Part shown: piece by piece, positions 1 through 64,000 of the stretch
Numbering within the stretch: position 1 is the stretch's first letter
Layout: each line of letters begins with the position of its first letter
Source: a virus
IMG/VR virus record: IMGVR_UViG_3300008113_000003
Location: 142,297 to 206,296 of that record
DNA length: 64,000 bases
Reading direction: 5' to 3' (one strand)
The notes under the pieces: generated by a model
Seen by the model: only the letters and a program-made list of their open reading frames with translations
The model's database searches: none
Told to the model about the DNA's origin: nothing
Position numbers and translations under genes: made by a program

Positions 1-1220
1 GGGTCTTCAATACTTTTAGCCATCAACATCATTGGGTCGCTAAAATAAAAAGCAAATTTACCGCCAAGTAATCTGGCTGTTGCAGCCGCCTCAATTGCTG
101 TTTCTGGATCAGTAAAAGCGTCTTTAAACGCCCCTACACTTTTTTTAACATCAATTCTAGCTTTTTGGGTTTTGATAATTAGTTTGGTCATACCTTCTAA
201 ACCCTTCTCAATACCAAAACCAGTTAATTCAACAACCAATTCACCAGCTTTCTTAAGAATCGTTGTTTGGTTTTGAGAAACCGACATTGATTTGTTTCTA
301 ACAAAATCGGTGAATTTTAATGTTCTGTCTAAAGAATATCCAAGGTTTTCAAAATTACCTATAAGTTCACCAGCAGCATCAACACCAAGCCCTGTACCTA
401 AACCTAGCTCAATTATTGATTTAAATTCAGTACCACTAAAAACTCTATTCCTGTTTGTTAATCTATTATAGGCATCGTAAGCCTCACCAACTTGCTCAAT
501 GGTACCACCAACATCTAAAACTTCGTTCATTATTGTTGGCATCTGATCTAAAAAATTTTTAGATTCACTTGCAATTAAGCCAGAGTCAGCCGCAACACGA
601 CCAACCAATCTTTGCATTTCTAAAAATTTTTCATAAACCGCAGCAACCCCAAATTCAAAATCAAGTAAATTTTTTGCAAAAGAAAAAGCAACTTTTACGA
701 TACTTAAAGCTACTCTAAATAAAGCTTTTAAAGCACTCCACGCTAATTTAGCAACAAGCATTATTATTACCACATATGGGTTACCACCTTTGGCGCTTGA
801 TTGAACAGAATCAGCAACGTCATCCATTGCATCTTTAATATTTTTTTCAATTTCAAGTTGTACCCTTTTTTTAAATAGCTCTTGGCTTAATTGCGTTTTA
901 TTATCTTTTATCGCCTCGTTTTCTTTTTCTTTAAAAAGGTTTATTTGATCTTGAAGAAATATTAAATTTTCCTTTCTTTTTTGTCTTTCTTTATATAGTT
1001 TATGTTTTTCAGCTTGGATTCTTTTAAAATAAGCGTATAAACCCTCATTCTTAGAATCCCATCTATACATTTCTTTTTTCTGGGCAATAGCATCGTTATA
1101 CGCATCAATTACATCTTGTACGTACCCCTCAATCATTTGTTGTGAATCGGTTGAAGCTGCTGTGTTAACTTGCAACTTTTTAACCATTTCATCTATCGCT
1201 GATGCTATATCCCCTTGCAT
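1..1220 (-). CDS. Tape-measure-like tail protein (N-terminal 406 codons; continues past left edge)
   Basis: The minus-strand frame is open from the ATG at 1218-1220 to base 1 with no stop, so the C-terminus lies outside the window. The visible part has a charged helical, coiled-coil-like stretch at about residues 65-130 (Lys/Glu/Gln-rich). A hydrophobic, transmembrane-like segment follows at about 149-185, then Ala/Gly-rich helices. Helical regions with hydrophobic patches are typical of tape measure proteins, which set tail length and line the tube lumen. The position agrees: it is last in a minus-strand series of sheath, tube and tail chaperone. It starts 2 nt after the stop of the 252-aa gene, so the two are probably translated together. 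I infer the function from composition and context. A different large tail or baseplate protein is possible. Confidence 0.6.
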   Translation of the reverse strand, partial: MQGDIASAIDEMVKKLQVNTAASTDSQQMIEGYVQDVIDAYNDAIAQKKEMYRWDSKNEGLYAYFKRIQAEKHKLYKERQKRKENLIFLQDQINLFKEKENEAIKDNKTQLSQELFKKRVQLEIEKNIKDAMDDVADSVQSSAKGGNPYVVIIMLVAKLAWSALKALFRVALSIVKVAFSFAKNLLDFEFGVAAVYEKFLEMQRLVGRVAADSGLIASESKNFLDQMPTIMNEVLDVGGTIEQVGEAYDAYNRLTNRNRVFSGTEFKSIIELGLGTGLGVDAAGELIGNFENLGYSLDRTLKFTDFVRNKSMSVSQNQTTILKKAGELVVELTGFGIEKGLEGMTKLIIKTQKARIDVKKSVGAFKDAFTDPETAIEAAATARLLGGKFAFYFSDPMMLMAKSIED

Positions 1221-1222
1221 TA

Positions 1223-1981
1223 TTAATAAGTAACAATTATCTGGCCACCACTTTTTCTAATATTTCTTATTTTTTTTGGTAGCGCTTTATTAACAAAATC
1301 CAAATTACTTCTATCATTAAAATAGGCTATAATTTTGTCTATTGTTGACGGTAATATATTATTGATCTCTACTTTCCTCGTAACTTTTTGTTTATTTGTG
1401 TGTATAACAATCGTGTTATTTAAAGTATGTACTCTAATATCATCTGGGTTATTTGGGTCCACATTTATTTTTACTTGTGTTTTTGTAAAATCATCCGATA
1501 AAAGCGCTCTTAAATTTTTATTATTTAAGTGTATTAAATTTTTATCATACTTAAGTTTAACGTCCTGATATTTCTTTTTATCAACAAAATATGCTATTGT
1601 AATAATAATTGCCGCTAAATCCTCACCATCACCCAAAACACTTTTATCATACATTAATGTGTACGAGCTAATATTTCTATAGTGTTTACCAGCAATTTTT
1701 AATAAGTGGTCTTCGGCTTTATCTAAATAAGCATCAGCCCTATTAGCGCTAACTTGCGCTTGAACATTTGCTTTTATGTCAGGTCCACCAACATTTGGGT
1801 CATTTTGTGAATCTTCTTCAGATTTTGCTATAAACTCTTGGAAGCTTAAAGGTTTTACATTAGTCATATCTTCGTTTGGTAAATCCTTAAACTTAACTTT
1901 ACTACTCCAAGGCCAACTTATCTCACTAAGATTCTCAACTATCTTTTCTAATTGAGCTTCTGTTATAACATATTTTTTCAT
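1223..1981 (-). CDS. Hypothetical tail-module protein, 252 aa
   Basis: I recognise no family. The N-terminus (MKKYVITEAQLEKIVENL) is followed by a polar linker with Asp/Asn/Gln to about residue 75. A compact region follows with the hydrophobic run DLAAIIITIAYFV near 122-134, and the C-terminus is basic and beta-rich. A short run next to the tape-measure start resembles neither a protease nor a fibre. It has its own candidate late promoter (GATATTTAT in coding sense, 14 nt upstream of the ATG), and a terminator at 2016-2040 separates it from the chaperone genes. It lies directly before the tape-measure-like gene (2 nt gap), so a role in tail or baseplate assembly is the likely inference. Confidence 0.6.
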   Translation of the reverse strand: MKKYVITEAQLEKIVENLSEISWPWSSKVKFKDLPNEDMTNVKPLSFQEFIAKSEEDSQNDPNVGGPDIKANVQAQVSANRADAYLDKAEDHLLKIAGKHYRNISSYTLMYDKSVLGDGEDLAAIIITIAYFVDKKKYQDVKLKYDKNLIHLNNKNLRALLSDDFTKTQVKINVDPNNPDDIRVHTLNNTIVIHTNKQKVTRKVEINNILPSTIDKIIAYFNDRSNLDFVNKALPKKIRNIRKSGGQIIVTY

Positions 1982-1995
1982 AAACGTATTTTAAT

Positions 1996-2004
1996 ATAAA
2001 TATC
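1996..2004 (-). promoter_or_regulatory. Candidate late promoter, GATATTTAT (coding sense)
   Basis: Member of the recurring RNTATTTAT set. It ends 14 nt before the ATG of the 252-aa gene and lies just downstream of the chaperone terminator, so it would restart transcription into the tape-measure-like gene. Confidence 0.55.
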
Positions 2005-2015
2005 GAATAAAACAA

Positions 2016-2040
2016 AAAACCCACCTTGATAGTGGGTTTT
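2016..2040 (-). terminator. Rho-independent terminator after the tail chaperone genes
   Basis: A 9-bp perfect stem (AAAACCCAC / GTGGGTTTT) with a 7-nt loop. Read on the minus strand it is followed by a T-rich tract (A run at 2014-2019 on the plus strand). It sits 3 nt after the stop codon of the 82-codon chaperone frame. Confidence 0.8.
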
Positions 2041-2042
2041 AT

Positions 2043-2291
2043 TTATCTTCTTCCAGCTTTCGCTTTATTCATCTCTCTTTCTCTTGCTTCTTTTATTTTT
2101 TCGTTTTCTTCCATCAAGATATCAATAAATTTCCTTCTCTCAAAAACTGGCATAACCATTACGTCTGAATAAGTAAAATTAGCATGCTTAACCAATATGT
2201 ACGATTCGTACATCATTTGGTTTCTATACTCATACGTAAGGCCAAAGAAATTTGGCTGTAATAGGAAGTTCACCAAAAAAAAACTCTCCAC
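2043..2291 (-). CDS. Tail assembly chaperone, downstream frame (gp51-like), probably made by frameshift
   Basis: An 82-codon open frame overlaps the end of the gp26-like gene by 62 nt in another frame. Its only early start would be GTG at 2289-2291 with no ribosome binding site. After the overlap the sequence (YILVKHANFTYSDVMVMP, then ERRKFIDILMEENEK) resembles the short gp51-type proteins of T4-like phages, with the aromatic/MP.xERR pattern. The two frames meet at a run of nine T (plus-strand A at 2275-2283). A -2 or +1 shift there joins about 235 residues of the upstream protein to about 77 residues of this one. This matches the G/GT arrangement upstream of tape measure genes in many tailed phages. 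A sequencing error of one extra T would give the same picture. Confidence 0.6.
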   Translation of the reverse strand: MESFFLVNFLLQPNFFGLTYEYRNQMMYESYILVKHANFTYSDVMVMPVFERRKFIDILMEENEKIKEAREREMNKAKAGRR

Positions 2292-2988
2292 TTGGAGCTT
2301 CTACATTAATGGTCAAATCAAGACCTGGTTCGTTATCTGATAAGTGCTTCCTAAATTCAGCAGAATCCATTGGTGACATAGTGTCAATGAACTGGGCAAT
2401 TGCAGCCTTTTCTCTAATACCATCAACTTCAGTGATTTGACTTTGTAATCTAAGTGTCATCAATTGGCTAATAGCGTTTGAACCCATCTTTTTGGTTCTT
2501 GCCTGATCCTCTTTAACCAATTTATCATCCTCATCAGATGTCAAATATCTAAACTTAACTGTTTTCTTACACTTTGGTAGTGTAAATGAACATTCACCGT
2601 TTTCATCTGGTTGTAAACTATTTTCTTTTGTTGGTAATTGACTAATATCAATATCCTCGATAAATTTTTCCCCTGTTTTAGGGTCTGTTAATTCCACTGG
2701 GTAAATTTCACCATAACCTGTGGCTCTCAAAAAGAAGATAATAGCGTTTCTATCACCTGGTAATAATTGTCCAGCTTTGATATCTTTATCTAAAATCTTT
2801 TTTTCCAATAAAATATCTAACACCTTACCACTTTGCAATAAGTTTGGTGATGTCAAAATGTTTTCATCAGCAGCGGTCATATACGCAACCTTAATGGTGT
2901 CTTTTTTATTTTTGTAAAATTTACCACCTGAAGGTAAACCAATTACGTCATGTGCTGGTTCAAAGTAAACTTGTTGTCCGTTATCCAT
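2230..2988 (-). CDS. Tail assembly chaperone / baseplate hub protein, T4 gp26-like
   Basis: This 252-aa protein carries the motif LPSGGKFY near residues 18-25, typical of the T4_baseplate (gp26/gp51) family. An acidic central part follows, then a conserved-looking segment with YLTSDEDDKL near 148-157. In T4, gp26 acts in building the baseplate hub. In many tailed phages the gene before the tape measure encodes a chaperone that coats it during tail assembly. The C-terminus overlaps a second frame at a T9 run, so two products of about 252 and 312 aa are predicted. It is first in a short minus-strand unit that ends at the terminator at 2016-2040. No RNTATTTAT motif was seen directly upstream. 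Instead there is an AT-rich divergent region shared with the plus-strand nuclease gene. Confidence 0.7.
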   Translation of the reverse strand: MDNGQQVYFEPAHDVIGLPSGGKFYKNKKDTIKVAYMTAADENILTSPNLLQSGKVLDILLEKKILDKDIKAGQLLPGDRNAIIFFLRATGYGEIYPVELTDPKTGEKFIEDIDISQLPTKENSLQPDENGECSFTLPKCKKTVKFRYLTSDEDDKLVKEDQARTKKMGSNAISQLMTLRLQSQITEVDGIREKAAIAQFIDTMSPMDSAEFRKHLSDNEPGLDLTINVEAPSGEFFFGELPITAKFLWPYV

Positions 2989-3083
2989 ATTTCTTATTTA
3001 TTTAAATTAATTATAGTACATTATTAAATAGTGTAAACGGTATTTTTTTCAAAATTTACCCTTTACTCGTTTTTTGACGGTAC

Positions 3084-3095
3084 TTATTATAATAA
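3084..3095. promoter_or_regulatory. 12-bp AT palindrome in divergent region, TTATTATAATAA
   Basis: A perfect palindrome 9 nt before the start of the plus-strand nuclease gene and in the gap between divergent genes. The same core occurs in the larger palindromes at 8863-8891 and 45386-45414, also upstream of plus-strand genes. It could be an operator or a promoter -10 region; function is not shown. Confidence 0.35.
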
Positions 3096-3104
3096 TACGC
3101 ACAT

Positions 3105-3506
3105 ATGACCAAAAAGAAAAGAAAAATTGGAAAATTATTTAAAAAAATGGGTGGTACCTCAAATCTTGAAGTATCTTTTGCTGAAATACTTACAAGTTTA
3201 GGTGTTAAATTTGAACAACATTTTGTCTTTAAGAAGAGAGAATTTGATTTTTTATTAACCGAACACAACATTTTAGTTGAAACTCATGGTTGTTTTTTTC
3301 ATTGTTGTAAAAAACACAATCCAGAGCCAAAATACGCCTTTCAAAGAAGAAACTTAAAGAATGATCAGTATAAGGTTAAAATCGTCAAATTTGACCTAAC
3401 ATACACCTTGTTGGTCATTTGGGAACATGAGTTGGATAAAGAGAAGGTGCTAACCGAAAGAATTAACACTTTTATTGAAAAGCACAGCAAATTGCTTAAT
3501 GGATAA
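3105..3506 (+). CDS. Vsr-like (PD-(D/E)XK) endonuclease, possibly a free-standing homing nuclease
   Basis: The 133-aa protein follows the very-short-patch-repair (Vsr) fold pattern. A basic N-terminus is followed by a helix with E22/E27, then REFDFLL (residues 45-51, acidic D48), then VETHGCFFH (58-66, with E59, H61 and H66), and later LVIWEHEL (103-110). Vsr nucleases cut at mismatches, and related EDxHD nucleases act as phage homing endonucleases. The gene stands alone on the plus strand inside a minus-strand tail operon, between the chaperone and tube genes. It ends at a bidirectional terminator. This placement is typical of an inserted homing gene in T4-like phages. I infer a nuclease; its target and whether it is mobile are unknown. 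Confidence 0.65.
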   Translation: MTKKKRKIGKLFKKMGGTSNLEVSFAEILTSLGVKFEQHFVFKKREFDFLLTEHNILVETHGCFFHCCKKHNPEPKYAFQRRNLKNDQYKVKIVKFDLTYTLLVIWEHELDKEKVLTERINTFIEKHSKLLNG

Positions 3507-3513
3507 AAAAAAA

Positions 3514-3532
3514 GGGGTCGCATAGCGTCCCC
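3514..3532. terminator. Bidirectional terminator between nuclease gene and tail tube gene
   Basis: GGGG-T-CGC paired with GCG-T-CCCC around loop ATA (one T-T mismatch). A runs lie on the left (3504-3513) and TCTTT on the right, so it can end both convergent genes. Confidence 0.75.
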
Positions 3533-3557
3533 TCTTTGTAAAATGTAATTGCAAATC

Positions 3558-4046
3558 TTAGTAAACCAATATACAACGGTCCATTCTTAATGTTGCGGTG
3601 ATATCTGCGATTTCGTCATCGCTGTATTCTAACGATCCAAAGTCAACGTTGGTCATAAATGTACCTTGAAGGATCCATTTTTCCACAACAACACCTGTTG
3701 GATCAAGCATTTCTAATTCAATATCTTTTTTATAACCAGCAGCGTAACCCATTCTACCTGTTACAGATTCAGCGTGTAGACGAACCCATTCCATTAATGC
3801 TTGAGCAGCTGAAGGACCAATAGGGTCTTTAAACGTAACGTCAATAGCATCCCAAGTAAATCTACCAGCAACCCAAGTAGATGTATTTAAGAAAGGAATC
3901 TCAACTTCGTTTATTGCAATTTTTGGTCTTGACGTAGAGATTACAAACCACTCGTTAATTCCAAGTGAGCTTGGGAATCTTAAAATAAACCTGTTCTTTC
4001 TTTTTGGTTCGTAAGGAACAGGCATTTTCATTAATAAGTTAGCCAT
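3558..4046 (-). CDS. gp19: Tail tube protein, T4 gp19 family
   Basis: At 162 aa this matches the size of T4 gp19 (163 aa). Family features seen are the N-terminal RKNRFILRFP segment, TWVAGRFTWDAIDVTFKDP (about residues 57-75), the helix QALMEWVRLHAESVTGRMGYAAGYKKDI (about 82-109), and the closing strand pattern ...FGSLEYSDDEIADITATLRMD. Hexamers of this protein stack to form the inner tail tube through which DNA passes. The gene lies downstream of the sheath gene in the same orientation but is separated by 302 nt containing the sheath terminator and its own late promoter motif. Independent high-level transcription is the likely reason. Confidence 0.93.
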   Translation of the reverse strand: MANLLMKMPVPYEPKRKNRFILRFPSSLGINEWFVISTSRPKIAINEVEIPFLNTSTWVAGRFTWDAIDVTFKDPIGPSAAQALMEWVRLHAESVTGRMGYAAGYKKDIELEMLDPTGVVVEKWILQGTFMTNVDFGSLEYSDDEIADITATLRMDRCILVY

Positions 4047-4083
4047 ATTTTTTCTTTATTTAATTTTGTTTTATTGTTTATTA

Positions 4084-4092
4084 ATAAATATC
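4084..4092 (-). promoter_or_regulatory. Candidate late promoter of the tail tube gene, GATATTTAT
   Basis: Ends 37 nt before the gp19 ATG. The sheath gene has the same motif at the identical 37-nt distance, which supports a shared promoter design for the two most abundant tail proteins. Confidence 0.6.
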
Positions 4093-4318
4093 TTTGTTTT
4101 TGCTTTTGTACACCTTTTTAAAAAAATATTTCAAAATACTTGACTTTTGCCTGTTTTTATCTTATTTTTGTTAAGGGTCTTAACCAAAGTACTCTATTCT
4201 TATAGTACTATAATATAATACTTATTATATTCTATTCTATATATGTACTATATATTATTTTTTCTTTGTTACTTTCTTTTTTACCGTTAGCGGAAAACCA
4301 CCTGTGGTAAAAAAATAT

Positions 4319-4341
4319 GGGGGTACTATTAAGGCACCCCC
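4319..4341 (-). terminator. Terminator after tail sheath gene
   Basis: Stem GGGGGT / ACCCCC with an 11-nt loop, 7 nt after the sheath stop. Read on the minus strand it is followed by ATATTTTTTT. Confidence 0.75.
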
Positions 4342-4348
4342 AGTTTTA

Positions 4349-7300
4349 TTATATGTTATCGAATGATACGTTTTGTGGAGTTACTGTAAATTCAAGTTCA
4401 ATGAATTCCAAAGTAGGTGTTGGTTTGATAAAGATTTTACCTTTTAAAGTATTTCTATCGTTATCTTCAACGTCCATTGCAACGCTAACTCTAAAGTCTG
4501 TTAAACCTCTTTCTTTTCTGATGTTATCCAAGATTGGGTTAACCAAAGACAAGAATTGATTTCTAACTGTGGTATCATTTGGATCGAATAATAATCTCTT
4601 AGATACACTCATGATCAATCTTCTCGCTTGTAACAACAATCTTCTGATGTTCAATCTATCAAGAGCACTTGATTTAACCTGCAAGTTTCTGTTACCCCAG
4701 ATAACAACCCCAACGTCTGAATAAGTCGCTAATGGGTTAATTCTACCTGGATATAAAATATCTCTTGCTTCTTGGTCAAGAACTATACGAGCTCTATTAC
4801 ATTTAACTAAACCTCTATTGTAACCAGCAGTTGCAAACCAAGGGAACGCTACGTTATCTGTATAAGCCATATTTCTTACTACCTCAGCAGTAGGTGGGAT
4901 ATACAAGTTTGCGTTATTGTCTGTATCTGTGATTTGTATCCAAGGATAGTAAACCGCAGTGTAGTTAGAATCGATGTCAGTGTTTTCTAATTCATCAACG
5001 ATATCTTCAGCAAAATACCAGTTTTCAGTATCTGATGGGTTGTTGTTGTTTAACAACTTGATATCAGGTAATGTTGGTAAATAAATCGCATCCAATCTCT
5101 TTTCTTCAACAACTTCAATAGCGTCTCTAACCAAATCAGTGTTGTTTAACACGTCAATACCAGGAGTTGCCAAGATGTTGATAGCGGTTTCTTCTGGGTT
5201 TTGGAATGTTCTGATACCGTACATTGTTGCATAGTAGTCAGAAGTACCGAATAACTCAGCGTACTCAACATTTGTAAATGTATCGAATGTACCAGCTACG
5301 AAACCAGTTCTACCGATTTTGTACTCATCTGTGTTTGTTCTGTTAACTCTATAAGCATCCCAACCATCAAAACCACCAGCAAATAAAGCTGTGAATTTTC
5401 TTGTTCTCATGTTATTATAAGGGTGAGTTGTTGTTCCGTCAACCACAATTGGGTCAACAAATGAAGCAACACCAACCGCAAAAACTTGTTCTCCAGTAAC
5501 AGAGTCAACAATGGTACTAGCATTGATATCCATGTGGAAACCTTTTGTTTTTGTTGTATAATCATCACCAGTATTGTAGGCGTTGTCACCTAAGATACTA
5601 ATTTTACCTTTAAACAATAATAGGTCTTTATCAAATCCAAATTGGCTTGAGAAACCTAAATAGTTTTTAGTTACTCTATCACCACTAGAAACTGTAGCAT
5701 TAGCAAATGGTGGGTTGTAAATTGTGTCACCAGGTGCATAATATTTCAATTTGTAAGGCATTTCAGGAACAGCTGTTGCTGTGTAACCACTAGCACTATT
5801 TGTTCTAAATTCGTAACCTTCAAAACCAGCTGGTACACCATCAGTTGGTGCGTTTACAGCCATTTCAAGAACAACATAAGCGCTCTTTAATGGGTATTTG
5901 TTATCAATTGTACCTATTTTTCTACCAACGAAATTGTCTAATGACTCATCCATCGTACAATCAACAAATTTTTCAATTATTGATACAGCTCTATCTGTGT
6001 CGCTAAATGATCTGATGTAGATATCAAAAGTTTTCTTAGATAAATCAACATTAGCGATTGAAGCTTTGATTTCAGTGTTAGCACTTGTACCGTCAGAAAT
6101 TGAAATTAATCTGAATAATCTTTGTGGTAAACCACCTCTTAACTCAGATACAAAGAAAGGTGTTACTGGTGATTGATATTGGAATCTATAGTGATCCCAG
6201 TTATTAACAGATGTTAATTCACTGTATAAACCTTTAATTTTACCACTTAACCAACCAAATTTCAGAGAGTTATCATAAACTTCCTCAACATAGATTTGAG
6301 AATCTTTGTCAGATGGTGTAGTACCGATTACTTTTTTGATATAGTTAGATTTTGTGCTATCTAAAGAAACTGTATAAGAGAATGTACCGCCAGTTGGGTT
6401 TGCTGTTGTACCAGTTAAATCAAAAGCTAAATATGGGTCGTTAACAACACCTGTTGGAGCGACCATATCTAATGAATTAACTTTATAACCTAACACATCT
6501 GAAGTGTAAGTACCTCTACTTCTAACGGTTGCAACGTTTTTGTTGTGACCTTCAGCGAAAGGATCAGCTGTTAACGTAACAGTGAACAATTCTAATTTAC
6601 CGTTAAGTGTGTGAGCACCAGCACCTGTAAATGTATGGCAATATAAAGCAAATGATGGTCCACTGTATGTCTCGGTAGCGGTATTGTACGCTAACTCATT
6701 ATTTAAAATATAAGCGTCTCTATCACTTGTTGGAACTGTGAACGGTAATTCATATGCGTCAATATAAACTGGGGTTATACCATGTGTAGCCGCATCAACC
6801 GTTAAATCAGTATCCATATCGTCAGTCAAAAGACCCCAATATAAAGCGTTTCCGTTATAGAAATCAGCATTAATGTAACTACCAACAGTTGTAAAGAATT
6901 GGTTAAACACGGTGTCAAAGTCAGTTGTAGCAACACCAGTTAAGTTAGCGATATAATCAATAAGATCGGTGTTACCAGAGTTACCAGTAACATAAAAACT
7001 ATTGTTATTCGTGTCAACTTTAAAATTAATGGTTGTTTGTGTAATACCAGTGTGTGATAATGTTGATTCATCACATGCACCTAATGTTTTAATAACCCAA
7101 GCCATACCAGCATCATAGCCAGATAATCCTAAAAGTCTTGTAACATACAATTGGTTTGATTGTGTTAAATACTGTTTTGCTATGTATGGTAATTCATACT
7201 TAACAATTTGTGTATTTTTAAATTTTTCTGGATTAGTACCACCAAAAGTAGTCTTAAATTCATCAAAATTTCTGATGAATATTGGTTGGAACGCTGGACC

Positions 7301-7414
7301 CTTTAAGGTTTCACCCACTACACCTAATGTTGTAACACCAACTGTCTCAGTTGTGAATGTTAAATCTTTTTCGGTTGTGTAGACACCTGGAGATGCATAA
7401 ACTTTGTTTGCCAT
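4349..7414 (-). CDS. gp18: Tail sheath protein, T4 gp18 family, enlarged
   Basis: The N-terminus (YASPGVYTTEKDLTF, GVVGETLKGPAFQP) and the C-terminal domain are diagnostic of gp18. In the latter, RRLLLQARRLIMSVSKRLLF near residue 925 is followed by FLSLVNPILDNIRKERGLTDF and a terminal beta segment ending in PQNVSFDNI. Sheath subunits wrap the tube and contract to drive it into the cell. At 1021 aa it is much longer than T4 gp18 (659 aa). The extra length lies between about residues 90 and 780, rich in Thr/Asn/Gly/Asp, consistent with surface-exposed insertions on the sheath exterior. It has a late promoter motif 37 nt upstream and a strong terminator after the stop. It is preceded by the gp15- and gp14-like genes, as in T4 order. 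Confidence 0.95.
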   Translation of the reverse strand: MANKVYASPGVYTTEKDLTFTTETVGVTTLGVVGETLKGPAFQPIFIRNFDEFKTTFGGTNPEKFKNTQIVKYELPYIAKQYLTQSNQLYVTRLLGLSGYDAGMAWVIKTLGACDESTLSHTGITQTTINFKVDTNNNSFYVTGNSGNTDLIDYIANLTGVATTDFDTVFNQFFTTVGSYINADFYNGNALYWGLLTDDMDTDLTVDAATHGITPVYIDAYELPFTVPTSDRDAYILNNELAYNTATETYSGPSFALYCHTFTGAGAHTLNGKLELFTVTLTADPFAEGHNKNVATVRSRGTYTSDVLGYKVNSLDMVAPTGVVNDPYLAFDLTGTTANPTGGTFSYTVSLDSTKSNYIKKVIGTTPSDKDSQIYVEEVYDNSLKFGWLSGKIKGLYSELTSVNNWDHYRFQYQSPVTPFFVSELRGGLPQRLFRLISISDGTSANTEIKASIANVDLSKKTFDIYIRSFSDTDRAVSIIEKFVDCTMDESLDNFVGRKIGTIDNKYPLKSAYVVLEMAVNAPTDGVPAGFEGYEFRTNSASGYTATAVPEMPYKLKYYAPGDTIYNPPFANATVSSGDRVTKNYLGFSSQFGFDKDLLLFKGKISILGDNAYNTGDDYTTKTKGFHMDINASTIVDSVTGEQVFAVGVASFVDPIVVDGTTTHPYNNMRTRKFTALFAGGFDGWDAYRVNRTNTDEYKIGRTGFVAGTFDTFTNVEYAELFGTSDYYATMYGIRTFQNPEETAINILATPGIDVLNNTDLVRDAIEVVEEKRLDAIYLPTLPDIKLLNNNNPSDTENWYFAEDIVDELENTDIDSNYTAVYYPWIQITDTDNNANLYIPPTAEVVRNMAYTDNVAFPWFATAGYNRGLVKCNRARIVLDQEARDILYPGRINPLATYSDVGVVIWGNRNLQVKSSALDRLNIRRLLLQARRLIMSVSKRLLFDPNDTTVRNQFLSLVNPILDNIRKERGLTDFRVSVAMDVEDNDRNTLKGKIFIKPTPTLEFIELEFTVTPQNVSFDNI

Positions 7415-7451
7415 ATTTAGTTAATTTTATTTATTTAATTTTATCTTATTC

Positions 7452-7460
7452 ATAAATATC
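7452..7460 (-). promoter_or_regulatory. Candidate late promoter of the sheath gene, GATATTTAT
   Basis: Ends 37 nt before the gp18 ATG, in the 103-nt gap after the gp15-like gene. The distance is identical to that at the tube gene. Confidence 0.6.
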
Positions 7461-7517
7461 AGATTTTTTACCAAAAAACCAGAATACCTCTTCATTTTTA
7501 AAATTCTTTATTTATTT

Positions 7518-8285
7518 TTAAGTATTTTCCGTTATTGTAAAAGTTCTACTAATCGCTGGTGTTACAATATAATCATCGGGATCTGATATAAACCCTTGTA
7601 GGTTAAAATTGTATAACTGTACGTAAAACCTTTTATTATTAAGGTCAGTAACTTGACTTTCATCTGAAGAGTCTTCTAACACAATTGGTATATAGTGTCC
7701 GTTAACTACAGTATATGCCTGCCTGCTTTGAAAATTTTTTAAAACAGTGGCGTTAAATTTGTTTAGTTCTTGCTGTCTATAAGCAAAAATTCTAACATCA
7801 TAGGTAATATCAACTGGAATTGGTTGAGGTATTTTATAAACATCAACCCCCATTTTATTACCATCCCAAGTAGGTACTTCCGCATATGTATAATGTCTAC
7901 CAGTTGGTATATTATAAATCAAAGAAGGGTTTGTGCCGTATTTCGTATCTGGGTTTCTAACAATATTAACAAAAGGTATTTTTAAATTTTTATACTCATC
8001 TGAAAATTTCCATGTTTGTGAAAATTCGTTCCATTTTTGAATACCCATCATAAACACAGGGACTTTTTCACCATCAATTGAAATTGCCAATTGATTAGTT
8101 ACAAAATCTTTAAAACCCCTATCCAAATCAATATGCATAACACCTTTTGGTAGGTAGGTATCGTTGTTGATGATCATATCTTTCATATTTTCAGCAGCAC
8201 CGCTTTGCATTGAGTAAGGATACTCGATGTTAGCACGTTGTTGTGTTAGATTGATCTTCTTTTTAAATGAACCTGGTAAAGCCAT
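7518..8285 (-). CDS. Tail completion / sheath stabiliser protein, gp15-like
   Basis: This 255-aa protein is close in size to T4 gp15 (272 aa), whose hexamer caps the tail and joins it to the neck. Its pattern follows gp15: PIPVDITYDVRIFAYRQQEL near residue 155, then a helix, then a segment on 'V.G.YIPIVLED', then the closing strand with F..NLQGFISDPDD. The gene sits between the sheath and a gp14-like gene, the T4 order. Its start lies 2 nt after the upstream stop, so it is cotranscribed and coupled with the gp14-like gene. Sequence identity to T4 is low, so the assignment rests on this pattern and on synteny. Confidence 0.62.
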   Translation of the reverse strand: MALPGSFKKKINLTQQRANIEYPYSMQSGAAENMKDMIINNDTYLPKGVMHIDLDRGFKDFVTNQLAISIDGEKVPVFMMGIQKWNEFSQTWKFSDEYKNLKIPFVNIVRNPDTKYGTNPSLIYNIPTGRHYTYAEVPTWDGNKMGVDVYKIPQPIPVDITYDVRIFAYRQQELNKFNATVLKNFQSRQAYTVVNGHYIPIVLEDSSDESQVTDLNNKRFYVQLYNFNLQGFISDPDDYIVTPAISRTFTITENT

Positions 8286-8287
8286 AA

Positions 8288-8821
8288 TTATACCCCTTTA
8301 AATACGTTAGGATCAACGTTTGTACATTTTATTCTTCTAAAATAACCAGAATAACCAAATTGAGTACTTGGGTTATCCGTATTTACAGTATCGTCATCAA
8401 ACACAGTAAAATATTTAAAATTATTTTGTCTGTCAGAATAACCGATAATATCACCGTAACTTATCTCAGCATTTTTTTCGTCAAGTTGTTTTTGTAAAAC
8501 AGTAAACTCAAGATTACCATAGTCTTGGTACCTTAAATTTCCGTTTGGTGAGTATGATTTATTTTCACCGTTTTCAAGGCTAAGTATAACTTTTAATTCA
8601 ACTGGTGATAAAAATCTAATATCGTTTACATTACTTTCACCGTAAACGTCATCCATTTGGGTGTTAACTCTGTCAACTCTAAATAAAACAACAGTAAAGT
8701 TCATGTCCCCCTCGATTAGTTCTGTTGCCATATCAAGCTCAAGTTGAAAATCCTCTTCATCGTAAAACCTATTCAACCTTGTATTTGGTATTCTAGTTTT
8801 TCTTTCCATTGTTCTTTTCAT
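8288..8821 (-). CDS. Neck protein, gp14-like
   Basis: This 177-aa protein has features compatible with T4 gp14, the neck protein joining the portal complex to the tail. These are an N-terminal basic segment, a beta strand FTVVLFRVDR (about 42-51), then EISYGDIIGYSDRQNNFKYFTVFDDD around 118-143. The last recalls the 'GDLIYFP...FEI' stretch of gp14. It is shorter than T4 gp14 (256 aa). Order (gp14-like, gp15-like, sheath, tube) matches T4. The late promoter motif abuts the first ATG (8819-8821), so transcription may begin inside the first codons. The second Met (M5, 8807-8809) lies 12 nt from the motif, close to the spacing at other genes, and may be the real start. Confidence 0.5.
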   Translation of the reverse strand: MKRTMERKTRIPNTRLNRFYDEEDFQLELDMATELIEGDMNFTVVLFRVDRVNTQMDDVYGESNVNDIRFLSPVELKVILSLENGENKSYSPNGNLRYQDYGNLEFTVLQKQLDEKNAEISYGDIIGYSDRQNNFKYFTVFDDDTVNTDNPSTQFGYSGYFRRIKCTNVDPNVFKGV

Positions 8822-8830
8822 ATAAATACT
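8822..8830 (-). promoter_or_regulatory. Candidate late promoter, AGTATTTAT, abutting annotated start
   Basis: Coding-sense AGTATTTAT lies immediately before the ATG at 8821 and 12 nt before the in-frame Met at 8809. On the plus strand this reads TATAAATACT, like a T4 late promoter, but orientation at the other 14 sites favours the minus reading. Confidence 0.5.
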
Positions 8831-8862
8831 TTGATTTATTAATGAATTGACTTTGTCAGAAA

Positions 8863-8891
8863 AATTTATTATTATTAGATAATAATAAATT
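8863..8891. promoter_or_regulatory. 29-nt perfect AT palindrome upstream of helicase gene
   Basis: A 12-bp perfect stem (AATTTATTATTA / TAATAATAAATT) with 5-nt loop TTAGA, 18 nt before the helicase ATG. It could be a 5' UTR hairpin or an operator. A TTTG about 20 nt upstream (near 8851) hints at a host-type -33 element. Confidence 0.45.
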
Positions 8892-8909
8892 AAAGGAAAA
8901 GGAACGTAA

Positions 8910-10688
8910 ATGCAGTTACCGATAGAAAAGAGAGCGCTGGATATATTAAAAACATATAAAGGGTCAAATGACTACATATTGGGTATACAAAAGACCTACT
9001 TTACGAGTAAAAGTTTTATACCAACAAAAAACCAAAGTGATTACATTATTAAAAACGGTAATGTTGATCCAGTTGTTGTTAACAAATTATTCGACATTAG
9101 TAAATCTTGTAGACCTTTTATTGCTGAGCAATTAAAACTAGATTTTATACCAGACAAAATATTCATAAACAAATTACTTAGCAGAAAGGAGAACTTTTTA
9201 CACATTTATGGTTGTTTTGAAGAGGGTTGTGATCAATACTACACCTTCTATATTTCAAAGGAATGTGTTAAAGTTAGCAGACCTGAACCAGAAATTGACC
9301 CAACAAAATATGAAAGGGACCCAAAACCGCACCAAATAACAGCGATTAAAAAATTATTGACAAACGATAAATTTATCTTGGCCGATGAAATGGGCCTTGG
9401 TAAAACCACGTCAGCTATTATTGCGGCTATGGAAGGTCAATTCAAAAAAATATTGGTTGTTTGTCCAGCATCACTTAAACTTAACTGGAAAATTGAGATT
9501 TCAAACTATGATTCTCCAGATAATATCAGTGTTGTTGACGGAAGTAATCTTACTGTAAAAAAATGGACAATTGTAAACTACGACATTCTTAAGAATTTTC
9601 ACCATTTACCTAGACGTGGTGTTAAAACAGCTGATCTACCTATTTCACCGATTGACTATCATAAATTTGATTTAGTTATTGCTGATGAAGCTCATTATCT
9701 TAAAAACGCTGCATCAAATAGAACCAAAATATTTAATGATTTTGCCATGAAAATACCAGTAAGATGGTTATTGACAGGTACTCCGATCACAAATAAACCA
9801 ATCGATTTCTATAATCTTTTATATTTGTGTGAATCACCTGTTGCCTCTAACTGGGTTGGTTATGTTAAAAGATATTGTGCTGGTAGACAATTTAACCGAA
9901 AAGGTACCAAACAAAAGTATTGGGTTTGTTCAGGATCATCAAACCTAGAAGAGTTGAAAGATTTTTCAGCCGATGTAATTTTAAGAAGAACTAAGAACGA
10001 TTCTATTGATTTACCACAAAAGACGATCAAACCTGTTTATTTACCACTAGAATTCTCAACTAGCTATAACGCCTATATTGATGAGTATGAAGCTTGGATT
10101 GAGGAAATGGAAGCTGCTGGTGAAAAACCAACAATTACCGATCACTTAACAAAATTGATCAAAGTTAGGCAGTTATTATCTTACGATAAGATTGCACACA
10201 CAATTGAAATGGCGGAAGAAATGTTGGAGAATGGTCAGAAAGTAATTATATTTAGTTGTTTTACAAACACAATCAAAGAGTTACAAGCTCATTTTGGTAA
10301 AAAAGCTGTGACAATTGATGGGTCGGTTTCAAAAGAAAAAAGACAACAAGCTGTTGATGCATTTCAAAATGATGATAAAATAACTGTTTTCTTGGGTAAT
10401 ATTGTAGCCGCTGGGGTTGGTTTAACTTTAACTGAAAGTAGCGTTGTAATATTCAATGATTTGGATTGGACACCAGCTAATCACATGCAAGCTGAGGATA
10501 GGGCACATAGAATTGGTCAACAAAACCAGGTTCATATCATTTACCCATTATTTGCCGACACCTTAGATATGATTATGTATAAGGCGCTCCAAAGTAAAAT
10601 GAAGATTATTAGTACGATTATGGGTGATAACCCATCTGAAGAGGAAATATCAGTTGGTAAAGAGGTTATTATGCACCTTAGACGTTAA
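8910..10688 (+). CDS. SNF2-family DNA helicase/ATPase (UvsW-like role)
   Basis: The 592-aa protein has all SNF2 superfamily 2 motifs. They are the Q-like KPHQITAIKKLL (139-150), Walker A DEMGLGKTT (159-167), motif Ia VVCPASLKLNW, DEAH (259-262), LTGTP (288-292), and a C-terminal RecA domain ending in AEDRAHRIGQ (motif VI). The closest style is the SMARCAL1/HepA-like group common in large phages. In T4, UvsW has the analogous task of annealing and branch migration during recombination-dependent replication. An unusually good Shine-Dalgarno (AAAGGAAAAGG) lies 6 nt before the ATG. An N-terminal domain of about 130 residues has two Cys pairs near 102-107 but no recognised fold. The 3' end overlaps the convergent gp88-like gene by 4 nt. 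Confidence 0.88.
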   Translation: MQLPIEKRALDILKTYKGSNDYILGIQKTYFTSKSFIPTKNQSDYIIKNGNVDPVVVNKLFDISKSCRPFIAEQLKLDFIPDKIFINKLLSRKENFLHIYGCFEEGCDQYYTFYISKECVKVSRPEPEIDPTKYERDPKPHQITAIKKLLTNDKFILADEMGLGKTTSAIIAAMEGQFKKILVVCPASLKLNWKIEISNYDSPDNISVVDGSNLTVKKWTIVNYDILKNFHHLPRRGVKTADLPISPIDYHKFDLVIADEAHYLKNAASNRTKIFNDFAMKIPVRWLLTGTPITNKPIDFYNLLYLCESPVASNWVGYVKRYCAGRQFNRKGTKQKYWVCSGSSNLEELKDFSADVILRRTKNDSIDLPQKTIKPVYLPLEFSTSYNAYIDEYEAWIEEMEAAGEKPTITDHLTKLIKVRQLLSYDKIAHTIEMAEEMLENGQKVIIFSCFTNTIKELQAHFGKKAVTIDGSVSKEKRQQAVDAFQNDDKITVFLGNIVAAGVGLTLTESSVVIFNDLDWTPANHMQAEDRAHRIGQQNQVHIIYPLFADTLDMIMYKALQSKMKIISTIMGDNPSEEEISVGKEVIMHLRR

Positions 10689-11860
10689 TGTTGTAGCAAA
10701 TAGCTCCCTTTAACATCTTTTCTCTGAGCACCAACATCACTATCACCAGTTGGTAATACAATCACATTGTATTTAAGTGGTTCTCCTTGCGTTGTTGGTA
10801 GTTCATCTGTGTATACGATTGATTCGTAAGGTACGTTGTATTTAACACTTATACGGTTCTTTAAACTTTCTTTAGCCGCATCATCAATAAATGTCGCTTT
10901 ACCTTTTTCATCTTTAACATAATGAGGACCCTCTTTTTTGAAAATATCTTTAAATAATTCTTTTGGTACTATTTTAGAAATTTTAGCTGTTTCTGTATCG
11001 ACTTTAGCTGTTTCTTTCTTATTTGCATCATCCGAAAAATTCATAACAAAGTTTGGATCAGCAATATTAGCGATATCCCCCATTTTTGTATACGCATAAG
11101 ACTCAACGTTGTAACCAGCTTCAAGTAATTGATTTGTTACACTAATTGCTATATCATAGTATCTTTTAGCAAAAAAATCACCCGCATCGTTCCATCTCAA
11201 GATTAATTTAATATCAACCTTATCTTTTTTTGATTGTCTTTTAAGACTATAAGCTAAAGGGTCTAATTCATCCATTATTATGTTTTCATAAGTTTCTGGA
11301 TCGTTTAATAGTAAATTAAGTCTTTGTGTATATTTTAGGTTTTTACCATCGTTCATAATGTAGAAACCTTTTCTAGCGTAGCAATCAATCGCACAAGATC
11401 CAGCCCCAGGACAAGTATTTATTGTGTAGAATTTACCTTGGTCCTTATCGTAAAGAATACTTCTTAACGCTGGTATACCAGTATTAACAGTATATTGTAA
11501 ACCACCCCTATCACTTTTTTCCATTTTAGGGTTTCTATCAAATATTTGTTTTGGTAATGCCGTAATTTGTTTAATAAAATGGTCGATATCTATTTCACCC
11601 TCGTTATCAGTTGGTATATTACCACCACTAATAATAGGTTCATTTGCACTTATCTTACCCCTATCTTTTGACGGTTTACCTAATCTATCTAGTTGCGAAT
11701 TTAACATACTAACAACAGATTCTGGGGATAAACAACTCTTTTTAACATCACTAAAATCCTTTTCCCAGTCAACCTCAGATATATTTGTAGACTCATTTAA
11801 ACGAAAACTAAATAATTCTTTTGTTCTGAGTATTGCGTTATTAAATTTGTTATTGGTCAT
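10685..11860 (-). CDS. Gp88-like Cys-motif phage protein
   Basis: Using the ATG at 11858-11860 the product is 391 aa; a longer reading would run into the divergent gp13 leader. The core matches the phage 'gene product 88' family. It has TCPGAGSCAIDCYARKG (Cys150, 156 and 160, residues 149-165), LRWNDAGDFF (221-230), and ESYAYTK (253-259). These Cys/His/Asp motifs suggest a metal or Fe-S centre, and the family's biochemical role is not known. The N-terminal 110 residues are an added charged region, and the C-terminus around 290-390 is Lys-rich. It has a late promoter motif 28 nt upstream, within a palindrome shared with the divergent gp13 gene. It overlaps the SNF2 helicase tail-to-tail by 4 nt. 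Confidence 0.6.
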   Translation of the reverse strand: MTNNKFNNAILRTKELFSFRLNESTNISEVDWEKDFSDVKKSCLSPESVVSMLNSQLDRLGKPSKDRGKISANEPIISGGNIPTDNEGEIDIDHFIKQITALPKQIFDRNPKMEKSDRGGLQYTVNTGIPALRSILYDKDQGKFYTINTCPGAGSCAIDCYARKGFYIMNDGKNLKYTQRLNLLLNDPETYENIIMDELDPLAYSLKRQSKKDKVDIKLILRWNDAGDFFAKRYYDIAISVTNQLLEAGYNVESYAYTKMGDIANIADPNFVMNFSDDANKKETAKVDTETAKISKIVPKELFKDIFKKEGPHYVKDEKGKATFIDDAAKESLKNRISVKYNVPYESIVYTDELPTTQGEPLKYNVIVLPTGDSDVGAQRKDVKGSYLLQH

Positions 11861-11878
11861 AATATTCCCGTATTTAAA

Positions 11879-11887
11879 AGTATTTAT
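11879..11887 (+). promoter_or_regulatory. Candidate late promoter of gp13, AGTATTTAT
   Basis: Ends 16 nt before the gp13 ATG at 11904. It overlaps a palindrome whose other arm (11889-11897) forms the opposite-strand motif. Confidence 0.6.
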
Positions 11888-11888
11888 T

Positions 11889-11897
11889 ATAAATATT
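11889..11897 (-). promoter_or_regulatory. Candidate late promoter of gp88-like gene, AATATTTAT
   Basis: Coding-sense AATATTTAT, 28 nt before the ATG at 11860. With the motif at 11879-11887 it forms a near-symmetric divergent promoter (TATTTATTATAAATA). Confidence 0.5.
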
Positions 11898-11903
11898 AGG
11901 AAC

Positions 11904-12995
11904 ATGAGAATAAATCCAACCGAAAAGCAAAAAATATACAAACAAGCCAAACATAGGCTTGGGGCTCCTATTAGGAAGATTCAATTAGAAGATGAACAAA
12001 TGGACTCACTTCTTGAAATCGCTACAGAAGATTATGTTGAGTTTATTAATAATTGGTTGATTGAACACCAATGGCCGAGTTTGATTGGTTTAAGCGTTAG
12101 CGAAGCTGATTTAACCAGGGCTTTTATTTATAGAACTTTTGATTTAGTCACACAATACACATACTCCTACTCAAAAATTGTTGGTTTGGGTGCTGGTGAG
12201 GGTGGTTATGTTCTTAAAAAAGATTACGTTGAGTTAGTTAAGGGTCAACAAATATATGAGATTCCAGCAAATAGAGAGATAAATGAAGTGTTATGGTTTA
12301 CACCAGCTTCATTGGATCAATCTGTAATCGACCCATTCTTAGGTGTTTGGAACAATCAATTCGGTGCCGAATATATGGGTTTGGGTAGTTATTACATTTT
12401 ACCAGCTTTTGACATTTTAATGAGAACAACGGATAGAAACCTTAAAAATAGGATGATTCGTTCTGAGTTAATATATAAGATCACAAATGCGCCTGATGGC
12501 AAAAAATATCTTCATTTAATGAATACGCCAGGTGGTAAATTTGACTTTAGGGGTTCAATGCTAGATCAAGGTAAATGTTGGTATTGGTATTATGATATTA
12601 ACCCATTAATTAAAGATGATTGTTTGGCAAAAAACAAAGATATCATTAAATCACCAGCTGATGTTCCTCTGGATGATATATCATTTGATGACCTAAATGA
12701 TCCAGCTAAAGTTTGGATTAGAAGATATTTTATTGCTTTGTGTAAAGAAACTTTGGGTAGAGTAAGAGGTACTTTTGGTGGTAAAATACCAGTTCCAGAC
12801 GCAAATATGGAAATTGAATACCAGTCACTTTTATCAGAAGGTAAGGATGAAATGGTTACACTTAAAAAAGAATTAGAGGACAGAATGTTCAAATTAAACC
12901 CATTGGAAATTCTTAAAAGAATGTCTACTGAGGCTGAAGAAATTAACAAAGCTCTTAAATACAGAGCGTTCCAAAAACCAATTAAGATTATATAA
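11904..12995 (+). CDS. gp13: Neck (head completion) protein, T4 gp13-like
   Basis: The 363-aa protein aligns in pattern with T4 gp13 (309 aa). It has RLGAP at residues 18-22, followed by an acidic helix that ends in DEQMDSLLEIATEDYVEFIN. The C-terminal domain has WIRRYFIALCKETLGRVRG, FGGKIPVPDANMEIEY, then a Leu/Glu helix ending in LNPLEIL, as in T4. gp13 and gp14 form the collar that seals the filled head and docks the tail. Start choice: the frame is open 57 nt further upstream, but that would cross the promoter motif. ATG at 11904 lies 16 nt from the motif and starts with the conserved-looking helix. The stop overlaps the next ATG (TAATG). Confidence 0.85.
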   Translation: MRINPTEKQKIYKQAKHRLGAPIRKIQLEDEQMDSLLEIATEDYVEFINNWLIEHQWPSLIGLSVSEADLTRAFIYRTFDLVTQYTYSYSKIVGLGAGEGGYVLKKDYVELVKGQQIYEIPANREINEVLWFTPASLDQSVIDPFLGVWNNQFGAEYMGLGSYYILPAFDILMRTTDRNLKNRMIRSELIYKITNAPDGKKYLHLMNTPGGKFDFRGSMLDQGKCWYWYYDINPLIKDDCLAKNKDIIKSPADVPLDDISFDDLNDPAKVWIRRYFIALCKETLGRVRGTFGGKIPVPDANMEIEYQSLLSEGKDEMVTLKKELEDRMFKLNPLEILKRMSTEAEEINKALKYRAFQKPIKII

Positions 12996-14650
12996 TGTTT
13001 TATACAGCCCTAGATAATAGTGATTATTTTGATTTAATTGTCACAAAAGATTGTCGTGATTTTTATCGTGATTATAACGAATGTAATTTAATAAATATTA
13101 ATATTACTGAAAATCTATGCTCAATACCTGGGAGTATTCAAACAGAAGAAGTTGAATTAAAAAACATAACGTTAACAGGTTATGATAATTTTTTTATACC
13201 CAACGGAGAGATATCAAATATCAATAATTTCACGGGTGACACAATAGGATACACTGTGAATGAAAATATTGTTGTTGACGTTAATAAAGATTTAACATAT
13301 GTTATTGAAACTGGTGATACTTTTTGTTTTCATGAAATATCTGGTTATAGCGGAAATTACTGTTATGAGATTGATCACCTAAATGTTGACAATGGTATAT
13401 ACTATAATAAATTAAATGGCGGTTTTTACCAGGGATTCTACAAAATTTTTGGTGAAAATGTTGAGTGGTTCCCAGCTAGAGCAAAAATGGGTTGGACCGT
13501 TGATATGGTTGTCCATTTCCCAATGGATGTACCAGGTAGTTCAGGGTCATCTGGTAGTTCAGGGTCTTCTGGATCATCTGGCAGTTCTGGTTCTTTTGGG
13601 TCTTCTGGATCATCAGGTAGTTCTGGGTCATCTGGTAGTTCAGGGTCTTCTGGATCATCTGGTAATTGCGTAACTCTAAATAAAGTATATCCAAATAATA
13701 GCGGTTTTATTTTTTATCTGGGGACAAGAGCTGAAAATAAATTTGCTGATAAAACTGATATTGAAATTCAAAGATTTGAGGATAATTACGACATAGTACC
13801 TCTAAACACAACAAATTTATTTACCTATAATAACCTAATAACATTAAATGGTTTAACGAATTATATTGGTTATTTTAATTATTATAATGGTTTAATGTAT
13901 ACTGGTAGAAATTATACAGTAGACTCACAACCTTTACAATACCACCAAGAATATAGTGATCTCACGTATAATGCGTTTGGTATAAGAGTCACCAATGATG
14001 GTAGAATCGGTTACAGAACAATATACCCAACTGATATATGTTATACAGGCGTAACCCAAGAAGTTAGTGGTATAACAAACAACTCGTTTATTATGGACCC
14101 AATTGATGACTGTGTTAATTATACAAGATCACTAATTGTTACAAAATATTTTACAATAGAGGAGTGTTATACAAAAAACCCTGTTATTGATGTAACGGAA
14201 AATAAATTCTTGAATATAACTGGTGTATTTGAAAGAGATTTTTCTTATGGGAATAACTGTCAGTTAAAATATGGTGATTATAAAAAAGGTACCTTCTCAA
14301 TATACCTTAATGGGTTCTTAGTTTTTAGGAATAGGAATTTTGTTGAGGTGATACCACATGAATTAGATATTGATTCGAAATACCAGGAAGGTGTCCCCTT
14401 TAATATTTCATTTGGTGGTGGGACCCAAAGCTTAATCGACCCTGTGGTATTTGATGAAAACAAAGTACTTGGTACTGTTTTAGAAAGATTTTTTGCTGGA
14501 ACATTCCTAGGTGGTGTTAAATCAATTAAAATGTATTGTGTACCATTGTACACTGTTGAGGTTAAAAAAGAATTTAGAAATATTGCGGGTATATATAATT
14601 TGCCGATAATAAAGGGTGGTAGACAGATATTTATAAAAAATTTATTCTAA
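12995..14650 (+). CDS. Fibre or adhesin-type structural protein with (Gly-Ser-Ser)n linker
   Basis: This 551-aa protein has three parts. The N-terminal 180 residues are beta-rich and may bind the virion. A low-complexity tract of 14 GSS triplets (residues 181-223; one Ser to Phe) follows. The C-terminal part looks like a lectin/LamG-type beta sandwich, with KGTFSIYLNGFLVFRNRNF and later VPFNISFGGGTQSL. Such architecture fits a head or tail decoration or receptor-binding protein. The flexible linker resembles the repeats of the large fibre at 59707-64000. It starts at TAATG after gp13 and ends in TAATG with the next gene, so translation is likely coupled. Function is inferred from composition. 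Confidence 0.6.
   Translation: MFYTALDNSDYFDLIVTKDCRDFYRDYNECNLININITENLCSIPGSIQTEEVELKNITLTGYDNFFIPNGEISNINNFTGDTIGYTVNENIVVDVNKDLTYVIETGDTFCFHEISGYSGNYCYEIDHLNVDNGIYYNKLNGGFYQGFYKIFGENVEWFPARAKMGWTVDMVVHFPMDVPGSSGSSGSSGSSGSSGSSGSFGSSGSSGSSGSSGSSGSSGSSGNCVTLNKVYPNNSGFIFYLGTRAENKFADKTDIEIQRFEDNYDIVPLNTTNLFTYNNLITLNGLTNYIGYFNYYNGLMYTGRNYTVDSQPLQYHQEYSDLTYNAFGIRVTNDGRIGYRTIYPTDICYTGVTQEVSGITNNSFIMDPIDDCVNYTRSLIVTKYFTIEECYTKNPVIDVTENKFLNITGVFERDFSYGNNCQLKYGDYKKGTFSIYLNGFLVFRNRNFVEVIPHELDIDSKYQEGVPFNISFGGGTQSLIDPVVFDENKVLGTVLERFFAGTFLGGVKSIKMYCVPLYTVEVKKEFRNIAGIYNLPIIKGGRQIFIKNLF
13535..13663 (+). repeat. (GGN-TCN/AGT-TCN)14 tract encoding Gly-Ser-Ser repeats
   Basis: A 129-nt in-frame repeat of 9-nt units with synonymous variation (GGT AGT TCA, GGG TCA TCT, GGA TCA TCT). 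Unit number could vary by slippage or recombination without loss of frame. Similar codon strings recur in opposite orientation in the fibre gene beyond 60200. Confidence 0.85.
14626..14634 (+). promoter_or_regulatory. Candidate late promoter inside the end of the fibre gene, GATATTTAT
   Basis: Lies in the last codons of the 12995-14650 gene and ends 15 nt before the next ATG (14650), the same spacing as at intergenic copies. Confidence 0.5.
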
Positions 14651-15051
14651 TGATATTCAGTATAAGACAAAATGCAACATTACCTATCTTAAAAATGAAA
14701 GTTTTTAGAGATGGACGCAACGATTTTAGACGCTTTGAGGAGTTGATTGAAAATTGTGTGGCCACATTTGCCATGAAAGATGAAAAAACTGGTATATATA
14801 AAGTTGCTAATAAAGCTGCAAATGTTGTACTTGAAAATCCTTGTGATGAAAATGGTTACAAACATTATATCATAACATACCAGTTTACAAAAGATGACAC
14901 GGACAAACCTGGGGTTTTTCTTGGTGAGTTTAAATTAACGTTATTCGATCTTGCCAACCCAACAGAAGTCTATGGCGAACTAATAGCCCCTATTCAAGAG
15001 GAACTATACATACACATCTTAGATTCATTCGTAAAAACAGATATTATTTAA
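14650..15051 (+). CDS. Baseplate/fibre-associated protein, 133 aa, BppU-like N-terminal pattern
   Basis: A small beta-rich protein. IRQNATLPILKMKVFRDGRND at the start, then FEELIENCVATFAMKDEKTG and GVFLGEFKLTLFD, is the layout seen in N-terminal domains of phage baseplate upper proteins: strand, disordered loop, then a paired-strand 'property' domain. I cannot distinguish a true homologue from a similar beta fold. It follows the GSS-linker protein with TAATG overlap, and both face the same late expression, with a motif 15 nt upstream of this start. A host-type promoter for DNA polymerase starts 5 nt after the stop. Confidence 0.45.
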   Translation: MIFSIRQNATLPILKMKVFRDGRNDFRRFEELIENCVATFAMKDEKTGIYKVANKAANVVLENPCDENGYKHYIITYQFTKDDTDKPGVFLGEFKLTLFDLANPTEVYGELIAPIQEELYIHILDSFVKTDII

Positions 15052-15056
15052 GTTTT

Positions 15057-15087
15057 TTTGTTTTTTTAGATTTTATACTTATATTTG
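15057..15087 (+). promoter_or_regulatory. Bacteroidetes-type promoter of DNA polymerase gene
   Basis: TTTG (15057-15060), 19-nt spacer, TATATTTG (15080-15087): both boxes match the Bacteroidetes primary-sigma consensus. Transcription would start a few bases before the polymerase ATG, leaving a very short leader. Confidence 0.8.
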
Positions 15088-15097
15088 TGCCAAAATA

Positions 15098-18000
15098 ATG
15101 ATTATGGCCGAATACAAGATTTCCCTTGAAGAGATAGAAAAGTTTTTAAATGGGCACGATGATGAGAAATACATCGTGAATGTTGAGTACGATGCCGAAA
15201 CTAATCTGATCCATAAAGTTAAACAAGATCCAGAAAGGGGTAATTATATTGAAACCGAACCATTACTCGCTTTCATGTGGATTAAAAACCTTAATAAAAT
15301 TAAGGAACTAACCAATTTTTACGGTAATAGTGATGCCAAAATTAAGTCCGCTAGACAAAGATTTGGTATTGAAATCAAAGCTTTAGGTGGTGACCACCCA
15401 AAGTTAATTGACGGTTATAGGTATTTGGTTACATGTAATCAGGGTCACAAAAGAATGTTAGATTTTTTTAGAGAGGGTGGTATTTTTGTTTACGACAAAA
15501 GACATGATATTAACACTCATTTCTTAATGATATCACCTGTCGAGCAGTATTTTATACATACTGGTAAGCGTTTGTTTAAGGGATTTGAAGAATACGATGA
15601 GATTCACAAATTTATATTTGACTTAGAGACAACAGGGTTAGACCCAGCCATCAATCGTATTTTCTTGATTGGTATCTACACCAATTTAGGCGTTAGAGAA
15701 ATCATACCCGTTGAAGATGATGATGAATCTGAAAGACAAGCCATTACAAAATTCTTTGAGAAAATTAATGAGATTAAACCAACCATCATTGCTGGTTATA
15801 ATAGTGCAAACTTTGACTGGCCATTCTTCTTTAAAAGATGTGAAATTCTTGGTTTAAATATTCAGGATATCGCAATTACCTTAAAAGTTGGTGAATTAAT
15901 CAACAACAAAGATAGTATTTTAAAGCTGGGTAACGAGGTTGAGGACTACACCCAAACTAATATGTTTGGTTATAGCGTTATCGATATCATACACTCAGCT
16001 AGACGTGCACAAGCAATTGATTCAAGCATGAAATCGGTTGGTTTGAAATATGTTTGTAAGTATAACAAGATTGCAAAAAAGAATCGTGTTTATATTGTTG
16101 GTGATAAAATTGGTAACACATGGTACTCAAAAGATAAATTTTATTTTGATGATAGAACAGGTGCCTACTCTAAAACAAAACCAGCTTTGGAGTTCATGGA
16201 TTACATTCGTAGAGAAGATGTTCAGGCTAACCCAGATAAAGTGTTTGTTTTTGGTGATAATATTTTAAGACAAGGACTTGGCGGTCAGGCAAAAGAAATG
16301 CGTGGAGAACCGAATGTCATTGGTATCGTAACCAAGCACACCCCAGAATCAACACCAGAATCTTATTTCAATGATAAGGATTTTGAAATACTTAAAAAAC
16401 ACATAGATTCCGATATTAATCAAATAATCGAAAAGATTAAAGAAGGTAAGACAATCGTTTTCCCTAAAATGGGTATCGGTACAGGTTTGGCTCAGTTAGA
16501 TATGAGAGCCCCAAAAACATTCAAGTATCTAAAGGGTTTATTAAGTGCGTTACGTGATTACATTAATACTTTTCAAGAAGTTGATGGTAGATATATCGTT
16601 GAGCGTTACTTGATTGATGACTTATGGGAAACTATGGAAGTGGACGATGTTTATAACCAGTCATCGTTCTTGTTAGCTAAATTAGTACCAACAACATATC
16701 AAAGGGTTTCTACCATGGGTACAGCTGGTCTATGGAAATTATTGATGATGACGTATTCATTTGAAAATGATTTGGCAATACCAGTATCGGATGTTAAAAG
16801 AGATTACACAGGTGGTTTATCAAGATTATTTAAAGTTGGTTATTCAACCACTTTAAGAAAGATGGACTACAACTCACTTTACCCAGCTATTCAGTTGGCC
16901 CATGATGTATTCCCAAGTGTTGATGTTAACGGTGCGATGAAATCGATGTTAAAGTATTTCCACACCGAACGTTTTAAAGCTAAAAACTTAGCCAGCAAAT
17001 ACAAAAAAGAAGGTAATTACCAATTGGCTGACAAATATAAACGTAAACAATTACCACTTAAGATCTTTATTAACTCGATGTTCGGTGCCCTTGGTGCACC
17101 TATGGCTTTCCAATGGGCTGAAATTGATGTCAGTGAACGTATTACTTGTACGGCAAGACAATACTTAAGATTAATGGTTACATTCTTCCTTAAACGTGGG
17201 TACACGCCTTTAGTACTTGATACGGATGGTGTTAACTTCATGGCACCAAAGAACGGTGAGCCATTTACCTATATCGGTAAGGGTTTAAATGATGAGGTTG
17301 AAGCTGGTAAAGAATATACTGGTGTTAAAGCTGTGGTAGCTGAATTTAATGACACCTATATGCGTGGTGAGATGGGTCTTGGTTTAGATGGTATTTGGCC
17401 AGCGACAATTAACTTATCTAGGAAAAATTACGCTTTACTAGAAGATGACGGGTCAATTAGTTTAACTGGTAACAGTATCAAATCAAAAGCTATGCCCGTT
17501 TACATTGAAGAGTTTTTGGGTAAGGGTATGAAAATGTTATTGAATGGTCATGGCTATGAGTTTGTACAATATTACTACGAATACGCTGAGAAAGTGTGTA
17601 ATAGAGAAATACCTTTAGCTAAGATTGCCACAAAAGCTAGGGTTAAGAAGTCGATAAATGCTTATATAAATCGTGGTGGTGATAAAAATGGTAAGCAGTT
17701 GGCAAAACAAGCTCACATGGAGTTGGCAATAAAACATAATCTTGATGTTAATCTTGGTGATACAATTTATTATGTTAATAATGGTAAAACAAAATCACAT
17801 GGTGATGCCCAAGAAAATAAGGATGGGGAAATGTATGCAACATTGGTACCAAATGAAATTATTGAAAACCAACCAGATTATATTGGTGAATACAATGTAC
17901 CTAAATATTTAGAAGCCTTAAATAAAAAGGTTGAACCTTTATTAGTTGCGTTTCCACTTGAAGTTAGAGATAAAATTTTAATTAAAAAATCTGGCGAAAG

Positions 18001-18202
18001 AACAATGTTCTTAAGATCTGAGTTAGATTTGGTAAACGACCAACCTACAGATATTGAAGACCAAGACACTTTAGAAGAATTTTTTACCCCATCTCAAATG
18101 GAAAAAGAATTCTGGGCTAAAATGAATTATGAATCAGATTATTGGTTTTCAGATAAAATAACTTTCAAAATACCTGGTTTAGACGAAGAATTTACGGTAT
18201 AG
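15098..18202 (+). CDS. Family B DNA polymerase with an inserted DUF7831-like domain
   Basis: This 1034-aa replicative polymerase has 3'-5' exonuclease and polymerase domains. Exo I is FDLETTGLDP (174-183; D175, E177), Exo II GYNSANFDW (233-241) and Exo III YLIDD (504-508). Polymerase motif A is MDYNSLYPAIQ (589-599), motif B KLxxN-type around KIFINSMFGALG (655-666) and motif C LDTDGV (707-712). Between Exo II and III residues 367-489 form an extra domain recognisable as DUF7831, normally a stand-alone phage/bacterial protein. The flanks (FDDRTGAYSKTKPALE and EVDGRYIVERYL) look like one polymerase segment split in two. The frame is intact and catalytic residues remain. The start may be the second ATG (15104, MAEY), since the first is only 10 nt from the promoter -7 box. 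Confidence 0.92.
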   Translation: MIMAEYKISLEEIEKFLNGHDDEKYIVNVEYDAETNLIHKVKQDPERGNYIETEPLLAFMWIKNLNKIKELTNFYGNSDAKIKSARQRFGIEIKALGGDHPKLIDGYRYLVTCNQGHKRMLDFFREGGIFVYDKRHDINTHFLMISPVEQYFIHTGKRLFKGFEEYDEIHKFIFDLETTGLDPAINRIFLIGIYTNLGVREIIPVEDDDESERQAITKFFEKINEIKPTIIAGYNSANFDWPFFFKRCEILGLNIQDIAITLKVGELINNKDSILKLGNEVEDYTQTNMFGYSVIDIIHSARRAQAIDSSMKSVGLKYVCKYNKIAKKNRVYIVGDKIGNTWYSKDKFYFDDRTGAYSKTKPALEFMDYIRREDVQANPDKVFVFGDNILRQGLGGQAKEMRGEPNVIGIVTKHTPESTPESYFNDKDFEILKKHIDSDINQIIEKIKEGKTIVFPKMGIGTGLAQLDMRAPKTFKYLKGLLSALRDYINTFQEVDGRYIVERYLIDDLWETMEVDDVYNQSSFLLAKLVPTTYQRVSTMGTAGLWKLLMMTYSFENDLAIPVSDVKRDYTGGLSRLFKVGYSTTLRKMDYNSLYPAIQLAHDVFPSVDVNGAMKSMLKYFHTERFKAKNLASKYKKEGNYQLADKYKRKQLPLKIFINSMFGALGAPMAFQWAEIDVSERITCTARQYLRLMVTFFLKRGYTPLVLDTDGVNFMAPKNGEPFTYIGKGLNDEVEAGKEYTGVKAVVAEFNDTYMRGEMGLGLDGIWPATINLSRKNYALLEDDGSISLTGNSIKSKAMPVYIEEFLGKGMKMLLNGHGYEFVQYYYEYAEKVCNREIPLAKIATKARVKKSINAYINRGGDKNGKQLAKQAHMELAIKHNLDVNLGDTIYYVNNGKTKSHGDAQENKDGEMYATLVPNEIIENQPDYIGEYNVPKYLEALNKKVEPLLVAFPLEVRDKILIKKSGERTMFLRSELDLVNDQPTDIEDQDTLEEFFTPSQMEKEFWAKMNYESDYWFSDKITFKIPGLDEEFTV
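16196..16564 (+). other. DUF7831-like domain insertion within the polymerase exonuclease domain
   Basis: Residues 367-489. It begins with its own Met (MDYIRREDVQANPDKVFVF), as a free-standing member would, then FGDN, GLGGQAKEMRGEPNVIGI, and later TIVFPKMGIGTGLAQL, ending near LRDYIN. These glycine motifs (GDN, GLGGQA, GIGTGLA) are those of stand-alone DUF7831 proteins, which resemble macro-type nucleotide-binding folds. No stop codon or intein/intron splice signal is visible at the borders. It looks like whole-gene domain insertion into a surface loop. Confidence 0.8.
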
Positions 18203-18224
18203 TTGAAATATTACTTAAATTACC

Positions 18225-18233
18225 GATATTTAT
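18225..18233 (+). promoter_or_regulatory. Candidate late promoter, GATATTTAT
   Basis: Ends 14 nt before the ATG at 18248, in the 45-nt gap after DNA polymerase. It marks the switch from polymerase to a late-type gene block. Confidence 0.6.
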
Positions 18234-18247
18234 AGATAAAATATCGA

Positions 18248-18820
18248 ATGTCACAAAGTAATAATATAAAAGAATTTATTGATCAGGATGGTGATATAAT
18301 CAGTGGTGACAAAAAATACATTGATTACACTAGCACAACCCATGATACAACCGATGCTACTATTTTGAAAACAAGACAACCGTTTGTTTTTCAAAACTAT
18401 AGAAGATATTACGGTGAATCTGTACTACCTTTTAATAACGAAGCTGACTATTGTAAAGGTAACCCTAAAAAGTTTTATGAGTTTTTAGAAAAAAAGGGTA
18501 TGGAGCATACTTTTGAGGACTACTTCACTGAGGTAAAACCCAAAAAAGATGTTAAACCAGTAATTGACCCAAAAGATAAGCTAAAAGAAATCGCTAAAGA
18601 AAAAGCGTTTAAAATGCTTGAAGACCTTCTTTCAAAAAGAACTGATAGTGATTACCTTATCTCGAAAGAGATGCCAACGAGCATTGAAGAGGTTAAAGAT
18701 AAAGAAAAATTACTTTTTGATAAATTTGACAAGATAGTTGAATTTTTCAGAGACAACCTAAATGAAGGGGAGAAAAAATTATTACTTTCTTATTTTGAAA
18801 ACTCATTAAAAAATGGATAA
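18248..18820 (+). CDS. Hypothetical late protein, 190 aa
   Basis: No family recognised. The protein is charged (Lys/Asp/Glu-rich) with an aromatic central piece, FVFQNYRRYYGESVLPF (around residues 47-63). Its C-terminal half is predicted helical (DKLKEIAKEKAFKMLEDLL, EGEKKLLLSYFENSL). It heads a unit of five tightly spaced genes (18248-20747) under a late promoter motif, so a virion or assembly role is likely. It overlaps the next gene by 8 nt. Confidence 0.6.
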   Translation: MSQSNNIKEFIDQDGDIISGDKKYIDYTSTTHDTTDATILKTRQPFVFQNYRRYYGESVLPFNNEADYCKGNPKKFYEFLEKKGMEHTFEDYFTEVKPKKDVKPVIDPKDKLKEIAKEKAFKMLEDLLSKRTDSDYLISKEMPTSIEEVKDKEKLLFDKFDKIVEFFRDNLNEGEKKLLLSYFENSLKNG

Positions 18821-19301
18821 TATACATGAAGAAAACTCAAAACTTTTAGGTAATTTCTATGAAGTACCTGAGGAAGTGTTGGTTTACGTAAAGTACGCTT
18901 TAAATAAACATGGTGAGGATAATAAAACGGCTAAGGGTTATAAAAGAGCTAATCATATTGTTAATAACCCAAATCAACCGTTTGTTAATTTAGTTAACAT
19001 TAAAAACTATTTTGACACCCTTGATCCAAATAACATTAATAACGTTGAGTTTGATTTGCATGGTGGTAAAGTAATGAATACTTGGGTCCAGGATTTAATA
19101 AAAAGGGAGAGAGAGCGAGTTGAGGGTAATAAAGTTGCTAGAACAAACGCTGGTATGGATGGTCAATTTAGAAAAGACTCTGAGGGTGATGAATTTAACA
19201 CCGATTTACCAAAAAACGTAATGGATACACCAGACATAATGTTTAATAGTGCATTACTTGAGGATATCAATAAAATAAAAAATTTAATAAATAAAATCTA
19301 A
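18813..19301 (+). CDS. Hypothetical late protein, 162 aa
   Basis: No family recognised. The central segment has VYVKYALNKHG, KGYKRANHIVNN, and DLHGGKVMNTWVQDLIKRERERV (about residues 86-108), a polar-helical pattern. A Met/Asp/Asn-rich C-terminus follows. The phrasing 'RxRxRVEGNKxARxNAG' resembles structural proteins of other large phages, but I cannot name it. It overlaps the previous gene by 8 nt, and the next starts 2 nt after its stop. Confidence 0.6.
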   Translation: MDNIHEENSKLLGNFYEVPEEVLVYVKYALNKHGEDNKTAKGYKRANHIVNNPNQPFVNLVNIKNYFDTLDPNNINNVEFDLHGGKVMNTWVQDLIKRERERVEGNKVARTNAGMDGQFRKDSEGDEFNTDLPKNVMDTPDIMFNSALLEDINKIKNLINKI

Positions 19302-19303
19302 TC

Positions 19304-19567
19304 ATGGCTGACAATATTTTAAAAGTACCAGCGTCAGAGCAATTAAGACAAGTTGCTTTTGAGGAAAGAGAGGGTAAATTAGTCCCAATCAACGAATATA
19401 AACCGAACTCTTTTGAATATAGCGCAACAAACCCTAACGCACTTAGTGGTGACGCTAAAGGAAAAGGTGACATTGGTAATACTACTGATGTTGAAGAAAG
19501 ATCAAAATTAGTTGCTGTTAACAATTATAAAGATACCAACACATATCCAGATTCATCTGTAGTTTAA
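19304..19567 (+). CDS. Hypothetical late protein, 87 aa
   Basis: A short polar protein without recognised domain, transmembrane segment or signal. Notable pattern: two similar half-motifs, EEREGKLVPINEYKPN (about residues 21-36) and EERSKLVAVNNYKDTN (about 65-80). These suggest an internal duplication of a 16-residue strand unit. It lies 2 nt after the previous stop and 12 nt before the WYL-like gene, inside the same unit. Confidence 0.55.
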   Translation: MADNILKVPASEQLRQVAFEEREGKLVPINEYKPNSFEYSATNPNALSGDAKGKGDIGNTTDVEERSKLVAVNNYKDTNTYPDSSVV

Positions 19568-19579
19568 TTTTTTTTATTT

Positions 19580-20146
19580 ATGCTTATTATTGAACAAAAC
19601 GAGAATGAAAAATTGTCCTTATTACGTCAAGCAATTGAAGATAAGGTAGAAATTTCATTTTGGTATAGAGGTGTCAAAGTTAGCGACCCTAAGAATAAGA
19701 AATACACCAAACAAAACTGGAGATTTGCTCAACCAACCGATTTAGGTAAGAGTAAAGGTGAAGGTAATAGATGGATGTTAAGGGCTTATCAAAAAAGTGG
19801 AGTTAGCAACACCAATAATAGAGCGTGGAAAACATTTTTAGTGGATGAAATGAATAACATAACCCTGTTAAACGCAGATAATAAGGCATACGTTTTACAA
19901 AAATATGGCTATTTTGAAAAACCAGACGGATCTGGTTTTAGTTTGAGTGGGGATAAAAAAATGGTTAATGATAAACCAGAAATTAAAATAGATATAAATA
20001 AAAAAAGACCAGAAAATAAACCAGAAGAAAAACCAGCTGAACCTCAAGCTCAAGTACAAAATGTGCCTGGGACCACAGATGATAAGGAAACAATAGCTGA
20101 ACACAGTTCTGGATTCTTAAAATGGATATATAATATATATGGATAA
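19580..20146 (+). CDS. WYL-like domain protein, 188 aa
   Basis: Residues 10-97 follow the WYL domain pattern: an initial helix (LLRQAIEDKVEISFWYRG), 'RFAQPTDLG' (48-56), RWMLRAYQKSG (64-74) and AWKTFLVDEMNNITLL (82-97). WYL domains are small SH3-like sensors that usually bind nucleic acid or nucleotides in bacterial regulators and some phage-defence proteins. Here there is no DNA-binding domain. A Pro/Glu/Lys-rich linker (about 130-165) leads to a short C-terminal helix, SSGFLKWIYNIYG. A virion-attached sensor or structural domestication is conceivable. Start: ATG at 19580, 12 nt after the previous stop. Confidence 0.55.
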   Translation: MLIIEQNENEKLSLLRQAIEDKVEISFWYRGVKVSDPKNKKYTKQNWRFAQPTDLGKSKGEGNRWMLRAYQKSGVSNTNNRAWKTFLVDEMNNITLLNADNKAYVLQKYGYFEKPDGSGFSLSGDKKMVNDKPEIKIDINKKRPENKPEEKPAEPQAQVQNVPGTTDDKETIAEHSSGFLKWIYNIYG

Positions 20147-20747
20147 TCAAGATAAAGCTGCACTATTAGCGCAAGGAATCGCTAAAGCAAGAATGGTGAT
20201 GGAAAAAGTTGAGGCCAACACAGGCGGTAAAATGGCTCAAGATAGAGGTATGTCTGGAATCAACAGAGAAATCTATTCAGACAATTACCAAGAACGTGAA
20301 CCAGAATACTTAACCGAAGAGGAAGTTGCTGCAAGAACAAGAAATGCCGCTGGTAATGTACCAAAAAACACAATGAGAAATTTAGCAACATCAAAAATGC
20401 CAAAAGAAATACTACAATCATTCATCGACAACCCGATTGTTGATCCAACAATCCCAGTTGGGATGGATAGTTTAATGGAGCAAGTTGCTAAAACGCAACC
20501 TAAAATGAAACAAATTGAGGAAATGGCTCAACCAAGGCCTGCTGCACCAGCTCAATCGGCACCAGCTATAACAATGGATAAGGAATTAATTGAATATATC
20601 ATTAAAAAGACTGTTGAGACTGTTCTTGAAGAACAAGCTAAAAAAACAAGTATTGATGAAAATTTTCAAATTAAAATAGGTGACAAAGTATTTGGTGGTA
20701 AACTAAATGTTTTGAAAGAAAATAATAATAAAACAAATAAAAAGTAA
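20139..20747 (+). CDS. Hypothetical late protein with Pro/Ala linker, 202 aa
   Basis: An N-terminal helical region (Ala/Gln/Met/Glu-rich, residues 1-100) is followed by a Pro/Ala linker (QPRPAAPAQSAPAIT, about 149-163). A helix ending in LIEYIIKKTVETVLEEQAKK and a C-terminal strand pair (FQIKIGDKVFGGKLNVLK) close the protein. The modular form suggests an attachment peptide or structural adaptor. It overlaps the WYL-like gene by 8 nt, so the two are likely translated together. Both end with a short potential docking segment after a Pro-rich linker. Confidence 0.55.
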   Translation: MDNQDKAALLAQGIAKARMVMEKVEANTGGKMAQDRGMSGINREIYSDNYQEREPEYLTEEEVAARTRNAAGNVPKNTMRNLATSKMPKEILQSFIDNPIVDPTIPVGMDSLMEQVAKTQPKMKQIEEMAQPRPAAPAQSAPAITMDKELIEYIIKKTVETVLEEQAKKTSIDENFQIKIGDKVFGGKLNVLKENNNKTNKK

Positions 20748-20751
20748 AACT

Positions 20752-20916
20752 ATGACAAAAGAACAAGTATTAGGAATCGTAAGACACTTATTAACATTTG
20801 TTGGTGGTGTTTTGGTCGCAAAAGGTTTAGCGACTGATGTTTTGTCTAACGAATTAATCGGTGCCGCTATGACATTAGTTGGTGGTATATGGTCAATCGT
20901 AGCAAAAAATAAATAA
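20752..20916 (+). CDS. Small membrane protein, candidate holin (Pam3-gp28-like), 54 aa
   Basis: The 54-residue ORF (MTKEQVLGIVRHLLTF start) has two hydrophobic segments: about 8-24 (GIVRHLLTFVGGVLVAK) and about 35-50 (LIGAAMTLVGGIWSIV). A short Gly/Asp-containing turn separates them, and the tail is basic (AKNK). This two-segment, charged-tail layout matches small phage holins of the Pam3-gp28 type, which open the inner membrane for the endolysin. It lies 4 nt after the previous stop. The endolysin candidate is far away at 58273, so the lysis genes would be split. A second membrane protein at 45027-45338 is an alternative holin. Confidence 0.6.
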   Translation: MTKEQVLGIVRHLLTFVGGVLVAKGLATDVLSNELIGAAMTLVGGIWSIVAKNK

Positions 20917-20933
20917 CTAAAAAAGGTAAAAAC

Positions 20934-21122
20934 ATGCATGTAATTAAATTTTGTAAGAATAAGTGTTGCCCAGTTATCGAGGTTCAAGAAAACGCCATAG
21001 TATTAGGCGACAAAGATGGACCAGAAGGTATAACAACATGGACCAAAAACCAATTTGCTGACTTTGTTGAAGCAGCTAAAGAAGGTAAATTTGACGAGAT
21101 TGTTAACGAATCTGAAAACTAA
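20934..21122 (+). CDS. Small Cys-containing protein, DUF397-like pattern, 62 aa
   Basis: MHVIKFCKNKCCPVIEV has three Cys near the start. It continues as IVLGDKDGPEG..TWTKNQFADFVEAAKEGKFDEI, which matches the beta-beta-helix pattern of DUF397 (C..V.V....V..RDSK.P.G.....T..E...F....K.G.F). The similarity is from memory of the family pattern and is not proof of homology. Role unknown. It precedes a clear terminator, closing the 18248-21122 block. Confidence 0.5.
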   Translation: MHVIKFCKNKCCPVIEVQENAIVLGDKDGPEGITTWTKNQFADFVEAAKEGKFDEIVNESEN

Positions 21123-21146
21123 GATTCTAACTAGAAAAAATAAATG

Positions 21147-21169
21147 ATGGGGGATTTGATATTCCCCAT
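21147..21169 (+). terminator. Rho-independent terminator closing the late block before the sugar cassette
   Basis: ATGGGG / CCCCAT stem with an 11-nt loop, followed by eight T (21169-21176). Confidence 0.85.
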
Positions 21170-21235
21170 TTTTTTTGTACTTTTGTTTTGATTTTTCCTT
21201 AATTTTTACTATTATTATGGAAACATAGTCAACTT

Positions 21236-22456
21236 ATGAGTAAAATTAACATATTGGTACAACCAAATGACCGAGCTGGTTCGGGTAAATATAGATGCGT
21301 AGATCCTCACGTGACTTTACAAAATAATAATCCAGATGATTTTTTTGTTGAAATTAATGAAAACGTTAATTTTAATGATGATAGCTATTTAAAAAAGTTC
21401 CAATTATTCTTTTTCCATAGGGCTCCAGGCGGTAACTATCTACAGGGTGTTGAGATTATTAAGAAGATTAAGTCATTTGGTGGTAAAGTAATCATTGACT
21501 TGGATGACCATTGGAATTTAGACCCATCACACGGTTTATATCAAACTTCAAAAAAGAATGATATTCCGCTACACACAATTAATATTGTAAGAGAGGCTGA
21601 TTTAGTAACAGTTTCAACCCACTTTTTACAGAAAGAGGTTTTAAAATATAACAAAAAATGCGTTGTATTGGCAAACGCTATAAACCCTAACGAAACACAG
21701 TTTAAACCACAACCCAGTCAGTCTGATAAATTAAGATTTGGTTGGTTAGGTGGTTCTTCACACGTTAAGGATATCGAATTGTTAAAAGGCGTACCACAAA
21801 GATCAAATGAGTACGGTGATAAAATGCAAATTGTTTTATGTGGGTATGACACCAGGGGTAAAGTTAAAGCAATACACCCAGAAACTGGTCAGGTTATGGA
21901 AAGAGATATGCAACCTGTTGAAACAACTTGGTTTATGTACGAAATATTTTTAACAGACCACTTTAAAACCATCAAAGATCAAGAGTACATCAAACATTTA
22001 TTAAAATTTGATCAAACCCTTAATTATGATGATAAGAACATGCCGTATAGAAGAATATGGACTAAATCTATTGATACTTACGCAAAGGGTTATAATGAAT
22101 TTGATGTGGCTTTAGCGCCATTAAACGATAGTTCTTTTAACATGTATAAATCACAATTAAAAGTTATTGAGGCTGGTTTCCATAAAAAGGCTATTATTGC
22201 ACAAAATTATGGCCCTTACACTATTGATCTAATTTCTTCAATTGAAAAAGGTGGTGGATTTAACCCAAAAGGTAACGCTTTGTTAGTTGAGCCGAGTAAA
22301 AATCACAAACAATGGAGTCAACATATCAAAAGATTAATTGATAATCCTAATCTTGTTGAGGATCTTGGTGAAAAATTATACGAAACTGTTAAAGACAGAT
22401 ATGATATAAATTACGTAACAAAATTGAGAGTTGAAATTTATAAAACATTAATATAA
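21236..22456 (+). CDS. Glycosyltransferase, GT4-like (GT-B fold), 406 aa
   Basis: An early GGK.IIDLDDHWNLDPSH segment (about residues 82-100) and a later Rossmann-type domain are visible. The second domain has LRFGWLGGSSHVKDIELLKGV (about 163-183) and IVLCGYDTRG, then near the C-terminus FDVALAPLNDSSFNMYKSQLKVIEAG. There E of 'KVIEAG' corresponds to the nucleotide-sugar E..EA motif of GT4 enzymes. It probably transfers a sugar from an NDP-sugar; acceptor unknown. It opens the first sugar cassette after a terminator. Upstream AT-rich bases (TTTTTACTATTATTATGG) may be a promoter of another type. The next gene, dut, starts 1 nt after its stop. Confidence 0.75.
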   Translation: MSKINILVQPNDRAGSGKYRCVDPHVTLQNNNPDDFFVEINENVNFNDDSYLKKFQLFFFHRAPGGNYLQGVEIIKKIKSFGGKVIIDLDDHWNLDPSHGLYQTSKKNDIPLHTINIVREADLVTVSTHFLQKEVLKYNKKCVVLANAINPNETQFKPQPSQSDKLRFGWLGGSSHVKDIELLKGVPQRSNEYGDKMQIVLCGYDTRGKVKAIHPETGQVMERDMQPVETTWFMYEIFLTDHFKTIKDQEYIKHLLKFDQTLNYDDKNMPYRRIWTKSIDTYAKGYNEFDVALAPLNDSSFNMYKSQLKVIEAGFHKKAIIAQNYGPYTIDLISSIEKGGGFNPKGNALLVEPSKNHKQWSQHIKRLIDNPNLVEDLGEKLYETVKDRYDINYVTKLRVEIYKTLI

Positions 22457-22457
22457 C

Positions 22458-23042
22458 ATGAACGATAGATTAGAAAATTTAAACATGGACGATCTTTTTG
22501 ATGATGAAACCAAAAATGAACTGGATAATATCCTAAAACAAACCCAACATATGATGGGTGATTGGGATTATGATCCAAATGACATGACAATTAAATTAAA
22601 GGTTTCTTTTATTAATAAATCAAATAACCCCGATCCAACTTATGAAAAAGAGGGTGATAGTGGTTTTGATATCAGAGCGAATAATGATAAAACGATTGAA
22701 ATTGAGCCTGGACACAGAGCTTTAATACCAACAGGCTTGTATTTTGAAATACCCATGGGTTATGAATTACAAGTTAGGTCCAGAAGTGGACTTGCATTAA
22801 AAAATGGTATTATGGTTTTAAATAGCCCTGGCACCGTTGATTCTGGTTATAGGGGTGAGGTTGGTGTTATTTTACATAACTCAGATAAATCAGCACCTTT
22901 TTATGTTCACAAAGGTGATAGAATAGCACAAGGTGTTATCGCTGCTGTACAAACAATGGGTAAAACTAAATTTATAAAAACAAACGAACTATCAAGTAGC
23001 GACAGAGGTACTGGTGGTTTCGGATCAACTGGTATTAATTAA
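22458..23042 (+). CDS. dut: dUTP diphosphatase (trimeric dUTPase)
   Basis: All five trimeric dUTPase motifs are present in order: I DSGFDIRA (67-74), II RSRSGL (107-112), III GTVDSGYRG (125-133), IV GDRIAQ (153-158) and V DRGTGGFGST (182-191). The enzyme hydrolyses dUTP to dUMP and pyrophosphate, keeping uracil out of phage DNA and feeding dTMP synthesis. It has a helical acidic N-terminal extension of about 45 residues before the catalytic core. It sits between glycosyltransferase genes, with a 1-nt gap before and a TAATG overlap after, so it is cotranscribed with them. Confidence 0.96.
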   Translation: MNDRLENLNMDDLFDDETKNELDNILKQTQHMMGDWDYDPNDMTIKLKVSFINKSNNPDPTYEKEGDSGFDIRANNDKTIEIEPGHRALIPTGLYFEIPMGYELQVRSRSGLALKNGIMVLNSPGTVDSGYRGEVGVILHNSDKSAPFYVHKGDRIAQGVIAAVQTMGKTKFIKTNELSSSDRGTGGFGSTGIN

Positions 23043-23347
23043 TGGTAGTATTTAAAGATCAAATAAAAGCTTATAAAGCGATCACACAAGATATCTTAAA
23101 CCAGATAGAATATAAAACTGTTTGGTCTGGTAAAAGAATTGAGGTGGGTGATAAAGTTTTGTACGCATTTGTATACCCTTTAAATTCAGAGGACTATAAA
23201 TTAGCAACGTTCCTTGAACGTGAATTAGATGAAGTTAACCAAATCTTCACCTATGTACAAACAATAAAAGGTATTATACCTGTATTAAAATATAAAAATG
23301 ATAATCTTGTGAGAGATTTAATCATAGAGGAAGAGGATGAGTCATAA
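23042..23347 (+). CDS. Hypothetical protein, 101 aa
   Basis: A small soluble protein with pattern 'KTVWSGKRIEVGDKVLYAFVYPLNSEDYKLATFLERELDEV' (start about residue 25), beta-rich then helical. No family recognised. The start overlaps the dut stop (TAATG) and its end overlaps the next glycosyltransferase by 11 nt, so it is part of a coupled operon. It could be a small partner of dUTPase or of the transferases; nothing in the sequence decides. Confidence 0.5.
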   Translation: MVVFKDQIKAYKAITQDILNQIEYKTVWSGKRIEVGDKVLYAFVYPLNSEDYKLATFLERELDEVNQIFTYVQTIKGIIPVLKYKNDNLVRDLIIEEEDES

Positions 23348-24773
23348 AATTAGTATCGTTTTCTCAACGAGAAAAATAGAAAATAGTTTCATTGAACATG
23401 TTAAAAAAACATGTATGTATAAGGGTGTTGAAGTTTTGCCTTATGAAAATAAGGGTGAATATTCTTTAACCGAAATATATAATAAGGGTTTAAACGAGGC
23501 ATCAAGCGATATTGTTATTTTTTGTCATGACGATATCTTGTTTGAAACAAAAAATTGGGGTGAAAAAGTTTTAAAAGCTTTTGAAAAAAACCCTGAATAT
23601 GGTATTCTTGGTGTTGCTGGTACTAACCACATGATTAGTGGTATGTGGTGGGAAGTGCGTAATGCGATGCATGGAACTGTTAAACATACCGATGGTGTAA
23701 AAACATGGACAAACAAATACTCCGCAAATTACGGCAACCAATTAAAAGAAATGGTTGCTGTTGACGGTTTATTTATTGCTGTTAATAAGGCCAAAATAGA
23801 AAATGTTTTTGATGATAGATTTAAAGGTTTTCATTTTTATGATATATCATTTTGTTTATCAAACCATATTAACGGTGTCAATATTGGGTTAATATCAAAT
23901 ATAACAATATTACATAAATCTGTTGGCCAAGTTAATGAACAATGGATGGAAAATAAAACTTTGTTTGAAGAAATATATGGCGATAAATTACCTATTTGTT
24001 TAAACGAAGAAACAAAACATATTATCTTCGATAAAGAATTACCAAAGATTGATATGCATGTTCTTTGTTGGAATGAGGAAAAGATTATACCATACTTCTT
24101 AAATCACTATGAAAATTTTGTTACAAACATTATTGTTTACGATAATAAATCAAATGATAACACCAATAAACTTTTAAAAGCGCACCCAAAGGTTACTATT
24201 ATACCTTATGACACAAATGGGGAAATAAGAGATGACGCTTATCTTCAAATAAAAAACAACGCCTGGAAAAATTCAATCGGTAAAGCTGATATTGTTATAG
24301 TTTGCGATATGGATGAATTTTTGTATGCGGAAGATTTTAAATCAGCGATTATTGAGTTTAATAACAGCGATGCCACGATAGTTAAACCAACTGGGTATGA
24401 TATGATTGTTTCTGATTTTAATTTTGATTATACAAATAAATTAACAGACCTTGTTAAAACTGGTTATAAAAACAACCTCTTTGATAAGATGGTTATGTTT
24501 AAGACAAAAAACATAACTGATATGAATTATAACGGTGGTTGTCACGTAGCGGCACCTAGAGGTAACAAAGTTAGTCTATTTGAAAATAAATTCTTATTAC
24601 TACATTATAAAAGACTTGGGTTAAAATATTTTTTAAATAAAATGTCTGCTTACAGAAAAAGGTTAAGTGATTTTAATAAAAAATATAAGCTTGGTTATGA
24701 ATATGAATTTGATAACAATAAACATACCGAAGATTTTAATGAGTCTTTAAATAAAATAGTTGAGGTTATTTAA
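23337..24773 (+). CDS. Bifunctional glycosyltransferase, two GT-A domains, 478 aa
   Basis: The N-terminal domain (about 1-215) looks like the StrF/DUF-type GT2 group. It has EIYNKGLNEASSDIVIFCHDDILF, with CHDD as the metal/nucleotide-sugar DxD-like site, then GVAGTNHMISG and GLFIAVNKAKI. The C-terminal domain (about 235-478) is of the Glyco_tranf_2_4 type. It opens MHVLCWNEEKIIPYFLNHY, then DNKSNDNTN and VIVCDMDEFLYAEDF, where DMDE is the DxD motif. Each domain would transfer one sugar. Tandem domains imply a disaccharide unit or two linkages. It is coupled to the previous gene by an 11-nt overlap. Confidence 0.8.
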   Translation: MSHKISIVFSTRKIENSFIEHVKKTCMYKGVEVLPYENKGEYSLTEIYNKGLNEASSDIVIFCHDDILFETKNWGEKVLKAFEKNPEYGILGVAGTNHMISGMWWEVRNAMHGTVKHTDGVKTWTNKYSANYGNQLKEMVAVDGLFIAVNKAKIENVFDDRFKGFHFYDISFCLSNHINGVNIGLISNITILHKSVGQVNEQWMENKTLFEEIYGDKLPICLNEETKHIIFDKELPKIDMHVLCWNEEKIIPYFLNHYENFVTNIIVYDNKSNDNTNKLLKAHPKVTIIPYDTNGEIRDDAYLQIKNNAWKNSIGKADIVIVCDMDEFLYAEDFKSAIIEFNNSDATIVKPTGYDMIVSDFNFDYTNKLTDLVKTGYKNNLFDKMVMFKTKNITDMNYNGGCHVAAPRGNKVSLFENKFLLLHYKRLGLKYFLNKMSAYRKRLSDFNKKYKLGYEYEFDNNKHTEDFNESLNKIVEVI

Positions 24774-24806
24774 GTTTAGCAACTATTTAATTTAAAAAAA
24801 TATTGT

Positions 24807-25814
24807 ATGGGATTTTTTAGGATAAAAAAAAGAGTAAAGACTGATAATAATTCTGAGGTCAATACCGTTGATTTTAATAATGAAAGTGATGACATTGTGG
24901 AAGAAAGATTACCTGAAACGCAAAAATCTTCAATCAGAAAAAAATATACAGGTGATAACACTGGTGAACCATACATGAGTAAGCAACCAAAAATTATTAA
25001 AGTAGAAACCGAAAAACCTATAAATAAGTTTTTTAAGAAGAATGATCGTATTATAGATTATTCAATGCCAGATATAACTGAAACGTTTGGTGTTATCGAT
25101 AACATTAATAAAGTAAAACCTTACCCTTTTAGACAAAGAAGATTAGCGGTCTTTATACATATGTATTACCCAGATTTATGGGATACACTAGATTCATACT
25201 TAAATAATATCAGGTGTGATTTTGATTTATATGTTAATATTGTTATAGATAACTATGATCAAGAAACTGTGTATAAAATAATTGACAAATACCCAAATGC
25301 TAAAATAATAAAAAATATTAATAAAGGTAGGGATATCGGTGGGTTAATAACGATGTCAAAATATATTATTAAAAATCAGTATGACTCCATATATTTTATA
25401 CACACAAAGAAAAGCCCGCATTTAAAAAGTGGTCATGTTTGGAGAACTGATATGTTAAACACTTTAATGGGTAGTGAAACAAAAATAACTAATTTTATAA
25501 AAGATATAAGATATAACGATGTTGGTTTAATAGCACCTGGATTATATCTGACAAAATCAATGGGTAGTAACTACAATAACCTAAAAAGACTTTTAAATTT
25601 ATATGAAATCGAATATGATTTAAATAATTTAGAGTTTTCGGCTGGAACTTTTTTCTTATGTAGTGCGGAATTAATTGAAGAAATAGGTTCATTAATGGAT
25701 TTATCTTATTTTGAAGACGGTTCTGATTTAGATGGGCAGATGGCTCATGCTTTTGAAAGATTTTTACCTATACTAATAACAAAGAAAATTAATAAAACAA
25801 CAAAATATGTCTAA
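24807..25814 (+). CDS. Rhamnan synthesis protein F (RgpF)-like glycosyltransferase
   Basis: After a polar, low-complexity N-terminus (about 1-110) the RgpF (PF05045) pattern is clear. It has AVFIHMYYPDLWDTLDSYLNNI, FDLYVNIVID, NKGRDIGGLI (about 172-181), SIYFIHTKKSPHL, WRTDMLNTLMGSETKI and VGLIAPGLYL. RgpF-type enzymes add rhamnose or related sugars to bacterial surface polysaccharide. It lies downstream of the two-domain transferase with a 33-nt gap and overlaps the WbsX-like gene by 8 nt, the pairing seen in bacterial O-antigen loci. Confidence 0.85.
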   Translation: MGFFRIKKRVKTDNNSEVNTVDFNNESDDIVEERLPETQKSSIRKKYTGDNTGEPYMSKQPKIIKVETEKPINKFFKKNDRIIDYSMPDITETFGVIDNINKVKPYPFRQRRLAVFIHMYYPDLWDTLDSYLNNIRCDFDLYVNIVIDNYDQETVYKIIDKYPNAKIIKNINKGRDIGGLITMSKYIIKNQYDSIYFIHTKKSPHLKSGHVWRTDMLNTLMGSETKITNFIKDIRYNDVGLIAPGLYLTKSMGSNYNNLKRLLNLYEIEYDLNNLEFSAGTFFLCSAELIEEIGSLMDLSYFEDGSDLDGQMAHAFERFLPILITKKINKTTKYV

Positions 25815-26889
25815 GCCAAAAATTATTTGTTTTTATTTACCACAATTCCATCCTTTTGACGAAAACGATACTTTTTGGGGGCGTGGTTTTACCGAGTGGA
25901 ATAATTTATATGATGTAAAAACATTTCACAAAGACCAAAAATTTATGAGAACATCATATGAATTTGGGGATTATGATTTAAGAAGTTATAAAGTTAGAAA
26001 AAGACATGCTGAATTAGCTAAAGAGCATGGTATTGACGGTTTTTGTCTTTACCATTATTGGTTTTATGGGCACCCAGGTAATAAAGTTATGTACGAAGTT
26101 GCGGAAAGGATGTTAGAAGACGGTGAACCAAACATAAATTTTTGTTTTGAATGGGCAAATGAACCGTGGACAAAAACATGGGATGGGATGGAGAAAAACT
26201 ATCTGATTAAACAAGAGTATGGTTCTGAAAAAGACTGGACCGAACATTTTAATTATTTACTTAAGTTTTTTAAACATAAAAATTACATAAAAGTGGATAA
26301 TAAACCAATGTTTCTTGTTTATAGAATGGAGCATTTTAAAGAGTTTGATAAATTTAAAGATTTTTTTAATCAACTGGCTATAAAAGAAGGTTTTGACGGA
26401 ATTATTTTTTCACAAACATTAAACCATTTTAACCAGGATGGTAGTAATTATGGTGTTAATAAAAACGCTGATGCTTATATTGAATACCACCCAATGTTCA
26501 TAAATAGGTTTTCTAAACCAGAACCAGAAAGCAATGAAAAAGCGACAATTTTTTATGCGCCAAAAAAATGGGAAAAAATTGTTAAATTTAAAAAACCAGA
26601 AGAAATTGGTGACAAGCCGTACATACGTGGTTTTTATAGCGGTTGGGATTCTTCGCCAAGAGCTAAGAATAGATCGGCTACTATTGATCTTTACAATGAC
26701 CCAAAAACCTTTGAATTTTATTTAAAACAACAAATAGAAAATGTTGTTGAAGATAACAACGAACCGTATAATTATTTATTTATTTTTGCCTGGAATGAGT
26801 GGGGTGAAGGTGCGGTAATTGAACCAAGTGATTTATACGGAAATCAATATTTACTTGCTATAAAAAATTCATTGAATGGCGTTAAATAA
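25807..26889 (+). CDS. WbsX-like glycosyltransferase / GH99-like protein
   Basis: This 360-aa protein matches the glycosyltransferase WbsX (PF14307) layout. It has CFYLPQFHPFDENDTFWGRGFTEW near the start, GIDGFCLYHYWFYG (about 77-90), FCFEWANEPWTKTWDG (about 115-130), and FIFAWNEWGEGAVIEP near the end. The domain is a GH99-like TIM barrel often encoded in lipopolysaccharide O-antigen clusters. Its exact reaction is uncertain (transferase or endo-acting hydrolase). Conserved acidic residues in the NEW/NEWGEG motifs are present. It overlaps RgpF by 8 nt and the next gene by 14 nt. Confidence 0.88.
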   Translation: MSKPKIICFYLPQFHPFDENDTFWGRGFTEWNNLYDVKTFHKDQKFMRTSYEFGDYDLRSYKVRKRHAELAKEHGIDGFCLYHYWFYGHPGNKVMYEVAERMLEDGEPNINFCFEWANEPWTKTWDGMEKNYLIKQEYGSEKDWTEHFNYLLKFFKHKNYIKVDNKPMFLVYRMEHFKEFDKFKDFFNQLAIKEGFDGIIFSQTLNHFNQDGSNYGVNKNADAYIEYHPMFINRFSKPEPESNEKATIFYAPKKWEKIVKFKKPEEIGDKPYIRGFYSGWDSSPRAKNRSATIDLYNDPKTFEFYLKQQIENVVEDNNEPYNYLFIFAWNEWGEGAVIEPSDLYGNQYLLAIKNSLNGVK

Positions 26890-27517
26890 AGTCTGCATAA
26901 TATCATTAAAATATTTAGAACCGTATTGGGAGTCAACGCAAAAAAATATAGTTGACTCGAAATTGCCAGTAATATACGTTGACAGGGGTGGTGTTGGCTC
27001 AATGACAACAGCTTTTAATAGTTGCATACCAAAATTACACGAATTGTTTAATGATAATTTACCAGAATATTTGTTTTTTGTAACAAATAATAATTTTACA
27101 TTAGATACTATTAATAGATTAGTTGAATCAATGGATAGTACAGGTTTTGCTGCAATACACCCAACACATGATAGTGATCACCCATCTCATGTGAATAATA
27201 AATCTGGACAAGTTATTGAAACAAAATACATTGAGTGGACATCACCAATTGTTAGAACTGATTTGTTTTTAAAATATCCTTTAAATGAAAATTATCATTA
27301 TTGGTTTTTTGATTTGGTTTGGAGTTTTGAAATCAAAAAGCTTGGTTATAAAATTGGTGTCGATCATGGCGCTTTTGTTGATCACAGGTATCTTGTGAAA
27401 GATTTATCAAACCCAATATCCAAAAAAAGAAAAGAATTAAGAGACGCTAGAAATGCTATTGAATATCAAATACTAAATAAGGATTATGGTAATAATTGGC
27501 AATTAATTCTTATGTAA
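26876..27517 (+). CDS. Glycosyltransferase-like protein, 213 aa
   Basis: A small GT-A-like protein. LPVIYVDRGGVGSMTTAFNSCI (residues 30-51), LFFVTNNNFTLDTINRLV (65-82), and the later YHYWFFDLVWSFEIKKLGYKIGVDHGAFVDHR fit a GT2 domain. In these the usual N-terminal sugar-binding loop is short and the DxD is replaced by NNNF. That replacement raises the possibility that it is non-catalytic or uses an unusual site. It overlaps the WbsX-like gene by 14 nt, and the HAD phosphatase follows after 10 nt. Confidence 0.65.
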   Translation: MALNKVCIISLKYLEPYWESTQKNIVDSKLPVIYVDRGGVGSMTTAFNSCIPKLHELFNDNLPEYLFFVTNNNFTLDTINRLVESMDSTGFAAIHPTHDSDHPSHVNNKSGQVIETKYIEWTSPIVRTDLFLKYPLNENYHYWFFDLVWSFEIKKLGYKIGVDHGAFVDHRYLVKDLSNPISKKRKELRDARNAIEYQILNKDYGNNWQLILM

Positions 27518-27527
27518 ATAAATTTAG

Positions 27528-27965
27528 ATGGAAGTAACAAAAATATTAATTGATTTTGATGGTGTCTTAACGGATGGTAAGATATATTATACACACAATG
27601 GTGAACAGTTTAAAGGTACCAACACACGTGATGTTAGGGCTATTAGGGAATTAATATCATATGGATATGATGTTATTATATTAACTGCAAGTAGTTGGCC
27701 AGGTTCAGAAACTTTCGCCAAAAAAACGGGATCGGAGATTGTTATATCAAAGGATAAAAAACTTTTTGCCGACCAGTTAAACGAAAAATTTATTGCTGTT
27801 GGTGATGATGTCTGGGATCTTGGTTTAATAGAAAAATCAGAAAGATTCTTCGCACCAAAAGATTGCGATAGGGCAATTCGTTATAGTAGTAATAAAATTG
27901 AAATACTTAACTGTAAAGGCGGTGAAGGCGTTATAGCCGAACTGGTATGGTTATTATGTAAATAA
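27528..27965 (+). CDS. HAD phosphatase, KdsC-like
   Basis: This 145-aa protein is a cap-less HAD phosphatase. It has motif I LIDFDGVLTDG (7-17; D9, D11), motif II LTAS (52-55), a Lys in motif III (KDKK, about 75-78) and motif IV VGDDVWDLGL (91-100). Size and motif spacing match KdsC (KDO-8-phosphate phosphatase) and related sugar-acid phosphatases. These dephosphorylate KDO-8-P or similar nonulosonate phosphates before CMP activation. No synthase or CMP-transferase is in the window, so it may feed on a host precursor or act on another sugar phosphate. It lies at the end of the first run of sugar genes. Confidence 0.82.
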   Translation: MEVTKILIDFDGVLTDGKIYYTHNGEQFKGTNTRDVRAIRELISYGYDVIILTASSWPGSETFAKKTGSEIVISKDKKLFADQLNEKFIAVGDDVWDLGLIEKSERFFAPKDCDRAIRYSSNKIEILNCKGGEGVIAELVWLLCK

Positions 27966-27984
27966 ATAAAAACAAAAAAAATCT

Positions 27985-28749
27985 ATGAACACAAACAAAA
28001 CAAAAACATCTTCTAGAAGAACAAGAAAAAAATTAACACCTGAAGAGGAGTATGAAGCTTTTGAGGCTATTAACAGAGCGCATAGCGGCAACGTTCTTGA
28101 TAAGATGAAAATTGACATCAAGTGTAAAACACAAAATCAAAAAAAATTAGTAACTGAAATAAAAAACAAAGAGATTGTTATTTGTTCTGGGTTACCAGGT
28201 ACTGGTAAAACCTTCTTATCTTGCGCTGTAGCGCTAGAACTCCTTAAGACTGACCCTAAATACCGAAAAATTGTTATCGTTAAATCTGTAACAACTTTGA
28301 AAGATGAGGAGATTGGGTTTTTAAAAGGTACTATGAAAGAAAAGATGGAACCATTTATGTACTCATTTATGCATAATTTTGAAAAAGTGGTTGGTAGACA
28401 TAATGTCGAGCTTTTAAGGGCTAATAATATGATTGAGGAAATGCCTATTGCTTATATGAGAGGTATTAATATTGATAACTCAATCACAATTATTGACGAG
28501 GCCCAAAACATCTCAATTGATAATATTAGAACTATTATGACCAGACTTGGTGAGAATTCTAAAATGATATTCTTGGGTGACGAGAATCAAATTGATATGA
28601 AAAAGAAGGGTGAAAGTTCTTTAAATTTCATTATCCAAAAATTTAGCGATTTTGACGAAGTTGGTACAATTACTTTGGGTGAGGATGATGTTGTTAGAAA
28701 CCCGCTAATTAAAAAAATCGAAAAAATATTTAACGAAAGTAAAATGTAG
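27985..28749 (+). CDS. phoH: PhoH-like ATPase
   Basis: A 254-aa protein with the PhoH P-loop core: Walker A GLPGTGKTF (69-77), a following SVTTLKDEEIGFLKGTMKEKM segment typical of the family, and Walker B TIIDEAQN. It then has GENSKMIFLGDENQID, the PhoH 'GD..Q.D' motif. PhoH proteins are widespread in large phages and are thought to act on RNA or in nucleotide metabolism under phosphate stress. The exact phage role is unknown. A basic N-terminus (SSRRTRKKL) precedes the ATPase. It sits within the sugar cassette with a 19-nt gap from the KdsC-like gene. Confidence 0.92.
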   Translation: MNTNKTKTSSRRTRKKLTPEEEYEAFEAINRAHSGNVLDKMKIDIKCKTQNQKKLVTEIKNKEIVICSGLPGTGKTFLSCAVALELLKTDPKYRKIVIVKSVTTLKDEEIGFLKGTMKEKMEPFMYSFMHNFEKVVGRHNVELLRANNMIEEMPIAYMRGINIDNSITIIDEAQNISIDNIRTIMTRLGENSKMIFLGDENQIDMKKKGESSLNFIIQKFSDFDEVGTITLGEDDVVRNPLIKKIEKIFNESKM

Positions 28750-28801
28750 ACTTTATTTTAGGCTGAAACCATGTTATTTTTATACAAAAATAATCCATAA
28801 T

Positions 28802-29437
28802 ATGGTAATAGGTATTACGATAAATAACATTTTAAGAGAACACGTTAGTAAGTTAAAGGATTTATATGAATTTGAGTTTGAAAAAGAACCTATTTTACCT
28901 ATAAATCCTTTTGACTTATCTAAATCATTCCCAGATATTGAGGGTGAAACTGTTGACACAAATTTTGAAGTTGACAAAGAATTGGAGCTGTCCGAAAATA
29001 AAAAAGACACTTCTTTTAATTTAAGTAGATTCATGTATGAAGATGCGTGTTTTGAAGTATTTGGCCGTGTTGAGGAGAGCCAACCTGGGATTATTAAACA
29101 GATATCCGATTTTTCAAATAAAAACAAAATAAAAATCGTTTTATTGAATAACGAGAGTCAAAGATCCAAATCAGCCACACTATTTTTTCTAAGTAAAAAT
29201 TATTACAATCTTGAGCAAATAATCTTCCCAAGTAAGTGGAAAGATTTTTGGTCGCATTGCGATGTTTTGGTTACAGATAACCCTAAACTGTTAAAAACCA
29301 AACCAAAGGATAAAATATCGATAAAATACAAAAATGATTTTAATGTTGACATTAAATCAGATTATACTATAATTAACATTGAAGAATTATTTAAAATCCT
29401 AAAAAAATTAAAGAAAGAACAAAATGGAAAAAACTAA
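28802..29437 (+). CDS. HAD-like protein with degenerate motif I, 211 aa
   Basis: Residues 72-211 have a HAD-like Rossmann pattern. LSRFMYEDACFEVFGRVEE is followed by IKIVLLNNESQRSKSATLFFLSK (motif-II-like), LEQIIFPSKWKDFWSHCDVLVTDNPKLL (motif-IV-like, one Asp) and FNVDIKSDYTIINIEELFKIL. The N-terminus GITINNILREH sits where a catalytic DxD nucleophile would be, and there is no DxD, so a catalytic 5'-nucleotidase-type activity looks lost. A mostly acidic insert (about 30-65) follows. It could be a structural or regulatory relative of nucleotidases. It overlaps the next glycosyltransferase by 14 nt. Confidence 0.5.
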   Translation: MVIGITINNILREHVSKLKDLYEFEFEKEPILPINPFDLSKSFPDIEGETVDTNFEVDKELELSENKKDTSFNLSRFMYEDACFEVFGRVEESQPGIIKQISDFSNKNKIKIVLLNNESQRSKSATLFFLSKNYYNLEQIIFPSKWKDFWSHCDVLVTDNPKLLKTKPKDKISIKYKNDFNVDIKSDYTIINIEELFKILKKLKKEQNGKN

Positions 29438-30506
29438 CGAAATAGTTAAAAACATTGAATCAGCTATAAGTAAGATTCAAAACAAAGAACAAAAAATTGT
29501 TTTTTTGGTCCCAGACACTAAGGGTAATGCTAAATCAAGCGTTATTCACTTATATAAGCAAGCGTTAACACTTAAAAACTTAGGTTATAACGTTAGTATG
29601 CTACACGAAAAAAATGACTACATTAAAGTTGGGTCATGGTTAACGCCAGAATGCGATGAACTAGAGCATCTATCAATCGAAGATAACAATTTGGTTGTTG
29701 GTGCGTCAGATTTTATTATTGTACCAGAGGTGTACGGTAGTGTTTTTGAACAAATAAATAAAATGCCTTTAGAGAAAGTTATTTACGTACAATCATTTGA
29801 TTACATGCTTGAAGCTTTTGCTCCTGGTAAATCTTGGGTTGATTTAGGTGCTGAGGAATGTATCACAACATCAAACACACTTAAAACAATGATTGAAGAT
29901 ACGGTTCCAGTTGAAGATGTTCAATTTATTGAACCAGCTATTTCAAACGAAACTTTCAATTTAAACGACAAACCGCAAAAACCTATTATTGCAATATATT
30001 GTCGTGAAGCTAGAAAAGCGGCTAAAATGATTAAGTCGTTTTACTTAAAATATCCAATCTACAGGTTTGTTTCTTTTAAAGATATGCACACAATGCCACA
30101 GGATACTTTTGCTAAGAACTTAAAGGAATGTTGTGTTTCTATATGGATTGATGATGACTCATCATTTGGTAGATACCCAGTTGAATCAATTAAATGTAAT
30201 GTACCTGTTATCGGTAAAGTACCTAATATTATCCCAGAGTGGATGACAGATGAAAATGGGGTTTGGGTTTATGACGAAAATCAAATACCTGAAATTTTAT
30301 CTAGTTACATTAAAAATTGGTTAGAAGATACTTTACCAGAAAATTTATTAAATGTGGCAAAAACTGTCGATGGTAGATATACTGAAGAGACTTTTGAAAA
30401 AAGTACTAAAGAGGTTTATGAATATCTTTTTAACAAGAAAATTTCAAAACTAGAAACAATAAAAGAAAATTTTAAAAAAGACCTAGAACAAAATGAACAA
30501 AACTAA
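29424..30506 (+). CDS. Glycosyltransferase, GT4-like, 360 aa
   Basis: GT-B layout: the N-terminal domain includes KIVFLVPDTKGNAKSSVIHLYKQALTLKNLGYNVSML (about residues 23-59) and a loop FIIVPEVYGSVFEQINKMPLEKVIYVQSFDYMLEAFAPG. The C-terminal domain has PIIAIYCREARKAAKMIKSF and CCVSIWIDDDSSFGRYPVESIKCNVPVIG. There PVESIKC...P corresponds to the E-containing nucleotide-sugar motif. Donor and acceptor are unknown. It overlaps the HAD-like gene by 14 nt and the next GT2 gene by 14 nt, forming a coupled trio. Confidence 0.72.
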   Translation: MEKTNEIVKNIESAISKIQNKEQKIVFLVPDTKGNAKSSVIHLYKQALTLKNLGYNVSMLHEKNDYIKVGSWLTPECDELEHLSIEDNNLVVGASDFIIVPEVYGSVFEQINKMPLEKVIYVQSFDYMLEAFAPGKSWVDLGAEECITTSNTLKTMIEDTVPVEDVQFIEPAISNETFNLNDKPQKPIIAIYCREARKAAKMIKSFYLKYPIYRFVSFKDMHTMPQDTFAKNLKECCVSIWIDDDSSFGRYPVESIKCNVPVIGKVPNIIPEWMTDENGVWVYDENQIPEILSSYIKNWLEDTLPENLLNVAKTVDGRYTEETFEKSTKEVYEYLFNKKISKLETIKENFKKDLEQNEQN

Positions 30507-31323
30507 TTTAACCGTTATAATTCCCGTACACTCAGTTGCTGATATTGGGAAACAAAAATTTGATGATTTATTCGATATAGCTTTATCATCAATCAGTAGA
30601 AATGAAACCAAACCAGAAAAGGTATTAATTGTAAGATGTAATTGCGTTGAAGTTGACGCTAAGTTAGAATCAATGGATTTTTCAAAATACGATTTGAACG
30701 TTGAAGTCATAGCAAATGATGGGGATACCGACTATCAAAGTCAAATAAATTACGCAGCAAAGCATGTTGACACAGAATACATGTCGATCTTAGAGTTTGA
30801 TGATGAGGTATCAAAAACATGGTATGGTAACGTTAAAACACATATTGAAGCTTATCCAGAAGTTGATATGTTTTTACCTATTGTTAATGATGTTTCTGAA
30901 GATAACAGTTTTATAGGTTTATCAAATGAAGCTGTCTGGGCCTACAACTTTACCGAATCACTTGGTAATGTTGATTTAGAATGTTTATTGGAATACCCAA
31001 ACATCAGTCTTTGTGGTATGGTTATTAAAACAGCTGTTTTTAACGAAATTAACGGGTTTAAACAAATTAAGTTAACATTTAATTATGAATTTTTGTTACG
31101 TTTTCATAAAAACGGACATAAATCAATGGTTATTCCAAAAATTGGTTACAAACATGTTAACATGAGACAAGAATCATTGTTCTGGTTATATAAAAACAGT
31201 GAAGCTGTTGAATATAAAATGGACCCTAAACAAGCTTTATTTTGGATGGAAACCGCTAAAAAAGAATATTTGTTTAACGATGATAGGTATATAATATATG
31301 AGGAAAATGAAGTTAGTGAATAA
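30493..31323 (+). CDS. Glycosyltransferase, GT2 family, 276 aa
   Basis: GT-A fold: LTVIIPVHSV at the N-terminus, DIALSSISRNETKPEKVLIVRCNC, then VIANDGDTDYQSQINYAAKHVDTEYMSILEFDDEVSKTWYGN (about 71-112). EFDDE (about 100-104) is the metal-binding DxD region. A later FNYEFLLRFHKNGHKSMVIPKIGYKH matches the acceptor-side segment of GT2 enzymes. It ends the first sugar cassette. Its stop overlaps the ATG of the sigma factor gene (TAATG), so late sigma production would be coupled to this operon. Confidence 0.82.
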   Translation: MNKTNLTVIIPVHSVADIGKQKFDDLFDIALSSISRNETKPEKVLIVRCNCVEVDAKLESMDFSKYDLNVEVIANDGDTDYQSQINYAAKHVDTEYMSILEFDDEVSKTWYGNVKTHIEAYPEVDMFLPIVNDVSEDNSFIGLSNEAVWAYNFTESLGNVDLECLLEYPNISLCGMVIKTAVFNEINGFKQIKLTFNYEFLLRFHKNGHKSMVIPKIGYKHVNMRQESLFWLYKNSEAVEYKMDPKQALFWMETAKKEYLFNDDRYIIYEENEVSE

Positions 31324-32036
31324 TGGCAAGACAGAAAAAAGATCGCAACTACTATGGTGTAGACCAGGAAAAAGCGGTGATCATGTTTCTGGAAGCTAAA
31401 ACGGTTGGTGAAAGAGAAAAAATTTATAGAGAATACTTACAAGAACCTATCAATACCATGATAGAAAGTATTATCAGAACTTATAAATTATATAGACAAT
31501 CATACGAATTCCACGATTTACATGCTGACACGCTGTCATTCTTGATGACAAAATTTGATAAATTTAAACCTGAAAAGGGTAAAAGATCATTTTCGTACTT
31601 CGGTACAATATGTAAAAATTACCTTTTTGGTGAAATGGTCAAAGAATATAAGAAAAATACATCTATCGTTGACATTGATCAATCAGAGGGTGATATTTTA
31701 AAAAGAGATGAATTATTATATCGTATTGATAATGAAGATCTTGACCTAACACTTTTTATTGAAACTTTAGCCAGCAATATAAAAGATGAATTGAAATCGG
31801 ATGATTTAAGTGAGAACGAATTTAAAGTCGGCCATTCACTGGTTAAAATACTTGAGGAGTGGCGTGAGCTATTTTCACAAGTTAATGACGGTAAAAACTC
31901 ACCAAAATTCAATAAAAACCTAATATTATTATACATTCGTAATATGACTGGCCTAAATACTAAGGAAATTAGGAACAGTATGAAAAGATTTAAGTCATTA
32001 TACCGTATTTTTAAGGATAATTATTTAGATGGTTGA
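31323..32036 (+). CDS. gp55: Late-transcription sigma factor, gp55-like
   Basis: This 237-aa protein has a sigma region 2 pattern: EFHDLHADTLSFLMTKFDKFKPEKGKRSFSYFGTICKNYLFGEMVKEYKK (about 61-110). It parallels the -10 recognition helix of T4 gp55 and sigma-70 family proteins. A region-4-like helical end (YIRNMTGLNTKEIRNSMKRFKSLYRIF) resembles an HTH. In T4, gp55 with the sliding clamp directs RNA polymerase to late promoters that have only a -10 box. The window contains a matching single-box motif (RNTATTTAT) upstream of virion genes, which I assign to this factor by inference. The start overlaps the previous stop (TAATG). Confidence 0.75.
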   Translation: MARQKKDRNYYGVDQEKAVIMFLEAKTVGEREKIYREYLQEPINTMIESIIRTYKLYRQSYEFHDLHADTLSFLMTKFDKFKPEKGKRSFSYFGTICKNYLFGEMVKEYKKNTSIVDIDQSEGDILKRDELLYRIDNEDLDLTLFIETLASNIKDELKSDDLSENEFKVGHSLVKILEEWRELFSQVNDGKNSPKFNKNLILLYIRNMTGLNTKEIRNSMKRFKSLYRIFKDNYLDG

Positions 32037-32043
32037 TATTTAT
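32035..32043 (+). promoter_or_regulatory. Candidate late promoter, GATATTTAT
   Basis: Ends 17 nt before the ATG at 32061. It overlaps the stop codon of the sigma gene (TGA at 32034-32036). An upstream ATG at 32044 falls too close to the motif to be transcribed. Confidence 0.6.
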
Positions 32044-32060
32044 ATGAAATAACATTTATT

Positions 32061-32447
32061 ATGGTACCAAAAAAGAAAAAAGTTGACGTTTCAGAGGATA
32101 GCATGAAAGAGCTCATGCAAGAGACTTATAATGAAATTGTTGACGAAAGAAATAGAGCCTTAACAGCTTACAAAAAGTTTACAAAGGATATCAATGAAAA
32201 TTCTGATATTGCTTTAGTTGGTAAAATTACGAATGATTTATTAAAAATAATCGATTCATCAATTGAAAAAAAACTAAGGTTAATCAAAATCCAAGGTGAC
32301 ATACTTTATAAATCTGGTAAACCATCCGATGCCGCTGGTGTTGGAAATATGACAATTACCGATGAGGATAGGAAATGGGCTGAGGATTTTATCAAAAAAC
32401 AAGCAACTACAAGTGAATCGGATACGAACGAAAAAGAGTATGAATAA
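32061..32447 (+). CDS. Putative small terminase-like protein (gp16-like), 128 aa
   Basis: A mainly helical protein. KELMQETYNEIVDERNRALTAYKKFTKDI (about 15-43) and VGKITNDLLKIIDSSIEKKLRLIKIQGDIL (about 53-82) form a predicted coiled-coil pair. A disordered polar tail follows. T4 gp16 has the same helical core (coiled-coil assembly domain) and a similar 'G-T-N-I' tail; size is somewhat smaller (164 aa in T4). gp16 recognises DNA and regulates the packaging ATPase. No sequence identity proves this, and any coiled-coil structural protein would look alike. It lies 3 nt before the next gene and downstream of a late promoter. Confidence 0.35.
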   Translation: MVPKKKKVDVSEDSMKELMQETYNEIVDERNRALTAYKKFTKDINENSDIALVGKITNDLLKIIDSSIEKKLRLIKIQGDILYKSGKPSDAAGVGNMTITDEDRKWAEDFIKKQATTSESDTNEKEYE

Positions 32448-32449
32448 TA

Positions 32450-34354
32450 ATGGGTTCACAAAGCGAAATATTCTCAAGATATAGATCATTAGTGGTTTCT
32501 AATAAACAGAAACCATACGCTACCGATGCGCAAAAAAAATTAGATAAATTAGAATTTGTTGATTTTTTAATTGAACTAATCAAATCAACCAGGGGTCAAA
32601 AAGAATTTAAAAGTTTAATTCTAAAAGGTAGTTTATCCCAATTAAAAAAATTTGATGAAATCAACAAGGTTATTGTTGATAGTTTTATAGCAGCATTTGG
32701 TTGTGACAGTAATTTAATTATACCGCAAAAATATACAACATTAGCGGTTGGTGGTATAGAAATAACCAAACAAGAAATTGACTCTTTTGGTTTATTGAAT
32801 ATTGATCCTGACACAAAAACAGGTAAATTAATGTATGAGGGTAATGATATTACCAAACATGCAAATTACTTTTTCAGTAAAGCACAAAATGCTATAAGTG
32901 ACGCACCTTTAGTTTTAAAAAAGGGTAGTAGGGTTTTATTCACACTATACGCAAAAGATTCATCAACGTTTGTTTTTAAATTTGGTGAATTTTACTCTAA
33001 AAAACAATTTTCAATTTTTTTAGAAGATTATTTATCCGTTGCAACACCAGTTTTTAATTTCCCTAATTTTATGGCCATATTAATGGACATATTAACTGGT
33101 TCATTATCAGTTAAAGCTAAACTAAATAAAAAAATAATAGTTAAACAAAGTGCTTTAATTAAAGGTTTAAAAAAAATGTTTGGGTTCTGTAATGAGGATG
33201 ATAATGAAAATCCTGATTCCTCAAACAAATCTTTTTTAGATAAAGAGTTTAATCCAGCTGACGCACAAAAAAATGGCGAAGATGGCGGTGTTTTAAATAA
33301 TGACGCTGATTTTGATAACGTATTTAACTTTAATAAAAAGGAGTTAGACGATATAGAGAATACTGGTAATCTTAGAGCCAATGGGTTTTTAAGATTTTCA
33401 TCTTGTGGTAATCTTGATATTGCTATAAACCCAGATGACATTATAAACTCATTAGAGGAGTTATTTAATAATAGTCAGGGTAATAAACTATTATTTCCTG
33501 ATGAAAACCCACAAAATGTTGTACCGCAAGAAAATAATCCTTTAATTGATAACTCAAAAAAAATACCAAATTTAGATCAAGCATCCGATGTTTTGGACAA
33601 AGCTTTAAAAAATGGTATCAATGATGTTGTTAATTCTGGTGAAATAGGTGTGTCACTTAATTTACCTAATATAAATGCCGAGATTCAATTAAATATATTA
33701 AAAGCAATACCATATGCGTTAATGCAAATGATTGCAACACCTAAATTACTGCTGGTGCCTAAACTATTTTTAGTTTTAAAAGGTGATAACACGAAAAAAA
33801 CACCAGAAGAAATGATTTCTTTTATAAAACCATTAATTAAAAAAATTGGTAGCTTTATAACAGATTTATTAATTAAGAATATATTTAATTTAATAAAAAA
33901 GGATTTAATTGGTTTAGCTAAAAAAATCAGCGCTGATTTCTTAAAACAAAGAGGTCTTGATTATATATCATCACTAAAAAGTTTATTATCATTATTAAAA
34001 GCTTTAAAAGGTTTTAAAGTTGGTGGTTGCCAATCAATAATAGAACAAATACTTCGTTTGTTAAAATTATTAAATGTGGCACCAATGCCACCAATGCCAC
34101 CACCATTGGTATTATTGGGTGGTGCACTAAAACCTGGTTTAAATCAAATTGCTATGATTAATGATCTTAAATCTAATTTAAGTGAAAAAGGTATTGAAAC
34201 AGCCGCAACTTTTCCAGACGGAACACCAAACCATCTTATGATTGCTTTGGAAGAAAGTATGAAAGTTATGATTGGACATATAAAAACAAACGCAAAAATT
34301 GAAGTAACTACAGTTGGTGCTGGTTTTACAACAGGATTCGGACAAATACAGTAA
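32450..34354 (+). CDS. Structural protein, tail/baseplate type, 634 aa
   Basis: A long soluble protein without recognised family. The N-terminal 220 residues are mixed. A polar disordered stretch follows (about 245-300, Asp/Asn/Pro-rich), then a C-terminal region (about 400-600) of amphipathic helices rich in Lys/Leu/Ile, for example KPLIKKIGSFITDLLIKNIFNLIKKDLIGL (about 463-492). A Pro motif APMPPMPPPLVLLGGALKPG lies at about 544-563. Position between the gp16-like gene and the gp5-like baseplate gene fits a large baseplate or tail protein. The next ORF starts 3 nt after its stop. Confidence 0.55.
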   Translation: MGSQSEIFSRYRSLVVSNKQKPYATDAQKKLDKLEFVDFLIELIKSTRGQKEFKSLILKGSLSQLKKFDEINKVIVDSFIAAFGCDSNLIIPQKYTTLAVGGIEITKQEIDSFGLLNIDPDTKTGKLMYEGNDITKHANYFFSKAQNAISDAPLVLKKGSRVLFTLYAKDSSTFVFKFGEFYSKKQFSIFLEDYLSVATPVFNFPNFMAILMDILTGSLSVKAKLNKKIIVKQSALIKGLKKMFGFCNEDDNENPDSSNKSFLDKEFNPADAQKNGEDGGVLNNDADFDNVFNFNKKELDDIENTGNLRANGFLRFSSCGNLDIAINPDDIINSLEELFNNSQGNKLLFPDENPQNVVPQENNPLIDNSKKIPNLDQASDVLDKALKNGINDVVNSGEIGVSLNLPNINAEIQLNILKAIPYALMQMIATPKLLLVPKLFLVLKGDNTKKTPEEMISFIKPLIKKIGSFITDLLIKNIFNLIKKDLIGLAKKISADFLKQRGLDYISSLKSLLSLLKALKGFKVGGCQSIIEQILRLLKLLNVAPMPPMPPPLVLLGGALKPGLNQIAMINDLKSNLSEKGIETAATFPDGTPNHLMIALEESMKVMIGHIKTNAKIEVTTVGAGFTTGFGQIQ

Positions 34355-34357
34355 TAT

Positions 34358-34576
34358 ATGAATAACCCAAAACTAAAAGAAATTTTTGAAAACGTTGATA
34401 AAAAATCAAATAAAGATTTAGCAACATTATTAGTTGCCTTAAAAAATGATTTTGAGGACGTTAAAGAAACTGTTTTAAAATTAACAGCAACCATGGAAGA
34501 ACTTGAGATTACATATGACAAAGTTTACAATGAATTAAAACAAAGATTAAAATTCGAAGATAAAAATGAAGGGTGA
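34358..34576 (+). CDS. Small coiled-coil protein, 72 aa
   Basis: Almost entirely helical, with heptad-like leucines from KNDFEDVKETVLKLTATMEELEITYDKVYNELKQRL (about 29-64). No transmembrane segment. It could be an adaptor between the two large baseplate-type proteins it separates: 3 nt after the first and overlapping the second by 11 nt. It might also be an assembly chaperone. Not identifiable by family. Confidence 0.55.
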   Translation: MNNPKLKEIFENVDKKSNKDLATLLVALKNDFEDVKETVLKLTATMEELEITYDKVYNELKQRLKFEDKNEG

Positions 34577-36239
34577 ATTTAGTTTAGGTATTTGTTTTAA
34601 CAACAACGATCCATTGAATCATGGTAGAATTCTTGTGGCTCCGTATGAAGAATACAAGGGGCAAGTCTCGTACACGTCTATTGAGAATGCTATTGATCGT
34701 TTAAACATAGGGTCAACCAAATATACAAAATGGTCCGATAGGGGTTCAGCTAACAATAAAACAGCCGATCCTTATATCGCCACCCCATTTTTACCTAACC
34801 AAATATCAGTAATACCAAAACCTGGTCAAGTTGTTAGATTAATTAAATACGATGACGGTACTTTAAATTATATTGGGCCAGTAACGCAAAACCCAGTAAC
34901 ATTAAACACAACTTATTTCGAAGAAAATAGTAGACGAAAATTCCCAGTATCGGATGACATATCAAATAGTGTCAATGACGCTGTTTTTTCTGGTTACAAT
35001 AATGAACAACTTTCTTTAGGTAACAATAGAATTTTATTAAGGTTAGACCATTTATCAAATCGTTCTAGAAAAAAAACTTACCCAATATTTCAAATATCAA
35101 AATTTACAAAAACCATAAACTATTCTGTTAAAGATGTTACTGAAACTGTTAAACCAGACGTTTTTTTGGATTATATAGTAGAAATAACCTTTGATTATAA
35201 AAGAAAAGATGATTTTAATAGTAAAAACATTGTTTGTAGTATTAATTTATACAATACTTTAGAAATTGTAACTAGTAAGCAAAGTAATCAATCGACAGTT
35301 GTTAGAGGTTTAATGAAAAAAGATTATAACAGATTCCAAGATTACACATCAGGTTTAAATTATAACCAATATACTGTTAGTCATACATTAGAATTCAATG
35401 ATATCGAATCAATGGATAAAGCTATCGAAGATATAATATCTTCGTACAAGACAAAAAAAATTAAATATTACAACCCACAATTAGTTGGTACTCAAAAAAT
35501 TGAAACCGCAGCTAATACAATTGTTTTAAGTAATAGAATACCATCTAAAGCCAATAATTCTGGTGCTAATCACGACACACCAGATGAGGTTGCTGATTTA
35601 AAAAACTTTGTTATTAGAATAAACCCAACGAGCAGGGATTTATACACTAATCCAAGCGCTGACTTACAGAATAAACTTAACATACCAGCAACTCAGCCAG
35701 TTGATACAACATCATTGAATTATATTAGGTTTAATGAATTTAACAATTTTATACGTAAAATTAAAAAATATAACAATGAAAGATTTTTGGGTGATCAGGA
35801 ACTACAAACACCTATTACAACAACAAGCAAAAAAACTCAACAAAATTTAAATGATAAAGAAGTTACTGTAAATGTTAACTATTCCGATAAATTTTTGTTT
35901 TTAAGCAGTATTAACTCAGTAGATTATCTTGAAAATGCCAGGGAAGGGATGAGTAATGAAACCGTTTCAAAATTTTTATCAAATTTAACTGTAGATGATT
36001 CAGGTAGAAGTTACCAAACATATGGCTTCATTAGGGGAGAAAAAGTTCTCGAGCTTTTAGACCAGATACTGTCTATTTTCTTGTCTCACGGACATTCTAT
36101 TGGGCAATCTGAGGGTTCTTTAAGTAAAAACGCTGTTGAATTAATCAAAAATTTGAGGGGTGATATTGCTCAAGAAATAAACGGAAATACAACAAATTCA
36201 ACAACAAAGATAATTAATCATAACTTACGTCTTAATTAA
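34566..36239 (+). CDS. Baseplate protein with gp5-like OB-fold N-terminus
   Basis: The 557-aa protein opens with an OB-like region (GRILVAPYEEYKG near 19-31, PNQISVIPKPGQVVRLIKYDDGTLNYIGPVTQNP near 78-111). This follows the plan of gp5/VgrG OB domains that form the baseplate hub spike base. The middle is Asn/Lys/Thr-rich without a lysozyme motif. The C-terminus (LELLDQILSIFLSHGHSIG) is helical with a His/Gly-rich end, seen in phage baseplate proteins. It lacks visible lysozyme catalytic residues, so it is not a complete gp5. Assignment is inference from the OB pattern and neighbours. Confidence 0.5.
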   Translation: MKGEFSLGICFNNNDPLNHGRILVAPYEEYKGQVSYTSIENAIDRLNIGSTKYTKWSDRGSANNKTADPYIATPFLPNQISVIPKPGQVVRLIKYDDGTLNYIGPVTQNPVTLNTTYFEENSRRKFPVSDDISNSVNDAVFSGYNNEQLSLGNNRILLRLDHLSNRSRKKTYPIFQISKFTKTINYSVKDVTETVKPDVFLDYIVEITFDYKRKDDFNSKNIVCSINLYNTLEIVTSKQSNQSTVVRGLMKKDYNRFQDYTSGLNYNQYTVSHTLEFNDIESMDKAIEDIISSYKTKKIKYYNPQLVGTQKIETAANTIVLSNRIPSKANNSGANHDTPDEVADLKNFVIRINPTSRDLYTNPSADLQNKLNIPATQPVDTTSLNYIRFNEFNNFIRKIKKYNNERFLGDQELQTPITTTSKKTQQNLNDKEVTVNVNYSDKFLFLSSINSVDYLENAREGMSNETVSKFLSNLTVDDSGRSYQTYGFIRGEKVLELLDQILSIFLSHGHSIGQSEGSLSKNAVELIKNLRGDIAQEINGNTTNSTTKIINHNLRLN

Positions 36240-36248
36240 AATATTTAT
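36240..36248 (+). promoter_or_regulatory. Late-type motif, AATATTTAT, close to start
   Basis: Ends only 4 nt before the ATG at 36253, so it is the weakest copy by spacing. If used, transcription would start at or after the start codon (leaderless). Confidence 0.3.
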
Positions 36249-36252
36249 TACT

Positions 36253-37626
36253 ATGGGCATATACAGAACATATTTTGATAAAAACAACACTATTGTTAGA
36301 GATAGTGATGTTAATACTGGCAGAAACCAAGTGTCAGAGCTATATTTTGGTAATCTCATCAGTAGATTTTTGTTCTATTGCTCATTTGATGAGATTAGAA
36401 ACCTTGTAAATTCTGGTGTTATAAATCCAAGCGGTAATATAAAACATATCTTAACGATTAAAAATACAAGTAATTTTAATATTAAGGATATATTGAGTAT
36501 CGATAATAATTTAATGTTTGGTGATTATTTCAGACCAACCTCATTTGACCTTGAATTACACGGAGTCAACCAATTTTGGGATGAGGGTAATGGGTATGAT
36601 TTTGCCACTGGAATTCAATCATTTCCACAAAATATTGAATATGTTTTAGGGCCATCAAACTGGACTAAAGCAACAAATACGACAAATTTTTCAACACCTG
36701 GTGTTGTCCCTAATAATTCAATACCAATTGCAACCCAACATTTGGATCTAGGTAATGAAGATATTAAAATGGACATAACCAATTTTGTTAATGCTATTAT
36801 AACTGGAACCACAAATGGTACGCACAATGGATTTTGTTTAAAATATTCAAACGCCATTGAATCTTTGACATTTCCAGATAGTAGAGTTTGTGCACTTGGT
36901 TTGTTCACAAGACACACACAAACCTTTTTTGAACCGTATATTGAAACAGTATATGATGATCATATTGATGATGAGAGAGTTACTTTTTATTTAGGTAAAG
37001 ACAATAAAATTTTCTTTTACTCAGTAATTAATGGTAAGCTAGAAAATTTAGATCAATTACCAACATGCACAATTAATGGTACTGGATATACTGTCAACCA
37101 AAAAACAAAGGGTGTTTATTATGTAACGGTTAATGGTGACGAATCAAATTTTGTGAGTTATACAGAGTATAATGACATTTGGAGTGATATTGTTTATAAT
37201 GGTAATACTAGACCAGACGTAAAATTAAGATTTGTTCCAATTGATGCTGATAAGTATTATAATTTTAACATAGATGCTTTGGATGATACGAGATATGGTT
37301 TATCTTTGAGCGGTATTAAAGTTGGTGAGGGTTTGCAACAAGGTGAACAAAGAAAGGTTAACATTCTTTTAAGAAAGCCTTACACCGTATCAGAATACTA
37401 TGTAAGTAATAGTGTTTATTATAAACTTTACGTTAAACAAGGGCCAGCTATTATTGATATTTTTGATTGGCAGCCAGCTAATAAAGCCTTAAATAATAAC
37501 TATTTTACAATAGATACAACTTGGATGGTACCACAAAGATATTTTGTTGACATCAAGATCGAAACCAACGGTGAAACAACATTACATAGTAATGAATTGC
37601 ATTTTGACGTTGTAAATAAAGCTTAA
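36253..37626 (+). CDS. Adhesin/fibre-like structural protein, 457 aa
   Basis: The N-terminus MGIYRTYFDKNNTIVRDSDVNTGRNQVSELYFG resembles the opening of tail-associated proteins in flavobacterial-type phages. The body has a DNRLRE-like carbohydrate-binding pattern: VNQFWDEGNGYDF, later HLDLGNEDIKMDITNFVNAI and GFCLKYSNAIES (about 173-205). The C-terminal part is an Ig-like beta region (YYVSNSVYYKLYVKQGPAIIDIFDW...). A receptor-binding or baseplate fibre role is plausible. Its start 4 nt after the motif is supported by the conserved N-terminus. The next gene follows after 4 nt. Confidence 0.55.
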   Translation: MGIYRTYFDKNNTIVRDSDVNTGRNQVSELYFGNLISRFLFYCSFDEIRNLVNSGVINPSGNIKHILTIKNTSNFNIKDILSIDNNLMFGDYFRPTSFDLELHGVNQFWDEGNGYDFATGIQSFPQNIEYVLGPSNWTKATNTTNFSTPGVVPNNSIPIATQHLDLGNEDIKMDITNFVNAIITGTTNGTHNGFCLKYSNAIESLTFPDSRVCALGLFTRHTQTFFEPYIETVYDDHIDDERVTFYLGKDNKIFFYSVINGKLENLDQLPTCTINGTGYTVNQKTKGVYYVTVNGDESNFVSYTEYNDIWSDIVYNGNTRPDVKLRFVPIDADKYYNFNIDALDDTRYGLSLSGIKVGEGLQQGEQRKVNILLRKPYTVSEYYVSNSVYYKLYVKQGPAIIDIFDWQPANKALNNNYFTIDTTWMVPQRYFVDIKIETNGETTLHSNELHFDVVNKA

Positions 37627-37630
37627 CAAC

Positions 37631-38035
37631 ATGTATTTAATTTATATAAACCCACTTAATAAGAATTTTAAAGGTCAATACACCTACGAGTTTATCTTTA
37701 CAAAGCGTTTAGATAATGTCGAGTATGGTGATGATTGGGATGTTCAACCAGCTTCAAGCGGAACACCAACACCACCAAGTGTTAGACAGATCGAATCAAT
37801 TGGTATGTTAAAATCAGATGATATTGAATTGGATCTCGCAATGAATTCGGACACATTTTCAATGTATGACTGTGTTGAAGGTATTATCGCACTTGGTTGG
37901 GAATCAGAATCACCTGAAATCGAAGATAGACTAGTGTTCAGATATGGGGAAACCATTGAATCGATAAAAGAAAAAATATATAGTAGAGATAAGCTACTAA
38001 CAATAATAAATAAAGAAGAAATAGATAAATTCTAA
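37631..38035 (+). CDS. Hypothetical late protein, 134 aa
   Basis: A compact protein. MYLIYINPLNKNFKGQYTYEFIFTKRLDNVEYGDDWDVQPA looks like a small phage tail or baseplate domain ending in a Pro linker (SGTPTPPS). A helical C-terminus (RYGETIESIKEKIYSRDKLLTII) follows. It is acidic in the middle. The family is unrecognised. The start is 4 nt after the adhesin-like gene, and the next gene starts 8 nt after the stop. Confidence 0.55.
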   Translation: MYLIYINPLNKNFKGQYTYEFIFTKRLDNVEYGDDWDVQPASSGTPTPPSVRQIESIGMLKSDDIELDLAMNSDTFSMYDCVEGIIALGWESESPEIEDRLVFRYGETIESIKEKIYSRDKLLTIINKEEIDKF

Positions 38036-38043
38036 CGGAAAAT

Positions 38044-38880
38044 ATGGAAACAAATAACAATGATGATGTAATGGGTAAAGCAGCTGCCTCAGCAATTGAA
38101 AACCCAGAGGGTATGGCGCAAAGTTTGGATAATTTAAAAAATACATTACAACAACTTGCGGATAAAGCTAAAGAAGTAAAAGCTACTGCTGGTGTACAAG
38201 ATACAAACACTGGGGTACAAACAGAAGGTGAATCGGGAAGTCCTTGGACTGAAGAGGATACTATAGATGAGTTAATGTCTAAAGTTTTAGGTTATACCTA
38301 TTACGACTCACCATGGAACCAAAGAAATAGATTAAAATCTAGCAGTGAAAGGTATAATATTAATGATGAATCTGGTAAGACAGTTAAAGCAAACGCTTCC
38401 GAAGAAGACGTTATTGAATACGCTAACACCGTTTATCATTACGATATGGTTGATAACGATGGCGAGGAAATTAAAAGCTTTGAGGACGCTAAAAACGCTT
38501 TAGAGAATGAAGGTAGTTTTAAACTTGTTAATGTTAAAGACACTAAACAAATGAGTTTGTTCCCAGCAGAGAAAAAACAAGAAGTGGAAAAACCAAATAC
38601 CGTTATTAGTAAAATGGACGATGCTTCATACCAACGCTTTCTTGATGGTATTAGTAATGCTTTTGTACGTAACAGAGTTAGTGAAGTGATTGAAATGTTA
38701 AAAGCTGGGGATAAAAAAGGTGCCTACGTTAAATTAAGAAGTTTGGTTGATTCATTAAAAGAATCAAAAGAAAATTTGGTTAATTCAGAAACATTTCGTA
38801 TTATTGCAGAGTCAGAAAGACCAAAATTGACAAAATCAGATATTTTGGAATTTGTTAAACAACGTAAAAATACACTATAA
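38044..38880 (+). CDS. Hypothetical protein with a sliding-clamp-binding-like motif, 278 aa
   Basis: A helical-polar protein with no recognised domain. Residues 169-173 are QMSLF, a match to the bacterial beta-clamp-binding motif (QLSLF consensus), within a charged linker (VKDTKQMSLFPAEKKQEV). The N-terminus is Asn/Asp/Glu-rich (1-70). Central helices (about 71-160) and a C-terminal helical domain (SYQRFLDGISNAFVRNRVSEVIEML, then KLRSLVDSLKESKENLV) follow. The motif suggests contact with the replication clamp of host or phage, as T4 gp55 and gp33 do, but may be coincidental. It follows a baseplate-type block. Confidence 0.5.
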   Translation: METNNNDDVMGKAAASAIENPEGMAQSLDNLKNTLQQLADKAKEVKATAGVQDTNTGVQTEGESGSPWTEEDTIDELMSKVLGYTYYDSPWNQRNRLKSSSERYNINDESGKTVKANASEEDVIEYANTVYHYDMVDNDGEEIKSFEDAKNALENEGSFKLVNVKDTKQMSLFPAEKKQEVEKPNTVISKMDDASYQRFLDGISNAFVRNRVSEVIEMLKAGDKKGAYVKLRSLVDSLKESKENLVNSETFRIIAESERPKLTKSDILEFVKQRKNTL

Positions 38881-38881
38881 A

Positions 38882-39013
38882 ATGAAAAATAATCAAATGC
38901 CACTACCGACAGAAACGCCTGTTGAAACACCAGTAAAAACACCTAACCCAGTTAAGGACCCGTCAAAAATTGACATACCAAAACCAAAAGCTGATCCGAA
39001 ACCAAAAGCATAA
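38882..39013 (+). CDS. Proline-rich small protein, 43 aa
   Basis: ATG at 38882 one nt after the previous stop. Product MKNNQMPLPTETPVETPV followed by KTPNPVKDPSKIDIPKPKAD. The sequence is Pro/Thr/Lys-rich with no hydrophobic core, so it is intrinsically disordered. It may be a linker peptide, a decoration, or a non-functional reading frame. Start spacing and the stop before the 39017 promoter support it as real but not strongly. Confidence 0.45.
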   Translation: MKNNQMPLPTETPVETPVKTPNPVKDPSKIDIPKPKADPKPKA

Positions 39014-39016
39014 AAA

Positions 39017-39048
39017 TTTGGTTATTTAAAAAGTTTTACTTATATTTG
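39017..39048 (+). promoter_or_regulatory. Bacteroidetes-type promoter before the 39080 gene
   Basis: TTTG (39017-39020), 20-nt spacer, TATATTTG (39041-39048): both boxes are consensus. The transcript would begin near the hairpin at 39047-39071. Confidence 0.8.
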
Positions 39049-39071
39049 CCTTGTTAATAATAAACAAGGCA
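39047..39071 (+). terminator. Hairpin with T8 tract in the leader: attenuator-like
   Basis: A perfect 9-bp stem (TGCCTTGTT / AACAAGGCA) with 7-nt loop AATAATA. Eight T follow directly (39072-39079), then the ATG at 39080. It has the form of an intrinsic terminator placed between promoter and gene. Because it starts inside the promoter -7 box it may instead be a 5'-end stabilising hairpin. Confidence 0.55.
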
Positions 39072-39079
39072 TTTTTTTT

Positions 39080-40216
39080 ATGAGAAAATCAGGACTACAA
39101 TTGGGTGATTACCCAAACTACATCGCTAAATCAACGGTTGATAAACTATCTAAGCGAACTCACCCATTGGCTAAAATGCCATACTATGACCAATCTACTC
39201 ATCCAGAAACGTGGAGAGAAGAAGTTATTGCATCAGATCGTTATAAAGAATTGGTTGATTCTTATTGTAACACATTTGGTATGGACAAATCCCAGTTAAA
39301 CCCAATGGATGTTATGATGTCCGCTGGCTCAGCTAATTATATTGCTGTTAGTAAAGAAAATGGTAAGAGACCAGCGCTTTGCAATTTAGCCGAAAAAATC
39401 ATTAGAGATGAATGGTTTATTGGTAAAGATGAGGTTATTTTTGACCTTGAGATACTAGAACCAGGTAAAATTAAACTACCTGAAAACATGAGTATGGAAT
39501 CACCTTTAAACGAAGAAGAGAAAGAGGAGATTGAAAATGAGATGGGTGATGAGGTTGTGAAAAGAAGAACAATTAATGCGCTTGCACAAGGTGCTTCATT
39601 AAGGGGTCATTACTTATTCCATTTATATCGTACTGAAATTGAAGAAATTGTACCCGATATTACAAGCTATTACCAAAAAGCTTTAATTGCAAATGATTTA
39701 TTTTATTACTTGATTAGTGACGAAATGTTCCAAAAGCAAATTGAGGCTGACGATTCAAATAACGCTGGTTACGTTAAGCTTGACTTTAGCGGAGAAATAC
39801 CTAAAATTATAGCAAAAGCGATTAATTTGCCGATATTAATCCATGAAATGATAAAAGGTATTATCTCTTTGTTATCTGTAGCTGGTTTACCAGAAGAAGA
39901 TGCGGATAAAGTGATTGAATATACTGATACTATCATTGCTGAATTGTGGGATATTCGTTTATTTCCTGTTGTATGGGCTAATTTTCACGCTTTAATTGAT
40001 GACGAAGATTATGACATTAAAAAATTAATCTTAATTGATCTCTTTAAACGAGATGCTGAAGATTTTATTGATTTTATGTCATTGTTGGAACATCGACCTG
40101 ATTATGCAAGAAAAGAGATAAAAGATATTGTTAAGGAAAAAAGAATGGAAATTATGGAATATAATTTTATTAAAGATGACCTTGATAATCTTGATTTAAG
40201 CGATTTAGGACTATAA
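39080..40216 (+). CDS. Hypothetical protein upstream of terminase, 378 aa
   Basis: No family recognised. The N-terminal region (MRKSGLQLGDYPNYIAKSTVDKLSKRTHPL) precedes an acidic helical segment around 140-175 (EEEKEEIENEMGDEVVKRRTINALAQGASLRGHYLFHLY). The C-terminus is helical and acidic (EDADKVIEYTDTIIAELWDI, EHRPDYARKEIKDIVKEKRMEIM). It is driven by its own host-type promoter plus a leader hairpin rather than by the late motif, which sets it apart from the head genes after it. It could be an early or middle protein lying next to the late head module. It ends 28 nt before the large terminase start. Confidence 0.55.
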   Translation: MRKSGLQLGDYPNYIAKSTVDKLSKRTHPLAKMPYYDQSTHPETWREEVIASDRYKELVDSYCNTFGMDKSQLNPMDVMMSAGSANYIAVSKENGKRPALCNLAEKIIRDEWFIGKDEVIFDLEILEPGKIKLPENMSMESPLNEEEKEEIENEMGDEVVKRRTINALAQGASLRGHYLFHLYRTEIEEIVPDITSYYQKALIANDLFYYLISDEMFQKQIEADDSNNAGYVKLDFSGEIPKIIAKAINLPILIHEMIKGIISLLSVAGLPEEDADKVIEYTDTIIAELWDIRLFPVVWANFHALIDDEDYDIKKLILIDLFKRDAEDFIDFMSLLEHRPDYARKEIKDIVKEKRMEIMEYNFIKDDLDNLDLSDLGL

Positions 40217-40219
40217 TAA

Positions 40220-40228
40220 ACTATTTAT
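40220..40228 (+). promoter_or_regulatory. Candidate late promoter of the large terminase, ACTATTTAT
   Basis: Ends 16 nt before the TTG start of the terminase at 40245, the usual spacing of this motif set. It helps choose TTG over an out-of-frame ATG at 40229. Confidence 0.55.
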
Positions 40229-40244
40229 ATGGAAACAATAGGCC

Positions 40245-42053
40245 TTGGCAAAACAAATTACCGATAAAAAAGAATTACTTTTAGAGTTCGCAAAATGTTC
40301 TCAAGACCCTTGCTATGTCATAGAAAGTTATTTTGAAACTTTTGATAAGACTAGAGAGGGTTATGTACCTTTCGAACTTTTTGATGGTCAAAAAAAGCTT
40401 GTTTCCAATTATAGAAAACATAGGTTTAACCTAGTTCTAAAATATCGCCAGGCTGGTATCTCAACAGTAACAGCGGCATATTCTGCTGTACTTACAGCTT
40501 TTGCTAGCCCAGATCGACCTGAAAAAGTTTTGATCTTAGCAAACAAGCAGGAAACAGCAATTGAATTCCAAAACAAAATCATTAACTTTATTAAACAATT
40601 ACCTGACTGGGTAAATGTTTCGTTTGATAAATCATCACAAAAACACGTTAGATTATCTAACGGTTCAGAAATTAAAGCCGTTGCAACATCACAAGATGCT
40701 TTGCGTGGTTATACACCTACTGTCCTATTAATTGATGAGGCTGCCTTCGTTGAAGGTGGACAAGAACTATGGACAGCGTGTTTGGCTTCAATTGGTACTG
40801 GTGGTAAAGCTGTATTAATTTCAACACCTAACGGTTTAGATCCTATCTACTACGCCTCATATGAAGGTGCTATTAAAGGTGATAATAGTTTCTGTGTAAC
40901 ACACTTAAAATGGTGGCAAGATCCACGATTCAACAAAGATTTACGTTTAATTAAAACTAAAGATATTGTAGACTGGATTCAAAAACCAAATACAGAAAAA
41001 CACGAAGAGGTTGTTGAATCTGTAATCGATCTACACCCTGATGTTATAGCTAAATTTATTAGCGATGGCTATAAACCACACTCTACATGGTATGAAAACA
41101 TGTGTAGAGACATGAACTTTAACAAACGTATGATCAACCAGGAGTTGGAATGTGCGTTTATTGGTTCTGGTGATAACGTTATTGAGGGTGAGGTAATTAG
41201 AAAACAAGAACAAGAGAATGTTATTGACCCAATTGTTAAAGACAAAGCTTGGGATAGTAATTTATGGATATGGAAACTACCTGAAAAGGGTCATAGGTAT
41301 ATCTTAGCACTTGACGTATCTCGTGGTGACTCTGAGGATGCCACTGGTATGTGTATTATTGATTATGATACATTCGAACAGGTTTTAGAGTATCATGGTA
41401 AAGTTCCACCAGACGTTGCAGCGCTAATAGTTGATCAGTATGGAAGAATGTACGATGCGTTATCAACTTTTGATATCACTGGTGGTATGGGCATAGCGTC
41501 AACACAAAAACTTAAAGAACTAGGGTTCCCTAAAAAACTATTACACTATGATAATGATGGTGATAGTAACAGCATGTATTACATGCCAGATGAAAATGCT
41601 ATACCAGGTATAAATTTTGCGTCTAAAAATAGAAGAAGTCAAATTGTGGCGGCTTTAGAAGAAGCTGTTGCTAGAGGTGGCTTTAAAATACGTAGCGAAA
41701 GATTGACAGCTGAGCTAAAAAAATTCGTTTATAAAAACGGTAAACCAGACCACATGAAGGGCTCACATGATGACCTTATCATGGCTCTTGGTATGTGTTT
41801 GTTTGTTGCCAATACATCATTTAAAAGATTACAAGAATCTGATAATATGACTAGGGCTATGTTAGATAGTTGGAAAATAACAACTAGTAACACAAAAACA
41901 GATGCAGACTATTTATTAAAAGACGTGACTAGTTCACCAAATCCAGATAAATCATATTATAATTCGGATGAATTTGCCACCAATAATAATATGATGAACA
42001 CAAAAGAATTTGGTTGGCTATTTGGCGTAACTAAACCTAAACCTAATAATTAA
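40245..42053 (+). CDS. gp17: Large terminase subunit, T4 gp17-like
   Basis: The packaging motor ATPase/nuclease, 602 aa. Motifs: Walker A-like YRQAGIST (67-74), Walker B VLLIDEAAF (160-168), coupling motif STPNG (193-197). The RNase H-like nuclease core has ILALDVSRGDSEDATGMCI (near 351-369) and DHMKGSHDDLIMALG near 505-519. It translocates DNA into the prohead and cuts it. Start: the frame is closed by TAG at 40239-40241. The only upstream initiation codon is TTG at 40245-40247, so it probably starts with TTG. A 12-codon out-of-frame ATG peptide (40229-40267) overlaps this start but lies too near the promoter. Confidence 0.93.
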   Translation: MAKQITDKKELLLEFAKCSQDPCYVIESYFETFDKTREGYVPFELFDGQKKLVSNYRKHRFNLVLKYRQAGISTVTAAYSAVLTAFASPDRPEKVLILANKQETAIEFQNKIINFIKQLPDWVNVSFDKSSQKHVRLSNGSEIKAVATSQDALRGYTPTVLLIDEAAFVEGGQELWTACLASIGTGGKAVLISTPNGLDPIYYASYEGAIKGDNSFCVTHLKWWQDPRFNKDLRLIKTKDIVDWIQKPNTEKHEEVVESVIDLHPDVIAKFISDGYKPHSTWYENMCRDMNFNKRMINQELECAFIGSGDNVIEGEVIRKQEQENVIDPIVKDKAWDSNLWIWKLPEKGHRYILALDVSRGDSEDATGMCIIDYDTFEQVLEYHGKVPPDVAALIVDQYGRMYDALSTFDITGGMGIASTQKLKELGFPKKLLHYDNDGDSNSMYYMPDENAIPGINFASKNRRSQIVAALEEAVARGGFKIRSERLTAELKKFVYKNGKPDHMKGSHDDLIMALGMCLFVANTSFKRLQESDNMTRAMLDSWKITTSNTKTDADYLLKDVTSSPNPDKSYYNSDEFATNNNMMNTKEFGWLFGVTKPKPNN

Positions 42054-42068
42054 AAACAATTAAACAAA

Positions 42069-42308
42069 ATGGCAAACATAATTAAACAAGGTAGAAGCAC
42101 TGGTCCTGGATCAACATCAATCGTTAGAGGTATTGACCCAAAAAATTTAGATAAAAGAGATGGTAGAGCGTTGCAAAGAAATGTTGACGCTATCAAATGT
42201 TCTATAGAATCTGATGGTACAACAACTTATGTGCAAAAAAAAGAATGGGATGAAGCTGTAGAAAACTACAAGTTTCCACCATATGTAGAATGTGAATACG
42301 TAAATTAA
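42069..42308 (+). CDS. Hypothetical small protein between terminase and portal, 79 aa
   Basis: A basic then acidic small protein (MANIIKQGRSTGPGSTSIVRGIDPKNLDKRDGRAL) with VQKKEWDEAVENYKFPPYVEC at the end. No family recognised. It lies 15 nt after the terminase and 6 nt before the portal gene, with the same orientation, so it is probably cotranslated with them. The location between terminase and portal suggests a packaging or head assembly helper. Confidence 0.6.
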   Translation: MANIIKQGRSTGPGSTSIVRGIDPKNLDKRDGRALQRNVDAIKCSIESDGTTTYVQKKEWDEAVENYKFPPYVECEYVN

Positions 42309-42314
42309 AAATAT

Positions 42315-44171
42315 ATGGCAGATAATAGATTAACAATATTCCAAAGGTTAAATAAGGTTCTTGGCAATGAAGTCGATGGGCCAAAATATGTCATTGACCC
42401 TAGTTCGTTTAATGGGTTAAGTGGTGACGATTTGGAACAAAAAAAGTTAGAGGCGCAACAAACGCTATATCTACAAAATCAATGGAAAAAAATTGATAAT
42501 GAGCTTTATCAAAAAGCTGTTTATTACGAACCAACAAGAATTGCATCGTATTATGATTACGAAGCTATGGAATATACGCCAGAAATTTCTGTTGCATTGG
42601 ATATTTTTGCTGAAGAGGCTACAACAGCAAATGAAAACGGTAAAGTTTTAACAATTTATTCTGATAGTACCAGAATAAAAAAAGAATTAACAGATTTATT
42701 TGAAAATGTGTTAGATATTAACGCTAACCTAACATCTTGGGCTAGAAACGTATGTAAATATGGTGATAACTTTGTTTACAACAAGATTGTACCTAACCAA
42801 GGTATCGTGGGTGTTACCCAATTACCAAATATTGAAATGACAAGATCTGAACCTGGTTTTTCAAAGATTACCAGTTTAGATGATCAACAAAAAGAAAAGA
42901 ACATTAAGTTTTTCTGGAAAGATAAAAACGTTGAATTTAATTCATTTGAAATTTCTCACTTTAGATTACTTGGTGATGATAGAAGATTACCTTACGGTAC
43001 ATCAATGCTTGAAAAAGTAAGAAGAATTTGGAAACAATTGTTGTTATCTGAAGATGCGATGTTAGTTTATCGTGTTACCAGAGCACCAGAAAGACGTGTT
43101 TACAAAGTATTCGTTGGTAACATGGATGATAAAGATGTTGATGCTTATGTTGACAAAATCGCAAATAACTTTAAAAGAGTTAATATGGTTGATAAGAGCA
43201 ACGGACAACAAGACACACGTTATAACGCACTAGCTGTTGACCAAGACTACTTTATACCTGTTAGAGACCCAAGCCTTGCAATGCCAATTGAAACGCTTCC
43301 TGGGGCTCAAAACCTATCAGAAATAGCCGATATCGAATATATCCAAAAGAAAATGCTTGCCGCACTTAGAGTACCTAAAGCTTTTATTGGTTTTGAAGAA
43401 ACTACTGGTGACGGTAAAAACTTGGCCATTCTTGATGTTCGTTTTGCAAGAGCGGTACATAGGATACAAAAAGCTCTTATCCAAGAGTTAAATAAAATGG
43501 CTATTATCCATTTATACACCAAAGGATTTACTGATGATTTGGAAAACTTTACATTAACGTTAACAAGCCCATCAACACAGGCTGAAATGCTTAAGATCCA
43601 AAACTGGAAAGAGAAAGTTACTTTATATCGTGATGCGGTTTCTGACGCTGGTAACGGATTCTCAGCTATGTCAATGACTTATGCTAAGAAAGAAATCTTA
43701 AATATGAGCGATGATGAGATTAAACTTGATATCCAAAGACAAGCTGTTGAAAAAGCTGGTGGTGAGGAAATTAAAGCTCTTGGTGAAACGATTAAACAAA
43801 CTGGTATATTCAGAGACATTTATAAGATTTATAAAATTGACCCTAACAACATGACGCTTGGTGCTTCTGGAACTGGTAGTGATATGGGTGCTGCTGGTGG
43901 TGGCGGTGGTGGTAGTATGTCTGACATGGGTGGTGGTGATACCGCTGGTGGAACCGATTTTACAGCACCATTGGAAGTTCCTGGGGCTGAAGCTGGAGCT
44001 GAAATACCTGGTCCTGAAACAGGTGGTGAAACACCCGAAGCTGGAGCTGAAATACCTGGTACTGAGGAACCTTTGGCTGAAATAACCAAAAGAAAATTAG
44101 AGGCTAAAAATAGATTAATCAACGAAGCTCTTAAAAAAACAATTGACGAAATTGATGATTTATTAGTATAA
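42315..44171 (+). CDS. gp20: Portal vertex protein, T4 gp20-like
   Basis: A 618-aa dodecamer-forming portal. Family signatures: YEPTRIASYYDYEAMEYTPEISVALDIFAEEATTANENGK (about 71-110), SWARNVCKYGDNFVY, FEISHFRLLGDDRRLPYGTSMLEKVRRIWKQLLLSEDAMLVYRVTRAPERRVY (about 219-268) and EDIEYIQKKMLAALRVPKAFIGFEE (about 350-370). The core ends near residue 510. A Gly/Ser-rich stretch (about 515-545) and a Pro/Glu/Gly-rich tail (up to about 590) follow, longer than in T4 (524 aa total). The portal is the DNA channel and nucleates head assembly. The gene order terminase, small ORF, portal matches head clusters of T4-like phages. Confidence 0.95.
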   Translation: MADNRLTIFQRLNKVLGNEVDGPKYVIDPSSFNGLSGDDLEQKKLEAQQTLYLQNQWKKIDNELYQKAVYYEPTRIASYYDYEAMEYTPEISVALDIFAEEATTANENGKVLTIYSDSTRIKKELTDLFENVLDINANLTSWARNVCKYGDNFVYNKIVPNQGIVGVTQLPNIEMTRSEPGFSKITSLDDQQKEKNIKFFWKDKNVEFNSFEISHFRLLGDDRRLPYGTSMLEKVRRIWKQLLLSEDAMLVYRVTRAPERRVYKVFVGNMDDKDVDAYVDKIANNFKRVNMVDKSNGQQDTRYNALAVDQDYFIPVRDPSLAMPIETLPGAQNLSEIADIEYIQKKMLAALRVPKAFIGFEETTGDGKNLAILDVRFARAVHRIQKALIQELNKMAIIHLYTKGFTDDLENFTLTLTSPSTQAEMLKIQNWKEKVTLYRDAVSDAGNGFSAMSMTYAKKEILNMSDDEIKLDIQRQAVEKAGGEEIKALGETIKQTGIFRDIYKIYKIDPNNMTLGASGTGSDMGAAGGGGGGSMSDMGGGDTAGGTDFTAPLEVPGAEAGAEIPGPETGGETPEAGAEIPGTEEPLAEITKRKLEAKNRLINEALKKTIDEIDDLLV

Positions 44172-44184
44172 TAAAAAAATAACG

Positions 44185-44193
44185 GATATTTAT
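44185..44193 (+). promoter_or_regulatory. Candidate late promoter, GATATTTAT
   Basis: Ends 17 nt before the ATG at 44211, in the 39-nt gap after the portal gene. Confidence 0.6.
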
Positions 44194-44210
44194 ATAAAAA
44201 TATTAAACAA

Positions 44211-44924
44211 ATGTTTGGACAATTAAAAGAAAGTATTCTTTCAGATTTAGAAAAAACTTACCAAGAAAAGGGTGAAAAAGATTTTAAAAAATCTTTTGCT
44301 AAGTATGTTAAAGTATTAAAAGAAAATAATGTGTTGAGAGAATTTAATGAGGTTTACAACTTATTAAATACAATGAGATTTGAAAACGAAGATATAGCAA
44401 AAGAGTTTGTTGAAGAATCAATTGCACACTTAAAATCTTTTGATTTAACAAAAGTTGATGCGTTAAAAACTTTAACCGAAAATATTACCATTGTTAATAA
44501 TGTTGTTAATGAGAGCATCGACCAATTAATCTTTAATAAAAAATTATCGCTTATTGATAAGGTTAAATATAAAACAAACTTAATTAAGCATTTAACTAGA
44601 GTTGATGAGAATATTGTTTCAATAAAAGAATCAATTGACAAGATCAATGAAAGTTTATCTGATAAAATTTCAAAATTAAATGAGGAGCAAGTTAAAGTTT
44701 TAAATTTATTCGCTGAAAACGATGAATCGGCTATTAATAGCTATTACGCAACATTGATCGAAAGCACACAAAACGTGGTTGAGGAAACAATAAATAAATC
44801 TGATGATATTATTGTTGTTAAAAAACTGTTAGAAGTCAGATCAAAGTTAAATGAGATGAAAAATCAAAAACCATCTTTAGATGTTATTGATAATGTTCTT
44901 GATTTAAAGAAAAGTTTCGAATAA
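44211..44924 (+). CDS. Head-module coiled-coil protein, possible prohead core component, 237 aa
   Basis: Entirely helical, Lys/Glu/Asn/Leu-rich (about 42-90 and 105-190 form coiled-coil-like heptads). No conserved domain recognised. It follows the portal and precedes the protease/scaffold/capsid genes. That is the position where T4 has the core proteins gp67 and gp68, so a scaffold-core role is plausible. Closed by a clear terminator at 44951. Confidence 0.5.
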   Translation: MFGQLKESILSDLEKTYQEKGEKDFKKSFAKYVKVLKENNVLREFNEVYNLLNTMRFENEDIAKEFVEESIAHLKSFDLTKVDALKTLTENITIVNNVVNESIDQLIFNKKLSLIDKVKYKTNLIKHLTRVDENIVSIKESIDKINESLSDKISKLNEEQVKVLNLFAENDESAINSYYATLIESTQNVVEETINKSDDIIVVKKLLEVRSKLNEMKNQKPSLDVIDNVLDLKKSFE

Positions 44925-44950
44925 AAAACACATTTTACCATAAAAAGTAA

Positions 44951-44973
44951 AGCCAGGGTAGCGAATCCTGGCT
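44951..44973. terminator. Terminator after the 44211 gene (bidirectional region)
   Basis: A 7-bp perfect stem (AGCCAGG / CCTGGCT) and seven T (44973-44979). Two smaller hairpins follow at 44980-44995 (GTTCC / GGAAC) and 45008-45020 (CCGCT / AGCGG). The convergent gene at 45027 may use the latter. Confidence 0.8.
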
Positions 44974-45026
44974 TTTTTTGTTCCATAACTGGAACGGTCC
45001 TAAAACACCGCTTATAGCGGAATATC

Positions 45027-45338
45027 TTATTTGGTTTCCTCAACCGTAGTATCAACCTCATTAGCCGAAGCTTCAGCATTTGATTTTGCTATTGATACTT
45101 TGTGACCCGTATAGTTTTTATAACCGATTAAAGCAGCGCCAATCATGGTAAAAGCCACCGCTTGGTTAATTACGTCCATACTTTTGTCAATGAACATTTT
45201 ATCAATCACCCCCAATAAGAATGATAAGCAGCCAATCATAACGATGATAAAGCCTGATGTTGATGTTACAGATGTTTTTCCGTCTGGGTTCGATGTCATT
45301 TCACCGAAAGACCATTTTTTGATGTCTCCTATTTTCAT
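45027..45338 (-). CDS. Small membrane protein, alternative holin candidate, 103 aa
   Basis: Two hydrophobic segments: about 27-45 (TSGFIIVMIGCLSFLLGVI) and about 56-74 (INQAVAFTMIGAALIGYKN), joined by a short loop (DKMFIDKSMDV). The C-terminus is Ala/Glu/Lys-rich and polar. This layout fits a small inner-membrane protein such as a holin, antiholin or spanin-like. It is the only minus-strand gene in the head module. It has its own late-type motif upstream at 17 nt and lies divergent to the 45445 gene. Confidence 0.55.
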   Translation of the reverse strand: MKIGDIKKWSFGEMTSNPDGKTSVTSTSGFIIVMIGCLSFLLGVIDKMFIDKSMDVINQAVAFTMIGAALIGYKNYTGHKVSIAKSNAEASANEVDTTVEETK

Positions 45339-45355
45339 AATATGTGTGTTTAATT

Positions 45356-45364
45356 ATAAATATC
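45356..45364 (-). promoter_or_regulatory. Candidate late promoter, GATATTTAT
   Basis: Coding-sense GATATTTAT ending 17 nt before the ATG of the membrane protein gene (minus strand). Confidence 0.6.
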
Positions 45365-45385
45365 TGAAATTTGCTTTAATGAACA

Positions 45386-45414
45386 TTTTTTCTTATTATT
45401 ATAATAAGAAAAAA
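45386..45414. promoter_or_regulatory. 29-nt perfect palindrome in divergent region
   Basis: A 13-bp perfect stem (TTTTTTCTTATTA / TAATAAGAAAAAA) with a 3-nt loop TTA, between the minus-strand membrane gene and the plus-strand 45445 gene. It shares TTATTATAATAA with the palindromes at 3084-3095 and is close to 8863-8891. It could be an operator or terminator-like element. Confidence 0.45.
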
Positions 45415-45444
45415 ATAAAATATACTAAAACATGAAGAAACAAA

Positions 45445-45894
45445 ATGCAATGCAAATTTGGGAAAGAAAAGAAACTCTTTACAGACGAGAGATTTCGAGT
45501 TAAATACGGTACAATTGATGCTGTTAAATTAAACGCTGTGTATCTAAATGTTGAATCATGGGTCCAACCCAAAGAGATAGACAACTACGATTCATACATT
45601 AGAATAATGAGAAGACAGATTATTGTCAAAATAAAGGATAATATTGACGTAACAACGTTTAACGAAAATTTTATTGTTGATCTAGACTTAAGAGCATCTG
45701 GTATGTCATCAGATAAAAAAAGTTTTATGTTCATTGAATTAACAGTATACCCTAAAGAAAAATTAAAATTTAATTCTACTTTAATGTTTAAAAAAATGCA
45801 AGAACTATCTAATCTTATAGTGGAATCTTTAGAACAGAATAAACTAAATTACTTTTCAAAAAAATCAAATGCTAGATCAAGAAGAATTATATGA
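45445..45894 (+). CDS. Hypothetical protein upstream of the AAA+ ATPase, 149 aa
   Basis: A basic, beta-rich protein: FRVKYGTIDAVKLNAVYLNVESWVQPKEIDNYDSYIRIMRRQIIVKIKDN (about 17-66), later FNENFIVDLDLRASGMSSDKKSFMFIELTVY (around 73-103). Its C-terminus is basic and disordered (KKSNARSRRII). The family is unrecognised. It overlaps the AAA+ ATPase gene by 26 nt, so the two are coupled and may act together. Confidence 0.55.
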   Translation: MQCKFGKEKKLFTDERFRVKYGTIDAVKLNAVYLNVESWVQPKEIDNYDSYIRIMRRQIIVKIKDNIDVTTFNENFIVDLDLRASGMSSDKKSFMFIELTVYPKEKLKFNSTLMFKKMQELSNLIVESLEQNKLNYFSKKSNARSRRII

Positions 45895-46792
45895 GATGTC
45901 ACCAGAAGAGGGACAAGAAATGCTTAAAGACCACTTAGAGAAGATATACCCATCAATCGAATCGTGGTACACAATAAACAATACTGATTTCTTTTTTAAT
46001 TTTAAGACAGTCGCTACTGTTGAATCTGGGTTATATAGCATGATATATAACGATGGTAATGGTTTTGGTGTTTCTAAACTAAGTTATAAGAGTGATGAAT
46101 TCTTTCACCTACCTTCTTTACCACACAATGAGATCATTAATGATTTAATTAATTTTTGGGACAATGTTGATAGGTTTAAAAAATATAACTTAACACCAAA
46201 GAGAGGTATTATCTTACACGGTGATCCAGGTTGTGGTAAAACATCATTAATTTACCTTTTGGTCGATAAATTAAAAGAATATAATGGTTTATCGATTTAT
46301 TTTGATAACCCTTTTAATTGGGTTGAATTGGCTAAATTGGTTAGGAAAGTTGAAAAAACCAGACCGTTACTTTGTATTATTGAAGATATTGATCTTGTGA
46401 TCGAAAAGTTTGGTGAAGAAGTTTTCTTAAACTTTCTTGACGGTTTAAACTCAATTGATAATGTTGTTTATGTGGCAACCACAAACAATCTGGAAAAAAT
46501 ACCAGCTAGGATTAAAGATAGACCATCTAGATTTGATAAGAAATATAAAATAGAAAAACCAACAACTGAGGATAGAAAGATTTACTTTACTGGGATATTA
46601 GATAAAGAGGATCAAAAGCTTTATGATATTGATAAATTAGTTAAAGACACCAATGGTTATACTATGGCCCATCTTAAAGAAACTTTTATTTCGTTGTATA
46701 TCCTTAAAAATCCATATGATGAAACCATTAAGCGATTAAAAAACAAAAAAATTGCTGATGAAAGAATGGGATTTAATCTTTCTGAGGATTAA
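45869..46792 (+). CDS. AAA+ ATPase, BCS1-like style, 307 aa
   Basis: Walker A is GDPGCGKTS (118-126) and Walker B CIIEDID (169-175). Sensor 1 is VYVATTNN (near 201-208) and the arginine-finger region KDRPSRFDKKYKI (near 215-227). The N-terminal 110 residues are a small separate domain. The ATPase core resembles the Bcs1/mid-size AAA+ class that remodels proteins. Its presence next to the prohead protease, in a head gene block, is unusual for T4-like phages; it might assist head maturation or act elsewhere. It is translated with the preceding basic protein (26-nt overlap). Confidence 0.85.
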   Translation: MLDQEELYEMSPEEGQEMLKDHLEKIYPSIESWYTINNTDFFFNFKTVATVESGLYSMIYNDGNGFGVSKLSYKSDEFFHLPSLPHNEIINDLINFWDNVDRFKKYNLTPKRGIILHGDPGCGKTSLIYLLVDKLKEYNGLSIYFDNPFNWVELAKLVRKVEKTRPLLCIIEDIDLVIEKFGEEVFLNFLDGLNSIDNVVYVATTNNLEKIPARIKDRPSRFDKKYKIEKPTTEDRKIYFTGILDKEDQKLYDIDKLVKDTNGYTMAHLKETFISLYILKNPYDETIKRLKNKKIADERMGFNLSED

Positions 46793-46816
46793 GTCGACAC
46801 TTAACTTGTTTTCATT

Positions 46817-46824
46817 ATATTTAT
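46817..46824 (+). promoter_or_regulatory. Candidate late promoter, ATATTTAT
   Basis: Ends 18 nt before the ATG of the prohead protease. The 5' base differs from the usual G. Confidence 0.5.
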
Positions 46825-46842
46825 GTAATATAATCTATTAAA

Positions 46843-47556
46843 ATGGGTATAAAAATATTAAAAGAAAACGAAGAAGGTTTTGGTATCTTAATTGAAGGTG
46901 ATGCTGGTTCAGTATCTGAGGTATTACAAGGACAAATTATAAATGAAGAAATTAGTAGGGGTCCAATAGATTTATCTGGACCCATATACTATTACGCTAC
47001 ATTACAAAAATATGGTGTTGAGAATAGAAATGGCCGAGTGTATCCAGAAGACATTTTGAGAAGAGAAGTTGAAAGATATAGAGAAGTTATTGCTCGCAAT
47101 TCTAGTTTTCATGAATTGGATCACCCACAAGAATCTGTTATTTCGTTAAAAGGTGGTTCGCCACACAGAATAGTTGATATGTTCTGGAAAGATAATGTTC
47201 TTATTGGTAAACTAGAGATATTAGTATCTGAAGGCTTTAGGAGAGGTGGTATTATATCTTGTAATGGTGATTTAGTCGCACATTACCTAAGTTATGGTAT
47301 GACATTAGGCATCTCTTCAAGAGGTGTTGGTAGTCTTAAAAAAGTTGGTGGTAAAAATGTTGTACAAAGTGACTTCGAATTAATCTGTTGGGATATCGTT
47401 TCATCCCCATCTACACCAGGCTCCTATCTTTATAAAGATCCACAAGACTTTAAAAAATATGATGAGGTTTTAAATGAGCCAAAGGAAATTGAGGAGAGTA
47501 CCGCACCAGAAGAGAACGATTTTTTGGCAAATCTTAATAAATTTTTGAAATTTTAA
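46843..47556 (+). CDS. gp21: Prohead protease, T4 gp21-like (family S77)
   Basis: This 237-aa serine protease carries the T4 gp21 markers. NRNGRVYPEDILRREVERY (61-79) is followed by ELDHP (91-95, His94) with SFH just before, and GISSRGVGSL (156-165, Ser158 or Ser159). The segment between has LISxG-type strands. It cleaves the scaffold and the N-terminus of the capsid protein during head maturation. It has its own promoter motif and lies upstream of scaffold and capsid, the T4 order (gp21, gp22, gp23). Confidence 0.92.
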   Translation: MGIKILKENEEGFGILIEGDAGSVSEVLQGQIINEEISRGPIDLSGPIYYYATLQKYGVENRNGRVYPEDILRREVERYREVIARNSSFHELDHPQESVISLKGGSPHRIVDMFWKDNVLIGKLEILVSEGFRRGGIISCNGDLVAHYLSYGMTLGISSRGVGSLKKVGGKNVVQSDFELICWDIVSSPSTPGSYLYKDPQDFKKYDEVLNEPKEIEESTAPEENDFLANLNKFLKF

Positions 47557-47610
47557 GTTGCTTTTATAAAAAATTTTTACTACTATTATAACAGTTAAAA
47601 AATATTTTTT

Positions 47611-47850
47611 ATGAAAACTTACTATTGGTACACAGTTACAATTCAATTCGTTGTTGAAGACGAGCAAACGGGTAAAATCAAAAAGATTAAAGAAAATTAT
47701 CTTACCAAAGCAATCTCAGTTACTGATGCAGAAGCCTCTGTAATCAAGGATCTTGAGGGAACAATGGGTGATTTTAGAATCTTAAAAATCGATGAATCTA
47801 AAATTGTTAGAGTTATCCTTCCACAAGGAGTTGACATCAACGCTGAATAA
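47611..47850 (+). CDS. DUF4494-like small protein, 79 aa
   Basis: MKTYYWYTVTIQFVVEDEQTGKIKKIKENYLTKAISVTDAEASVIKDLE matches the pattern of DUF4494, a small protein family found almost only in Bacteroidetes and their phages ('WY..KV....DE.G...K..E.YLVDA.SFTEAEA'). The gene is a useful host marker. Function unknown. AT-rich bases upstream (TTTTTACTACTATTATAACAG) suggest its own promoter of non-late type, and a terminator follows. Confidence 0.7.
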   Translation: MKTYYWYTVTIQFVVEDEQTGKIKKIKENYLTKAISVTDAEASVIKDLEGTMGDFRILKIDESKIVRVILPQGVDINAE

Positions 47851-47874
47851 AAACTAAGAAAAAAAGACGTTAAA

Positions 47875-47895
47875 AACCATCCATATCGGGTGGTT
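47875..47895 (+). terminator. Rho-independent terminator after the DUF4494-like gene
   Basis: AACCATCC / GGGTGGTT (one U-G pair) with 5-nt loop, then eight T. A second hairpin at 47909-47932 (CCCAGTAC / GTATTGGG) lies downstream. Confidence 0.8.
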
Positions 47896-47908
47896 TTTTT
47901 TGTTTAGG

Positions 47909-47932
47909 CCCAGTACAATATAGCGTATTGGG
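47909..47932 (+). other. Second hairpin downstream of the 47875 terminator
   Basis: An 8-bp stem CCCAGTAC / GTATTGGG (one G-U pair) with an 8-nt loop, followed by ATTTTTTT. It may be a back-up terminator in the 174-nt gap before the scaffold gene. Confidence 0.5.
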
Positions 47933-47972
47933 AATATTTTTTTAAATTTTTTTGCTCTTTCGATATTTTCAT

Positions 47973-47981
47973 AGTATTTAT
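47973..47981 (+). promoter_or_regulatory. Candidate late promoter of scaffold and capsid genes, AGTATTTAT
   Basis: Ends 43 nt before the gp22-like ATG, the longest leader in this set. The capsid gene has no own motif, so scaffold and capsid may share this one. Confidence 0.55.
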
Positions 47982-48024
47982 TACTAAGATAATATATCAT
48001 AATAATTTTTTAATAAATTAAAAC

Positions 48025-49347
48025 ATGAGCAAAACAAATATTTTAGCAGAAACTCTAGCTGAAATTCAAGAACTAAGAGAAGCCGTTTCTAAAAACGCTA
48101 ATCATGCGTTGAAAAGCACTCTTAAAGAAGAATTAGAAGAAATTGTCAAAAACAACCTAGAGGAAGTTAATGACGAAGAGTTAACAGATGACATGCCTGG
48201 TGATAATCTACCAGGTGATCAAACAGCAAATAATGATGCAGACGGTATGGGTGATATGCCTACTGAGCCACAAGATGGTGAAGAGGTTATCGACTTAACC
48301 GACAAGTCAGATGAGGACGTTATTAAACATTTCGACCTTATGGAACCTGCTGACGAGATCGAAATCGTACAAACCCCAGAAGGCGGAGTACAAATCAACA
48401 TTCAACCAGCTAAAGGTGAAGAAGGTTCTGAGGAAAATCCAGAAGAAACACCAGCAGCTACTGAAATTGATGAGTATAAAGACGAGCAGCCTATTACAAC
48501 TAGTGCTGCACTTGACAAACAATTTGGGAAAGTTGTCGATGAAATGGTTGACTTAGAAGAAGAGCCAGTGTATGAGGTTGAAATCTCAGAAGAGGATCTT
48601 AACGAAGTTGCTAAGGAAGCTACAGCTCACATCGTAAACAAAGGTGGATCAGTTCCAACAGGTGAAAGTAAACTCGAAGAACCCGCTAAAGAAAATGGTG
48701 TGATTAAAAATGCGGCTACCAAACACATGTCTACTAAAGGTGGATCAGTTCCAACAGGTGAGAAAAAACTTGAGGAACCAGCTAAAGAAAACGGTGTTAT
48801 TAAAAATGCGGCTACGAAAGATATCCACGAAAGTACACAAGATACGGCTGGAAACAAAAACAAAGAAAAAGAGTTACATGAAAGCTTGGTGGTAATGAGA
48901 AAAAAATACCAAGAAGCAGTGGCTGAAAATAATAAAAAGACAAAAGAGTTGGATAGCTTCAAAACTTTAGCAGAAGAATTTAAAGGTTCTGAAACTGAAT
49001 ATAAATCAGCTATTAAAAATCTTAAGTCGCAATTACAAGAAGTTGCTTTGTTCTCATCAAACTTAACTTATGCAATCAAATTGATTACTGAAAACTCTAC
49101 AACTAAGGACGAGAAATTAAACATCCTTAAAAGATTCGATTCAGCTAAAAACTTAAACGAATCAAGAGAAATCTTTAACAGTTTGCAAGATCAGTTAGTT
49201 TCTGGCAAAACAGCAACAAAACAGGTGATTGAAGACAAAATTATGGAAACACCAAAAGCGAGTGGTTCTTCAAAATTAAATGAATCAACCGCTTATCAGA
49301 ATCCACAATTATCAAGAATGTTGGATATCATCGGAAAAATTAAATAA
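48025..49347 (+). CDS. gp22: Prohead scaffold (core) protein, T4 gp22-like
   Basis: A 440-aa acidic, Glu/Asp/Gln-rich protein: disordered N-terminal two thirds, then a coiled-coil and a C-terminal helix. The C-terminal segment YAIKLITENSTTKDEKLNILKRFDSAKNLNESREIFNSL (near 348-386) matches the 'NAKL...L..E.K..ILERFD.AK...E' pattern of scaffold gp22. Scaffold proteins form the core inside which the capsid assembles and are then cut by gp21. It carries two copies of a 32-residue unit at 48640-48831 (GGSVPTGE...KLEEPAKENG...). It lies between protease and capsid, the T4 order. Confidence 0.8.
   Translation: MSKTNILAETLAEIQELREAVSKNANHALKSTLKEELEEIVKNNLEEVNDEELTDDMPGDNLPGDQTANNDADGMGDMPTEPQDGEEVIDLTDKSDEDVIKHFDLMEPADEIEIVQTPEGGVQINIQPAKGEEGSEENPEETPAATEIDEYKDEQPITTSAALDKQFGKVVDEMVDLEEEPVYEVEISEEDLNEVAKEATAHIVNKGGSVPTGESKLEEPAKENGVIKNAATKHMSTKGGSVPTGEKKLEEPAKENGVIKNAATKDIHESTQDTAGNKNKEKELHESLVVMRKKYQEAVAENNKKTKELDSFKTLAEEFKGSETEYKSAIKNLKSQLQEVALFSSNLTYAIKLITENSTTKDEKLNILKRFDSAKNLNESREIFNSLQDQLVSGKTATKQVIEDKIMETPKASGSSKLNESTAYQNPQLSRMLDIIGKIK
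48640..48831 (+). repeat. Tandem 96-bp direct repeat within the scaffold gene
   Basis: Two units start at 48640 and 48736 (AAAGGTGGATCAGTTCCAAC...). Each encodes KGGSVPTGE, a KLEEPAKENG stretch and VIKNAATK. They have diverged at several bases, mostly synonymous. The unit number may vary by recombination. Confidence 0.85.
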
Positions 49348-49379
49348 TAAAATTAAAAACAAACTTAAAAAATACTAAA

Positions 49380-50963
49380 ATGGGAGCATTATTAGAATCA
49401 GGAAAAGTTGGTAACGTAAGCTTAAATCACTTAAAGGCTGTACGTACTGACGTAATTAACAGATGGGACAGCTTAGGACTATTAGAAGGTCTTGCTGGTC
49501 ACAGAAAAGAGAATATCGCACAATTATTTGAAAACCAAGCATCACACATGCTTAACGAATCAGTTGCTTTAGGTAACGAAGGTTCTTTCGAAACTGTGGT
49601 ATTCCCAATCGTGAGAAGAGTATTCTCAAAATTATTAGCTAACGAAATCGTTTCGGTTCAAGCATTAAACTTACCTATTGGTAAATTGTTCTATTTCATT
49701 CCGAAATTGGATAATTCAGCGTTTGACGCTACTTATGCGGGTATTCCAAAAACCGCTCAAAGTAACGTAAGTGCTAACCTTTATGATTCTTTCTACGGAG
49801 AGAACGGTCTTTATGACAAATCTAAAGGTGCTGCTACTACTTTAACTGGAGCTACAACTACAGCTAACTTGTATCAATTTGACTCAGCTTCTGCTAGTGG
49901 TTACGCTACTTTGGCTGGTACATCTTGTGCAACTGGCGCAACTTCAATCATCAAGGTTGATTTCGCTGCATCAATCACTAACTGGGAAAATGCTGAAGAA
50001 GTTATGTCTACATTGGCAATCGCTTCAGTTACTTCTGGTGCTGATTTCGATTTCTATTTACCAGCTCAAAAATATGGTAAATCAATCATGGATTCAAGTG
50101 GTGTTGTTTACATTGCCGTTGTTAACAACAGTGCAACAGTAGCATTACCTTTGACTGGTTTAACCGTAACAGCTAAAGAATACGAATCTTTAGAGTACAA
50201 TGATCAAATGGGTGAAGTAAGCTTCGAACTTCAATCTGTAACAGTTTCTGTTATTGAAAGAAAGTTAAGAGCTCAATGGTCTCCAGAATTAGCTCAAGAC
50301 GTATCAGCGTTCCATAACATTGATGCAGAAGCTGAATTGACAGCTTTATTGTCTGAGCAAGTTGCTGCTGAGATTGACCGTGAAATTTTACGTGACTTAC
50401 GTAGAGGTGCTGCATGGAGAATGACTTGGGATTACTCTGGTTCAAGAGTTAACACAGGTGGTTTATCTGCAACAAACGGTTTCTATACTCAAAAAGATTG
50501 GAACCAAACTTTGATCACTGCGATCAACCAAGTTTCTGCACAAATCCACAAAGCTACTTTAAGAGGTGGTGCTAACTGGATCGTAGTTTCTGCTGAGGTT
50601 TCAGCTATCTTGGACGACTTAGAATACTTCCACGTATCTAACGCTGCTCCAGAGCAAGACAAATATAACATGGGTATTGAAAGAATCGGTTCATTGGGTG
50701 GAAGATACCAAGTTTACCGTGATCCTTACTTCCCAGCTGATACAATCTTGATGGGTCACAAAGGTACATCTTTGTTGGATACAGGTTACATCTACGCACC
50801 ATACGTGCCAATGCAATTAACTCCTACAATGTACAACCCATTCACCTTTGCACCAGTTAAAGGTATCATGACTCGTTACGCTAAGAAAATGGTTAACAAC
50901 CGTTTCTATGGTGTAATCAAGTGTCAGAATATCGTTAGCTTCGGTATCACAGGTTTAAGATAA
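49380..50963 (+). CDS. gp23: Major capsid protein, T4 gp23-like
   Basis: 527 aa, in the size range of gp23 (521). Diagnostic segments: the N-terminal helix ENIAQLFENQASHMLNES (about 44-61), then NEGSFETVVFPIVRRVFSKLLANEIVSVQALNLPIGKLFYF (about 65-105), and later SPELAQDVSAFHNIDAEAELTALLSEQVAAEIDREILRDL (about 302-341). The C-terminus closes with AKKMVNNRFYGVIKCQNIVSF. The gene forms the icosahedral shell. The N-terminal peptide is expected to be removed by gp21 at a Glu site in this region (for example after E60), but I cannot place it exactly. A Thr/Ala/Gly-rich insert (about 135-190) adds surface loops. It is closed by a strong terminator. Confidence 0.96.
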   Translation: MGALLESGKVGNVSLNHLKAVRTDVINRWDSLGLLEGLAGHRKENIAQLFENQASHMLNESVALGNEGSFETVVFPIVRRVFSKLLANEIVSVQALNLPIGKLFYFIPKLDNSAFDATYAGIPKTAQSNVSANLYDSFYGENGLYDKSKGAATTLTGATTTANLYQFDSASASGYATLAGTSCATGATSIIKVDFAASITNWENAEEVMSTLAIASVTSGADFDFYLPAQKYGKSIMDSSGVVYIAVVNNSATVALPLTGLTVTAKEYESLEYNDQMGEVSFELQSVTVSVIERKLRAQWSPELAQDVSAFHNIDAEAELTALLSEQVAAEIDREILRDLRRGAAWRMTWDYSGSRVNTGGLSATNGFYTQKDWNQTLITAINQVSAQIHKATLRGGANWIVVSAEVSAILDDLEYFHVSNAAPEQDKYNMGIERIGSLGGRYQVYRDPYFPADTILMGHKGTSLLDTGYIYAPYVPMQLTPTMYNPFTFAPVKGIMTRYAKKMVNNRFYGVIKCQNIVSFGITGLR

Positions 50964-50985
50964 TCTTAGGGTTACATTAAAAATT

Positions 50986-51012
50986 AAAAGGGTGGATTTT
51001 TTCCACCCTTTT
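50986..51012 (+). terminator. Strong terminator after the major capsid gene
   Basis: An 11-bp perfect stem (AAAAGGGTGGA / TCCACCCTTTT) with a 5-nt loop, then T tract to 51015. Confidence 0.92.
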
Positions 51013-51018
51013 TTTGTT

Positions 51019-51047
51019 TATATTTGTTTGTTTTTTTACTATATTTG
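51019..51047 (+). promoter_or_regulatory. Bacteroidetes-type promoter(s) of the second sugar cassette, tandem TATATTTG
   Basis: Two TATATTTG boxes (51019-51026 and 51040-51047) 21 bp apart. TTTG at 51013-51016 lies 23 nt from the second. Together they look like a host-type promoter with ambiguous -33 box, directly after the capsid terminator. Confidence 0.6.
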
Positions 51048-51068
51048 TATGGTTAATTAGAAACATTT

Positions 51069-53822
51069 ATGAAAAAATTATTATACATCGCCCCACACCT
51101 TTCCACAGGCGGTTTACCACAGTACTTAACTAAAAAAATTGAATTACTTAGAGATTCATTTGACATTTATGTTGTTGAATGGTCTAACCACACTGGTGGT
51201 GTGTTGGTTGTACAAAGAGATAAAATAACTTCAATGGTCGCCCCAGATAAATTTTTTACTCTGGAAGAAAATAAAATTCAACTAATTGATATTATTAATA
51301 GGGTATCACCAGATATTGTACACTTAGAAGAAATTCCTGAATATTTCATGGATTTTGAGGTTGCAAAAGAAATTTACAAAAAAGATCGTAACTATGTTAT
51401 TGTAGAAACTTCTCACGATTCATCATACGATGCCACACAAAAGAAATTTTTCCCAGATAAATTTATGTTTGTATCTGATTGGCAAATTAAATTATTTGAA
51501 TCAATCGATATCCCAAAAGTTTTGGTTGAATACCCTATTGAATATAAACAAAGGCCAAATAGAGAAGATGCATTAAAAGACCTTGGTTTAGATCCTAGTA
51601 AAAAACACGTATTACACGTTGGTTTATTTACACCAAGAAAAAATCAAAAAGAATTTTTTGATTACGCAAGATCTTTACCTGAATATGTTTTCCATTCTGT
51701 TGGTAATCAAGCTGGCAACTTTGCTCATTACTGGGAACCTTTGATGAAAGATAAACCAGAAAATGTTGTTTGGCATGGTGAAAGAAAAGATGTTGACAGG
51801 TTTTATCAGGCGATGGATTTATTCCTATTCACATCTAGAGGTACAGATAATGATAAGGAAACAATGCCTTTGGTTATCCGTGAAGCGATTTCCTGGAATT
51901 TACCAATTTTAATTTACAACCTTGGCGTTTATCTTAATTATTTCGATAAGTTTGATAATATCAAGTACTTAGATTTTTCTGATTTTAACAAAAATTGTTC
52001 TTTAATCAAAGAAGTTTTAGAAAATGGTATTGAATTTCAACCAAAAGTTAAAGAAATTAACAAAGAAAAAGAAGCTATCATTATTTCAACATATCCAACA
52101 ACAAAAAGTGTTTTTGATACAACAGTTGAATGTATTTTAGCGGCTAAAAGAACGGGTAGAAAAGTTATTTTAACATCACATTTACCAGTTTCACCAGATT
52201 TACAAAATTTGGTAGATTATTATATCTACGATAAAAACAATATTTTAACAAAACATACATTCTACTCCCAAAGTAGATATAGTGAAGCTGATTTCTTTGC
52301 TTTTGTTAACTTAAGAGGTGAAGGTAACGATGTTTATCACGGCCCAACTTGCTACACAAATTATTATAATGGCGCTGCGTTGGCAAACGAATTGGGTATG
52401 GAAAAAGTTTATTTCCTTAACTACGATTATGTTCTAAAAAATGATGCGTATCTAGATAACATTTCAAATATATTAGATACAAAATCCGCTTATTTTGGTG
52501 ATATGCCAAACAATCCAGAAGGTCATTCAGTTACCACATTTTTTATGGGTATTAGACCGTCTTTTTATTTAAATTCCGTAGAGCCAATATCTTGCGCACA
52601 AGATTATGAAAATTTAAGAACAAAATGGGGTTCATTTAGTAATGGGTACGAAAATATGATGTTTTTTGCCTTCAAAGATAAAATGAACCAAATCGAATTG
52701 GTTGGTGAAGAACAGTTTAAAAATGAAGTGGCGACTAATTTCCACCATAGAGATTATTCTAGGGTTGAATATTTCACAGTTTTGCCAACAACAGTACCTA
52801 ACTCGTTTGCTGTTTATTTCCAGGTATCAAATTCAATTGACAGTAGAATTGTTAATATTAAAATTAATAAGAATGGGTCTTTACTTAAAGAGGAACAAAT
52901 TACTGTAACAGGTAGAGGTGCTTGGTATAACATGGTTGGTTATAATTTAGATGAAAACGCTGAATATACCGTTGATTATCAGTCCTTTGATAAGGATACC
53001 CAACAATTTATTGAAAGTAAGTTTTTAAGAATTAACAATGATTATATCACAAATGTCTTACCGAATAACGGAATGTTTGAATATAAAGGTGATATTAACG
53101 GCATCAATTTATTGAGTGATAATGATAGTTCAAAACCTAAAATTAGAATTGTACATTTAGTTACTGAACCATCAACCAACCCTAAAGAGTTACGTTCAGC
53201 TTTTTCTTTAAAAGATTTTGCTAGTAACTTCGACAATGTTGAATACTATGAAAAAATCAACGAGATCTACAAAGAGTTACCACCAGTTGATACGTGTAAT
53301 AGACCACATGATGTTGCACCTGAACCAGGGTACTTCAAACTATCCCCAGGGCATTACGGCTGTTTCTTGGCACATAAAAACGGTATAACTTTACCAGATA
53401 ACAACAAATATGATTTCATCTTAGTGTTTGAGGGTGATGTCATAATTGATGCACCTTACCAGGAATTGTATGATAATTTAATTAGATGGTCACAACTGGC
53501 TAAAGAAGAAAATGTTGATATGGTCGGTTTTGGTAACTACTGCGCTGAGAGATATAGTGGTGAGCGTGAGGATTTAATGCTTAATTTAAGTATTTTTGCA
53601 CCAGCGCAATCTTACTTGATTAATAGAGAAAAATTACCTACTTTTGTAGAAAGATTTGAAACGTGTAAATGGGATGCGTTTGACTTGTGGATGACCAAAG
53701 TTGCCAAACTACACGGTGCAATGGCAAACAAGATTTATACTAAACATTTACCAGGATATTCTATTGTAGATAGAAAAGATAAAAATAAAGACAACGACTA
53801 CGCAGCAATTTTCACTAATTAA
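51069..53822 (+). CDS. Trimodular glycosyltransferase (GT4 + GT-A-like + GT25), 917 aa
   Basis: Three parts. (1) residues 1-320, GT-B/GT4: LLYIAPHLSTGGLPQYLTKKI, HVLHVGLFTPRKNQKEFFDYA, and PLVIREAISWNLPILIYN (E-containing nucleotide-sugar motif). (2) about 340-560, a GT-A-like domain (IIISTYPTTKSVFDTTVECILAAKRTGR; later GMEKVYFLNYDYVLKN). A beta-rich stretch follows. (3) about 705-917, GT25 (KIRIVHLVTE; GHYGCFLAHKNGI; FILVFEGDV, with the EGD as catalytic/metal motif). Such a single polypeptide could add a short oligosaccharide to one acceptor. It heads the second sugar cassette. Its stop overlaps the FkbM gene start (TAATG). Confidence 0.85.
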   Translation: MKKLLYIAPHLSTGGLPQYLTKKIELLRDSFDIYVVEWSNHTGGVLVVQRDKITSMVAPDKFFTLEENKIQLIDIINRVSPDIVHLEEIPEYFMDFEVAKEIYKKDRNYVIVETSHDSSYDATQKKFFPDKFMFVSDWQIKLFESIDIPKVLVEYPIEYKQRPNREDALKDLGLDPSKKHVLHVGLFTPRKNQKEFFDYARSLPEYVFHSVGNQAGNFAHYWEPLMKDKPENVVWHGERKDVDRFYQAMDLFLFTSRGTDNDKETMPLVIREAISWNLPILIYNLGVYLNYFDKFDNIKYLDFSDFNKNCSLIKEVLENGIEFQPKVKEINKEKEAIIISTYPTTKSVFDTTVECILAAKRTGRKVILTSHLPVSPDLQNLVDYYIYDKNNILTKHTFYSQSRYSEADFFAFVNLRGEGNDVYHGPTCYTNYYNGAALANELGMEKVYFLNYDYVLKNDAYLDNISNILDTKSAYFGDMPNNPEGHSVTTFFMGIRPSFYLNSVEPISCAQDYENLRTKWGSFSNGYENMMFFAFKDKMNQIELVGEEQFKNEVATNFHHRDYSRVEYFTVLPTTVPNSFAVYFQVSNSIDSRIVNIKINKNGSLLKEEQITVTGRGAWYNMVGYNLDENAEYTVDYQSFDKDTQQFIESKFLRINNDYITNVLPNNGMFEYKGDINGINLLSDNDSSKPKIRIVHLVTEPSTNPKELRSAFSLKDFASNFDNVEYYEKINEIYKELPPVDTCNRPHDVAPEPGYFKLSPGHYGCFLAHKNGITLPDNNKYDFILVFEGDVIIDAPYQELYDNLIRWSQLAKEENVDMVGFGNYCAERYSGEREDLMLNLSIFAPAQSYLINREKLPTFVERFETCKWDAFDLWMTKVAKLHGAMANKIYTKHLPGYSIVDRKDKNKDNDYAAIFTN

Positions 53823-54415
53823 TGTATTTACACGGGCATAAATTAAACACTAAACACCCAGATTTTAGTCTTGGGTGGTGTGAATCGGTATTTAAAGAAA
53901 TTTGGTTAGATCACGAATACTCAAGATATGGTGTTGAAGTTGAAAAAGGGGATATTGTTGTTGACTGTGGTGCTAATGTTGGTTTTTTTACTAACTACGC
54001 ACTAAATTATCGTAAAGCAAAACATGTTTACTCATTTGAGTGTGATGAAACTTATGTGGAATGTTTAAGACAAAATACAAATGAAAATGTTACCATAACA
54101 CAAGCATTTGTTTCGGATAGAGATGAAATTGGTCACTATAACATAGAGAGAATGTTACATGATTTTGGTTTAACCCACATCGATTTTATTAAAGTTGACA
54201 TTGAGTGGTGGGAATACCCATTATTAATTAACATGTCAAATGATACGATGAAAAGAGCGAACAAATGGGTAGTAGAACTACATAGTATATATGATAATTA
54301 TGATAAAATATTAGATATAATTGAAAAATTTACATTAAATGGGTTTGATGTAAATTATGAACAAGTACACAAAGAAACAAACCTAGCATTATTATACGCA
54401 AAAAAGAGAATATGA
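53822..54415 (+). CDS. FkbM-type SAM methyltransferase, 197 aa
   Basis: SAM-binding core with VVDCGANVGFFTNYAL (47-62) and HVYSFECDETYVECLRQNT (about 70-88). The catalytic-side motif IDFIKVDIEWWEYPLL (about 118-133) is typical of FkbM-family O-methyltransferases that cap sugars or polyketides. It would methylate hydroxyl groups of the glycan. It overlaps the previous gene by 1 nt (TAATG) and the next by 4 nt (ATGA), so all are cotranslated. Confidence 0.85.
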   Translation: MYLHGHKLNTKHPDFSLGWCESVFKEIWLDHEYSRYGVEVEKGDIVVDCGANVGFFTNYALNYRKAKHVYSFECDETYVECLRQNTNENVTITQAFVSDRDEIGHYNIERMLHDFGLTHIDFIKVDIEWWEYPLLINMSNDTMKRANKWVVELHSIYDNYDKILDIIEKFTLNGFDVNYEQVHKETNLALLYAKKRI

Positions 54416-55362
54416 AAATTTGTCAAGTACATCCTGGATGTGGAATACCAGTGCCACCACCTAATTGGGGTGCTGTAGAAAAAATAGTATGGGAATTTAC
54501 CCAGAATTTAAGATTATTAGGGCATGAGGTTGACATCAAATATGCAAATGAAATTCAACCAGGTGAATATGATGTTGTTCACGTGCACATGGCCAATTTA
54601 TGCCATTTTTTACACGATAGAGGTATACCATACATTTATCAATTACATGATCACCACGCTTATTACTATGGTAAGGGGTCTTATGTGTTCAACCAAAATA
54701 ATAGGGCTATTCTCGAGTCACAGGTTTCATTAATGCCAGGTAGATTTTTAGTACCTTACTTTGAAACAGAAAAAGCTATTTATTTTTCACATGGTGTGAA
54801 TACCGATTTTTATCACCCTTCAGACATCAGACCTAAAGAGCATAAACTATTATGTTTAGCTAATAACGGATTAGCTGGTATGGATGGGTACGATAGAAAA
54901 GGTTTTGGCTTTGCAATTCAAGCCGCAATGGCAAGAAATCTACCGATCACAATTGCTGGTCCAAGAAATAACCAAAATTTCTTTAATGAGAATCCGTGGG
55001 TTAATGGGTACGCAAAATTATCAATTGAGTGGGAACCTAATCAAGATGAATTAGTTAATCTATACCATAGACATACAATTTTTATGCACCCTTCTGAATT
55101 AGAAGCTGGCCACCCTAATTTAACTATATTAGAGGCCGCTGCATGTGGCTTACCAATTAACGGTGCCATTGAGATGGAAACTGATTTTAACGGTATGTGG
55201 AGAGCACCTAGAAAGGTTACAGATATTGTACGTGGGTTAGATGATATTATAGCTAATTACGATTCATACCGTGAAAGAGCTATTCAACACGCTGAGTCTT
55301 TATCATGGTACAATAGATCAAAAGAATTATTAGAAGTTTATAAACAATACGCACAACAATGA
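54412..55362 (+). CDS. Glycosyltransferase, GT4 family, 316 aa
   Basis: GT-B transferase. VHPGCGIPVPPPNWGAVEKIVWEFTQNL (N-terminal domain, about 6-33) is followed by HVHMANLCHFLHDRGIPYIYQLHDHHAYYY. The C-terminal domain has LLCLANNGLAGMDGYDRKGFGFAIQAAM and MHPSELEAGHPNLTILEAAACGLP (about 223-246). The latter carries the E-(7)-E nucleotide-sugar motif. It overlaps the FkbM gene by 4 nt and the carbamoyltransferase by 4 nt (ATGA each). Donor and acceptor unknown. Confidence 0.88.
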   Translation: MKICQVHPGCGIPVPPPNWGAVEKIVWEFTQNLRLLGHEVDIKYANEIQPGEYDVVHVHMANLCHFLHDRGIPYIYQLHDHHAYYYGKGSYVFNQNNRAILESQVSLMPGRFLVPYFETEKAIYFSHGVNTDFYHPSDIRPKEHKLLCLANNGLAGMDGYDRKGFGFAIQAAMARNLPITIAGPRNNQNFFNENPWVNGYAKLSIEWEPNQDELVNLYHRHTIFMHPSELEAGHPNLTILEAAACGLPINGAIEMETDFNGMWRAPRKVTDIVRGLDDIIANYDSYRERAIQHAESLSWYNRSKELLEVYKQYAQQ

Positions 55363-56984
55363 GGATATTAGGGCTTTCAGCTGGATCACATTCTTGTGGT
55401 ATAAGCTTAATAGAGAACGGTAAGATAATCTTTTCTTTAGAAGAAGAAAGGCATACAAGAATAAAAGTTTACAAAGATTTTTATGGCGGTTATTTTAGAT
55501 ACCCACAGTTATCAATGTATGAAGCGGTTAAAAGATTTAACCTAGATCCAAACTCAGTTGATTATATAACGAGTTATTACCCCAAACATGAGGTTAAAGT
55601 ATTTTGGGAAAGCTTAGGGTTAGGTCTATTCCCTGAACAGAAATTCATATTCATTGATCATCATGATTCACATGCTGGGACCGCTTATTATATGAGCGGT
55701 TTTGATGATGACACACTTGTTGTTACCATGGATGCCAGCGGTGGACAGTATAGTGCAAAATATTTCGTAGGTTCTAATGGTGATTTAGATTATATCGATG
55801 GTTTGGATTTAACAAGAAAATCTTTTGGTCATTATTATGCCATGTTAACAGAATTTTTAGGTTTTAGAAGACTTAAAGATGAAGGTAAAGTTGTTGGTAT
55901 GGCCGCACACGGTAGACATGATAGCCTATCATACCAAGCCTTTAATGAGTGTATTAAAATTGAGGGTATACACACCGATAAAGACCAATCAGACGTACTA
56001 TTAGGTCAAATTTATGTTGATTTTTATACCAGATATTATAAATCATTAGGTTCTAAAGTGTTTTTTGGGACAAAAGCTGACTTAGCATATACAGGGCAAT
56101 TTGTTTTTGAGGAAAAAATATTACAAGTTTTTAATAACTTACATAACATGTACCCAAACATTAAAAAAGTTGCTGTAGCTGGTGGAGTTTTTGCTAATGT
56201 AAAATTAAATAAACGCATCAATGAATTATATTGGGTTAATGAAATGTTTGTCGCACCCCCAATGGGTGATGAAGGTTGTCCGCTTGGTTGTGCTTTATTG
56301 GTACATAAAATGTTTACACCAGGGTTCAAACCATTTAGATTAGAAAACATGTTTATGGGTACGGAGTATACTGATACTGAAGTTGGTGAACATTTTTGGG
56401 ACCAAAATAAATTTTCAAGGGAGATATTCACCCCAGAATTGGCAGCAAAATACTTGGCTGAAGGTAAAATTATCGGTATGTTCAACGGAAGGTATGAGCA
56501 CGGCCCAAGGGCTTTAGGTAATCGTAGTATTATTGGTGAGGTAACTAACCCAGATACATATGATAAAATTAATAACAAACTACAAAGAAATGATTTCATG
56601 CCATTTGCGCCAGCTGTAATGGAAGAACATGCTGATACAATTTTTAATGTCACAAAATCAAGATATACAGCTGAGTTTATGACGATGTTATATGATACAA
56701 GACCTGAGTGGGCCAATAGAATACCAACAGTTGTTCATCCTAAGGATAAAACGGCTAGGATACAAATAGTAACTAAAACAAGCAATCCAACATTCTATAA
56801 AGTTTTGGATGAATATAATAAAATAACTGGCGTACCTGTTCTTTTAAATACATCATTTAATGTACACGAAGAACCAATCGTATGTCACCCAAACGAAGCG
56901 TTTAATCATTTACAGAATGACGTTGTTGACTTATTAATAATAAATAATTTTATCTACAAAAAATATGAAGGACATCTTAATTAA
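55359..56984 (+). CDS. Carbamoyltransferase, NodU/CmcH family
   Basis: A 541-aa enzyme with both domains of the NodU/CmcH family. The N-terminal part has GLSAGSHSCGISLIENGKIIFSLEEERHTRIK (about 4-35) and DHHDSHAGTAYY (100-111; His101/102/105, metal-binding). The C-terminal YrdC-like-partner part has FNGRYEHGPRALGNRSIIGEV. It transfers a carbamoyl group from carbamoyl phosphate/ATP to a sugar hydroxyl. Carbamoylated sugars occur on glycans, and in other phages such enzymes accompany sugar or base modification. It overlaps its neighbours by 4 nt and 20 nt, so it belongs to the same coupled sugar operon. Confidence 0.93.
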   Translation: MRILGLSAGSHSCGISLIENGKIIFSLEEERHTRIKVYKDFYGGYFRYPQLSMYEAVKRFNLDPNSVDYITSYYPKHEVKVFWESLGLGLFPEQKFIFIDHHDSHAGTAYYMSGFDDDTLVVTMDASGGQYSAKYFVGSNGDLDYIDGLDLTRKSFGHYYAMLTEFLGFRRLKDEGKVVGMAAHGRHDSLSYQAFNECIKIEGIHTDKDQSDVLLGQIYVDFYTRYYKSLGSKVFFGTKADLAYTGQFVFEEKILQVFNNLHNMYPNIKKVAVAGGVFANVKLNKRINELYWVNEMFVAPPMGDEGCPLGCALLVHKMFTPGFKPFRLENMFMGTEYTDTEVGEHFWDQNKFSREIFTPELAAKYLAEGKIIGMFNGRYEHGPRALGNRSIIGEVTNPDTYDKINNKLQRNDFMPFAPAVMEEHADTIFNVTKSRYTAEFMTMLYDTRPEWANRIPTVVHPKDKTARIQIVTKTSNPTFYKVLDEYNKITGVPVLLNTSFNVHEEPIVCHPNEAFNHLQNDVVDLLIINNFIYKKYEGHLN

Positions 56985-58236
56985 CGAATACAATAATACT
57001 GAAATCTTAGCAAAAGATTACAAACAACCAGCAAACTCATTTATAGTACATTTTGTAAATGGTGCTTTATGTGAAATTAAAGGACCGATATCAAAAAAAT
57101 ACAAGGTTGTTTTTTCTGATAATAAAACTGGGCACGTTCATCACGTATCTGAGATTACAAATAACATGTGGACTAAAAGTGCCATTGAATATTTTATCGA
57201 ATGGAATATTAAAGTATATGAGTTAGAAACGGAAGAGTTAGTTTTTGAACACACATACGATTGTAAAGATAAAAGGGTTTACATCCATTTAGATAGCTCT
57301 GCTGTTGGTGATACAATGGCTTGGTTTCCGTATGCGGATGAGTTCAGAAAAAAACACGGGTGTAAAGTTTTGTGCTCAACATTCCATAATGAATGGTTTG
57401 AGGGTATGTATCCAGAAATTGAATTTGTTAAACCTGGTACACCTGTTATTGATTTATACGCAATGTATAAGATTGGTTGGTTTTACGATAATAAAGAAGT
57501 TGTTAAAACCAAAATCCCGATTGATTTTAAACAGCACCCTTTACAAGAAACTAGTTCATGTATTCTAGGGTTGGATTATGAAGAGGTTAAACCAAAGGTT
57601 TTTGTACCAGAAGAGCCTAGTAGAATTGAAGGTAAATATGTTATTATTGCACCTCACGCATCTGCACACGCTAAATATTGGAATCATCCAGGCGGATGGC
57701 AAGGTGTTATTGATCACTTAAATGCTAGTGGTTATAAGGTTGTTATGATTACATCAGAAAAACTGGGTGATGCTTGGCATGATTCAAAACTTGGTGGTAC
57801 ATTAAGAAATGTTATTGATAAAACTGGTGGTCATATTGATCTGGTTGACAGAATGATTGACATTAAACACGCATCGGCTTTTATTGGTTTAGGTAGTGGT
57901 TTAAGTTGGTTATCTTGGGCTATCGGAACACCTACAGTTCTTATCTCTGGATTTAGTTACCCTTTATCTGAGTTTGCTGACTGTGAAAGGATTTTTAACC
58001 CAAATGTTTGTAACGGATGTTTTAATAGACATTGGTTAAACCCAGGGGATTGGGAATGGTGCCCAGATCACAAAGATACACCAAGACACTTTGAATGTTC
58101 TAAAACTATTGAAACTCAAACTGTTATAGACGCTGTTAATAGACTTTTAACCAAAAAAGAAGAGCCAGTTCAAGAGGTCATTGAAGAAAATTTAGAAAAA
58201 AAAGATAAAAAAAGTTTTTTTGGTAAGTTTTTTTAG
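56965..58236 (+). CDS. Heptosyltransferase of the TibC/BAHT type (protein O-glycosyltransferase family)
   Basis: The 423-aa protein has a strand-rich N-terminal domain (about 1-115) and a GT9-type fold. DSSAVGDTMAWFPYADEF (about 112-129) and IIAPHASAHAKYWNHPGGWQGVIDHLNASGYKVVMITSE (about 230-268) are followed by AFIGLGSGLSWLSWAIGTP. A Cys cluster CNGCFNRHWLNPGDWEWCP (residues near 350-368) plus FEC fits the iron-binding pattern of bacterial autotransporter heptosyltransferases. TibC/Aah-type enzymes add heptose to Ser of repeat-rich autotransporter adhesins. A disordered Glu/Lys tail ends the protein. It overlaps the carbamoyltransferase gene by 20 nt and precedes the lysis genes. Confidence 0.82.
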   Translation: MKDILINEYNNTEILAKDYKQPANSFIVHFVNGALCEIKGPISKKYKVVFSDNKTGHVHHVSEITNNMWTKSAIEYFIEWNIKVYELETEELVFEHTYDCKDKRVYIHLDSSAVGDTMAWFPYADEFRKKHGCKVLCSTFHNEWFEGMYPEIEFVKPGTPVIDLYAMYKIGWFYDNKEVVKTKIPIDFKQHPLQETSSCILGLDYEEVKPKVFVPEEPSRIEGKYVIIAPHASAHAKYWNHPGGWQGVIDHLNASGYKVVMITSEKLGDAWHDSKLGGTLRNVIDKTGGHIDLVDRMIDIKHASAFIGLGSGLSWLSWAIGTPTVLISGFSYPLSEFADCERIFNPNVCNGCFNRHWLNPGDWEWCPDHKDTPRHFECSKTIETQTVIDAVNRLLTKKEEPVQEVIEENLEKKDKKSFFGKFF

Positions 58237-58245
58237 GTATATTTG
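58219..58245 (+). promoter_or_regulatory. Bacteroidetes-type promoter of the lysis genes
   Basis: TATATTTG at 58238-58245. A TTTG at 58219-58222 is only 15 nt upstream, shorter than the usual 19-20, so the -33 box is uncertain. It lies inside the end of the heptosyltransferase gene. Confidence 0.55.
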
Positions 58246-58268
58246 TTGCTATAACATATAATAGCAAC
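58245..58268 (+). promoter_or_regulatory. 5' leader hairpin before the endolysin gene
   Basis: An 8-bp perfect stem (GTTGCTAT / ATAGCAAC) with an 8-nt loop, 4 nt before the ATG at 58273. It starts at the end of the TATATTTG box. As at 39047-39071, a hairpin occupies the expected 5' end of the transcript. Confidence 0.6.
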
Positions 58269-58272
58269 AACT

Positions 58273-58848
58273 ATGTTTTATAAATATGACGAAAAACAAC
58301 TCAAATTTGTTAAGAACAAATTGGGTATAAGGATAGCATTAGGAACCACCATTTTATTGATGGTTGGTTCCTTTTTTATTGGTAGGTATACCAGCGGTAC
58401 ACTCACTAAATATGAAAAAGAGTATATTCATATTAATTGGGAAAAAGAACGTAACGCTATTAATAAAGAAAAACTAGCTAAAGAACTAAAAGAATCTGGT
58501 ATTAAATTCCCACACATTATAATGGCCCAGGCTATTATTGAATCTGGTAATTTTAAGAGCGAACTTTATAAATCAAATAATAATCTATTTGGTATGACAA
58601 TACCTGGTTCAAGAAATACCACCAATATTGCTGTTGATGGTAAATATGCTAAATATAACACATGGCAAAGGTGTGTGCTTGATATGGCTTATCTGCAACA
58701 ATATAATTTAAAGGGTATTAGATTAGGTAATGATGAGGATTACTTTATATATTTGAAAAATAGTAATTACGCTGAAGCTCCGAATTATATAGCCGCTTTA
58801 AAAAACGTAATAGATAAAGAAAATTTAAAATCTTATTTTAATGAGTAA
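58273..58848 (+). CDS. Membrane-anchored endolysin, glucosaminidase (FlgJ-like)
   Basis: This 191-aa protein has an N-terminal hydrophobic segment at about 19-38 (GIRIALGTTILLMVGSFFIG) and a glucosaminidase domain. HIIMAQAIIESGNFKSELYKSNNNLFGM (81-108) has the conserved catalytic Glu near residue 90, and W and Y residues follow in TWQRCVLDMAYLQQY. These domains cut N-acetylglucosaminyl bonds in peptidoglycan. The N-terminal anchor suggests a signal-arrest-release or membrane-tethered lysis enzyme. It overlaps the M20 peptidase gene by 8 nt. The host-type promoter and hairpin upstream could limit early expression. Confidence 0.85.
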   Translation: MFYKYDEKQLKFVKNKLGIRIALGTTILLMVGSFFIGRYTSGTLTKYEKEYIHINWEKERNAINKEKLAKELKESGIKFPHIIMAQAIIESGNFKSELYKSNNNLFGMTIPGSRNTTNIAVDGKYAKYNTWQRCVLDMAYLQQYNLKGIRLGNDEDYFIYLKNSNYAEAPNYIAALKNVIDKENLKSYFNE

Positions 58849-59674
58849 AGAAAAATTAAAAGATATTCTTTCAACACCAACTTATTGTGGGCAAGAACAA
58901 TATCTTATAGCAAAAATAACCAAATATCTTAGTGAAAGTAATCTGGATTATGTTATTGATGAACACGGTAATATCTTCGTAACAAAGGGTATTGCCGAAC
59001 ATTATCCATGTGTTGTTGCACACACTGATTCTGTGCATAGAATTGTTGATATGGATATCTTACATCACCCAGATGAAGAAGACATTATATATGCGGTTGA
59101 AAAAGGCACAAATAAGCCCACTGGCTGCGGTGGGGATAATAAAGCGGGTGTTTATGTATGTTTGGAGTTACTTGAGCGTGTAGAGGTCTTAAAAGCGGCT
59201 TTTTTCGTATCTGAGGAATATGGTTGTTTCGGGTCAACACTAGCAGATGAAGTTTTTTTTCAGGATGTTGGTTATGCTTTACAATTTGATGCACCTGAAA
59301 ACGATTGGGTTACACACTATTGTAATGGTGTTAAGTTATTTGACGAAAATGGTGATTTTTATAAAACAATAAAGCCAATATTGGAAGATTACATGGGTGA
59401 TTATTCTTTAGGTAGACACCCATATACTGATGTTAGTATTCTTGGTGCGTTTTATGATTTTTCATGCATCAACTATTCAGTAGGTTATTATAACATGCAT
59501 TCAAAGATGGAGTATGTTAGTATTAGTTTTGCACAACAAGCCAGAAATATCGCTTTAGAGATCATTACATCCCTGGGTAATATAAAGTACACATTTGTTG
59601 ATGAAAACGTCAGAATTGATAAGGAAAAGGCTAAAGAAAGGGCTTTAAAATCACTTAACGGTTTAAGGAAATAA
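58841..59674 (+). CDS. M20/PepT-like zinc metallopeptidase, 277 aa
   Basis: Zinc peptidase pattern of the M20/M28 group: VVAHTDSVH (58-66; His61, Asp63), GCGGDNKAG (95-103; bridging Asp99) and FFVSEEYGCFGS (121-132, general base Glu). A later RHPYTDVSILGAF and YNMHSKMEYVS (second His ligand) follow. It likely cleaves small peptides, such as peptidoglycan-derived or host peptides. Overlap of 8 nt with the endolysin suggests coordinate expression, so it may act in lysis or in recycling host peptides. It is followed by a bidirectional terminator. Confidence 0.82.
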   Translation: MSKEKLKDILSTPTYCGQEQYLIAKITKYLSESNLDYVIDEHGNIFVTKGIAEHYPCVVAHTDSVHRIVDMDILHHPDEEDIIYAVEKGTNKPTGCGGDNKAGVYVCLELLERVEVLKAAFFVSEEYGCFGSTLADEVFFQDVGYALQFDAPENDWVTHYCNGVKLFDENGDFYKTIKPILEDYMGDYSLGRHPYTDVSILGAFYDFSCINYSVGYYNMHSKMEYVSISFAQQARNIALEIITSLGNIKYTFVDENVRIDKEKAKERALKSLNGLRK

Positions 59675-59676
59675 AA

Positions 59677-59697
59677 AAAGGGGCGCTAGGCCCCTTT
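59677..59697. terminator. Bidirectional terminator between the peptidase and the fibre gene
   Basis: AAAGGGGC / GCCCCTTT, loop GCTAG, with A and T runs flanking. It lies between convergent genes (stop at 59674, fibre end at 59707). Confidence 0.85.
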
Positions 59698-59706
59698 CTT
59701 ATTTTA

Positions 59707-62700
59707 TTATTTCTTTAAATCTTGGATCTCTTTATCAAGATCTTTTATCGCCTCGATAAGTAAACCAACCAAGTTTGAGTAAGCTACCGCTAAGTGTCCA
59801 TCGGATTCCCTTGTCGAGATAACTTCTGGGACAACTTTTTGAACTTCCTGTGCAATAACACCCATTTTCAAAGATTTATCTTCAATATCATTTCTTGTAT
59901 AGTTAACACCTCTCATATTTCTTACTTTATTTAAGGCATCACTAATTGTAACAACATTGTCCTTAACTCTTTGATCTGAGTATGCAATAACATCAGCAGA
60001 TGCGTAGATAGTACCAGTAACATCTAATGTATATGCTGGAGTAGCGTTGTTAATACCTAATCTTGTATTAGCTATATCCGCTTTCAAGAAGCTAACGCTT
60101 TGTACTTGTGTTGTACTCACAGTTCTAACTAAGTAGTCAGGTTGGTTTGTGAATGAACCACCGCTGATACCTGATGTACCGCTAATTGATTGTCCACTTG
60201 TTCCAGCAACACCTGATGTACCGTTTGAACCATTAATACCTGAAGTACCACCAGCTCCATTTGCACCTGAGTTACCAGCAGCTCCAGCGGTACCATTTGT
60301 ACCATTTGCACCAGATGTACCATTTGTACCAGATGTACCTGAAGAAGCTGACAATCTACCAGTACCAGCCGTACCGCCAGCACCTGAAGTACCAGATGTA
60401 CCTGAAGTACCAGAAGATCCGTTAGCACCCGAAGTACCGTTAGCACCAACACCTGATGTACCAGCACCTGATGTACCTGAAGTACCAGCTGTTGCTGAAG
60501 TACCAGAAGAACCAGCTGTACGAGAAAGACCCGATACACCACCAGTACCAGTTGTACCACCTGTTGCAGAAGAACCTGATAAACCACTAATACCTGAGTT
60601 ACCGTTGTTACCAGACGTACCGTTTGTACCAGTTGATCCTGAAGAACCAGAAGTACGAGATAAACCACTAGCCCCAGCGTTACCATTATTACCAACAGTA
60701 CCGTTTGTACCAGTTGATCCTGAACTACCTGATGTACCACTTGCCTGTGTTACGCCAAAACCTGCGCTTAATGCATTAGCACCCACAGTACCATTTGTAC
60801 CGCTTGATCCTGAAGAACCAGAAGAGCCAGAGTTTGCAGAAGCACCAATGTTACCAGCATTACCTGAAGTACCATTTGTACCAGTTGATCCAGATGAGCC
60901 ACTTAATGCTGACGCACCTATGTTACCCGCAGCACCGTTTGTACCATTAGACCCTGAAGAACCAGATGAACCAGAGGCTCCTGAGTTAGCAACTAAACCT
61001 ATTGTACCGCTTGTACCTGAAGAACCACTTGATCCTGAAGCACCTGATATTCTATCATTACCACTTGTACCCTGAGTACCAGTTGATCCAGAAGATCCAG
61101 ATGAACCAGAGTTTGCCGATAATCCGTTAGCACCAGCATTACCTGAGGTACCGTTTGTACCTGTAGATCCAGACGAACCACTCAATGCTGATGCACCAAT
61201 GTTACCCGCAGCACCATTTGTACCATTTGTTCCCGAAGAACCAGATGTACCTGAAAGTGTACTTGTACCAGAAGGAACAACCAAACCATTTGTACCAGCC
61301 GTACCTGTAGATCCAGATGAACCACTATTACCTGAGTTACCGTTAGCGCCATTGTTACCGTTAGTACCGTTTGTACCATTTGAACCCGATAAACCACTAT
61401 TACCTGAGTTACCGTTAGCGCCATTGTTACCGTTAGTACCAGTAGAACCATTTGTACCACTTAAGCCAGAGTTACCGCTGTTACCATTCACACCGATAGT
61501 ACCATTTGTTCCTGAAGAACCACTTGATCCAGAAGAACCAGATAATCTTGATAAACCTGAAACACCATCTGTACCTGAAGTACCAGTTGATCCAGCTGAA
61601 CCTGAAGAACCTGAGCTTCTGCTTAAACCCGATTGACCATCTGTACCTGAGGTACCTGATGTTCCAGCTGTTGCAGAAGAACCAGCTAATCTACTTAAAC
61701 CTGATGTACCAACCGTACCGTTTGTTCCTGAAGAACCACTTGATCCAGACGAACCTGAAGCACCTGAGTTAGCCATTAAACCGACTGTACCGTTTGTACC
61801 GTTTGAACCACTTGAACCAGATGCACCACTTACAGCGTTGTTACCATTGTTACCTGAGGTACCGTTTGTACCTGTAGATCCAGACGAACCACTCAATGCT
61901 GATGCACCATTACCACCGTTTATACCGTTTGTACCAGTTGACCCTGAAGAACCGCTAGAGCCAGAGTTAGCACTCAATCCGTTGTTACCCGCAGCACCAT
62001 TTGTACCAAACGTACCTGATGATCCTGAAGAACCTGAAAGTGTACTTGTGCCAGAAGGAACGGCTAAACCATTTGTACCAGCCGTACCTGTAGATCCAGA
62101 TGAACCAGAAGATGCTGAAGAACCACTTAATTGTGATAAACCTGAGTTACCAGTTGTACCTGAAGTACCAGTTGAACCACTGGTACCTGAAGAACCAGAG
62201 TTTCTTGATAACCCTGACGCACCATCAGTACCCGCAGTACCAGTTGTACCAGAAGAACCTGAAGTTGCAGAAGAACCAGCTAATCTACTTAAACCTGATG
62301 TACCATTTGTACCATTTGTTCCTGAAGAACCAGATGACCCTGAGGAACCAGAAGCACCTGAGTTAGCCATTAAACCAACAGTACCGTTTGTACCATTAGA
62401 TCCTGAAGAGCCTGAAGCGCCACTTACCGCATTGTTACCATTATTACCGTTAGTACCGTTTGTACCTGTAGATCCAGACGAACCTGAGTTTGCAGAGGCA
62501 CCACTATTACCAGCAGCTCCAGCAGTACCATTTGTACCAGTTGTTCCTGAAGAACCTGAAGAACCCGACAATTGTGATAAACCACTATTACCAGCAACAC
62601 CCGCAGTACCAGTTGTACCAGAAGTTCCTGAAGAACCACTTATCGCAGAAAAAGTACTTTGACCTGAAGTTGCGTTAAGACCGTTTGTACCAGACGTACC

Positions 62701-64000
62701 TGATGAACCAGCTGTTGCTGAAGAACCAGACAACCTACTTAAACCAGAAACACCATCTGTACCTGAAGTACCTGTTGAACCAGCTGATCCAGAAGAACCT
62801 GATGTATCACTTGCAGCGGATATACCATCTGTACCTGAAGTACCTGATGTACCAGCTGTTGCTGAAGAACCAGACAATCTTGATAAACCTGATGTACCAA
62901 CTGTACCATTTGTTCCTGAAGAACCAGATGAAGCAGATGAGCCACTTAATGCGCTTAAACCGTTATTACCAGCATTACCTGAAGTACCATTTGTACCAGT
63001 TGATCCAGATGAACCACTTAATGCTGACGCACCTATGTTACCTGCCACACCATTTGTACCATTTGAACCTGAGGTTGCAGATGAACCACTTAATTGTGAT
63101 AAACCTGAAGCGCCAGCTGTACCTGAAGTACCAGTTGTACCTGATGTCGCTGATGAACCGCTATTTAAGCTTAATCCTGAAGCACCCGCAGTACCATTTG
63201 TTCCTGAAGAACCTGAAGTTGCTGAAGAACCAGAACTACCACTTAAACCACTATTACCTGAATTACCCGCAGTACCATTTGTACCTGTTGATCCTGAAGA
63301 ACCTGAGGTCCCTGAAGATCTACTCAATGCCGATGCACCGTCTGTACCAGCGGTACCAGTTGTTCCAGAAGTACCTGAAGTACCAGCAGAGCCAGATAAT
63401 CTTGACAATCCTGATGTACCAACTGTACCGTTTGTTCCTGAAGAACCTGAAGAAGCGCTTGATCCGCTTAATTGAGACAATCCTGAATTACCAGCTGTTC
63501 CGTTTGATCCGCTCGTACCTGAAGTTGCGGATGAACCAGATGAACCTGCGCTACCACTTAATTGTGATAAACCGTTTGTACCCGCAGTACCTGTTGATCC
63601 AGAAGATGCTGAAGAACCAGCTGTTGCACTCAATCCTGAGTTACCAGCCGCACCTGAAGTACCGTTTGAACCTGTACTACCTGAGCTACCAGATGTACCA
63701 GAAGATCTACTCAAACCAGATTGGCCATTAGTACCTGAAGTACCAGTTGAACCAGCTGAACCTGAGCTACCACTTAATTGTGATAGACCATTTGTACCTG
63801 CTGTACCTGAAGTAGCTGAAGTACCAGCTGATCCTGAAGAACCGCTATTTGCACTAGCACCATTTGTACCGTTTGTACCAGTTGATCCACTTGATCCAGA
63901 TGTTCCACTTGATTTACTTAATGATGATTGACCATCTGTTCCATTTGTTCCAGAAGAACCACTTGTTCCTGAAGAACCTGAAGATCTACTTAAACCTGAT
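59707..64000 (-). CDS. Collagen-like fibre protein with C-terminal S74 chaperone domain (partial, 5' end beyond window)
   Basis: The frame is open from base 64000 on the minus strand, with no stop and no convincing start, so at least 1430 residues are visible. About 1,270 residues are G-X-Y triplets made of Ser, Thr, Asn, Ala and Gly, periodically broken by S-x-L/N-S (for example GLSRLSGS). There is no Pro, so it is collagen-like in period but not in composition. The last 120 residues form a beta adaptor (RLGINNATPAYTLDVTGTIYASADV) and a Peptidase_S74 intramolecular chaperone (AYSDQRVKDNV..., ALNKVRNMRGVNY..., AYSNLVGLLIEAIKDLDKEIQ). Such chaperones trimerise fibres and are cut off. A long tail or head fibre is likely. 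Pro-rich frames on the other strand are shadows of these codons. Confidence 0.9.
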   Translation of the reverse strand, partial: SGLSRSSGSSGTSGSSGTNGTDGQSSLSKSSGTSGSSGSTGTNGTNGASANSGSSGSAGTSATSGTAGTNGLSQLSGSSGSAGSTGTSGTNGQSGLSRSSGTSGSSGSTGSNGTSGAAGNSGLSATAGSSASSGSTGTAGTNGLSQLSGSAGSSGSSATSGTSGSNGTAGNSGLSQLSGSSASSGSSGTNGTVGTSGLSRLSGSAGTSGTSGTTGTAGTDGASALSRSSGTSGSSGSTGTNGTAGNSGNSGLSGSSGSSATSGSSGTNGTAGASGLSLNSGSSATSGTTGTSGTAGASGLSQLSGSSATSGSNGTNGVAGNIGASALSGSSGSTGTNGTSGNAGNNGLSALSGSSASSGSSGTNGTVGTSGLSRLSGSSATAGTSGTSGTDGISAASDTSGSSGSAGSTGTSGTDGVSGLSRLSGSSATAGSSGTSGTNGLNATSGQSTFSAISGSSGTSGTTGTAGVAGNSGLSQLSGSSGSSGTTGTNGTAGAAGNSGASANSGSSGSTGTNGTNGNNGNNAVSGASGSSGSNGTNGTVGLMANSGASGSSGSSGSSGTNGTNGTSGLSRLAGSSATSGSSGTTGTAGTDGASGLSRNSGSSGTSGSTGTSGTTGNSGLSQLSGSSASSGSSGSTGTAGTNGLAVPSGTSTLSGSSGSSGTFGTNGAAGNNGLSANSGSSGSSGSTGTNGINGGNGASALSGSSGSTGTNGTSGNNGNNAVSGASGSSGSNGTNGTVGLMANSGASGSSGSSGSSGTNGTVGTSGLSRLAGSSATAGTSGTSGTDGQSGLSRSSGSSGSAGSTGTSGTDGVSGLSRLSGSSGSSGSSGTNGTIGVNGNSGNSGLSGTNGSTGTNGNNGANGNSGNSGLSGSNGTNGTNGNNGANGNSGNSGSSGSTGTAGTNGLVVPSGTSTLSGTSGSSGTNGTNGAAGNIGASALSGSSGSTGTNGTSGNAGANGLSANSGSSGSSGSTGTQGTSGNDRISGASGSSGSSGTSGTIGLVANSGASGSSGSSGSNGTNGAAGNIGASALSGSSGSTGTNGTSGNAGNIGASANSGSSGSSGSSGTNGTVGANALSAGFGVTQASGTSGSSGSTGTNGTVGNNGNAGASGLSRTSGSSGSTGTNGTSGNNGNSGISGLSGSSATGGTTGTGGVSGLSRTAGSSGTSATAGTSGTSGAGTSGVGANGTSGANGSSGTSGTSGTSGAGGTAGTGRLSASSGTSGTNGTSGANGTNGTAGAAGNSGANGAGGTSGINGSNGTSGVAGTSGQSISGTSGISGGSFTNQPDYLVRTVSTTQVQSVSFLKADIANTRLGINNATPAYTLDVTGTIYASADVIAYSDQRVKDNVVTISDALNKVRNMRGVNYTRNDIEDKSLKMGVIAQEVQKVVPEVISTRESDGHLAVAYSNLVGLLIEAIKDLDKEIQDLKK
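60193..64000. repeat. Hierarchical collagen-like repeat region (9-nt triplet units within about 63-81-nt superunits)
   Basis: G-X-Y triplets group into superunits of about 7-9 triplets ending in an S-x-L/N-S interruption. Exact longer copies occur. A 60-nt block at 61139-61198 is identical to 61850-61909 (offset 711). Blocks of about 49 nt at 61320-61368 and 61392-61440 are identical in tandem (72-nt spacing). Such identity favours recombination or slippage that changes length. Confidence 0.85.

Follow-up and report, generated by a model that had tools for sequence, protein, structure and literature searches.

The locus described here raises the question of why the replicative polymerase of a phage would carry a complete, normally stand-alone domain within its proofreading exonuclease, when that domain was gained, and what it might do there. 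The window, a stretch of 64,000 nucleotides, covers 142297-206296 of a virus record that is 206,296 bases long, and contains a gene for a 1034-residue family B DNA polymerase (Table 1). The PHROG 262 DNA polymerase profile matched residues 144-871 of this protein (E=3e-43), and a Foldseek search with the full-length structural model retrieved archaeal family B polymerases (E=1e-29). The Exo I, II, and III motifs and polymerase motifs A, B (KIFINSMFG, from residue 655), and C are all intact, identifying the protein as a family B polymerase with a 3′-5′ exonuclease. Elsewhere in the window, a tail-fibre-like open reading frame (12995-14650) contains a long GSSGSSG repeat and gives collagen-like PHROG tail matches, and a tail sheath open reading frame on the minus strand (4349-7414) encodes 1021 residues, which is unusually long for a sheath protein.

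The initial annotation placed a DUF7831-like domain between Exo II and Exo III and proposed an HMM search as a check. Pfam matching and motif alignment confirmed the placement, and the sequences quoted in that annotation are present at the places it gave. PF25176 (DUF7831) matched with E=2.6e-44 and 150.3 bits (cut-off 27) over profile positions 2-116 of 118, indicating a near-complete domain and no chance match. PHROG 2072, a family of unknown function, covers the same stretch, and the entire 206,296-base record holds only this one copy of DUF7831. The proposal that the domain has its own methionine start was not upheld. Met367 is replaced by Thr or Ile in relatives (EFTDNI in L015, DFIDNI in L016), and a relict start codon was rejected because the residue is not conserved. 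The domain begins a few residues earlier, at residue 365 (or ~363 by alignment), and stand-alone homologues begin some residues upstream of the equivalent position.

Table 1. Features of the polymerase gene and of the inserted domain (positions in the window).
Feature	Residues	Positions	Strand	Basis
Family B DNA polymerase gene with inserted domain	1034 aa	15098..18202	+	ORF; Pfam DNA_pol_B and DNA_pol_B_exo1
Exo I, FDLETTG	174-180	15617..15637	+	sequence and alignment
Exo II, YNSANFDW	234-241	15797..15820	+	sequence and alignment
Strand before insert	347-350	16136..16147	+	DSSP of full-length model
Stretch absent from insert-free relatives, which have a loop of a few to ~20 aa instead	~359-491	16172..16570	+	tblastn breakpoints
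DUF7831 domain	365-479	16190..16534	+	PF25176; PHROG 2072; AF2 pLDDT 94.9 as single domain
GDN-x4-GLGGQA motif	386-398	16253..16291	+	Gly-rich loop after the domain's second strand (DSSP of models)
Thr-Lys pair	T412-K413	16331..16336	+	family alignment; marginal profile alignment to DarG
GIGTGLA loop	459-465	16472..16492	+	after the domain's fourth strand
Strand after insert	493-496	16574..16585	+	DSSP of full-length model
Exo III, YLIDD	504-508	16607..16621	+	sequence and alignment
Polymerase motif A, DYNSLYP	590-596	16865..16885	+	sequence and alignment
Polymerase motif C, DTDG	708-711	17219..17230	+	sequence and alignment

Structure prediction, also proposed in the initial annotation, gave a domain that folds alone and a separate unit in the context of the polymerase. 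The AlphaFold2 model of the isolated domain reached a pLDDT of 94.9 and a pTM of 0.88, and its strands and helices recur in the full-length model (pLDDT 87.0, pTM 0.76), where the insert lies between two short strands, as fits insertion at the tip of a β-hairpin. The inserted DUF7831 is predicted from these models to fold as an independent unit. In an alignment of 67 DUF7831 domains, the GDN-x4-GLGGQA motif and Lys413 are nearly invariant and Thr412 is invariant, and the glycines of the GIGTGLA loop are invariant or nearly so throughout the family; the copy in the window has all of the family motifs (GDN, GxGGQA, EPN, TK, and P-x2-GxGTG). A Foldseek search of the PDB with the isolated domain gave no convincing match (best E=0.055, TM at most 0.4), and a sequence-based search for a close PDB homologue gave chance matches only, such as that of triosephosphate isomerase with the DUF7831 alignment profile. 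Significant Foldseek matches in BFVD were to DUF7831 of phages and giant viruses, and to large proteins of uncultured "cr"-series phages, which are probably crAss-like.

With the polymerase and DUF7831 as queries, scans of IMG/VR revealed both carriers and non-carriers of the insert. About 32 polymerase contigs carry it (L002-L022, the fragment L042, L066-L072, L080, L083, and L144), while ~70 related polymerases (L023, L025, L028-L030, and L148-L215) do not. The insert-free relatives are 38-56% identical to the polymerase and lack the domain at exactly the same site, with tblastn breakpoints at ~357-360 and 490-492 in L023, L025, and L028, and similar ones in most of L149-L215; in most non-carriers, the alignment stops at ~357-368 and resumes at ~472-492, after a short loop. 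The segment measures 200 residues in the window polymerase and other carriers, compared with 77-95 residues in the eight non-carriers compared, and the net gain in size due to the insert is ~115-120 residues. An ancestral exonuclease subdomain was ruled out, since the domain is missing from ~70 relatives. A DNA-level search for relatives among named phages found none. By eye, translations of three insert-free polymerases showed intein-like insertions at motif C (L028, 6780-7841; L029, ~6920-9380; L030, ~5700-8380), and in the latter two a homing endonuclease-like open reading frame lies between two intein parts (L029, 7556-9250; L030, 6334-8223).

In a maximum-likelihood tree of 47 polymerases, from which the insert columns were removed and the non-polymerase L088 was left out, a single branch (100/100) separated all 20 carriers from the remaining polymerases, requiring one change, and the same was found in 200/200 bootstrap trees. 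When the tree was rooted on L023/L028/L030, the carriers were nested among non-carriers, a direction of gain rather than loss that rests on this chosen, long-branched outgroup and on the large number of lineages without the insert. The inserted domains likewise formed one clade among 81 DUF7831 domains (SH-aLRT 97), and the carriers differ from one another by up to ~39%. Together, the single carrier branch, the single insert clade, and the depth of divergence show a single in-frame insertion, in the common ancestor of one clade of phages, that is too old to be called recent but was not present at the base of the wider family. The claim of an in-frame insertion of a whole domain into a loop was, thus, sustained, whereas its recency was not, since the domain was gained before the divergence of a clade in which identity between members is only ~61%. 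In L009 and L021, the polymerase body groups with the clade of the window, and the insert with motif-decayed inserts. Recombination may have exchanged the insert, or rates may have been uneven.

DUF7831 was not named in the literature searched, and its genomic surroundings elsewhere were surveyed. Among 106 proteins encoded one or two genes from stand-alone phage DUF7831 were NUDIX (5), CTP_transf_like of NadM type (3), YAcAr-SLOG (2), and NAPRTase/NAMPT (1) proteins, together with helicases, DNA methylases, a gp32-type single-stranded DNA binding protein (SSB), a family A DNA polymerase, and a 3′-5′ exonuclease. The enrichment is small and suggestive only, as NAMPT (2) and YAcAr (1) also turn up in a distal control set, encoded three to six genes away, along with DprA-like proteins (2) and at most one NUDIX. 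Of the 36 bacterial loci, 13 have an SSB gene (PF00436, E=3e-28) immediately upstream of DUF7831, and all 13 are acidobacterial; DUF7831 is usually followed there by genes for a conserved 550-residue protein, which matches no Pfam family, and for a second SSB. YAcAr-SLOG lies upstream of DUF7831 in seven acidobacterial loci, and DUF4326 (E=4e-11) directly downstream in four. The cluster, seen in L326 (1752-5662) and in similar form in L315, L317, L318, L320, L323, L327, L330, L333, L334, L336, and L337, looks like a mobile or defence-type island, and may represent one evolutionary event, because the bacteria that carry it are related to one another. In L324 and L328, a gene for a MobL relaxase precedes one for a protein of >1100 residues that begins with DUF7831. 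The domain also occurs within giant phage open reading frames (L074, L094, L112, L119, L121, and L117), joined in L074 to N4 virion RNA polymerase domains and in L112 to cpYpsA-SLOG and SNase; these giant proteins are possibly virion-carried polymerases or polyvalent proteins.

SLOG, DUF4326, Macro, NADAR, and Nudix domains have been described as a phage NAD+/ADP-ribose counter-defence network, and phage fusions of such domains to nuclease, helicase, and replication parts have been read as NAD+/ADP-ribose counter-defence (PMC7824862, PMC9503650). The two Gly-rich loops after strands, the SLOG, DUF4326, NUDIX, and NadM-type genes, and the proximity of SSBs, a relaxase, and polymerases suggest a nucleotide module that works near single-stranded DNA. 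Our preferred reading, a tentative one that is quite possible though short of probable, is that the tethered module acts at the replication fork on an ADP-ribose-type modification, either removing it or recognising it. DUF7831 would be an α/β nucleotide-binding module, with its GDN..GxGGQA and GIGTGL loops each following a strand, and would belong to the NAD+/ADP-ribose toolkit of phages and mobile elements against host defences. It would act where single-stranded DNA is exposed, and its tether to the exonuclease domain would place it at the fork. There, it could recognise, or strip off, an ADP-ribose-type nucleotide adduct carried by the strand that is being copied or proofread. The module may in this way protect or license replication, perhaps shielding it from host defence. 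The initial annotation had suggested a nucleotide- or ADP-ribose-type role. Gene context (SLOG-YAcAr, DUF4326, NUDIX, NadM-like, and NAMPT-like neighbours) favours that suggestion, while no fold or HMM match proves it.

Direct tests for known ADP-ribose-related families were largely negative. No HMM match to Macro (PF01661) was found in the polymerase, in 14 DUF7831 sequences, or in the whole record; NADAR (PF08719) matched neither the polymerase nor any other part of the record, and SLOG gave no HMM match to the DUF7831 domain. Foldseek placed no macrodomain fold among the top 50 PDB matches and none at E<0.05, and macro matches to the domain in BFVD were only at E of 0.44 or worse with TM<0.3. 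YmdB, used as a macro probe in the viral contigs, retrieved no relatives, and the PADLOC defence families gave one stray match only. Against a profile of 83 DarG-type macrodomains, DUF7831 aligned marginally (hhalign E=0.0028, probability 11%), with a score that none of 150 full column shuffles attained but one of 100 block shuffles did; hhalign of DUF7831 directly to one DarG sequence found nothing. When the marginal alignment was extended, the Thr412-Lys413 pair fell on Thr79-Lys80 of TaqDarG, in a residue numbering derived from the printed database chain; Lys80 is the catalytic residue of TaqDarG (PMC5179494). This similarity is a lead only. A more specific form of the proposal is that DUF7831 serves the polymerase as a built-in DarG-like de-ADP-ribosylating domain, which would clear host-made ADP-ribose adducts from the single-stranded template at the fork and so resist DNA-ADP-ribosylating defences; the family would then be a new branch of such enzymes, one that goes with SSB, SLOG, and DUF4326. 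This form is quite improbable.

Pairwise comparisons showed how the insert has been maintained. In close pairs, dN/dS was 0.03-0.18 for the insert and 0.015-0.053 for the rest of the polymerase, and the dN of the insert was the higher of the two in nearly all pairs; values for distant pairs are rough because synonymous divergence is near saturation. The insert is, by these ratios, clearly kept by purifying selection. The family motifs have decayed in some carriers. GDN is changed to DEN, SDN, or SEN, and GGQA to GQQS, GEQS, or GEES, in L010 and L014-L016, and the GIGTGLA loop reads PGNGES in L010, GIGNDSS in L014, GIGADSS in L015, GIGTDSS in L016, and PGSGLS in L009 and L021, the last two having lost this loop only; L015 also has TR in place of TK. 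The domain is, nevertheless, of full length in all six of these carriers, and in L010 and L014-L016 it remains in frame and under purifying selection, with a dN/dS of 0.06-0.11 among L014-L016. A second DUF7831 copy that could account for the decay was found in none of the 12 carrier records searched, most of which are fragments.

The motif decay shows that the presumed ligand activity is dispensable in these lineages, and in L010 and L014-L016, where the motifs decayed and the fold was kept, the domain is probably a structural or binding platform. Extended to all carriers, the same idea makes the insert an exapted scaffold, serving today chiefly as a structural element or as a dock for a partner such as SSB, the clamp, or a helicase, with the ancestral ligand chemistry no longer needed. 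The SSB, gp32, and helicase neighbours of DUF7831 elsewhere fit such partner binding, whereas the clade of the window and the deep carriers L066-L072 and L144 retain intact motifs, a surprise if ligand binding had been of no importance at any time since the insertion. As a general account, the scaffold is possible, if on balance rather unlikely.

A role as an allosteric sensor, in which binding of a soluble NAD+- or ADP-ribose-derived host signal by the domain tips the polymerase towards synthesis or towards proofreading, would suit the insertion site within the exonuclease domain and the NUDIX, NadM-like, and SLOG neighbours of DUF7831, and phage fusions of SLOG to a 3′-5′ exonuclease have been interpreted in this way (PMC9503650). 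The hairpin tip may, however, be distant from the active sites, and loop length already varies among the insert-free relatives (the 77-95-residue segment), which makes the site resemble a permissive surface loop. Such a sensor is judged unlikely, though it and the scaffold are close rivals of the preferred reading. The same permissive loop, together with the elevated dN of the insert, could accommodate a neutral passenger, retained because precise excision is rare. That account is very unlikely, given the low dN/dS across a clade so divergent, the intact family motifs in most carriers, and the finding that no carrier shows a frame break or a partial deletion of the insert. Polymerases are common intein hosts, and the relatives L028-L030 have the intein-like insertions mentioned above, yet a self-splicing or mobile, intein-like insertion has a practically negligible likelihood here, and intein identity was rejected, as no intein family matched the 1034-residue protein and the insert is a DUF7831 domain that matches no intein or endonuclease family and occupies a loop rather than an active-site motif.

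If the preferred reading, action on an ADP-ribose-type modification at the fork, is right, the phage has a counter-defence or nucleotide-sensing module built straight into its replicative polymerase. The find ties the unannotated DUF7831 to single-stranded DNA machinery and to the NAD+/ADP-ribose conflict network, and the insert-free sister polymerases and natural motif-loss variants provide ready controls, so that the question is directly testable.

Comparison with known systems shows which parts of this arrangement are familiar. Stand-alone DUF7831 (PF25176; PHROG 2072), found in phages, giant viruses, and some bacteria, is the same domain and shares all of the invariant motifs; stand-alone phage copies are up to ~52% identical to the insert, and a Tupanvirus member matched the inserted domain in BFVD with a Foldseek E of 1e-14. 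Those other copies are mostly proteins of ~130-220 residues or parts of giant proteins, whereas the present one lies within a polymerase exonuclease domain. The family B polymerases of large phages (PHROG 262; for example, L149 and L025) have the same motifs and fold, with up to 56% identity in aligned segments, but lack the 115-120-residue insertion at this loop. Macrodomains of the DarG/TARG1 type have a like order of elements, with a Gly-rich loop after a strand, Thr-Lys after a strand, a helix, and a G-x-G loop after a strand; DUF7831 differs from them in being shorter and in giving neither an HMM nor a Foldseek match. The phage SLOG, Macro, NADAR, and DUF4326 fusions are a parallel in kind, as conflict-type nucleotide domains are likewise joined to, or placed beside, nucleic-acid enzymes, and in the available sections of these accounts no insertion inside a replicative polymerase was found (PMC7824862, PMC9503650). 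The joining of a conflict-type domain to a replication enzyme is, thus, already known in kind, while the new points are the location of the insert, within the proofreading domain of a replicative polymerase, and the link of DUF7831 to SSB, SLOG, and DUF4326.
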